From positions 1-32,294 of the forward strand of contig MWOR01000156.1 in NCBI GenBank assembly GCA_002025865.1: 32,294 bases of DNA, written 5' to 3'. Positions 1 through 32,294 of this stretch are shown here, piece after piece. How positions within the stretch are numbered: the first letter of the stretch is position 1; each line of letters opens with the position of its first letter. A program made the position numbers and the translations under genes. The notes under the pieces are model-generated. The model made no database searches. It was not told where the DNA came from and was given only the letters and a program-made list of their open reading frames with translations. The DNA is from Prochlorococcus sp. HOT208_60m_813I02 (GTDB lineage Bacteria > Cyanobacteriota > Cyanobacteriia > PCC-6307 > Cyanobiaceae).

Positions 1-2
1 CG

Positions 3-380
3 TATTTGGTTTTAGATTTGAAAAATTTTAATAAAGATTTAAATTGGTACTTAAGAAAAATTGAAGAAATTATTATAAAAATCCTTGGTGCTTTTAATAT
101 AGATTGTCACTCTAGAAAAGGGTTTACTGGTGTTTGGATAGGAAATAAGAAAATCGCATCAATTGGAATTGGTTGTAAAAGATGGATTACGATAAATGGA
201 TTTTCAATCAATATTGACTGCGAATTAGAAAACTTTAATAAGATTGTTCCTTGCGGAATAGAAAATTGTCTTATGGCAAATATGATTGATTACAACAAAA
301 ATTTAAATATTCAAGAAGTCAAGAGAATTGTTAAAAAAACCATCGAGGAAGAATTTAATTTTGATTTTATATCAAAATAG
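3..380 (+). CDS. lipB: Octanoyltransferase LipB, 3' part only (5' end outside window)
   Basis: This is the C-terminal part of lipoyl(octanoyl) transferase, which moves octanoyl from acyl carrier protein onto the lipoyl-domain lysine of proteins such as the pyruvate dehydrogenase E2 encoded at 3052. The frame is open to the first base of the window, so the ORF start seen at position 6 (TTG) is not a real start. Visible family features are the TGVWIG block, the K-I-A-S-I-G-I segment holding the conserved lysine, and P-C-G-I with the active-site cysteine. The protein ends 27 bp before the acyl-ACP synthetase gene on the same strand. The neighbourhood (lipB, acyl activation, E2) fits lipoate use. 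Confidence 0.9.
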
Positions 381-407
381 AAATTAAAATTTCAAAATCA
401 ATTTAAT

Positions 408-2351
408 ATGGGTGATTTAGCGTATTGGCCTGCAGCCAAACCTCTTTCTAAAAAAAATACATTTGCCAAAAATAGAGATTTTATTAAGAACCTTGATCAC
501 ATAGATCAAATTTGGGAAAAATTAAAATTTAAATGTGGTGATACTTTAGCTGTTTGCGATTTAAGAGGGAAATACAAAGAAAAATTTTCTTATTCTGAGC
601 TGGCTGATTTAATAACAAAAGTCTCTTCTTCTTTCGAAAATTATGGTTTAAAAAAGGGGGATGTAGTTACTGTAATATCTGAAAATTCTCCAAGATGGCT
701 AGCAGTGGATCAAGGCTTAATGCGTTTAGGAGCTATAAATGCAGTGAGAGGTATTAATTCTCCTTCAGTAGAATTAGACTATATTATTGGGCACTCTAAT
801 TCAGTAGGACTAATAGTTCAATCTAAGGAAATTTGGCTAAAGTTAAACAACAAAGAAGAATTAAAAAAAAGACTGAAATTTATAATCAATTTAGAAGATG
901 AACAATTTGAAAGTTTAATAAGTTGGAGTACATTCATAAGTTCAGTTGAAAAAGAAAATTCACAAATTAATAATCTTGAAAAATTTAATCCAGAAATTGA
1001 TGACGTCGCTACCATTCTTTACACTTCTGGGACGACCGGAAAACCTAAAGGTGTGCCTTTGACTCATGCAAATTTTTTACATCAAATAATCAATTTAGCC
1101 TATATCGCTGATCCAGAGCCAGGTACCTCTGTATTAAGCGTTTTGCCTATCTGGCATTCTTATGAGAGAAGTGCTGAATACTTCTTTTTTTCATGCGGTT
1201 GTTCTCAATACTATACAATTCCAAAATTTCTTAAAGATGATATTACACAAATAAAACCTGTTGTCATGGCCACTGTACCGAGACTATGGGAAGCAATACA
1301 TGATGGTTTTTTTCAGGCTTTGAAAAAAATGCCTTCCAAAAAGCAAAAACTTATTAAGTTTTTGATAAGTAATAGTTCGGTTTTTAAAAGAAGTCTTAGA
1401 AAGATAAGAAATATAGATATAAATCAAATAACTTTTAAATCAAAAATCCCCTTACTGGGTTCTGTTATTAGCCGATACCCTTTACATAAATTGTCTACTA
1501 TTTTTTTATGGCCGAATATTCTTAGACAACTATGCGGAGAAAAACTGAAATTTCCTATTAATGGTGGAGGTGCATTGCCAGAACATGTAGATCTTTTTTT
1601 TGAATCTTTAGGTGTAGATGTTTTGGTGGGATATGGACTCACAGAAACTAGTCCAGTATTAACTTGTAGGAGAAGAGAATTAAATGTTAGAGGATCATCT
1701 GGGCAGCCTCTTTCATTTACTGAAATCAAAATAGTGAATGATGATAAAAAAAAGATTCTTAAGTACAGAGAAATCGGGAAAATTCTTGTTAGGGGGCCGC
1801 AAGTAATGAAAGGTTATCTTAATAATGAAATAGCTACAAATGATGTTTTATCCAAGGATGGTTGGTTTGATACTGGTGATTTAGGTTTTCTAATACCAAA
1901 TGGTTCTCTCTTTATAACCGGAAGAGCCAAGGATACAATAGTGCTATCAAGTGGTGAAAATATAGAACCGAATCCCCTGGAGACTGAAATTCTTAGTTCA
2001 GAATTTATTAATCAGATTCAATTAGTAGGACAAGATAAGAAATGTTTAACAGCTCTCGTAGTTCCTAATGTCGAATTGGTTAAAAGCAAGTTTTTGGAAG
2101 AAGACCTTTCAAAATTAAACCTGAATAAGAAAATTGGTACATTTTTCAAATCACAAATTAATAATTTGCTTAAAAGTCGATTAGGAGCAAGATCAGAAGA
2201 ACAAATATTAGATTGTTATTTTGTTGATGCCTTTACTCTAGAAAATGGGTTATTAACACAAACTCTTAAACAAAAAAGAAAAGAAATAGAAAAAAAGTAT
2301 TCATTACAAGTAGAAAATATGTATGAAAACAAATTTAGTAAGAAAATTTGA
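408..2351 (+). CDS. Long-chain acyl-CoA/acyl-ACP synthetase (AMP-binding)
   Basis: A 647-residue ANL-superfamily adenylating enzyme that activates a fatty acid with ATP and transfers it to CoA or acyl carrier protein. The P-loop-like AMP-binding motif YTSGTTGKPKG lies at about residues 205-215. The A5-type GYGLTETSP block and the GWFDTGDLG hinge region follow in the expected order. In cyanobacteria the single enzyme of this type (Aas) is an acyl-ACP synthetase that recycles free fatty acids released from membrane lipids; I infer that role here because this is the cyanobacterial long-chain form. The start ATG follows lipB by 27 bp, and full length agrees with the family. The acceptor (CoA or ACP) cannot be decided from sequence alone. 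Confidence 0.88.
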   Translation: MGDLAYWPAAKPLSKKNTFAKNRDFIKNLDHIDQIWEKLKFKCGDTLAVCDLRGKYKEKFSYSELADLITKVSSSFENYGLKKGDVVTVISENSPRWLAVDQGLMRLGAINAVRGINSPSVELDYIIGHSNSVGLIVQSKEIWLKLNNKEELKKRLKFIINLEDEQFESLISWSTFISSVEKENSQINNLEKFNPEIDDVATILYTSGTTGKPKGVPLTHANFLHQIINLAYIADPEPGTSVLSVLPIWHSYERSAEYFFFSCGCSQYYTIPKFLKDDITQIKPVVMATVPRLWEAIHDGFFQALKKMPSKKQKLIKFLISNSSVFKRSLRKIRNIDINQITFKSKIPLLGSVISRYPLHKLSTIFLWPNILRQLCGEKLKFPINGGGALPEHVDLFFESLGVDVLVGYGLTETSPVLTCRRRELNVRGSSGQPLSFTEIKIVNDDKKKILKYREIGKILVRGPQVMKGYLNNEIATNDVLSKDGWFDTGDLGFLIPNGSLFITGRAKDTIVLSSGENIEPNPLETEILSSEFINQIQLVGQDKKCLTALVVPNVELVKSKFLEEDLSKLNLNKKIGTFFKSQINNLLKSRLGARSEEQILDCYFVDAFTLENGLLTQTLKQKRKEIEKKYSLQVENMYENKFSKKI

Positions 2352-2389
2352 TTTGTTCTATCTATATTGAAAAGACAATTTAATTTTTT

Positions 2390-2833
2390 ATGGAAACAAA
2401 AAACTCAATATCTATAAAACGCTCAATAGCTATTAAAGCTGTAGTTACACCAACTTGGAAGGAAGATGCTGAAAAAGAATTAAGTAAAGCAATTTCAAAC
2501 ATTGATCAGCAATTATCGCAACTGGAGCAAGAGGGGCAGCAAATAGTAAATAATATTAGATCCCAATCGGTTAATCCCCTAGATCCAAGAGTTCAAGAAC
2601 AGGTTAGTCAGGTGCAACAACAAGTCGCAGCAAAACGAAATGAAATTGAAGAACAAAAAAGAAATCTTCTTCAACAACAGAGTCAAGTTCGCGAATTAAA
2701 AATGGATGAAATTGTTGATCAAGGGCAAGTGGATAGTTTCTGTGATGTCACTGTGGGAGACAATCTAATTGAAAAAATGCAAGTATCGATTACGGTTAAA
2801 GATGGAGTTATTCAATCTATAGATAATAATTAA
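2390..2833 (+). CDS. YlqD-like coiled-coil protein of unknown function
   Basis: A 147-residue protein that I recognise as resembling the YlqD family of small bacterial/cyanobacterial proteins. Residues 1-20 are a basic, beta-like opening. Residues about 22-105 are a Gln/Glu/Lys-rich heptad region strongly expected to form a coiled coil, and the C-terminal 40 residues form a small acidic domain ending in a repeated I-D-N pattern. There is no signal peptide, membrane segment or obvious catalytic motif, so it is probably cytosolic and structural. It starts 38 bp after the acyl-ACP synthetase, on the same strand. No function is known to me. Confidence 0.75.
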   Translation: METKNSISIKRSIAIKAVVTPTWKEDAEKELSKAISNIDQQLSQLEQEGQQIVNNIRSQSVNPLDPRVQEQVSQVQQQVAAKRNEIEEQKRNLLQQQSQVRELKMDEIVDQGQVDSFCDVTVGDNLIEKMQVSITVKDGVIQSIDNN

Positions 2834-2956
2834 AGAGAAGATTTAGTATTTTTGATAAATATAAGTAAATCTTAATTTCGAAAAGTTTTAAATTCTAATC
2901 GATCTAAATTATTACTTTCTTAAGTTTTAAGAGTTCCCACTGTGAACATGATTTCG

Positions 2957-2962
2957 TATAAT
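2957..2962 (+). promoter_or_regulatory. Candidate -10 box (TATAAT) for pdhC
   Basis: A perfect TATAAT hexamer in the 218-bp gap between the YlqD-like gene and pdhC. It predicts transcription starting near 2970 with a leader of about 80 bases before the pdhC ATG at 3052. No convincing -35 hexamer is visible, which is usual for this genus. The rest of the gap (2834-3051) shows no gene or clear terminator. Confidence 0.5.
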
Positions 2963-3051
2963 TAAAACAAGAGTTTAAAGGGTTCTTAACCATAAAAACT
3001 TTAGGAAGTTTGGTAGAAATCCCTTGAAACTTATGCAATAACAATTTTCTT

Positions 3052-4419
3052 ATGTCTCACGAAATATTCATGCCTGCCTTGAGTTCTACTATGACAGAGG
3101 GCAAGATTGTGGAATGGTTGAAAAATCCAGGAGATAAAGTTGAAAGAGGTGAATCTGTCCTGGTTGTTGAATCTGACAAGGCAGATATGGATGTTGAATC
3201 TTTTCAAGATGGATATCTTGCAGCTGTTTTAATGCCCGCTGGCAGCACTGCACCAGTGGGAGAGACTATCGGTCTTATTGTAGAAAATGAGGATGAGATA
3301 GCTTCTGTTCAAGAACTAAATAAAGGAAAACAACCCGAAGTTTCTAGTTCGGATCAACTTGAATTGGTAAGCAATAAAACGGAAGAAAAACCTGAAGTTC
3401 AAAGTGAAATTGTTGAAAAAAAAGAAAAAGAAGTTGTATTAATGAGTGAAAAGGCAGCCCCATCTTTCAGTAGCGATCAAATAAATGCTGCTACGAGTAA
3501 TGTTTCTTCGAGGGTGATTGCATCTCCAAGAGCTAAAAAACTTGCCTCTCAAATGGGTGTTGATTTAGCAAAGGTTCATGGATCCGGACCTCACGGAAGG
3601 ATTCAAGCCGATGATATTTTAAAAGCTAATGGCCAACCAGTCTCTATACCATGGATAGGTGAAGGTGGTTCGCCTGCAAGTGTGCCTGGTGCAAATTTGG
3701 GAGTTGAAAGTAAACCAGAAACTTCAGGAAATAGTTTTGGTAATCCCGGAGAAACAGTTCAATTTAATACTCTTCAAAAAGCGGTAAATAAAAATATGGA
3801 ATCTAGTTTAGATGTGCCATGTTTTAGGGTGGGTTATTCTATTAACACAGATAAATTAGATAATTTCTACAAAAAAGTAAAACAGAACGGAGTTACTATG
3901 ACTGCTTTACTAGTAAAGGCAGTTGCAAAGACACTAAAGAAACATCCTCAAGTTAACTCAAGTTTTTCAGAAAATGGAATTTCTTATCCAGAAAATATAA
4001 ATATTGCTGTTGCTGTTGCGATGGAAGATGGTGGACTAATAACTCCAGTTTTAAAAGAACCATGCAATACTGATTTATTTGAATTGTCTAGGGAATGGAA
4101 AGATCTCGTAAAAAGATCAAGATCAAAACAATTAGAACCTGATGAATACTCAACAGGAACCTTCACTTTATCTAACCTTGGGATGTTTGGCGTTGATAGA
4201 TTTGACGCAATTCTTCCTCCAGGTACCGGTGCTATTTTAGCTATAGCATCATCGAAACCAACCGTTGTTGCTAATAGTGATGGTTCAATATCTGTTAAAA
4301 AAATAATGCAAGTAAATCTAACAGCTGATCATAGAGTGATCTACGGAGCTGATGGAGCTTCATTCTTAAAAGACTTTGCTTCCCTAATTGAAGATGAGCC
4401 AGAGACTCTTGTCTCCTAA
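3052..4419 (+). CDS. pdhC: Pyruvate dehydrogenase E2, dihydrolipoamide acetyltransferase
   Basis: A 455-residue E2 component that transfers acetyl groups from lipoamide to CoA in the pyruvate dehydrogenase complex. Domains in order: an N-terminal lipoyl domain with the lipoylated lysine K43 in the E-S-D-K-A-D-M motif, a Glu/Lys-rich linker (about 85-150), a peripheral subunit-binding domain with SPRAKKLA and GPHGRI (about 162-190), a second linker, and the C-terminal acetyltransferase domain. The active-site signature reads DHRVIYGADG near residue 427, with tyrosine where many bacterial E2s have the aspartate of HRVxDG. The plastid E2 has the same variant, so this is a lineage trait and not damage. 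Its E1 subunits are not in this window. Confidence 0.93.
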   Translation: MSHEIFMPALSSTMTEGKIVEWLKNPGDKVERGESVLVVESDKADMDVESFQDGYLAAVLMPAGSTAPVGETIGLIVENEDEIASVQELNKGKQPEVSSSDQLELVSNKTEEKPEVQSEIVEKKEKEVVLMSEKAAPSFSSDQINAATSNVSSRVIASPRAKKLASQMGVDLAKVHGSGPHGRIQADDILKANGQPVSIPWIGEGGSPASVPGANLGVESKPETSGNSFGNPGETVQFNTLQKAVNKNMESSLDVPCFRVGYSINTDKLDNFYKKVKQNGVTMTALLVKAVAKTLKKHPQVNSSFSENGISYPENINIAVAVAMEDGGLITPVLKEPCNTDLFELSREWKDLVKRSRSKQLEPDEYSTGTFTLSNLGMFGVDRFDAILPPGTGAILAIASSKPTVVANSDGSISVKKIMQVNLTADHRVIYGADGASFLKDFASLIEDEPETLVS

Positions 4420-4425
4420 ATTTAA

Positions 4426-5556
4426 TTGATTTCTCAAATTAATAATGAAGAAAGAGATTATAAGCTTGAAGCTTATGATTATTTACTTGATCCTTCATTA
4501 ATTGCTAGTAAACCTTCTGCAATTAGGCATGAATCAAGATTGATGATAGTTAGAAATAGTTTTTTAGAAGAAGACTGTTTAACTAATAAATTTACCAAGA
4601 ATCTTTTAGATGAATTTAGAGAAGGAGATCTTGTAATTGTAAATAATACTAAAGTTATGAAAGCTAGGTTAAAGGTTGAATTAGAAAATAAGACATTAGT
4701 AGAATTATTAGTTTTAGAAAGATCCCATGAATGTGTTTGGTTATGTTTGGCAAAGCCAGCAAAAAAGTTAAAAATAAATAGAAAATTAAAATTAAAATCT
4801 CCATTAGCACAAGATATTAATTTGATTGTTGATGGAGTTGATGAAGAAACTGGAGGGAGATTTATTAAATTTCCGGAAAATATAACTTGTCTCAATTCAA
4901 TGAATGAACTTCTTGATAAATACGGGGAAATCCCTCTTCCTCCTTATATAAAAAATTCCGAAGAAGAATCTTTTCATGAGAAAAGTTATCAAACTGAGTA
5001 TGCAACAAATCCGGGGGCAGTTGCTGCACCAACAGCTGGTTTACACTTAAGCAAAAGTCTTATTTCCAATCTAAAAAAAAAAGGCGTAATAATCTTACCG
5101 GTAACTTTGCACGTGGGTTATGGAACATTCAAACCAATTGATCAAGAAGATTTAAGTAACCTAAAACTTCACAAAGAATGGGTAAGTGTTAATAAGGAAG
5201 TAGTGGAGGAAATAAAAAGAATAAAGAAAACAGATAGAAAAATAATTGCTATTGGTACAACTAGCGTAAGAGCTCTTGAAAGTTGTTATTCTCACGAAAT
5301 TAATGACTTTATTCCCATTGCTAAATACGTAGATTTAGTAATTAAGCCAGGTTATAAATTTAAGGTAGTTGATGGATTATTAACTAATTTTCATCTACCT
5401 AAAAGTTCATTATTACTTTTAGTAAGTGCAATGATTGGTAGAGAAAGATTATTAGATCTATATAAAAAAGCCATAAAAGAAAAATTTAGATTCTTCTCTT
5501 ATGGCGATGCGATGTATATTTCACCAGATTCATTACTGGAGAAAAAATTGATTTAG
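4426..5556 (+). CDS. queA: tRNA preQ1(34) S-adenosylmethionine ribosyltransferase-isomerase QueA
   Basis: A 376-residue QueA, which transfers and isomerises the ribosyl part of S-adenosylmethionine onto 7-aminomethyl-7-deazaguanine at tRNA position 34 to form epoxyqueuosine. Family marks include the opening segment around [11 protein letters not shown], the central [13 protein letters not shown] motif and the C-terminal [10 protein letters not shown] block. The start is a TTG only 6 bp after pdhC stops. No in-frame ATG lies near the conserved N-terminus, so TTG is preferred. The stop codon overlaps the stop of convergent cysK by 4 bp, leaving no room for a separate terminator. Confidence 0.93.
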
Positions 5557-6539
5557 GCTTTGACTGGTTCTTGAATGATTCCGCTTGGAACTTCAGTAAA
5601 CATAATTGATGATAAATACCTCTCTGCTAAATCAGGTAGAACAACTACAATTGTCTTTCCAGCATATTCATCTTGTTCAGCTAATCTAACCGCAGCTGCA
5701 GCAGCGGCTCCACAAGATATTCCTACTAATAAACCTTCCTCTTTGGCTAATCTAAGAGCCATCTCTATTGATTCGTCATTTGTTACTTGTTCAACCTTGT
5801 CAACAATTGATAAGTCAAGGTTCTTAGGAATAAATCCTGCCCCAATTCCTTGGATTTTATGTGGTCCGGATTTAACCTCTTCTCCATTCATTGTCTGTGT
5901 AATAACAGGACTATGTGATGGTTCAACAGCTACAGAAGTGATATTCTTGCCCTTCTCTTGCTTAATGTATCTTGAAACTCCTGTAATTGTGCCGCCAGTT
6001 CCAACCCCTGCAACTAGGACATCAATTTCGCCATCACAATCATCCCAGATTTCTGGTCCAGTAGTTTTGAAATGAATTTCAGGGTTCGCTGGGTTATCAA
6101 ATTGACCTGGCATGAAATATTGAGAAGGATTACTTTCTGCAATTTCTTTAGCCTTAGCAATTGCTCCAGGCATACCTTTAGATGCCTCTGTTAAAACAAT
6201 TTCAGCACCCAACACTGCCATAACCCTTCTTCGTTCAATTGACATGGATTCTGGCATTGTGAGGATCAGTTTATAACCTCTTGCTGAAGCAGTAAAAGCT
6301 AAAGCAATTCCTGTATTTCCAGAAGTTGGCTCAACAATAGTTTTGTCTTTTGTAAGTTTCCCACTTTTCTCTGCATCCCAAATCATGTTTGCGCCAATCC
6401 TACATTTGACACTATAAGCAGGGTTTCTACCTTCAATTTTTGCAAGTACTGTAGCTTTCGCGTTTTTAGTAACTGATTTTAATTTTACTAATGGAGTGTT
6501 TCCAATAGCAAAACTGTTGTCCTCGTAAATTTTTGCCAT
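5553..6539 (-). CDS. cysK: Cysteine synthase A (O-acetylserine sulfhydrylase)
   Basis: A 328-residue PLP enzyme that makes cysteine from O-acetylserine and sulfide. The PLP-binding lysine is K45 in N-P-A-Y-S-V-K-C-R. The substrate loop T-S-G-N-T-G is at residues 72-77, and the Gly-rich phosphate cup G-V-G-T-G-G-T-I lies near residue 180. The length is normal. It is the last gene of a minus-strand block with two Cys/Met PLP enzymes upstream, giving a local sulfur amino-acid cluster. The 85-bp AT-rich region upstream (6540-6624) contains TATAGT/TATATA stretches on the minus strand that could act as its own promoter. Confidence 0.95.
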
Positions 6540-6624
6540 TTATATATTGAGAAAATATATATACTATACTAACTATTATTCAAAAAAAGAGTATATAAGT
6601 TTCTATACGGTAAATACTAGGAAT

Positions 6625-8094
6625 TTAGAAATTATTTAGTGCTTCAGAAAAGCTTTTCCATAATTGATCTTGGTCTTCTAATCCAACTGATACTCTAATA
6701 AGGTGCGAGGGTATACCAAAACTTTCAGCCCAATCCAACTCGTCATAATGAGCTAGTAAAACATAAGGACAAACTAGAGTAAATTTTGTACCTAAACTAG
6801 GTCCTTTAGATACTTGTAGAGAATCATAAAATTTCTTGGCTTTTTTCAATCCTCCATTTAATTCAAATGATAATAAGCAGCCGTATCCTCCATCAGAAGT
6901 AAGTAAAGAATTAAAATTTGGACAATTTTCAGGATGGAAAATATTCTTAATCTCACTATGAGTCTCTAATCTTTTTTTTAATTCTAAACATGCTTTATTT
7001 TGTTCAAAAACTCTTTGATTTACATCTCTACTAACTTTCTCTAGATAAACTATATCTCCATCGGAAAGTATTGGAATATTAATCTCGTTTAATGCATTTC
7101 TAAACTGATCAATCCATTTGCTTTTTGGATTTAGTATTAATGATCCGGCAAGAATATCACCACTACCTGAAAAAATTTTTGTAAGTGAAGTAAAAACTAT
7201 ATCTGCATGTTCTATGGAATTTATATTTAAATTCGAACCAATTGTATCGTCAACAATTAACGGAATATTTAGCTTTTTTGCAATTTTTGAAATTTTTTTA
7301 ATGTTTACACATTTGAGCATTGGATTACTTGGAAGTTCAATAATTAATGCTGATGGATTTATGCTTTTGATTTCTAATTCAATATTCTCGCAATTTTCTT
7401 CTGTAATTAACTTTGCTCCGTGAAAGATTTTCATTGGTAATTTAAGTACATCTACATATGGAAAACCAACTTGGAGTGTTGGTTTAGCTGGAAATAATTT
7501 ATATATGATTTCTAATGATGTATGCAATGCAGACATTCCAGATGAAGTTAAGTGAATATCATTAGAGTCAATTTTTGTAGATTTAGAAATTCTATTTTTT
7601 ATTCTTTGAGAACATTCATTTACGTAAGATTTTGGAGGGCAATCTTCAAGACCTAGTTTTATAGCGGCAGCTCTTGAAGATAGACCAAGACCAGTATGTT
7701 GCCAAAAATATTTTGCATAAATACTTCCTTCTTTTTCAGTTATTAAGAAAGCTAAATTATTTCTTTTTTCAATTAACGAGAATTGTTCAGAAGTATTTCT
7801 ATCAATGTATTTTTTAGCTTTAAAAGCTATTCTTTCATTTGGATATGGCCAGATACTTTTATTGTTGTAGTAATTTTGTTTTTTTACTTTTTCGCATAAT
7901 CTTTTCACTATGGGGTTTAGCCCGAATCGTGGGTAAATGGACTTCAATAAATTCATACATTCTTGATCTTTTTCCTCGTAATTTATTACATCATTCCAAG
8001 TTGGTAATGCTACAGAAACAGCATGAATACTGTCAGGAATTGCATATCCCAACTCTAAATTTTTCCATATAGGTTTTTTAAGTAAATCTCTCAA
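6625..8094 (-). CDS. Cystathionine gamma-synthase-like PLP enzyme with long N-terminal extension
   Basis: A 489-residue Cys/Met-metabolism PLP enzyme. The catalytic fold starts around residue 130, with S-S-G-M-S-A-L-H at about 184-191, and the Schiff-base lysine is probably K306 in S-L-T-K-I-F-S-G. Typical cystathionine gamma-synthases are near 380-400 residues; the extra 110 or so N-terminal residues make it resemble the longer fungal-type O-acyl-homoserine enzymes. I infer a role in transsulfuration or homocysteine formation with its partner, whose stop is 3 bp upstream. Which of the two acts as synthase and which as lyase cannot be settled by sequence reading. It ends 85 bp before cysK. 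Confidence 0.78.
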   Translation of the reverse strand: MRDLLKKPIWKNLELGYAIPDSIHAVSVALPTWNDVINYEEKDQECMNLLKSIYPRFGLNPIVKRLCEKVKKQNYYNNKSIWPYPNERIAFKAKKYIDRNTSEQFSLIEKRNNLAFLITEKEGSIYAKYFWQHTGLGLSSRAAAIKLGLEDCPPKSYVNECSQRIKNRISKSTKIDSNDIHLTSSGMSALHTSLEIIYKLFPAKPTLQVGFPYVDVLKLPMKIFHGAKLITEENCENIELEIKSINPSALIIELPSNPMLKCVNIKKISKIAKKLNIPLIVDDTIGSNLNINSIEHADIVFTSLTKIFSGSGDILAGSLILNPKSKWIDQFRNALNEINIPILSDGDIVYLEKVSRDVNQRVFEQNKACLELKKRLETHSEIKNIFHPENCPNFNSLLTSDGGYGCLLSFELNGGLKKAKKFYDSLQVSKGPSLGTKFTLVCPYVLLAHYDELDWAESFGIPSHLIRVSVGLEDQDQLWKSFSEALNNF

Positions 8095-8097
8095 TTT

Positions 8098-9261
8098 TCA
8101 GAATTTATTTAAAGCAAATAAAATGTCCGAGATTAAATCGTTTGTATCTTCACATCCAATTGATAATCTGACAAGAGCATCATCTATCCCTAGTAAATTT
8201 TTTGTTTTGTCATCAACAGAAGCATGAGTCATCGTTGCAGGGTGACAAATTAAACTTTCAACTCCTCCAAGGCTTTCTGCTAGAGAGAAATATTTGAGAG
8301 ATTTGCAAAATTTAAAAGTATCCTCTTTATTTAAATTTAATTTTAGGGTGATCATTGAACCTCCAGATTTCATTTGCGATTTTGCTAAATTAAATTGCTG
8401 ATGTTTTTGATTAAAGGGATAAATTACTTTACTAATAATTTTATGATTACCTAATTCTTCAGAAATAAATTCTGCACTTTTAGTTTGTTGTTCGATTCTT
8501 AAAGGAAGAGTTTTTACTCCTCTCGTAATGAGCCAACTATCAAAAGGAGATGGTTGAAGCCCGAGAGCTTTTTGAGAGAAAAGCATCTTACTATTCCATT
8601 CCTCATTATTTGTAAGTACTGCTCCGCCAAGTGCATCACTATGTCCATTAATGAATTTTGTGGTGCTTACAAGCGATAGTGTTGCACCAAGGTCCAATGG
8701 TTTTTGAATAAGTGCAGTAGAGAAGGTATTGTCTACAACCACTGGTATTTCGAGTTTATTCGCTTCATCACAAATCGCCTTAATATCGAGTACCTTCAAA
8801 AGTGGATTAGTTGGACTTTCTAGCCATATCAAGGTTGGCTCGAAGGTTGAAATCTTTTTGACATTATTTTCGTTTGTAAAATCTGTGTATAAAACTTCTA
8901 GTCCAAATTTCTTGAAAACTTTTTCGAACATCCTCACTGTACAACCATAGAGATTTGACTCGCAGAGTATCTTGTCACCTGATTTCAGTGTTGATGAAAT
9001 TGCAGTTACCGCGCTAATTCCAGATCCAAAAACTGTACAGTATTTAGAATCTTCTATTGATTTAAGGATGTTTTCTAGAATTCTAAAGTTGGGATTGCCT
9101 GATCTGGTGTAGTCGAAATTATCTTTATTTCCATGTTTGAAAGTAGATGTAGAAAAAATAGGAGGCATAACGCATCCAGTTTCTTCAGCAAATGTTTCCC
9201 CATGGTGAATAGATAAGGTCTTAAAACCTGGCTTTTTTATATTATTTTCCTTATTTCCCAT
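8098..9261 (-). CDS. Cystathionine gamma-synthase/beta-lyase family PLP enzyme
   Basis: A 387-residue member of the Cys/Met-metabolism PLP family (trans-sulfuration), of standard length. The phosphate-binding segment F-G-S-G-I-S-A-V is at about residues 78-85, the Y-T-R-S-G-N-P motif at about 51-57, V-V-D-N-T-F at about 175-180, and the Schiff-base lysine is K202 in S-T-T-K-F-I-N-G-H-S-D. The reaction is gamma-replacement or beta/gamma-elimination on homoserine or cystathionine derivatives. It is the first of a tandem pair; the downstream homologue begins 3 bp after its stop, so the two are surely co-transcribed. The exact substrate is unresolved. Confidence 0.85.
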   Translation of the reverse strand: MGNKENNIKKPGFKTLSIHHGETFAEETGCVMPPIFSTSTFKHGNKDNFDYTRSGNPNFRILENILKSIEDSKYCTVFGSGISAVTAISSTLKSGDKILCESNLYGCTVRMFEKVFKKFGLEVLYTDFTNENNVKKISTFEPTLIWLESPTNPLLKVLDIKAICDEANKLEIPVVVDNTFSTALIQKPLDLGATLSLVSTTKFINGHSDALGGAVLTNNEEWNSKMLFSQKALGLQPSPFDSWLITRGVKTLPLRIEQQTKSAEFISEELGNHKIISKVIYPFNQKHQQFNLAKSQMKSGGSMITLKLNLNKEDTFKFCKSLKYFSLAESLGGVESLICHPATMTHASVDDKTKNLLGIDDALVRLSIGCEDTNDLISDILFALNKF

Positions 9262-9286
9262 TATTTTTTAAAAATAAGAATTAAAT

Positions 9287-9317
9287 TAAATCTCTCATTT
9301 TTTAAAAGAGAGATTTA
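9287..9317 (-). terminator. Hairpin between rpsD and the Cys/Met operon
   Basis: A 10-bp perfect inverted repeat: TAAATCTCTC (9287-9296) pairs with GAGAGATTTA (9308-9317) across an 11-nt AT-rich loop. It sits between the rpsD stop and the start of the next minus-strand gene. No long T run follows on the minus strand, so it may be a weak terminator, an attenuator or an mRNA-processing/stability hairpin separating the two units. Confidence 0.5.
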
Positions 9318-9338
9318 ATAATCCAAAGAAAAGTAGTA

Positions 9339-9947
9339 TTAAACTTTTCTTGAATAATATTCAACAACTAGTAATTCGTTTATTTCAAGAGCCACCCACT
9401 CTCTATCGCATTTCCCATTTATTTTTCCCGTTAATTTTGGCTTGTCTAAATCAAGATGAGGTGGGACATTTGCTAAGCCAGGGAATTCTATATTACCTTC
9501 TACAAGTTTTTTGCTTGCTTTGTTTTCTTTAATTCCGATTACATCGCCTGATTTGCATTGATAACCAGCAATATCAAGAACCTTTCCATTAACGGTTACA
9601 TGGCCATGATTTACTAATTGTCTTGAGCCTGGAATGGTGCCTCCAAAACCCAATCTAAAACAAACATTATCAAGTCTGTTTTCTAAAAGTCTTAGTAGGT
9701 TAGTACCTGTAGATCCTTCTTGAGCTCTAGCTTTTTTCACATAACGTACTAGTTGTTTTTCAGAAACTCCATAATTAAACCTAAGTTTCTGCTTTTCTTC
9801 TAGACGAATTGCATATTCTGATCGCTTGCGACGGGCTTGGCCGTGCTGACCTGGAGGATTAGACTTCTTTGAAGCTTTCCTGGTGAGACCTGGTAGTTCT
9901 CCCAAGCGACGCGTAACCCTTAATCTGGGGCCGCGGTATCTTGACAT
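9339..9947 (-). CDS. rpsD: Small ribosomal subunit protein uS4
   Basis: A 202-residue ribosomal protein S4, a primary 16S rRNA binder that nucleates 30S assembly. The basic N-terminus opens with M-S-R-Y-R-G-P-R-L and continues with the [13 protein letters not shown] segment. The S4 RNA-binding domain (about 91-150) includes [12 protein letters not shown] and [10 protein letters not shown]. The length is normal for a cyanobacterial S4. As in other cyanobacteria the gene stands alone, outside the S10/spc ribosomal clusters. It is divergent from yidD across a 95-bp gap. Confidence 0.97.
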
Positions 9948-10042
9948 AATTTTAAATTAAATAGAAAATTGCAATAAATTGGATAATTGATTAAATTCAA
10001 TTAAACTAATTACTACTGGAAATATTATTTTACATCATTAAA

Positions 10043-10279
10043 GTGTTCAAAACTATTAATAAATCAATTACTTCTATACTTCTTTTTATGATTTCGTTTT
10101 ATCAAAAGTGGTTTTCTCCTTTTTTTGGACCAAGATGTAGATTTATTCCAAGTTGCAGCTCTTATGGATATGAGGCAATTACTAGACATGGTCCTTGGAG
10201 GGGAGGGTGGTTAACTTTAAAAAGATTAAGCAGATGTCATCCTTTAACTCCTTGTGGATGTGACCCTGTGCCTGACTAA
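10043..10279 (+). CDS. yidD: Membrane protein insertion efficiency factor YidD
   Basis: A 78-residue YidD homologue (DUF37), a small membrane-associated protein thought to help insertion of membrane proteins by YidC. An amphipathic/hydrophobic N-terminal helix (about residues 8-24) leads into the family core Y-Q-K-W-F-S-P, C-R-F-I-P-S-C-S-S-Y and H-P-L-T-P-C-G-C-D. The start is GTG; no in-frame ATG precedes the conserved core. It is divergent from rpsD and followed 4 bp later by the glutaredoxin-like gene, so the two are probably co-transcribed. Confidence 0.92.
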   Translation: MFKTINKSITSILLFMISFYQKWFSPFFGPRCRFIPSCSSYGYEAITRHGPWRGGWLTLKRLSRCHPLTPCGCDPVPD

Positions 10280-10283
10280 ATGA

Positions 10284-10586
10284 ATGAAAATATTTATTTT
10301 TGTTAGGCAGGGATGTTGCCTTTGTGATTCATTAAAAAACAAACTGGCAAAAATAAATCTTAATGAGTTATTCCCTAATCTAGAGGAGTTTAAAGAAATT
10401 GATATTGATAGGGTCGATTTATATAAAGATAAATATAAAAAATATGATTATGAAGTACCTGTTATTGCTGTTAAAAGAATTAGGTCCGAGGAGATCATAG
10501 AATTGCCTCGCATTTCTCCAAGATTAAAAGATGATCAATTAAAGAATTGGTTTCAAAAAAATATTAGTACCATTCTGGAGAAATAA
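10284..10586 (+). CDS. Glutaredoxin-like thioredoxin-fold protein
   Basis: A 100-residue protein of the small glutaredoxin-like family (DUF836 type). The opening beta strand K-I-F-I-F-V-R is followed by G-C-C-L-C-D, a CxxC redox motif at residues about 11-14. A V-P-V-I-A-V segment near residue 80 fits the cis-proline strand of the thioredoxin fold. A cytosolic thiol-disulfide role is inferred, but the partner is unknown. It lies 4 bp after yidD and 9 bp before murE on the same strand, so the three form one unit. The chosen ATG is in frame with the fold; an overlapping ATG 4 bases earlier is in another frame. Confidence 0.8.
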   Translation: MKIFIFVRQGCCLCDSLKNKLAKINLNELFPNLEEFKEIDIDRVDLYKDKYKKYDYEVPVIAVKRIRSEEIIELPRISPRLKDDQLKNWFQKNISTILEK

Positions 10587-10595
10587 TTTTTTTAT

Positions 10596-12131
10596 ATGAG
10601 ATCTATAAAATTACATAAACTTTTAGATTTGGTAGGAATTATTCCTTCATCAAATCTTACCGATCAAGATATCAATAATATTTCTTTTAACTCTAAAGAA
10701 GTACAAAAAGGAACTTTATTTTTAGGAATGCCTGGTTTAAATGTTGATGGAGGAAAATTTTGTATTGAGGCAATTGAAAATGGTGCAGAGGCTGCCATTA
10801 TTGGCCCCGCTGCAAAACAGAAAATTGGATCTATTGATCGAAAAAGGATTTTGGTTTTAGAGGATAATTTAGATTATATTTTTGGTCAAATAGTCGCTGA
10901 GTTTTGGAATAGGCCTTCAAGAAAACTTAAACTTATTGGTGTTACTGGTACAAATGGAAAAACGACAATTACTTTCTTATTGGAATACCTTTTAAAAAAA
11001 TTAGGGAAAAAGACTGCATTATTTGGGACCTTGTTTAATAGATGGCCTGGCTTCTCAGAAGTTGCTTCTCATACAACTGATTTTGCCGATAAACTTCAAA
11101 AGAAATTAAATGCTGCTGTTGAGGCAGAATCTGAATTCGCGATATTAGAAGTAAGTTCTCATTCTATTGCTCAAAAGAGGATATCAGGATGCGAATTTGA
11201 GGCGGCTATTTTTACTAATTTAACTCAAGATCATCTTGATTATCACTCAGATATGGAATCTTATTTTCAAACAAAAAGAAAATTATTTTTCCCACCTTAC
11301 TTAAAAGAAAAGGATGGAATTTCTGTATTAAATCACGATGACCCTTGGATATCTAAATTATCGTCTGATCTTGAAAAAGGATCTGCATTAGTCTCTACAA
11401 AGGTTACTAACGGTGAATTTGAAAATGATGATTTTTTTTTCGTAACAGATAAAAAATTTACTGAAAGTGGTTCCACCTGTATTTTTCATACACCTAGGGA
11501 AAAAATTCAACTTTTTGTTCCACTTGTCGGTGAATTTAATTTAATGAATGCGATTCAAGCAATAACAATTTTGTATAAACTTAATTTTTCTTTAAAAGAT
11601 CTATCAAAGTTAATACAATCTTTCCCTGGTGCTCCTGGGAGAATGGAGAAAATACAAATTGATAATAATGACTTTTCAAGATCTCTTCCAACAGTAATTG
11701 TTGATTATGCTCACACTCCTGATGGATTAAAAAAAGTTTTGCAATCAATTAAAAAGCTTTGTGAAGGGAAACTAATAGTTGTTTTTGGCTGTGGCGGAGA
11801 TCGTGATCGTAGTAAAAGGCCTTTAATGGGATCAATAGCTGAAGAGTTTTCTGATAAACTTTTTATAACTTCAGATAATCCAAGATCAGAAGAACCCCAA
11901 AAGATAGTAAATGATATTTTGATGGGTATAAAAAAAAGAGAAAAAATAATAATTGAAATTGATAGATTTAAAGCAATAAATGAATCTATTAAATTTGCCA
12001 AAAAAAAAGATATTGTTTTAATTGCAGGAAAAGGACATGAAGACTACCAAATTATCAATGATAAAGTTATTAATTTTGATGATAGAAAGATAGCTTCTAA
12101 ATTATTAAAAGTAAAAAATAAATCTCAATAA
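10596..12131 (+). CDS. murE: UDP-N-acetylmuramoyl-L-alanyl-D-glutamate--2,6-diaminopimelate ligase
   Basis: A 511-residue Mur ligase that adds meso-diaminopimelate to UDP-MurNAc-Ala-Glu in peptidoglycan precursor synthesis (cytoplasm). The ATP-binding loop T-G-T-N-G-K-T-T is at residues 117-124, the S-S-H-S segment follows near 187-190, and the D-N-P-R motif at 427-430 marks meso-DAP specificity as opposed to lysine. The C-terminal G-K-G-H-E block is present. The length is typical. It follows the glutaredoxin-like gene by 9 bp. The lateral-wall synthase PBP at 25769-27547 uses the end product of this pathway. Confidence 0.95.
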   Translation: MRSIKLHKLLDLVGIIPSSNLTDQDINNISFNSKEVQKGTLFLGMPGLNVDGGKFCIEAIENGAEAAIIGPAAKQKIGSIDRKRILVLEDNLDYIFGQIVAEFWNRPSRKLKLIGVTGTNGKTTITFLLEYLLKKLGKKTALFGTLFNRWPGFSEVASHTTDFADKLQKKLNAAVEAESEFAILEVSSHSIAQKRISGCEFEAAIFTNLTQDHLDYHSDMESYFQTKRKLFFPPYLKEKDGISVLNHDDPWISKLSSDLEKGSALVSTKVTNGEFENDDFFFVTDKKFTESGSTCIFHTPREKIQLFVPLVGEFNLMNAIQAITILYKLNFSLKDLSKLIQSFPGAPGRMEKIQIDNNDFSRSLPTVIVDYAHTPDGLKKVLQSIKKLCEGKLIVVFGCGGDRDRSKRPLMGSIAEEFSDKLFITSDNPRSEEPQKIVNDILMGIKKREKIIIEIDRFKAINESIKFAKKKDIVLIAGKGHEDYQIINDKVINFDDRKIASKLLKVKNKSQ

Positions 12132-12212
12132 AATTTCCTAATCAAATAAGAAAGATCTTTACGCAAATCACAAGAAAAGTTTCTTAGAATTAATGCAGTT
12201 ATTTTTAATAAA

Positions 12213-12917
12213 ATGAAAGGCTTAGCCTTAGTTGTCGGCGCAGGTGGAATTGGAACACAACTAGCTAAAGATCTGAATGAAAGTGAAAAAGATTTAGATG
12301 TTGTTTTGTGTGGAAGAAAAAGTGAATTTAATCCTTTTTGGGAATTAGATATAGAGGATTCTAAATCCCTTTTGCAGTTGAAAAATAAAATATCAAATCA
12401 TCCTTCAAAATTAAGGCTAGTTGTGAATGCTACAGGTAGACTTCATAGTGATTTTCTTCAACCAGAAAAAAGATTACAACATCTTGATAAAAAAAATATG
12501 ATGGAAAGTTTTTCAATAAATGCCTTTTCTCCTATTTTATTAGCTAAAGCGATTGAAGAATTTATACCAAAAGATTTGGATTTTAATTTTGCAAGTATAA
12601 GTGCAAGAGTTGGTAGCATTGGAGATAATCAAACTGGAGGTTGGTATTCATATAGAGCTGCAAAATCTGCCCAAAATCAGTTTTTTAAATCTTTAAGTAT
12701 TGAATGGGCTAGACGTTTCCCAAAGGCTACTATCACATTGCTTCATCCAGGAACAGTAGATACTGATTTATCTAGACCTTTTCATAAATTTGTTCCAGAA
12801 CATAAATTATTTAGTAAAGAAAAATCCTCCCAATTCTTGATCAATATTATTAAAAATCAATCCCCAGAATCTACTGGAAAATTTATTGCATGGGATAGCT
12901 CAGAGATACCTTGGTAA
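12213..12917 (+). CDS. Short-chain dehydrogenase/reductase
   Basis: A 234-residue classical SDR. The Rossmann nucleotide-binding loop is G-A-G-G-I-G near residues 9-14. The N-A-T-G segment is near 72-75, the active-site serine region lies around F-A-S-I-S-A-R (about 126-132), and the catalytic Y147-x-x-x-K151 pair sits in S-Y-R-A-A-K. A late P-G-T-V-D-T-D segment is also family-typical. It resembles the CsgA-like SDR subgroup, but the substrate is unknown. It follows murE by 81 bp and is followed by a plus-strand terminator hairpin at 13091. Confidence 0.82.
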   Translation: MKGLALVVGAGGIGTQLAKDLNESEKDLDVVLCGRKSEFNPFWELDIEDSKSLLQLKNKISNHPSKLRLVVNATGRLHSDFLQPEKRLQHLDKKNMMESFSINAFSPILLAKAIEEFIPKDLDFNFASISARVGSIGDNQTGGWYSYRAAKSAQNQFFKSLSIEWARRFPKATITLLHPGTVDTDLSRPFHKFVPEHKLFSKEKSSQFLINIIKNQSPESTGKFIAWDSSEIPW

Positions 12918-12931
12918 ATTAAATTTTATGC

Positions 12932-13066
12932 TTAAATTCCTAGAGCTTTAAGCCACTCATCTTTAGTACCTTTTTCAATCATTTTATAAATCTTTGCAGC
13001 AGGCATCCTTAATTGAAGTTTAACTTGAACGATTTCAGGCCATACAATTTTTAAAAGGTAATTTAT
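12932..13066 (-). pseudogene. Short orphan reading frame, probable small gene or C-terminal remnant
   Basis: On the minus strand a frame of 44 codons runs from just after a TGA to a TAA at 12932-12934. It encodes a protein-like sequence rich in Lys, Ile and Trp, ending in K-D-E-W-L-K-A-L-G-I. The only ATG inside (13004-13006) would give 24 residues, and the protein-like character continues upstream of it without a recognised start codon. It looks like the C-terminal part of a small gene that has lost its start, or a gene with an unusual start. I cannot name a family. It lies downstream of the cysteine lyase-like gene. Confidence 0.35.
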
Positions 13067-13090
13067 TCAATATTTAGTATTTTTTGCCCC

Positions 13091-13119
13091 AACCCCCACT
13101 TTTGTGGGAGGTTCTTTTT
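13091..13119 (+). terminator. Rho-independent terminator downstream of the SDR gene
   Basis: The inverted repeat is centred on CCCAC-TTTT-GTGGG (outer arms AACC and GGTT with one extra base), followed on the plus strand by CTTTTT. The T run follows the stem only in the plus direction, so it terminates transcription from murE/SDR, about 170 bp after the SDR stop. It also insulates the convergent minus-strand lyase gene. Confidence 0.65.
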
Positions 13120-13136
13120 GAAAGTTGTAAACAAAA

Positions 13137-14321
13137 TCACAATAAAGAAGCTAAAGTTTTTTTTATTTCATCAGCGAGTAAATCAATTTCATCTTCTGTA
13201 GTCATTTGATGTACGCATGCTCTAAACCATTTTGGATCTTCTAAAACTCTAATCCAAATTTTCTTTTCTCCAAGTTTCTTTACAAATTTATCCTTATCTT
13301 TAATATTTTCGATATTAAAACTAACAATCCCATTTAAATATTTTTTTTCTAAAACTAACTCAACACCCTTTGATTGATTTAATTCATCCCAAAGTTTTCC
13401 ACTTAATTTTTTGATATTTTTGTTTTTTTCCTTTTCATGGCAGTCTTTATCCAAAAGATGTAAAGAATTCCGGAGACCAGCAAGTAAAGGAATACAAGAG
13501 GTAGCTATTTCAAATTTCCTTGCATCATCATGAAAAAGATTATCTGAAGGCTCATAAATGCCTTGTTCTTTTTTTAATGATTTCCAACCAATTATTGTTG
13601 GATCTGTTTCATGAATAAATCTATCTGAGACATAAATGGCTCCAAGTCCTTCTGGTCCACATGCCCATTTATGAGAAGTTATTGAATATAAATCAGAATA
13701 AAAAACTTCTTTTTCAATATTTATGTGCCCAAAGGTTTGAGCACCATCAACAAGTAAATAAGAATCTTCTCGATTATTTTTTAATTCGATAGAAATTTGT
13801 TTTAAAGGAATTTTATATCCAAAGTTCCATAAGATATGAGAAATAATTAGTATCTTAGTATTACTATTTAGATTTTTCAAAATCTCTAAAATTATATTTT
13901 CGTCGTTTAGATTTTTAATTTTTTGGATTGGCAAAATTTTGAATATTAATTTATTTCTTCTGCAAAATTCTCGACTTGCAGCCACTACTCCAGGATGTTC
14001 ACAATCACTTATTAATAACTCTTCTCCCTCTTCTACTTTTATTCCCCAAAAGGGCAAAATCATACCGGAAGAGATATTTTCGGTAAAAGCTACATTCTTT
14101 GAATTGACACCTAATTTTTGCGCAATGATTCTTTTTGTGGTCAATATTTCTTTGTAAATAAAAGGCCACATATCATTGGTAAATGGTCCTAAATCTTGAA
14201 TTATTTCCCAAGTTTTAACTATTTCTTCTAAAGAAGATTTTGGTAATGGTCCTTGACCGCCATAGTTGAAATAATACTTATTTTTTAATGCGGGTATTTG
14301 ATCTCTTAGATTATTTCTCAT
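13137..14321 (-). CDS. L-cysteine/cystine lyase-like class V PLP enzyme
   Basis: A 394-residue class V aminotransferase-fold enzyme of the NifS/cysteine desulfurase superfamily. The Schiff-base lysine is K218 in I-T-S-H-K-W-A-C-G-P-E-G-L-G. The PLP-binding aspartate sits in L-L-V-D-G-A-Q (D192) and a conserved D-C-E-H-P is at about 106-110. The active-site loop cysteine seen in group I desulfurases is not evident. The sequence best matches the cyanobacterial cysteine/cystine C-S lyase (C-DES) type, which releases sulfane sulfur. It lies just downstream of the ArsM-like gene (36-bp gap, same strand). A plain cysteine desulfurase remains an alternative. Confidence 0.78.
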   Translation of the reverse strand: MRNNLRDQIPALKNKYYFNYGGQGPLPKSSLEEIVKTWEIIQDLGPFTNDMWPFIYKEILTTKRIIAQKLGVNSKNVAFTENISSGMILPFWGIKVEEGEELLISDCEHPGVVAASREFCRRNKLIFKILPIQKIKNLNDENIILEILKNLNSNTKILIISHILWNFGYKIPLKQISIELKNNREDSYLLVDGAQTFGHINIEKEVFYSDLYSITSHKWACGPEGLGAIYVSDRFIHETDPTIIGWKSLKKEQGIYEPSDNLFHDDARKFEIATSCIPLLAGLRNSLHLLDKDCHEKEKNKNIKKLSGKLWDELNQSKGVELVLEKKYLNGIVSFNIENIKDKDKFVKKLGEKKIWIRVLEDPKWFRACVHQMTTEDEIDLLADEIKKTLASLL

Positions 14322-14357
14322 GGAAATTTATGTTATTTTTTCAACTCTTGAATTTTT

Positions 14358-15152
14358 TTAAATATTGCCCACTAAAGTTACTGTTCTAAATTCAATATCC
14401 TCAATTACTTTCCAAGGTTCAGCACTCCTTTCTGCAAATTTTAAATTTTTAAATCCTAGTTCTTTAAAGTCACTTATAAACTCTGGCTCATACCATGCTC
14501 CACTAATACATCCTGTCCATAAATCATGATCATTTTGCAATCTTAAAGGAACTTTTTTGTTAGAGACAATATCGCTAATTGCAATTCTTCCATTATCGTT
14601 TAAAACTCTTTTTATATTTCTTAGAAGGTTATTTCTAGATTCTGGACTTACCAAGTTTAAAACGCAATTACTTAAAATAATATCTACTGATTTGTCGGCG
14701 ATTAATGGATTTAAATCTTTATCTAATTCATCAAGTTTTTCAATTGAACCTTCTAGAAATTCTGTATTGTTGAAACCTATATTTTTTGTAACTTTTTTAG
14801 AGGCTGATCTAGATAAAGAAAGCATATCAGGATTCTGATCAACTCCAATAACTTTCCCTTCTTTCCCAACAATTTGGGCACAAATAAAAGCATTTTTGCC
14901 GCTACCACTTCCAAGATCTAAGACTATATCATTTTTTTGAACATATTTTGTTGGATCCCCACATCCATAGTCTCTTTCTATAACCTCTTGAGGAATTGCT
15001 TCAAGTAAAACGGGATTAAACCCAACTGGTGTACAAAGACAACTTTCTTTTTCTAGTGCGGCTGAACCATATCTTTCTTGAATCGCATCTTTATGATCGA
15101 ATTGATTAGATGCTTTATTCGATTTGTTTGTATTACAGCAACTTTCAGACAT
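14358..15152 (-). CDS. ArsM-like SAM-dependent methyltransferase (possible arsenite methyltransferase)
   Basis: A class I methyltransferase, 264 residues from the chosen ATG at 15150-15152 (an in-frame ATG 33 bases upstream would add 11 residues). The SAM-binding motif L-D-L-G-S-G-S-G is at about 78-85, with an acidic motif II near D-Q-N-P. Cysteine positions resemble arsenite methyltransferases: a C-C pair near the N-terminus, C-L-C at about 38-40, Y-G-C-G-D-P at about 62-67, L-S-N-C-V-L-N-L in the middle and G-C-I-S-G-A-W later. This suggests As(III) binding and methylation, inferred from these motifs only. It lies directly after the terminator of the DUF4278 gene, so it probably has its own promoter. 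Confidence 0.75.
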   Translation of the reverse strand: MSESCCNTNKSNKASNQFDHKDAIQERYGSAALEKESCLCTPVGFNPVLLEAIPQEVIERDYGCGDPTKYVQKNDIVLDLGSGSGKNAFICAQIVGKEGKVIGVDQNPDMLSLSRSASKKVTKNIGFNNTEFLEGSIEKLDELDKDLNPLIADKSVDIILSNCVLNLVSPESRNNLLRNIKRVLNDNGRIAISDIVSNKKVPLRLQNDHDLWTGCISGAWYEPEFISDFKELGFKNLKFAERSAEPWKVIEDIEFRTVTLVGNI

Positions 15153-15188
15153 ATTTTTTAAAGGACTCTTGATAAATATAGCCAAAAA

Positions 15189-15213
15189 AAAAGCCCCTGA
15201 AAAAGGGGCTTTT
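15189..15213 (-). terminator. Rho-independent terminator of the DUF4278 gene
   Basis: A ten-base-pair stem (15189-15198 with 15204-15213, core AGCCCCT/AGGGGCT) and a 5-nt loop. On the minus strand it is followed by a run of eight or more T residues. It lies 17 bp after the DUF4278 stop codon. It is the strongest terminator in the window and isolates the small gene from the methyltransferase gene downstream. Confidence 0.85.
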
Positions 15214-15229
15214 AATTTGTTTAATTAAA

Positions 15230-15403
15230 TTATTTAGTGTAATTAACACCTCTGTAATTTAAATCAGCTTTTTCATTACTTGAAGAAGCGTCATCCATTC
15301 TGTTGGTGTATACGTTTCTTCTGTAGGTAAGTTCAACAAGTTGCTTTTTAGCAGCTTCTTTGTTTTGAACGTAGTTTTTACCTCTGTAAGTTAAAGTAGT
15401 CAT
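15230..15403 (-). CDS. DUF4278 small protein under glutamine-II riboswitch
   Basis: A small protein of 57 residues from the ATG at 15401-15403, with repeats of the L-x-Y-R-G/R-x-x-Y pattern: L-T-Y-R-G-K-N-Y near the start, L-T-Y-R-R-N-V-Y in the middle and L-N-Y-R-G-V-N-Y at the end. This is the DUF4278 signature. In-frame alternatives upstream are ATG at 15427 (65 residues) and ATG at 15439. The last lies inside the riboswitch helix and is unlikely. The GGGGG purine run abuts the 15427 ATG, so that start (or the GTG/TTG just after) is possible; I prefer 15403 because it places M-T-T-L-T-Y-R-G at the N-terminus. The upstream control region suggests a nitrogen-linked regulator. Function is unknown. 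Confidence 0.78.
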   Translation of the reverse strand: MTTLTYRGKNYVQNKEAAKKQLVELTYRRNVYTNRMDDASSSNEKADLNYRGVNYTK

Positions 15404-15430
15404 GTTTCGATGTGACAACACGGCCATCCC

Positions 15431-15477
15431 CCGTTCCATGGTATGACTCGAACTGCGCCCTCAATTGAGGGTGAACG
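15431..15477 (-). ncRNA. Glutamine-II (Downstream-peptide) riboswitch
   Basis: The minus-strand leader of the DUF4278 gene carries the hallmark parts of the Downstream-peptide motif. It opens with C-G-T-T-C-A-C-C-C, then the self-complementary hairpin CCCTCAATTGAGGG (15458-15471). Next come the conserved strand GCGCAGTTCGAGTCATACC and the closing GGAACGGGG. CGTTC (15473-15477) pairs exactly with GAACG (15432-15436). This class binds L-glutamine in marine picocyanobacteria and controls a short downstream ORF; I recognise it from its primary sequence and pairing. The 3' arm overlaps the purine-rich ribosome-binding area, which suits translational control. Confidence 0.9.
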
Positions 15478-15482
15478 AAAAA

Positions 15483-15496
15483 GTAGCGAATGCTAC
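15483..15496 (-). promoter_or_regulatory. GTA-N8-TAC palindrome, candidate NtcA operator
   Basis: The sequence GTAGCGAATGCTAC (plus strand) is a GTA-N8-TAC palindrome, the recognition pattern of NtcA, the global nitrogen regulator of cyanobacteria. It lies just downstream of the predicted -10 box of the DUF4278 promoter, overlapping the expected start of transcription. That is a repressor position, not an activator position. The same bases could instead form a 5-bp hairpin at the 5' end of the RNA. Binding is inferred. Confidence 0.5.
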
Positions 15497-15502
15497 CAAA
15501 TT

Positions 15503-15532
15503 ATTATAAGCGTATTTTCCCAGGGATGTCTA
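15503..15532 (-). promoter_or_regulatory. Strong sigma70-type promoter of the DUF4278 gene
   Basis: On the minus strand TAGACA (15527-15532; five of six matches to TTGACA) is separated by 18 bp from a perfect TATAAT (15503-15508). This predicts RNA starting near 15496, about 20 bases before the riboswitch. It is the only place in the window where both hexamers are clear. Confidence 0.7.
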
Positions 15533-15658
15533 GCTTTTACAAATAGAAACGAAGATTTAAGGTTTTTTTAATTATTATTTTAGGTAAATTTTTTTATAAA
15601 TAGTCTCTAAAAAGGTTTATGTTTATATTTGGTTTAATCTTCATATAACTATTTATTT

Positions 15659-15915
15659 ATGACAGGTTTTTTATATTTCTTGGGAAATACTTTAAGGTGG
15701 CCAGTGTTAAAGCCAAAAGAATTTTTTTCACTACATGCTTATTTTTCAATTATTTATTTGATAACTTTTACTTTGAGTAAATATGATGTAAGCCAATCAA
15801 TTTAGTTTTTACTTTAGGAATTCTTGCACCTCTTTTAATCGCTATTGGTCAAGGACTTCCAATTGATTGCCTTGATATGGAATCATCTTTGTTGAAGGAA
15901 TTAAAAACAAAATAA
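15659..15915 (+). pseudogene. Small two-helix membrane protein gene broken by a one-base deletion
   Basis: The first frame starts at ATG 15659 and encodes 48 residues with a hydrophobic segment (I-I-Y-L-I-T-F-T-L), stopping at TAG 15803-15805. The minus-one frame continues without break through N-L-V-F-T-L-G-I-L-A-P-L-L-I-A-I-G, a second hydrophobic helix, to TAA at 15913-15915. Both parts read like protein and join naturally near 15790-15796 (around GTAAGCCAATC). One added base there would restore a protein of about 85 residues with two transmembrane helices. I do not recognise the family. It is plus-strand, between the DUF4278 promoter and the convergent nfu gene. Confidence 0.6.
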
Positions 15916-15937
15916 TATATATTTCAGTTTAAAATTT

Positions 15938-16183
15938 TTATAAAACCTGGACAACTTCACTTATTTCAGGAATCATTTCTTTTAACTTTCTCTCAATACC
16001 CATTTTTAGGGTCATAGTACTACTTGGGCAACTGCCACATGCCCCTTGGAGTCTGACTTTGACAATTGGACCATCTATTTCTGCAATCTCTACATTACCT
16101 CCATCAGATATTAAAAAAGGTCTTAGCTCGTCAAGGACTTTTTCTACATTTTCGTTTGTCAGCGAGAGTGTTTCAGTACTCAT
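15938..16183 (-). CDS. Nfu-type iron-sulfur cluster scaffold protein
   Basis: An 81-residue stand-alone NifU C-terminal domain (Nfu), which carries and delivers Fe-S clusters. The hallmark C-G-S-C motif is at residues 49-52 within G-A-C-G-S-C-P-S-S, followed by the T-L-K-x-G-I-E segment. The N-terminal [13 protein letters not shown] block is also typical. In cyanobacteria this small Nfu is a major scaffold, supplying among others photosystem I. It is divergent from mqo with a 70-bp gap. Confidence 0.93.
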
Positions 16184-16253
16184 AATTTTGGATTAACTTT
16201 ATAATAAGCCTAGAAAGAAATTTGATTAATTGCAAAAAAGATAATTTTCTGTT

Positions 16254-17750
16254 GTGACTTCATTTCAAAATTCCACTAATGATAATAGTTACTTTGATGC
16301 AGTCTTAGTAGGAGCAGGGATAATGAGCAGTACTTTAGCCCTCTTGATTTCAGAAGTTTTACCCGACATAAATATTCTTATTGTAGAAAAATTAAATGCT
16401 CCAGGAAGTGAAAGTACTGGGGCTTTTAATAATGCAGGTACAGGACATGCTGCTAATTGCGAATTAAACTATACACCTTTAGATGAAAAAGGAAATATAA
16501 AAATAGATAAAGCTCTCTCAATAAATAGATCCTTTGAAAGATCCATGTCTTTATGGGCCTCATTGTACGAAGCAGGGAAAATTGATATTAAAAATTTTTT
16601 AAAATTTATTCCTCACATTAGCTTTGTGTCTGGTCAGGATAATATTTCTTTTTTAAAAAAAAGATTTCAGAAAATGACCGAAAATCCTGAATTTATTGAT
16701 ATGGAATTTTCTACATCTTTTGATGAAATTTCATCATGGGCGCCTCTAATAACAAAAGATAGAAATCCATCTTCTCAACTTGCTGCTACCAGAATAGGCA
16801 GAGGAACTGATATTAATTTTGAGGCTTTAACTAAAGAGTATTTGTCATTAGTTTCTTTAAACAAAAATGTTGAAATTAGATACAAAACAGAATTAGTAGA
16901 TTTAAAGAAAATTGATAAAAAACAATGGGAACTAGAAATCAGTTCTGAAGGTAGAAAAACTTCAGTTAGAACTGGCTACGTTTTTCTTGGTGCTGGTGGA
17001 AAAACAATTAATTATTTACAAAAATCAAAAATTCCAGAAGCAAAAAGTTATGGTGGATTTCCTGTTAGTGGGAAATGGCTTATTTGCGAGAAAAAAGATC
17101 TAACAGAAAAACATAACTCAAAAGTTTATGGTAAAGCTGATATTGGATCGCCACCGATGTCTGTACCTCATTTAGACACCAGATGGATTGATAATAAAAA
17201 ACTTCTTTTATATGGACCTTTTGCTGGATTTACAACGAAATTTCTAAAACAAAGTTCATACTTTGACTTATTTAGTTCAATTAAAAAGAATAATATTTTT
17301 TCTATCTTAGACGTTGGTTTCAAGAATAATGATTTAATAAATTACCTAATATCACAATCATTAAAGAACCATAACTCAAGAGTTGAAAATTTAAAGAATA
17401 TGATGCCATCAGCTAATCCCTCTGATTGGTATTTAAAGAATGCTGGTCAAAGAGTCCAAATAATTAAAAAAACTGAAGGTGGCGGTTCTTTGAAATTTGG
17501 AACGGAAATTGTAAATTCATCTGATGGATCATTATCTGCTTTGTTGGGAGCTTCTCCTGGAGCAAGTACTGCAGTTTCAATTATGGTTGAGGTTCTAGAA
17601 AAATCTGTTTTATTTTTAAACGATAAGCATAATCTTCAGAAAAAAATAAATGACTTAATTTATCCAGAACTATCAGTCTCTGAAAATTACAGTACCTTCA
17701 TAAAAGACATTAAAAAAAGAAATAATTCCATTTTTGGTTTCCATCCATAA
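16254..17750 (+). CDS. mqo: Malate:quinone oxidoreductase
   Basis: A 498-residue FAD-dependent malate:quinone oxidoreductase that oxidises malate to oxaloacetate and passes electrons to the quinone pool at the membrane. An N-terminal FAD-binding [11 protein letters not shown] lies near residues 19-29. The [12 protein letters not shown] motif is near 57-68, and a second dinucleotide region around F-L-G-A-G-G near residue 245. The C-terminal [11 protein letters not shown] block is characteristic of the family. The start is GTG; no better in-frame ATG precedes the FAD motif. Length matches the family. lepA follows after 55 bp. Confidence 0.93.
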
Positions 17751-17805
17751 TTCTAATTAGCTAATATTAATCAAGATGTAATAAGAGGAGAATTTTTCTT
17801 TCTAT

Positions 17806-19614
17806 ATGACTGATATATCGGTTTCAAAAATTAGAAATTTCTGCATAATCGCTCATATTGACCATGGTAAATCTACCCTTGCAGATAGGTTGCTTCAAGA
17901 TACTGGTACTGTGCAGCAAAGGGATATGCAAGAACAATTTTTGGACAGTATGGATCTTGAAAGAGAGAGAGGAATTACTATCAAGTTACAGGCCGCTAGG
18001 ATGAAATATAAAGCTGATGATTCTCAAGAATATGTTTTGAACTTAATAGATACTCCAGGGCATGTAGATTTCTCTTATGAGGTTAGTAGATCTCTTCAAG
18101 CTTGTGAAGGTGCTTTACTCGTTGTTGATGCAAGTCAAGGAGTAGAAGCTCAAACCTTAGCTAATGTTTATCTTGCCTTAGAAAATAATCTCGAAATAAT
18201 TCCTGTTTTAAATAAAGTTGATTTACCAGGTGCTGATGCTGAAAAAATAAAACAAGAAATAGAGGAAATTATTGGATTAGATACATCTAACGCAATAAAT
18301 TGTTCAGCAAAAACTGGAATTGGTATTAAAGATATTTTGGAAGCAATTGTAAGAAGAGTACCTCCTCCTCAAGATGAAATTAAACTACCTACAAAGGCAC
18401 TGATTTTTGATTCTTATTATGATCCGTACAGAGGAGTAATTGTTTATTTCAGGGTGATATCTGGGTCTCTTAATAAGAGAGAAAAGATATTATTAATGGC
18501 GAGTAAAAAAAATTATGAACTAGATGAGATAGGAATAATGGCACCTGATCAGCAGCAAGTTGATGAATTACATGCAGGAGAAGTGGGTTATTTAGCTGCT
18601 TCTATAAAATCAGTTGCTGATGCGAGAGTGGGAGATACGATTACTCTTTTAAATTCACCTGCCAATGATCCTTTGCCTGGTTATAAGACAGCAAATCCTA
18701 TGGTTTTTTGTGGCTTATTCCCGACTGATGCTGATCAATTCCCAGATTTAAGAGTATCTCTTGAAAAATTACAATTATCTGATGCAGCTTTAAAATATGA
18801 GCCCGAAACCAGTAGCGCAATGGGGTTCGGATTTAGGTGCGGATTCCTAGGACTTCTTCATATGGAGATTGTTCAAGAAAGACTAGAAAGAGAATATGAC
18901 TTGGATCTAATCGTGACGGCACCGTCAGTTATTTATAAGGTTAATTTAAATCAGCAGGAACATATCTTTATTGATAATCCTTCTACAATTCCTGATCCAC
19001 AACTTAGAGAATCAATAGAAGAGCCTTATGTGAAGATGGAAATTTATGCACCCAATGAATTTAATGGAACATTAATGGGTTTATGTCAGGAAAGAAGGGG
19101 AGTATTCATAGATATGAAATACATAACAACAGATCGAGTTACTTTGATTTATGAAATTCCATTAGCAGAAGTAGTTACGGATTTCTTTGATCAAATGAAA
19201 AGTAGGACCCAAGGTTATGCATCAATGGAATATCACTTGATTGGCTATAGAAAGAATGATCTTGTTAGATTAGATGTTCTAATAAATTCAGAAAGAGCAG
19301 ATCCATTAACTTCGATTGTTCATAAAGATAAGGCTTATGGAATTGGCAGAAGTTTAGTTGAGAAATTAAAAGAACTTATTCCAAAACAACAATTTAAAAT
19401 ACCTATTCAAGCTTCAATCGGTAGCAGAATTATTGCAAGTGAAAGTATAAGTGCTTTACGAAAAGATGTTTTATCTAAATGTTATGGAGGAGATATTTCT
19501 AGGAAAAAGAAACTTTTAAAGAAACAAGCCAAAGGTAAAAAAAGGATGAAGGCAATGGGTAAAGTTGAAGTCCCTCAAGAAGCTTTTATGGCAGTCCTAA
19601 AATTAAATCAGTAA
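17806..19614 (+). CDS. lepA: Elongation factor 4 (LepA)
   Basis: A 602-residue translational GTPase that acts on stalled or mistranslocated ribosomes. The G1 loop A-H-I-D-H-G-K-S-T is at residues 16-24, the R-G-I-T-I switch I region near 57-61, G3 D-T-P-G-H near 82-86 and G4 N-K-V-D near 136-139. The EF-G-like domains and the unique LepA C-terminal domain, including D-V-L-I-N and the basic K-K-K-L-L-K-K-Q tail, are present. The length is standard. A purine-rich AGAGGAG lies about 15 bases before the ATG, slightly far for a ribosome-binding site. Confidence 0.97.
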
Positions 19615-19692
19615 TTTCTTAAAATTTAAATTTAATAACTATTTTTTTTTTAAGAATTGGGTATATTTCAGTCATATCTCTAAAAAAAGATT

Positions 19693-20538
19693 TTGGATAT
19701 TAACACAAGCAATCGTGTCGGCGCAAATATAAGAAAAGCTGGATTTTTAATTGTAATTTTTTATCTTCTTATTGTTTTAATAATGAAATTTTTAGAGGCC
19801 AATAATTTTTTTGGTTATTCATTTTCAATGTTAAGTAATGATATCTTTGCACCTCCTTCACTGAATCATTTCTGTGGCACTGACAGATTAGGAAGAGATG
19901 TTTGCTTAAGAACTTTGCAAGGATCATCTTTAGCGATTGAAATTGTTTTCTTGGCAATTCTTTTTTCATTAAGTTTGGGTTTGCCATTAGGATTATTGAG
20001 TGGTTATTTTGGTGGTTTTTTTGATAAATGTTTATCACTAATAATGGATACTATTTTTTCAATACCTGTAATTTTGCTTTCAGTTGTTGTGGCTTTTGTA
20101 TTGGGTAAGGGTATCCTTAACGCAGCTTTGGCATTGTGTATTGTTTACTCTCCTCAATATTTTAGATTAATCAGAAATCAGACATTATTGGTTAAATCCG
20201 AAACTTATGTGGAGGCAGCTCAAGTTGCAGGAGCTGACGTTAAAACAATTATTTTTAAATACATTCTCCCAAATGTAATAACACCCTTGCCTATTTTGCT
20301 TACCCTAAATGCTGCGGATGCTGTCTTGGTATTAGGAAGTTTAGGATTTTTAGGACTTGGTGTTCCTGCAGATGTCCCAGAGTGGGGCAGTGATTTAAAT
20401 CTTGCTCTTGCAGCTTTACCTACAGGTATATGGTGGACGGCCTTGTTCCCAGGTTTGGCAATGTTTTTTTTAGTATTAGGTCTTTCTTTTATAGGAGAGG
20501 ATCTTGAAGAAAGTTTTGATAGTCAAAATTCTGAATAA
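19693..20538 (+). CDS. DppC/OppC-type ABC transporter permease
   Basis: A 281-residue inner-membrane permease of the peptide/nickel-type ABC importer family. One N-terminal helix is at about residues 17-33, then the D-R-L-G-R-D-V motif typical of DppC-like proteins at about 62-68, then four to five hydrophobic helices. The EAA loop, which docks the ATPase, reads E-A-A-Q-V-A-G-A-D and runs to I-L-P-N (about 176-196). The start is TTG, 78 bp after lepA; the ORF has no earlier in-frame start near the gene. No binding protein, partner permease or ATPase is encoded nearby. Its stop is 2 bp from convergent trmH. Confidence 0.87.
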   Translation: MDINTSNRVGANIRKAGFLIVIFYLLIVLIMKFLEANNFFGYSFSMLSNDIFAPPSLNHFCGTDRLGRDVCLRTLQGSSLAIEIVFLAILFSLSLGLPLGLLSGYFGGFFDKCLSLIMDTIFSIPVILLSVVVAFVLGKGILNAALALCIVYSPQYFRLIRNQTLLVKSETYVEAAQVAGADVKTIIFKYILPNVITPLPILLTLNAADAVLVLGSLGFLGLGVPADVPEWGSDLNLALAALPTGIWWTALFPGLAMFFLVLGLSFIGEDLEESFDSQNSE

Positions 20539-20540
20539 AT

Positions 20541-21212
20541 TTAGTTATCTGTAATAGGTTCAAGTTCTCCTTGATCATTCAACTTTGGATATTCTTTAGC
20601 TGATTTTTTATAGACCGCAGCTAACTCTGGGTAACACCATTCAAAAAGTGTTTTTTGATATTCATCTATATTTAACCCCTCTCCATTAACGGGCAATATA
20701 CCTTTATTTTTTCTTTGGCGAATAGCTTCAAATAATAATATGGAAGAAGCAACTGAAACATTCAGAGATTGAACCATACCTCTCATAGGTATAAAAATTG
20801 ATTGATCAACCATTGATATAAGTTCATTACTTAGTCCCCATTTTTCTGCTCCTAAAACAAAACATGTATTTTGAGAATAATCAAAATTTCTATAATCTAC
20901 TGATTCACTACTAAGAGTAGTTCCATATAATTTAAAACCCTTATTCTTTAAATCAGATATTGCCGTGATTGTGTTTTCATGATTATTCAGTTTTACCCAT
21001 TTCTGACTTCCTTGAGCAGTACTATTAAAAGTCTTAACGGCATTCGTTTTGCTAATAAAATTTGCTTCGAAAACTCCTGCTGCATCACATGTTCTTAATA
21101 TTGCAGATAAATTATGTGGTTTATTGACATCCTCAACTAAAACAGTCAAGTTTTTCATTCTGCAATCTAAAACACTTTTGATTCTTTCAAACCTTCTTGG
21201 CAAAATTGACAT
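20541..21212 (-). CDS. trmH: SpoU-family tRNA (guanosine-2'-O-)-methyltransferase TrmH
   Basis: A 223-residue SPOUT-fold methyltransferase expected to methylate the ribose of G18 in tRNA. SpoU motif 1 is N-L-S-A-I-L-R-T-C-D-A-A-G near residues 34-46. Motif 2 is V-L-G-A-E-K-W-G-L-S around 118-127. Motif 3 is L-N-V-S-V-A-S-S-I-L-L-F-E around 149-161. The C-terminal extension and the opening R-R-F-E-R-I-K-S-V-L match TrmH more than the rRNA methyltransferase RlmB. It is convergent with the permease gene and divergent from the small gene at 21310. Confidence 0.88.
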   Translation of the reverse strand: MSILPRRFERIKSVLDCRMKNLTVLVEDVNKPHNLSAILRTCDAAGVFEANFISKTNAVKTFNSTAQGSQKWVKLNNHENTITAISDLKNKGFKLYGTTLSSESVDYRNFDYSQNTCFVLGAEKWGLSNELISMVDQSIFIPMRGMVQSLNVSVASSILLFEAIRQRKNKGILPVNGEGLNIDEYQKTLFEWCYPELAAVYKKSAKEYPKLNDQGELEPITDN

Positions 21213-21279
21213 TTATAATTTTTTCACACTTTTGTAATTATATTCAAAAAATTTTAATTACCTATTAAATCTCTTGGTT

Positions 21280-21285
21280 TATAAT
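21280..21285 (+). promoter_or_regulatory. Candidate -10 box (TATAAT) for the gene at 21310
   Basis: A perfect TATAAT 24 bp before the ATG at 21310, predicting a leader of under 20 bases. No clear -35 hexamer is visible. The site is in the 97-bp gap between the divergent trmH and the small plus-strand gene. Confidence 0.5.
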
Positions 21286-21309
21286 ATTTTGGTAGTTTAA
21301 ATTAATTCA

Positions 21310-21513
21310 ATGGCATACATAGAATGGGACTATACATTAATAACAAGTATGGTAGAAAAACAAGGGTGGGATTTACCTGATCGTGAATCGGAAGAATGGA
21401 ATAAATTTAACGATGAATTAGGAGAAAAAATGAGAGGTGTTGGACTTATTTTTGAAAAATATTGTAAATTTACTCCTGACGTAGGAGAAGGAGTTCATCT
21501 TCTAGATGACTGA
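21310..21513 (+). CDS. Small acidic conserved-looking hypothetical protein
   Basis: A 67-residue, acidic, soluble protein opening M-A-Y-I-E-W-D-Y and ending G-V-H-L-L-D-D. It has a Trp-rich N-terminal half, one cysteine and no membrane segment. Even residue use, a good -10 box upstream and a hairpin downstream (21531-21556) argue that it is a real gene, probably of the type confined to marine picocyanobacteria. I recognise no domain and propose no function. It is a single-gene unit. Confidence 0.7.
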   Translation: MAYIEWDYTLITSMVEKQGWDLPDRESEEWNKFNDELGEKMRGVGLIFEKYCKFTPDVGEGVHLLDD

Positions 21514-21530
21514 TCATAAAAAGTTTTAAA

Positions 21531-21572
21531 CCATTGATGTATCCCTTAATCAATGGCTTATTAATTAATAAG
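21531..21572 (+). terminator. Hairpin followed by a 16-bp perfect palindrome
   Basis: CCATTGAT (21531-21538) pairs with ATCAATGG (21549-21556) around a 10-nt loop. It is followed at once by the perfect AT-rich palindrome CTTATTAATTAATAAG (21557-21572). The first stem sits 17 bp after the stop of the small gene and may end its transcript, although no T run follows. The second palindrome has no assigned role. A TATAAT at 21577-21582 just after it may start the downstream operon. Confidence 0.4.
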
Positions 21573-21576
21573 ATAA

Positions 21577-21582
21577 TATAAT
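21577..21582 (+). promoter_or_regulatory. Candidate -10 box for the DCC-DPRP operon
   Basis: A perfect TATAAT about 110 bp before the ATG at 21691, the only clear -10 hexamer in the 177-bp gap. It immediately follows the 16-bp AT palindrome, which could be an operator. The assignment rests on position only. Confidence 0.35.
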
Positions 21583-21690
21583 TTCACTAAATTAGAACTG
21601 GCAATTATTAAGGCTTTATAAAGCTTGTACTCTAAAAAAAATATTTTATTCCACAAAAAAGTTATTTGATTTCTATATTTAAATAAAAAT

Positions 21691-22083
21691 ATGAAAAATA
21701 AATTAACCTTTTTATTCGATGGTGGTTGTCCACTTTGTTTGAGAGAAACAAATTTTCTTAAAAAAAGAGATACCTTAAATCAAATTGCATTTATAGATAT
21801 TAATAGTAAGGATTATGATCAAAGTCTTTTTAATGAAATCTCATATTCAGAAGCTATGTCTAACCTGCACGGGATTATTGAAAATGGTGAAATTATTAGG
21901 GGACTAGATGTACTTGCATATTCTTATGAATTAGTTGGTTTAGGTTGGGTTTATTATCCCTTGAAGATTAAGCTCTTATCTCCATTATTGAGATTGGTTT
22001 ACAGATATTGGGCAAAATATAGACTTCAAATTACAGGTAGATCCGATATTGAAAAACTTTGTACCTCACAATGTGAACAATAA
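21691..22083 (+). CDS. DCC-family thiol-disulfide oxidoreductase-like protein (DUF393)
   Basis: A 130-residue protein with the DUF393/DCC signature at its start: a beta strand, then L-F-D-G-G-C-P-L-C with the CxxC pair at residues 13 and 16. The central F-I-D-I-N-S segment, the G-L-D-V-L-A-Y motif and the hydrophobic P-L-L-R-L-V-Y-R-Y-W region also fit. A thioredoxin-like redox role is assumed from the family; no substrate is known. It is the first gene of a tight four-gene unit, with the next ATG 2 bp after its stop. The unit ends with a photolyase-related protein, so it may be linked to light or oxidative stress. Confidence 0.85.
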   Translation: MKNKLTFLFDGGCPLCLRETNFLKKRDTLNQIAFIDINSKDYDQSLFNEISYSEAMSNLHGIIENGEIIRGLDVLAYSYELVGLGWVYYPLKIKLLSPLLRLVYRYWAKYRLQITGRSDIEKLCTSQCEQ

Positions 22084-22085
22084 AT

Positions 22086-22322
22086 ATGGAAAGTATCGAT
22101 ATAGACAGAATAATAGAAATGTGTTGGGAAGATAGAACACCCTTTGAAGCTATCGAGTATCAATTTGGTTTAAAAGAGGAAGATGCGATAAAAATTATGC
22201 GTCAAAATCTAAAACCCAAATCTTTCAAAGTCTGGAGAAAGAGAGTTTCTGGAAGAAATACAAAACATATGGCCCTTAAAGATTCAACTAGATTTAAATC
22301 TACTCATAAAAGAAAATTATAA
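22086..22322 (+). CDS. TIGR03643-family small basic protein
   Basis: A 78-residue basic protein resembling the TIGR03643 family. The N-terminal half (I-I-E-M-C-W-E-D-R-T-P-F-E-A-I) looks like a helix-turn-helix-like helical bundle. It includes the Q-F-G-L segment, and the C-terminal half is rich in Arg and Lys (W-R-K-R-V-S-G-R). Members usually sit beside photolyase/cryptochrome-type genes, as here. Function is unknown; the charge would allow nucleic-acid contact, but that is speculation. It lies 2 bp after the DCC gene and 3 bp before the DUF2256 start. Confidence 0.78.
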   Translation: MESIDIDRIIEMCWEDRTPFEAIEYQFGLKEEDAIKIMRQNLKPKSFKVWRKRVSGRNTKHMALKDSTRFKSTHKRKL

Positions 22323-22325
22323 ATT

Positions 22326-22457
22326 TTGAAAAATCTTTCTACTAAAACTTGTCCTGTTTGCAATAGGCCGTTTGAGTGGCGTAAAAAATGGAAAAACTGT
22401 TGGGATGAAGTTATCTACTGTTCAAAAAGATGCAGTAACAGGAAGTCGCAAAGATGA
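22326..22457 (+). CDS. DUF2256 zinc-ribbon-like mini-protein
   Basis: A 43-residue protein starting at TTG. It carries C-P-V-C near its start and C-S-K-R-C near its end, with a tryptophan-rich middle (F-E-W-R-K-K-W). This is the DUF2256 pattern, probably one small zinc site. Its stop overlaps the start of the photolyase-related gene in the sequence ATGA (4 bp), a sign of translational coupling. DUF2256 genes are commonly found next to photolyase-related genes. Function is unknown. Confidence 0.82.
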
Positions 22458-23944
22458 AACAAGTATCAATTATTTTCCCGAATCAACTTTTTAGAGAAAG
22501 CCCAATCTTGAAAATAAATTGTGAAGTTTTGATTTTGGAAGACTCATTATTTTTTGGAAATGATAAATTTCATAAATTAATTAACCATAAAAATAAGTTA
22601 GTTTTTCATAGAGCATCTATGCTAGCTTATAAAAATTATTTAGAAATATCTGGCTTTAAAGTTTTATATATCGAAAACAAGAATAATGTTTCTACAGTTG
22701 ATTACTTATCGGAATTTATTAAAAATAAATATCAGAAAATAAATCTCATTGACCCTCATGATTTTTTAATAATGAAGAGGATTAATAATTTTGTTGAAAG
22801 TAATAATTTAGCTTTAAATATTTTGCCTTCTCCTATGTTTATGAGCAGTGAAGATTTAAAAAATTTATTTGCATCAAATGCAAAAAAACCTCTTATGGGG
22901 AGATTTTATGAGAATCAAAGAAAGAGCCAAAAGATATTAGTTAATCCTGATGATACTCCTGAAGGTGGTAAATGGAGTTTCGATGAAATGAACAGAAAAA
23001 AATTACCAAAAAAAATAAATATACCCGATACACCTAAATTACAAAAAAATAAATTTGTAGTTAATGCAGAAATGTCATTAGCCAATTTGGATATTGAGTT
23101 TATTGGAGAAAGTAATAACTTTTTATATCCAACTAATTTTGAAGAGGCAGATGAATGGTTAAATGATTTTTTTAAACACAGATTTTTCTTATTTGGAGAT
23201 TATGAGGATGCTATTTCTAAAGAAAATTCTTTTTTATGGCACAGTTTACTTTCCCCTCTTTTAAATAGCGGCTTATTAACCCCAGATGTAGTAGTAAATA
23301 AAGCATTACTTTTTGCAAAAAATAATAATGTTCCTATTAACTCTTTAGAGGGTTTTATTCGTCAAATTATTGGATGGAGAGAATTTATTTGCCTCGTCTA
23401 TAAAAAGTACGGAACAAAGATGCGAAATAGTAATTTTTGGAATTTTGAAGATAAGCCAATTCCAAAATCTTTTTATCAAGGGAATACAGGAATTGAACCA
23501 GTAGATGTTGTTATAAAAAATATTATTAAATTTGGTTATTGTCATCATATTGAGCGGCTAATGATTGTTGGCAACTTTATGCTTCTATGTAGAATTCACC
23601 CAAACCAAGTTTATAAATGGTTTATGGAAATGTTTATTGATTCCTATGATTGGGTTATGGTCCCAAATGTTTACGGAATGAGTCAGTTTAGTGACGGTGG
23701 TATCTTTTCAACAAAGCCATATATATCAAGCTCTAATTATGTAAAAAAAATGTCTAATTTTAAAAGTGGCCCATGGTGCGAAATATGGGATGGCTTATTT
23801 TGGAAATTTATTAAAGATAATGAAAGCTTTTTTAGAAAGCAATATCGTCTGGCAATGTTAACGAGAAATCTCGATAAAATGTCAGAGGAAAAATTAAATA
23901 ATCACTTAAAAACGGCCGATAAATTTTTAAGAGATATTCAATAA
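22454..23944 (+). CDS. Cryptochrome/photolyase-related protein (DPRP/FeS-BCP family) lacking Fe-S cysteines
   Basis: A 496-residue protein of the bacterial deoxyribodipyrimidine photolyase-related family, whose studied members are (6-4) photolyases or blue-light receptors with FAD, a ribolumazine antenna and a 4Fe-4S cluster. The N-terminal alpha/beta antenna domain opens with I-I-F-P-N-Q-L-F (about 6-13). The FAD-binding helical domain has [10 protein letters not shown] (361-370), [14 protein letters not shown] (403-416) and S-S-N-Y-V-K-K-M-S (426-434). In well-studied members two cluster cysteines lie just after this M-S segment as CxxC; here the stretch reads N-F-K-S-G-P-W-C, with only one cysteine. 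The cluster is therefore probably absent. The H-H-I-E-R-L-M core is intact. It is the last gene of its operon. Confidence 0.88.
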
Positions 23945-24046
23945 AATAATAGTAATAACCTAGTTGTCTTTAAAAAATTAAAAGAATATTATGTTATGAA
24001 GAAATATTAAGTACGGATGTTAACTTAGAAAATATTAGATTGATTA

Positions 24047-24226
24047 ATGGAAATTGGAACACTTTTTTTAAAAAGTAATTTGACGGGAATTATCACTTTT
24101 TCTGAATTAGATTGGATAACAACCCATCAATCTAATTTCACTAGGTTGGAGGAATCCATAGCAATTAAATTAGGCAGAATGCTTGATGCAGGATCTATCA
24201 ATATTGGTTGCCGTTTGAAATCCTGA
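24047..24226 (+). CDS. Small hypothetical protein, 59 residues
   Basis: A 59-residue frame from ATG 24047 to TGA, opening M-E-I-G-T-L-F-L-K-S and ending G-C-R-L-K-S. The composition is balanced, with a helical C-terminal half (R-L-E-E-S-I-A-I-K-L-G-R) and no membrane segment. It looks like a real protein and fills a gap that is otherwise non-coding. I do not recognise a domain. It overlaps in another frame the open start of the next small ORF, so I placed that gene's start at 24247. Confidence 0.6.
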   Translation: MEIGTLFLKSNLTGIITFSELDWITTHQSNFTRLEESIAIKLGRMLDAGSINIGCRLKS

Positions 24227-24246
24227 ATAAAATTTTTATTATAATA

Positions 24247-24390
24247 ATGAAGTATCAAAAAGATAAAAAAATATTTTTTCGGGAAAGAATCCATTCTTTG
24301 AATATCTTTCTTTTTTTAGGATTTAATCTTTCACTTATTTCTATTTTAGGTTTTATTTGGTTTAATTCTGTAATTGAAAAAGTAGTTTAA
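24247..24390 (+). CDS. Small single-helix membrane protein
   Basis: A 47-residue protein from ATG 24247. A basic N-terminus (K-Y-Q-K-D-K-K) is followed by one hydrophobic helix of about 20 residues, including S-L-I-S-I-L-G-F-I-W-F, and a short C-terminal tail. The frame stays open further 5', but an earlier start would overlap the preceding gene. The charge distribution suggests a single-span membrane protein with its N-terminus inside. The family is unknown; the gene could be specific to the genus. It lies 51 bp before the rsmB start. Confidence 0.5.
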   Translation: MKYQKDKKIFFRERIHSLNIFLFLGFNLSLISILGFIWFNSVIEKVV

Positions 24391-24441
24391 ATTTTTGAAT
24401 TTTTTGTATATTAAAGTTATCTTTAAAAAATTAATTATATT

Positions 24442-25759
24442 TTGAGCATAGGATATTTACAAAGAAAGGCAGCTTGGGAAATTTTATTAAAAGTTAGTTC
24501 TGGTGATTTTTCTGATCATGCTCTAGAAAAGGTTTTAAAAAATTATCAATTTAATCCTCTTGATATAGCTTTTATTACGGAATTATCTTTTGGATGCATA
24601 AGGTATAGAAAATTTCTTGATCTTTGGACGGATCATACATCAAAAATTAATCATAAAAAGCAGCCTCCAAAGTTAAGATGGCTTCTACATATAGGTTTGT
24701 ATCAACTATTGAAAATGGATAAAATCCCATTTGCTGCTGCTATTTCTACCACTGTAGAAGTAGCTAAAAAAAACAGATTTAAATGGTTTAGCGGGAACTG
24801 TAAATGCGATATTGAGAAATGCATCAAGAAAATTAGAACAAAAAATCTTTCCGGAATTATCTTCTGATAGAAAAGAAAGAATTTCATATCTTGAATCATT
24901 TCCATTATGGCTTGTGAAGGATCTTTATAAATGGGTCGGTAATAGCGAGGGTGAAAATATCATTAAGGCATTTAATAAAAAACCATCAATTGATTTAAGA
25001 ATTAACCAATTAAAAACTAATTTAGATAACTTTTTGAGAGTACTTCATGAAAATAATATTGATGCTGAAATTATTAATGATTTACATAATGGAATTACTT
25101 TAAAATCTAATCCAAGATCTATAAAAAATTTACCAGGATATAGTGATGGACTTTGGACAATTCAAGATAGATCTTCTCAGTGGATAGCACCTCTCTTAAA
25201 TCCAAAAGAAGGTGAAAAGATTTTAGATGCTTGTGCAGCTCCAGGAAGTAAGTCTACCCACCTTGCAGAATTAACAAATGATAGTGCTGAAATCATTGCC
25301 GTAGATAGATCAGCAAAAAGATTGAAAATACTGCAATCAAATTTAGAAAGGTTAAATTTGAAATCTGTTAATACCCTTAAGGCTGATGCTACGAGTTTGA
25401 TTGAATTAAATCCTAAGTTTATATCTTATTTTGATAAGATTTTATTAGATGCTCCATGTTCAGGCATTGGAACTCTTTCCAGGAATCCAGATTCTAGATG
25501 GTCTTTAAGTAAAGAAAAAATAAAATCTTTAACTTTATTACAGGAAAAACTTTTGGAGAGTATTTTCCCTCTTTTGAAAAAAGATGGCACTTTAGTTTAT
25601 TCAACTTGTACTATTTGTCCCGATGAAAATAATCTATTAATTGAACGGTTTATTGAAAAAAACAAAACTTTAAAGTTGGTTAGCCAAAAGCAAATTTTAC
25701 CTAGCTTGGATTATCCTGGTGATGGATTTTATTCTGCAATAATTTCTTATAAATCTTAA
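24442..25759 (+). pseudogene. rsmB: 16S rRNA (cytosine-967-C5)-methyltransferase RsmB/Sun, split by a +1 frameshift
   Basis: Two overlapping frames together make one RsmB: 24442-24867, which then runs into junk, and the methyltransferase frame ending at 25759. The N-terminal NusB-like RNA-binding domain (first about 115 residues) is in the first frame. The SAM motif D-A-C-A-A-P-G-S-K-S-T, the P-C-S-G-I-G loop and the catalytic T-C of Y-S-T-C-T are in the second. The break is at TTT 24787-24789. Removing one T gives a continuous K-W-L-A-G-T-V-N-A-I-L-R-N-A, the known family motif, and exactly 438 codons plus stop. The start is TTG. It is either a recent pseudogene or a sequencing error. Confidence 0.85.
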
Positions 25760-25768
25760 AAATATAAT

Positions 25769-27547
25769 TTATTTTTTAATTGGAATTTTATAAATTTCAG
25801 ATATGAACTTCTTCCATAAATAAGCTGCATTCCCACTAGATAATTCAGATTCCTTGTTATCGTCGTAACCTATCCAGATCCCTGTTGTAAGGTTATAAAT
25901 GGAACCAATAAACCAGAGATCTTTATTTCCATCAGATGTTCCTGTTTTCCCATAAATTTTCTTTCCTTTTATAGAGGCTGCTTTTGAAGTGCCTTCTTTT
26001 ACAGATTTTTCAAGAAGTTTATTTATTTGCTTGTTTATTTTTAAATCTAATATTTTCTTGTAAATAGATTTATTTTCCCAAATAGTTTGTTTTTTAAATG
26101 ATTCTATTTTTTCTATGATTTCAGGGCTTTGAATCTTCCCATTATTGTTTATTGCAGAATATGCATTTGTAATGTTTAAAAGATTATCTCCGAAGGCGCC
26201 AATAGCTAATGATGGGAATTCCTCAAACTCTTGTTCGTAGCCTAGTCCAAATGAATTCGCTAAATTAATAATATTTTTTAAGCCGATTTTTTTTGTTATT
26301 GATATTGGAACGATATTTGATGAACTTTTAAATGATTCAATCAAAGATATTGAACCTCTATAGTCTTCTGAAAAATTTTTTGGGCAATAACTTTCCCAGC
26401 ATATTGGTAAGTCTTCAAATTTATCGCTTAATTTTATTCCTTCTATTAATGCAGCAGCATAAGGGATTATTTTAAAAGTAGAACCTAAAGGTCTTACAGA
26501 TGAAATCACTCTATTGTATTCATTAATTGATGGTTTTTTGCTGGTTATCATTGTCCTGATTAGTCCTGTGTTTGATTCGATAGATAACAGACCAAATTCA
26601 AGTTCTTTAGGCCCTGCATAACTTGATATTTTTTGACCTTTTTCTTGCCAATCTTTGTTGATAGAAGATTTAATTCTTAAAAACTTATAATCATTTTTAC
26701 TTGCAATTTTTTTATCTGTTTCCTGAAGAATAAAGTTTATAAGTAATTTATCATCTAAAAAATTATCAGCTGTTTGATAATTTAACTTTATTTTTTCTTT
26801 AATAGCTTTATTCTTATTTGCAAGAGAAATATATCCATCAACATACATTGATTCAAGAACTTTATTTCTATTTTTAATAGCTAGTTCTAAATTTTGATAA
26901 GGTGAATAAATTGATGGAGCTGGAGCTAATCCTGCAATTAATGCGATCTCTGATAATGTCAATTCTTCTATAAATTTTCCAAAATAAACTTGGGCAGCCT
27001 CATTTACCCCGTATGCTCCTGATCCTAGATAAATATTATTTAAATATAATTTTAAAATTTGATTTTTGTTATATCTAAATTCAAGTATGAGTGATATAAA
27101 TATTTCTTTGATTTTTCTTTGAAAATTTAAATCATTATTTAGAAAAAGTAATCTAGCAACTTGTTGTGTAATCGTACTTCCTCCCTCTTTAACATAACCA
27201 CTTCTAATATTTTGAATAAGGGCACGTGAAATACTTTTTAAATCTATTCCATTATGTTTATAAAATCTTTTATCCTCAGAAGATATAAAAGAATGTTTAA
27301 GAAAAAATGGAATTTTATGATAACTATTATCTATTTCAAATTTGCGGCTTAATTTGCTTAGTATCTTATTATCAGAAGATGATATTACGTAAGAATATTT
27401 GGTTTCCCGAGACTTTTTATTTTTAGAAACGTCAAGTTTTAAGGTACTAAATACTAGACTAAAAAAATAAAAAGATATTCCAGAAAAAATTAATATTGGA
27501 ATTATTAAAACAAAAGATTTGAATTTAATCTTTTGCACCTTAAGCAA
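25769..27547 (-). CDS. Bifunctional peptidoglycan synthase, class A penicillin-binding protein
   Basis: A 592-residue class A PBP that polymerises and crosslinks peptidoglycan outside the cytoplasmic membrane. An N-terminal signal-anchor helix is at about residues 11-33. The GT51 transglycosylase domain has E-D-K-R-F-Y-K-H-N-G (91-100, first catalytic Glu E91) and G-G-S-T-I-T-Q-Q-V-A-R (122-132). The transpeptidase domain has the nucleophile S356-T-F-K359, S-S-N at 409-411 and K534-T-G536. All catalytic motifs are present. The start overlaps the end of chlG by 8 bp, indicating translational coupling. It is convergent with rsmB. Confidence 0.93.
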   Translation of the reverse strand: MLKVQKIKFKSFVLIIPILIFSGISFYFFSLVFSTLKLDVSKNKKSRETKYSYVISSSDNKILSKLSRKFEIDNSYHKIPFFLKHSFISSEDKRFYKHNGIDLKSISRALIQNIRSGYVKEGGSTITQQVARLLFLNNDLNFQRKIKEIFISLILEFRYNKNQILKLYLNNIYLGSGAYGVNEAAQVYFGKFIEELTLSEIALIAGLAPAPSIYSPYQNLELAIKNRNKVLESMYVDGYISLANKNKAIKEKIKLNYQTADNFLDDKLLINFILQETDKKIASKNDYKFLRIKSSINKDWQEKGQKISSYAGPKELEFGLLSIESNTGLIRTMITSKKPSINEYNRVISSVRPLGSTFKIIPYAAALIEGIKLSDKFEDLPICWESYCPKNFSEDYRGSISLIESFKSSSNIVPISITKKIGLKNIINLANSFGLGYEQEFEEFPSLAIGAFGDNLLNITNAYSAINNNGKIQSPEIIEKIESFKKQTIWENKSIYKKILDLKINKQINKLLEKSVKEGTSKAASIKGKKIYGKTGTSDGNKDLWFIGSIYNLTTGIWIGYDDNKESELSSGNAAYLWKKFISEIYKIPIKK

Positions 27548-28487
27548 CTAAAAAACTATGTCCTATCGCTAAAGCTGTAACTAACATTCCAGTAATAAGG
27601 AACGGTTGGGCACTTGCTTGATATTTGACATCAAACTTTAGAGGATCTCTTAGTAACCACATATCTTGAAATGTAATTTGTGGAATTACTAATAAAACCA
27701 AAATTACAGAGGCTAAATGTTGACCAATAATGACTAATACTACAACCATTGCTAATTGAAAAATATCAATCAGTCCTGCACTTATTCTACTTGCATTTTT
27801 AATTCCAAATACTACTGGTAGAGAATTCAAGCCTAGCTTTGAGTCTCCTTCAACACTTTTGAAATCATTAATAACAGCAATTCCAAGTCCTGAGAGGCTA
27901 TAAGCAAGTGTTAGTAATGCCGTCACAATAGTTAATTTCCCAAACAAGGCTTGTCCCGCCCACCAAGGTAAAGCTATATATGATGCGCCTAATGCATAAT
28001 TTCCAAGCCAACCATTTTGTTTTAATTTAAGGGGTGGAGCAGAATATATATAACTAACAAAAGATCCTCCTAATGCTAAAAGTAAAACGGAGGGAAATTT
28101 ATGTTTAGCATATAAATCTAATAGAAAAGCAACAATTAAACCTGCAATAAGTAATACCCAAATCTGAATTTTTACGTCTTTAATTGAAATTTTTCCAGAG
28201 GGAATTGGTCTATTTGGTTCGTTAATTGCATCAATTTCTTTATCAAAAAAATCATTTATTGTTTGTGTATAACCTGCCAGAAGTGGCCCACTCATTAACA
28301 TACATGCTAGTGAAGCTAAAACATTACTAAATGTCCATTCAAAATTCCCACTTGCAGCTGCTCCACAAATAACTCCCCATATCAAAGGGATCCACGTAAT
28401 TGGTTTCATTAACTGTATACGAAGTTTCCATATACTTGAAGTTTCAGACGCACCCTTAATGCCTAATAGTTGTTTTGGATCATTCAC
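27540..28487 (-). CDS. chlG: Chlorophyll synthase (chlorophyllide geranylgeranyl/phytyltransferase)
   Basis: A 315-residue polytopic membrane prenyltransferase of the UbiA family that esterifies chlorophyllide with phytyl or geranylgeranyl diphosphate, the last step of chlorophyll synthesis in the thylakoid membrane. The Mg-diphosphate motif N-D-x-x-D-x-x-x-D is at residues 78-86, with the following N-R-P-I-P-S-G. The second Asp-rich site is A-V-I-N-D-F-K-S-V-E-G-D. The opening K-L-R-I-Q-L-M-K-P-I-T-W-I-P is typical. Seven to nine hydrophobic helices are visible. It sits between DUF2862 (8-bp gap) and the PBP (8-bp overlap) in one minus-strand operon. Confidence 0.95.
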   Translation of the reverse strand: MNDPKQLLGIKGASETSSIWKLRIQLMKPITWIPLIWGVICGAAASGNFEWTFSNVLASLACMLMSGPLLAGYTQTINDFFDKEIDAINEPNRPIPSGKISIKDVKIQIWVLLIAGLIVAFLLDLYAKHKFPSVLLLALGGSFVSYIYSAPPLKLKQNGWLGNYALGASYIALPWWAGQALFGKLTIVTALLTLAYSLSGLGIAVINDFKSVEGDSKLGLNSLPVVFGIKNASRISAGLIDIFQLAMVVVLVIIGQHLASVILVLLVIPQITFQDMWLLRDPLKFDVKYQASAQPFLITGMLVTALAIGHSFLVA

Positions 28488-28495
28488 TTTACTCT

Positions 28496-28720
28496 TTAAC
28501 CTTTCTCAATTTCTTCTGGAAAAAACCAGTTTTGCTCGCCATTCTGAAATTTTGCGGTGATTCCAATACTCCTGCCGTCTGTCATCTTATAGCCTGTTAT
28601 TACGGCTTTAGGATTAGAGGATATTTGATCAATTAATTTCGCTGGTAGTCTATCTTTTACTTTGTTAATGTTAATTTTGATTTTACTACCGATTTTGGGT
28701 AATAATTTTGTTTCAGCCAT
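28496..28720 (-). CDS. DUF2862 small cyanobacterial protein
   Basis: A 74-residue protein of the cyanobacterial DUF2862 type, with a beta-rich, SH3-like pattern: K-I-G-S-K-I-K-I near the start, V-I-T-G-Y-K-M-T-D-G-R-S-I-G in the middle and W-F-F-P-E-E-I near the end. It has no cysteine, membrane segment or signal peptide. It is the first gene of the chlG-PBP operon, 8 bp before chlG, and divergent from hisF across 59 bp. Co-occurrence with chlG hints at a photosynthesis-linked role, which is inference. Confidence 0.82.
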   Translation of the reverse strand: MAETKLLPKIGSKIKININKVKDRLPAKLIDQISSNPKAVITGYKMTDGRSIGITAKFQNGEQNWFFPEEIEKG

Positions 28721-28779
28721 AAGAGGTAAAATTGAAGCTATTATGCAAGATTAACAGCATTTGGACAATTTTTACTAAA

Positions 28780-29550
28780 ATGGTAGCTCTTCGTTTAATT
28801 CCTTGTTTAGATGTCGCTAATGGCAGAGTCGTAAAAGGTGTAAATTTTGTTAACCTGAGAGACTCAGGTGATCCTGTTGAATTAGCTTGTAGATATTCTG
28901 ATGAAGGTGCAGATGAATTAGTGTTTTTAGATATTAGAGCAAGTGTGGAAAATAGGAATACATTAGTTGACCTTGTTTCTAGGACAGCAAAATCAGTAAA
29001 AATCCCTTTTACAGTAGGTGGAGGCATAGATTCTGTTTCATCTATTAATGATCTTTTAAGAGCAGGAGCGGATAAAGTGAGTTTGAATTCCTCGGCCGTA
29101 AGAAATCCTGATTTAATTTCTGAAAGTTCTAGAGAATTTGGTACTCAATGCATCGTTATAGCAATTGATGCTCGAAGAAAAATTGATAAGGTTGGTGAGT
29201 GGGAGGTATATGTAAAAGGAGGGCGAGAAAATACTGGAATAGATGTATTAAGTTGGGCAAAGAAAGTTGAGGAATTAGGCGCGGGGGAAATATTGCTTAC
29301 TTCAATGGATGGTGATGGAACTCAGAATGGATATGATTTACATTTGACAGAATCCGTTGCAAATATTGTTGATATCCCAGTAATTGCATCCGGAGGGGCA
29401 GGCTCTCTAGAAGATATCTATGATGTTTTCAAAGAAGGCAGGGCATCAGCAGCTCTTTTAGCATCATTACTTCATGATAAGAAACTTACTTTAAAAGAAA
29501 TAAAAACGTTCCTCCTCGAAAAAAAACTTCCAATTAGACCATATGAATAA
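28780..29550 (+). CDS. hisF: Imidazole glycerol phosphate synthase, cyclase subunit
   Basis: A 256-residue TIM-barrel cyclase that with HisH converts PRFAR to imidazole glycerol phosphate and AICAR in histidine synthesis. The catalytic aspartates are D11 (in I-P-C-L-D-V) and D130 (in V-I-A-I-D-A-R). The phosphate-binding loops G-G-G-I (80-83) and A-S-G-G-A are present. An in-frame ATG at 28732 would add 16 unconserved residues; the family starts at M-V-A-L-R-L-I-P, so 28780 is chosen. It is divergent from DUF2862 and followed after 45 bp by the menG/ubiE gene. Confidence 0.96.
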
Positions 29551-29595
29551 AAAAGTTAATTTAATCCCAAAAAGAAATAAGCTTAAAATTTAAAA

Positions 29596-30297
29596 ATGAA
29601 ATTTACAAAAACTATCGAAGTCAAAAATATATTTAATAAAATTTCTTATAAATATGACTTTTTAAATAATTTATTAAGTTTTGGGCTGCACAGATTATGG
29701 AAAAGGAAATTAGTTAATTTATTGGAACCTATAAATGGTGAAGATTGGGCTGATTTGTGCTGTGGAACTGGAGATTTAGCATTCTTAATTTCTGAGAGAG
29801 TTAGTCCAATGGGCTCAATTACTGGAATTGACAGTGCAGAGGATATCTTAAAAATTGCAAAGAAAAAATCAGAGCTAAAAAAAAATAAATTTATTAAGTG
29901 GGAAATTCAAGATGTATTAGAAATTAATGATTATTCAAAAAATTTTGATGGGATTTGCATGTCATATGGACTAAGAAACTTGAATAATGTTGAAGAAGGA
30001 ATAAAAAAGGTTTTTTATCTTTTGAAGGATAAAGGAAGGGCAGGATTTTTGGATTTTAATCACTCAACAAAAAGTTCTTTATCCAATATTTTTCAGAAAA
30101 TTTATTTGAGATTTGTTGTATTAACCATTTCGCGGCTTTTTAATTTAGGTCCAGAGTATGCATATATTGAAAAAAGTATTAGAAATTTTCCAAAGAAAAA
30201 TGAGCTTATAAATATTGCTAAGGAAGTTGGATTTCAAAAAGCTGAATATATGACTATCTTGGGGGGGCAAATGGGAATACTAATTTTAACTAAATAA
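29596..30297 (+). CDS. menG: Demethylphylloquinone/ubiquinone-type C-methyltransferase
   Basis: A 233-residue UbiE/MenG-family SAM methyltransferase. In cyanobacteria it carries out the last methylation in phylloquinone synthesis for photosystem I. The family opening F-N-K-I-S-Y-K-Y-D-F-L-N-N-L-L-S is at residues 13-28. SAM motif I is D-L-C-C-G-T-G-D at 53-60, motif II is around D-S-A-E-D, and the Y-G-L-R-N-L motif lies near 124-129. Length is normal. It is often annotated ubiE; I prefer menG because the organism should make phylloquinone. It ends 5 bp from the convergent DUF721 gene. Confidence 0.9.
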   Translation: MKFTKTIEVKNIFNKISYKYDFLNNLLSFGLHRLWKRKLVNLLEPINGEDWADLCCGTGDLAFLISERVSPMGSITGIDSAEDILKIAKKKSELKKNKFIKWEIQDVLEINDYSKNFDGICMSYGLRNLNNVEEGIKKVFYLLKDKGRAGFLDFNHSTKSSLSNIFQKIYLRFVVLTISRLFNLGPEYAYIEKSIRNFPKKNELINIAKEVGFQKAEYMTILGGQMGILILTK

Positions 30298-30302
30298 AGA
30301 AT

Positions 30303-30743
30303 TTAGTTATTTATTTTTCTCCAACAAAAAGAACACTTTCCCCATCTTTTGATTTCACCCTCAGGAGTAGGGGAATTACAGAGTGTACAAATGCTCATAT
30401 TATTTTGATAGATTCTGCTTGGATGCTTAGCCCAAACTATCTTTGCATTAGTAGTTTTGATATTTTTATTTTTAATTTCATAATTTTGTATTATTTTTAT
30501 TTCATTCAAAGTTATTCCAATTTTCTCTATTCTCTCTTTCAATTTATGCTTGTTATAAATTAAAGCTTGACGCCACTGTGGATGATTTACTGCAATAGTA
30601 AGTATTTTTTTTTCAATATTTAATGGTTTGCATTCTTGAAGTAGTTCCAAACCGATTAAGTTCTTCCAGTTCTCATTGATTTTAGAAAATATATCTAAAA
30701 AATATGGGAAAGAGGATCTAACTGTTAAAGCCTTAGACAGCAT
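30303..30743 (-). CDS. DUF721/DciA-like protein with C-terminal zinc ribbon; native 5' end replaced
   Basis: A DUF721 (DciA-like) protein whose core contains N-W-K-N-L-I-G, V-N-H-P-Q-W-R-Q-A-L and K-L-K-E-R-I. Family members include the bacterial DnaB-helicase loader DciA. A C-terminal C-T-L-C ... C-S-F-C pair suggests a zinc ribbon. As read it is 146 residues from an ATG at 30743, but the first 19 or so residues come from the antisense of the ABC gene and do not look native. From S20-K-I-N-E-N onward the sequence continues the reading frame found at 32175-32294. Joining that frame at the shared S-K-I-N-E-N gives a protein of about 161 residues. The 68-bp 5'-5' overlap with the ABC gene is thus probably a rearrangement product. 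Confidence 0.75.
   Translation of the reverse strand: MLSKALTVRSSFPYFLDIFSKINENWKNLIGLELLQECKPLNIEKKILTIAVNHPQWRQALIYNKHKLKERIEKIGITLNEIKIIQNYEIKNKNIKTTNAKIVWAKHPSRIYQNNMSICTLCNSPTPEGEIKRWGKCSFCWRKINN
30669..30688. repeat. Left copy of 20-nt inverted repeat (junction in DUF721/ABC)
   Basis: These 20 bases are the exact reverse complement of the last 20 bases of the window (32275-32294). The left copy lies in the DUF721 coding sequence (codons for S-K-I-N-E-N) and also contains the TTG start of the ABC gene. Its inner part, ATTTTAGAAA, fits both the native DUF721 and the native ABC sequences, so it is the likely point of exchange. Confidence 0.85.
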
Positions 30744-31347
30744 AAATTTAGAAATTTATAAAGGTGATTATTTAGCTGTTATGGGAGCTAGTGGCTCAGG
30801 CAAAAGTACAGCTATGAATATTATTGGATGTTTAGATAGACCATCCGAAGGTATTTATAAATTAAATGGGATCCCTGTTGAGAATTTATCTGATGATGAG
30901 CTCGCGGAAATACGTAACCAAAAATTAGGATTCGTTTTTCAACAATTTCATCTTCTTTCAGACGCAACTGCGCTTGAAAACGTAACTTTGCCCATGATTT
31001 ATGCTGGTATTGATCCTGAACAAAGATTAGAGCGAGGTAAGAATGCCTTAAAAAAAGTTGGCCTTTCAGAAAGAATGAATAATCGCCCAAACCAACTATC
31101 CGGAGGTCAACAGCAACGAGTTGCTATTGCGAGGGCTATTATCAATAACCCTGCAATTTTGTTAGCAGACGAACCTACTGGGGCACTAGATTCAAAAACT
31201 ACTAAAGATGTATTAGATCTTTTTGACAAACTGCATGAATCTGGAATAACAATAGTTTTAGTTACACATGAAGATGAAGTTGCAAATCGCGCAAAAAAAA
31301 TAGCCAAATTTAAGGATGGAAGAATAGTTGAATTAAAAGTTAATTAA
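30676..31347 (+). CDS. ABC transporter ATPase of the MacB/LolD type
   Basis: A 223-residue ATPase. Walker A G-A-S-G-S-G-K-S-T is at 37-45, the Q-loop is F-V-F-Q-Q-F-H near 86-92, the signature L-S-G-G-Q-Q-Q-R is near 141-148, and Walker B I-L-L-A-D-E-P is followed by T-G-A-L-D. These features place it in the MacB/LolD/SalX group, which works with FtsX-like permeases in export or lipoprotein transfer. No permease is encoded here. The start as read is TTG at 30676, inside the inverted repeat. The family opening I-L-E-N-I-S-K-K-Y-G is intact, but the native start codon and promoter may be missing. It is convergent with birA, 2 bp apart. Confidence 0.88.
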   Translation: MILENISKKYGKEDLTVKALDSINLEIYKGDYLAVMGASGSGKSTAMNIIGCLDRPSEGIYKLNGIPVENLSDDELAEIRNQKLGFVFQQFHLLSDATALENVTLPMIYAGIDPEQRLERGKNALKKVGLSERMNNRPNQLSGGQQQRVAIARAIINNPAILLADEPTGALDSKTTKDVLDLFDKLHESGITIVLVTHEDEVANRAKKIAKFKDGRIVELKVN

Positions 31348-31349
31348 AT

Positions 31350-32099
31350 TCAAAACCTTCTAATTACCTTCAGTTGTGTTTCATTTTCAATTCTTAAATT
31401 CCCATTGGAATCAATATCTTTAATTTTCCATGTATGAGGACAAAAACCACTCGGTAAAAAACTTTTAGTAAGAAACTTATTTGCAGATTTAATTACATAT
31501 TCTTTATTCTTATTACATTCAATTGAATCATAAAAAGCTTTAAGAACTTTGGCTGTCCAATAATTTTGATTAATATTTTTTGTTTGAAGTAATTTTGATA
31601 ATGAAATACCTTCTGATGGAGTGTAATTTAAAACATTCATGCCAAGTCCTACTCTTACATAGATAATTTCTTTGCCTCTTGTTATCACCCTTGGTAAAAA
31701 TCCAATCAACTTTTTTGACCCAAAAAAAATATCATTTGGCCATTTCAAACAAACATTTATATTCTCTTGTCTAAGCATTTCACATAACTTAACACCTAAA
31801 GAAAGATTAAATATTTGACATGCAAATTTTTTTGAAAATATTGGGTAAGCTGCACTTAACCAAATCCCGCCTTTTGGAGAAACCCAAGTTTTTGAGTTTT
31901 GGCCAACCCCTGCGAACTGTTCCCTTGCGATTATCGCTACTGGCTGATTTTTCTTTATTTCAGAATATCCAAGCAAGTTTGTTAGCTCATTTTCGGTACT
32001 TTTACATTTTATTTTGTAAATTAATTTCCAAAGAGGATATTGACCCTGAATTTTTTTTAAGTAAAAAACTGTCTTAGATGCAGATCCAATAATTTTCAC
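31350..32099 (-). CDS. birA: Biotin--[acetyl-CoA-carboxylase] ligase
   Basis: A 249-residue biotin protein ligase without an N-terminal DNA-binding domain, so it attaches biotin (mainly to the acetyl-CoA carboxylase carrier protein) but should not be a repressor. The motif S-T-E-N-E-L near residue 34 is in the expected place. The biotinyl-AMP loop region reads A-G-V-G-Q-N-S-K-T-W, a diverged form of the usual GRGRxGR. K-W-P-N-D is followed by G-S-K-K-L-I-G-F-L, which is conserved. The C-terminal SH3-like domain is short. It is divergent from the DUF721 5' fragment at 32175. Confidence 0.9.
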   Translation of the reverse strand: MKIIGSASKTVFYLKKIQGQYPLWKLIYKIKCKSTENELTNLLGYSEIKKNQPVAIIAREQFAGVGQNSKTWVSPKGGIWLSAAYPIFSKKFACQIFNLSLGVKLCEMLRQENINVCLKWPNDIFFGSKKLIGFLPRVITRGKEIIYVRVGLGMNVLNYTPSEGISLSKLLQTKNINQNYWTAKVLKAFYDSIECNKNKEYVIKSANKFLTKSFLPSGFCPHTWKIKDIDSNGNLRIENETQLKVIRRF

Positions 32100-32174
32100 A
32101 AATTCTTTATTAAAAAAACGAGCATCTTGTTGAAGATTAGATTAACTTTAGTCTCAATAAGTAAATTTTACAAA

Positions 32175-32294
32175 TTGGATAAAAAGTATTTGCCAATAGT
32201 GAATAGAAGGAATCCACATCCATTAAAAAATTGTCTTGATAATTTCAAAAAATCATGGGGAGACTTAGATAAACTTTCTAAAATCAATGAGAAC
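32175..32294 (+). CDS. N-terminal 40 codons of the DUF721 protein, cut by the window end
   Basis: A TTG-started frame runs to the last base of the window. It encodes 40 residues including R-R-N-P-H-P-L and ending D-L-D-K-L-S-K-I-N-E-N. The final six codons are identical to those of the DUF721 gene at 30303-30743, read on the opposite strand. The fragment supplies the missing N-terminus of that protein. The next expected codon is TGG (W-K-N-L-I-G). This places the native gene next to and divergent from birA. Confidence 0.7.
   Translation, partial: MDKKYLPIVNRRNPHPLKNCLDNFKKSWGDLDKLSKINEN
32275..32294. repeat. Right copy of 20-nt inverted repeat, at the window end
   Basis: Exact reverse complement of 30669-30688. 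The identity ends on its inner side with a mismatch (C at 32274 against the complement of A at 30689) and runs to the last base on the outer side, so its full length is unknown. Confidence 0.85.

Follow-up and report, generated by a model that had tools for sequence, protein, structure and literature searches.

A gene for a 57-residue protein in Prochlorococcus sp. HOT208_60m_813I02 lies behind a glutamine riboswitch, and between its promoter and the aptamer sits a palindrome of the form GTA-N8-TAC. We asked what this palindrome does at the place where the transcript is predicted to begin, and whether it acts as a binding site in the DNA, as a structure in the RNA or as both. The window analyzed here is the whole stretch of 32,294 nucleotides, positions 1 to 32,294 of contig MWOR01000156.1 (assembly GCA_002025865.1).

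Layout of the mini-protein locus

The initial annotation had described a TAGACA-18-TATAAT promoter followed by the palindrome and then the riboswitch. We confirmed this order (Table 1), and all 80 of the close relatives compared share the layout. The promoter has 11 of 12 consensus matches and ranks top of 8 promoter-like sites in 1.5 kb, for which shuffling gives a mean of 5.4 sites. The aptamer match (E 5e-14) covers positions 1-60 of the model in full and lies above the curated cut-off of 33. Beginning 6 nt past TATAAT, GTAGCATTCGCTAC forms a perfect 5-bp inverted repeat with a 4-nt loop. It is the only GTA-N8-TAC in the 32-kb window, where 3.1 are expected by chance; the mere presence of the box is unremarkable, and its location at the predicted +1 is what chance does not give. 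The start codon of the mini-protein, ATG at 15403, was set by comparison with relatives. A methyltransferase gene lies 3′ of the mini-protein (window 14358-15152, minus strand), with matches to Methyltransf_31 and other profiles and several cysteines near its start; it may be an arsenite methyltransferase, a kind of protein that it resembles.

Table 1. Features of the mini-protein locus in the window and, in the last four lines, of the cassettes on viral contigs
Feature	Position	Strand	Remark
-35 hexamer TAGACA	15532-15527	minus	78 of 80 relatives share hexamer and spacing; one has TAGACG and one TGGACA
-10 hexamer TATAAT	15508-15503	minus	18-nt spacer from TAGACA
Predicted +1, G of the palindrome	15496	minus	placed by the -10 spacing; the published Yfr6 start fits the same G
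NtcA-type box GTAGCATTCGCTAC, GTA-N8-TAC	15496-15483	minus	predicted operator spanning +1 to +14; in RNA a 5-bp 5′-terminal hairpin
Glutamine-II (type 2) riboswitch aptamer, RF01704	15480-15423	minus	covariance model, 66 bits, gathering score 33
57-aa DUF4278 mini-protein	15403-15230 including stop (codons 15403-15233)	minus	three YR(G/R) repeats
Intrinsic terminator-like hairpin with T run	15213-15189	minus	10 bp; 3′ of the gene
Viral cassette, L572	1400-1476	minus	
Viral cassette, L575	1141-1217	minus	
Viral cassette, L583	2249-2325	plus	
Viral cassette, L585	2062-2140	plus	

Close relatives of the mini-protein were found by protein, and the best 80 of 189 were compared. Among these, the box is present in 80/80, GTA follows TATAAT after a spacer of 6 nt in 79 and of 7 nt in the remaining one, and TAGACA stands 18 nt 5′ of TATAAT in 78. 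The site itself occurs in 8 versions that differ in the loop alone.

The palindrome as a candidate NtcA operator

To see how far the arrangement extends, we assembled 232 Glutamine-II leaders from 26 genomes (101 matches), the window's own genome (3) and 25 further genomes (128 of 132 matches), the 26 and the 25 having been picked among genomes with a Glutamine-II match. Such matches are present in 195 of 200 genomes of the genus and in 203 of 300 sampled in the family. An exact box lies at most 60 nt 5′ of the aptamer in 179 of the 232 leaders (79/104 and 100/128), and each of the 52 genomes, from 17 genera, has at least one boxed leader. Shuffling the 104 leaders gave a mean of 2.0 boxes and a maximum of 5, and the stretch farther upstream of the same leaders held none (0/104). 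The initial annotation had singled out the GTA-N8-TAC spacing as the feature to follow through aligned leaders, and both triplets and spacing are conserved there: N8 occurs in 79 of 104, N7 and N9 in 1 each and N5 in 17, with counts of 0 to 6 for spacings other than N8 and N5, and the next-best palindromic triplet at N8 reaches 9 of 104. Pairing of an NtcA-type box with the type 2 glutamine riboswitch thus appears, from these leaders, to be general across these cyanobacteria, and it is seemingly new.

This pairing is not universal, since 53 of the 232 leaders are without the exact motif. Nine of these are copies from this genus that precede a different peptide of 54-56 residues (L003, L322, L323, L336, L337, L339, L340, L343 and L345). 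Leaders of the 56-residue MNNLLQIREK peptide (L003, L336, L337, L340 and L343) have no NtcA box and keep GTAAAAATTAC, a GTA-N5-TAC, upstream.

Sorted by position, the 179 boxed leaders fall into three geometries that rest on the placement of the -10 hexamer: 144 have the box over +1, 13 over the -10 and 22 upstream of it. In the first class, which includes the window, the first base of the -10 lies 12 nt upstream of the G in GTA, with a mean of 4.23 of 6 matches (the median offset has 1.68), making this G the predicted +1. The distance from box to aptamer varies here from 0 to 6 nt, which argues that the box keeps its place relative to the promoter rather than to the aptamer. The 13 boxes of the second class lie 7 nt from the aptamer and are centered near -16.5; their TAC is the start of the best -10, whose 4.15 matches at +11 are helped by this built-in TAC (3.1 in the other classes). 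In the third class 17-21 nt separate the end of the box from the aptamer, and at -12 there are 0.91 of 6 matches, that is, no preceding -10. Its best hexamer usually begins 22-25 nt past the G (14 of 22), which puts the center of the box near -29; this -10 is modest, with 2.86 of 6 matches at +24, and the box's own TAC scores higher (3.09 at +11). We also noted by eye a GAAC-N2-CA element, often TGAACGACA or TGAACACCA, that recurs about 50 nt 5′ of the aptamer, above the -35, in +1-class leaders of the Synechococcus type (e.g. L455, L476, L485, L490 and L508).

All three box positions fall on the core promoter, where NtcA would collide with RNA polymerase. A role for NtcA as an activator was rejected, since the placement of the -10 puts the box away from -41.5 in all three classes. 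The window's site resembles those of NtcA-repressed promoters: it has the consensus box and, reckoned from the predicted +1, is placed on or past the core promoter and not around -41.5. GTA-N8-TAC is described as the NtcA consensus, the boxes of the NtcA-repressed genes rbcL and gor as lying downstream of the -35, and an NtcA site of ilvG as overlapping a repressed start (PMC3898017). Triplets, spacing and placement on the core promoter therefore support the initial annotation's suggestion of an NtcA-type operator in repressor position beside the glutamine riboswitch.

All 27 genomes searched have an NtcA gene, the window's own among them (366.6 bits, cut-off 244.95). As a positive control, we found exact boxes in the 450 nt upstream of glnA in 10 of these 27 genomes, of ntcA in 9 and of amt in 14, several of them distant and perhaps due to chance; the window's genome has none at glnA or ntcA and one at amt. 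Prochlorococcus NtcA is reported to bind GTA-N8/9-TAC of glnA in vitro, more strongly with 2-oxoglutarate, and its affinities are low (4.8 uM for MED4 glnA) (PMC5767323). From the motif and its placement, we infer that NtcA would occupy the window's box and repress the gene. When nitrogen is short and 2-oxoglutarate high, NtcA would sit on +1 to +14 and block RNA polymerase; when nitrogen is ample, NtcA would be off and the mini-protein gene transcribed. Glutamine bound to the Glutamine-II aptamer would then permit translation of the 57-residue peptide, and a type 2 switch of Prochlorococcus has been described as turning on its gene in response to glutamine (Bolay et al. 2018, PMC6316151). The two sensors respond to opposite metabolites with the same direction of effect, so that the peptide would be made only in nitrogen sufficiency. 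We consider it very probable that the palindrome is an NtcA repressor operator and that, with the glutamine aptamer, it restricts the peptide to this state.

The palindrome in the RNA

Because the putative operator begins at the predicted +1, the RNA would begin with a blunt hairpin that has no unpaired 5′ nucleotide. Positions 4 and 11 of the box, the pair next to the triplets, are complementary in 49 of 50 distinct sites of the +1 class (two of them T-A, not G-C), compared to 7 of 18 in the other two classes and 11 of 31 in boxes upstream of glnA, amt or ntcA. The P values obtained for this pair, 2e-7 and 3e-10, come from distinct 14-mers, a choice that limits the effect of relatedness, and still overstate independence. 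The fifth pair has no such excess (32/50, against 16/18 in the other classes and 10/31 at glnA, amt and ntcA). The excess at pair 4/11 suggests that RNA pairing, too, is under selection in the +1 class, a seemingly new observation drawn from sequence comparison; a preference of NtcA for sites symmetric at this pair could contribute to it. More broadly, sites of the window's class are symmetric beyond GTA/TAC, which suggests selection for more than NtcA binding. Bacillus RppH is reported to need at least 2 unpaired 5′ nucleotides (PMC3997798), and by analogy the most likely role of a +1 hairpin would be protection of the 5′ end.

A stem survives in some leaders that no longer have the N8 box (L312, L334, L338, L535 and L540; in L137 the stem is different). 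In nine box-less leaders, chosen by eye from the 53, the best stem gave shuffle P values of 0.009, 0.017, 0.045, 0.077, 0.084, 0.14, 0.36, 0.46 and 0.63; these leftover stems are suggestive only, and residual pairing is what a decayed palindrome would be expected to have. The +1 hairpin with the T run behind it was also flagged as terminator-like, and this reading was rejected: the T run is a feature of the close relatives of this gene, the other leaders of the class are mostly A-rich there (by eye), and a 14-nt terminator at +1 is implausible.

The palindrome might act in the RNA only, as a 5′ stem-loop that protects the mRNA or helps the riboswitch, with its likeness to an NtcA site incidental. 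Such a role would fit both the complementarity of pair 4/11 in the transcribed class, far above that elsewhere, and the stems that survive in some leaders without the N8 box, most of whose shuffle P values are weak. However, the initial annotation had named a palindrome that is only an RNA hairpin as what would overturn its reading, and we found the same box upstream of the inferred -10 in 22 leaders, where it would be untranscribed and hence not an RNA element only. The last 22 nt before the aptamer fold with a mean of -5.5 kcal/mol in the +1 class, -2.5 in the 13 leaders with the box over the -10 and -0.8 in these 22, so the switch does not require a hairpin. GTA/TAC and the 8-nt spacing also dominate, with no rival triplet close, and we judge a purely RNA role to be very unlikely. 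The DNA site could instead serve another CRP-family regulator with the same half-sites, as the motif alone cannot name its protein and all 27 genomes have weaker matches to the NtcA profile. Each of them has only one gene above the curated NtcA cut-off, though, GTA-N8-TAC is the consensus of NtcA itself, and a nitrogen logic suits the adjoining glutamine switch; we give a different regulator very little credence. We thus retain the reading of the palindrome as an NtcA operator.

The mini-proteins, their known relatives and viral copies

The window peptide matches DUF4278 (PF14105) over residues 2-55 with 43.2 bits (cut-off 25.3) and no other Pfam family, and it is the sole DUF4278 match above the Pfam cut-off in its genome (about 85% complete). 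Its AlphaFold model is weak (pLDDT 75, pTM 0.32), and we found no solved structure of a sequence relative. In the +1 class, 118 of 144 leaders precede a small ORF that contains one or more [LVI]xYR repeats, read from the first ATG 8-30 nt past the aptamer; in the full set of 232, 18 ORFs extended past the end of the stretch read and 2 leaders were without an ATG in this range. We chose 42 peptides, 40 from Glutamine-II leaders including the window's and 2 from viral contigs, and all match DUF4278 at E 0.001. In the two genome sets, riboswitch copies reach 9 per genome, and the peptides behind them vary in length. Several dispersed copies score equally within one genome (G272:C1 at 809450, 961360, 2087494 and 2423368; G385:C1 at 994009, 1147127 and 1209516), which suggests recent multiplication.

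Could the peptide be a picocyanobacterial glutamine synthetase inactivating factor, a functional counterpart of the gif proteins, as the initial annotation proposed? DUF4278 is the N-terminal moiety of IF17, the sign of regulation is as in gifB, and an IF-like role has already been proposed for PMM1846 of strain MED4 (Bolay et al. 2018, PMC6316151). gifB of Synechocystis PCC 6803 combines an NtcA-repressed promoter, as predicted for the window gene, with a glutamine riboswitch, is ON at ample nitrogen and encodes a protein with DUF4278, IF17. Its aptamer is of type 1 (glnA) and not Glutamine-II, its NtcA site is centered at -7.5 and not at about +7.5, and IF17 has 149 residues to the peptide's 57. 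The peptide is DUF4278 alone, the part of IF17 reported as dispensable for function and as promoting protein stability, and full-length IF homologues are described as apparently absent from Prochlorococcus (PMC6316151). Our Pfam search, with IF7 and IF17 compared by description, found nothing in the peptide besides DUF4278 that would be their inhibitory portion, and one glutamine synthetase inhibitor would not need up to 9 riboswitch copies with differing peptides. With the domain reported as dispensable in IF17 being all that the peptide has, we regard a gif-like function as rather unlikely. In gifA, which encodes an IF7-type protein, the repressing NtcA site at -30.5 (Synechocystis) or -28.5 (Anabaena) has the geometry of our 22 upstream-box leaders; unlike the window gene, gifA has a second site at -77.5 in Anabaena, and the portions of the paper available to us describe no glutamine riboswitch for it (PMC6316151).

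The core idea of NtcA acting together with the riboswitch is largely in print for PMM1846, which is probably the orthologue of the window gene because the window's genome has one DUF4278 gene above cut-off. For PMM1846, Bolay et al. 2018 (PMC6316151) describe a riboswitch, IF-like features and a motif of the NtcA consensus; like the window gene it encodes a small DUF4278 protein, with the glutamine riboswitch in its 5′UTR and the NtcA motif in its promoter. The accessible portions of that paper give no position, repressor geometry, conservation or RNA role for the motif. In the related literature, as far as its text was available and with Klahn et al. 2018 set aside, we found no statement of the general pairing, the three geometries, the +1 hairpin or viral cassettes with an NtcA box.

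A second MED4 gene bears on the predicted start. The start of Yfr6 was mapped to a G behind a TATA element, with a 33-aa frame from nt 97 and a locus flanked by trnS and nrdJ; the transcript became less abundant when nitrogen was depleted, with the Northern signal called inconstant (Axmann 2005, PMC1242208). Five 33-aa copies of the genus (MTLIYRG/MNLVYRG) carry the box, with the ATG at nt 96, 97, 98, 98 and 98 from the G of GTA. Since Yfr6, by its published description, matches these boxed copies in size and place, it is probably a member of the window's +1 class, probably a paralogue, and its mapped start fits a +1 at the G of the box. The Yfr6/Downstream-peptide motif belongs to the same aptamer family as the window's, with a small ORF behind it (PMC1242208; Steglich 2008, PMC2518516; Weinberg 2010, PMC2864571), and the Yfr6 transcript starts at a G some 20 nt ahead of the aptamer, similar to the window's predicted +1. 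In the passages available on Yfr6 we found no mention of NtcA, and a term search of PMC2518516 gave none. A 33-aa cassette with the box also lies at 9236-9311 (minus strand) of contig L604, beside tRNA-Ser and the adenosylcobalamin-dependent ribonucleotide reductase (nrdJ). This contig is listed as viral and looks like the host trnS-nrdJ region, with a recombinase-like ORF in addition; it is probably the Yfr6 locus with an inserted element.

At least four IMG/VR contigs carry a -10-like stretch, the exact box, a Glutamine-II aptamer (66 to 74 bits) and a YRG mini-protein (Table 1); the scan used exact patterns, which makes this count a lower bound. L572 encodes terminase, portal and major head protein by profile, and L575 a terminase by profile and a portal-like ORF resembling that of L572. 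L583 has a 2OG-Fe(II) oxygenase and Hsp20 as neighbors, and the neighbors of L585 resemble these; we saw no structural gene in the stretches examined, so the viral nature of both rests largely on the IMG/VR collection. Matches to DUF4278 are weak and below the Pfam cut-off for the peptides of L575, L583 and L585, and the window peptide matches the phage families phrog_5049 (5e-6) and phrog_545 (5e-4). Among named phages, none matched the leaders at the DNA level or four of the peptides in tblastn, a search whose sensitivity is limited by short peptides and the BLAST filter. Phages are known to have glutamine riboswitches, and Prochlorococcus phage AG-345-P14 is one example (PMC9004378); viral contigs with a cassette of NtcA box and Glutamine-II riboswitch are seemingly new. 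On L651 (3610-3679, plus strand), a phage-like contig with PhoH and ThyX, GTATGTTAGCATAC precedes a weak Glutamine/Glutamine-II match and a different small ORF, and the same stretch occurs in L643.

A wider reading, which we put forward tentatively as quite possible, gives the palindrome two uses: it would be an NtcA operator in the DNA and a blunt 5′ hairpin that shields the riboswitch mRNA, within a portable nitrogen-sufficiency cassette of operator-hairpin, glutamine aptamer and YRG mini-protein. This cassette would have multiplied in the genomes of picocyanobacteria and been acquired by their phages, which would so read 2-oxoglutarate and glutamine of the host together. Regulation of glutamine synthetase in marine picocyanobacteria has been called unclear (Bolay et al. 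2018, PMC6316151). If, as a rule, the type 2 switch goes together with an NtcA operator on the core promoter, dozens of mini-proteins would form one nitrogen-sufficiency regulon that could be tested as a group. With the phage copies, viruses would have this two-metabolite gate as well. Of these results, the dual-use palindrome and the viral cassettes most deserve further attention.
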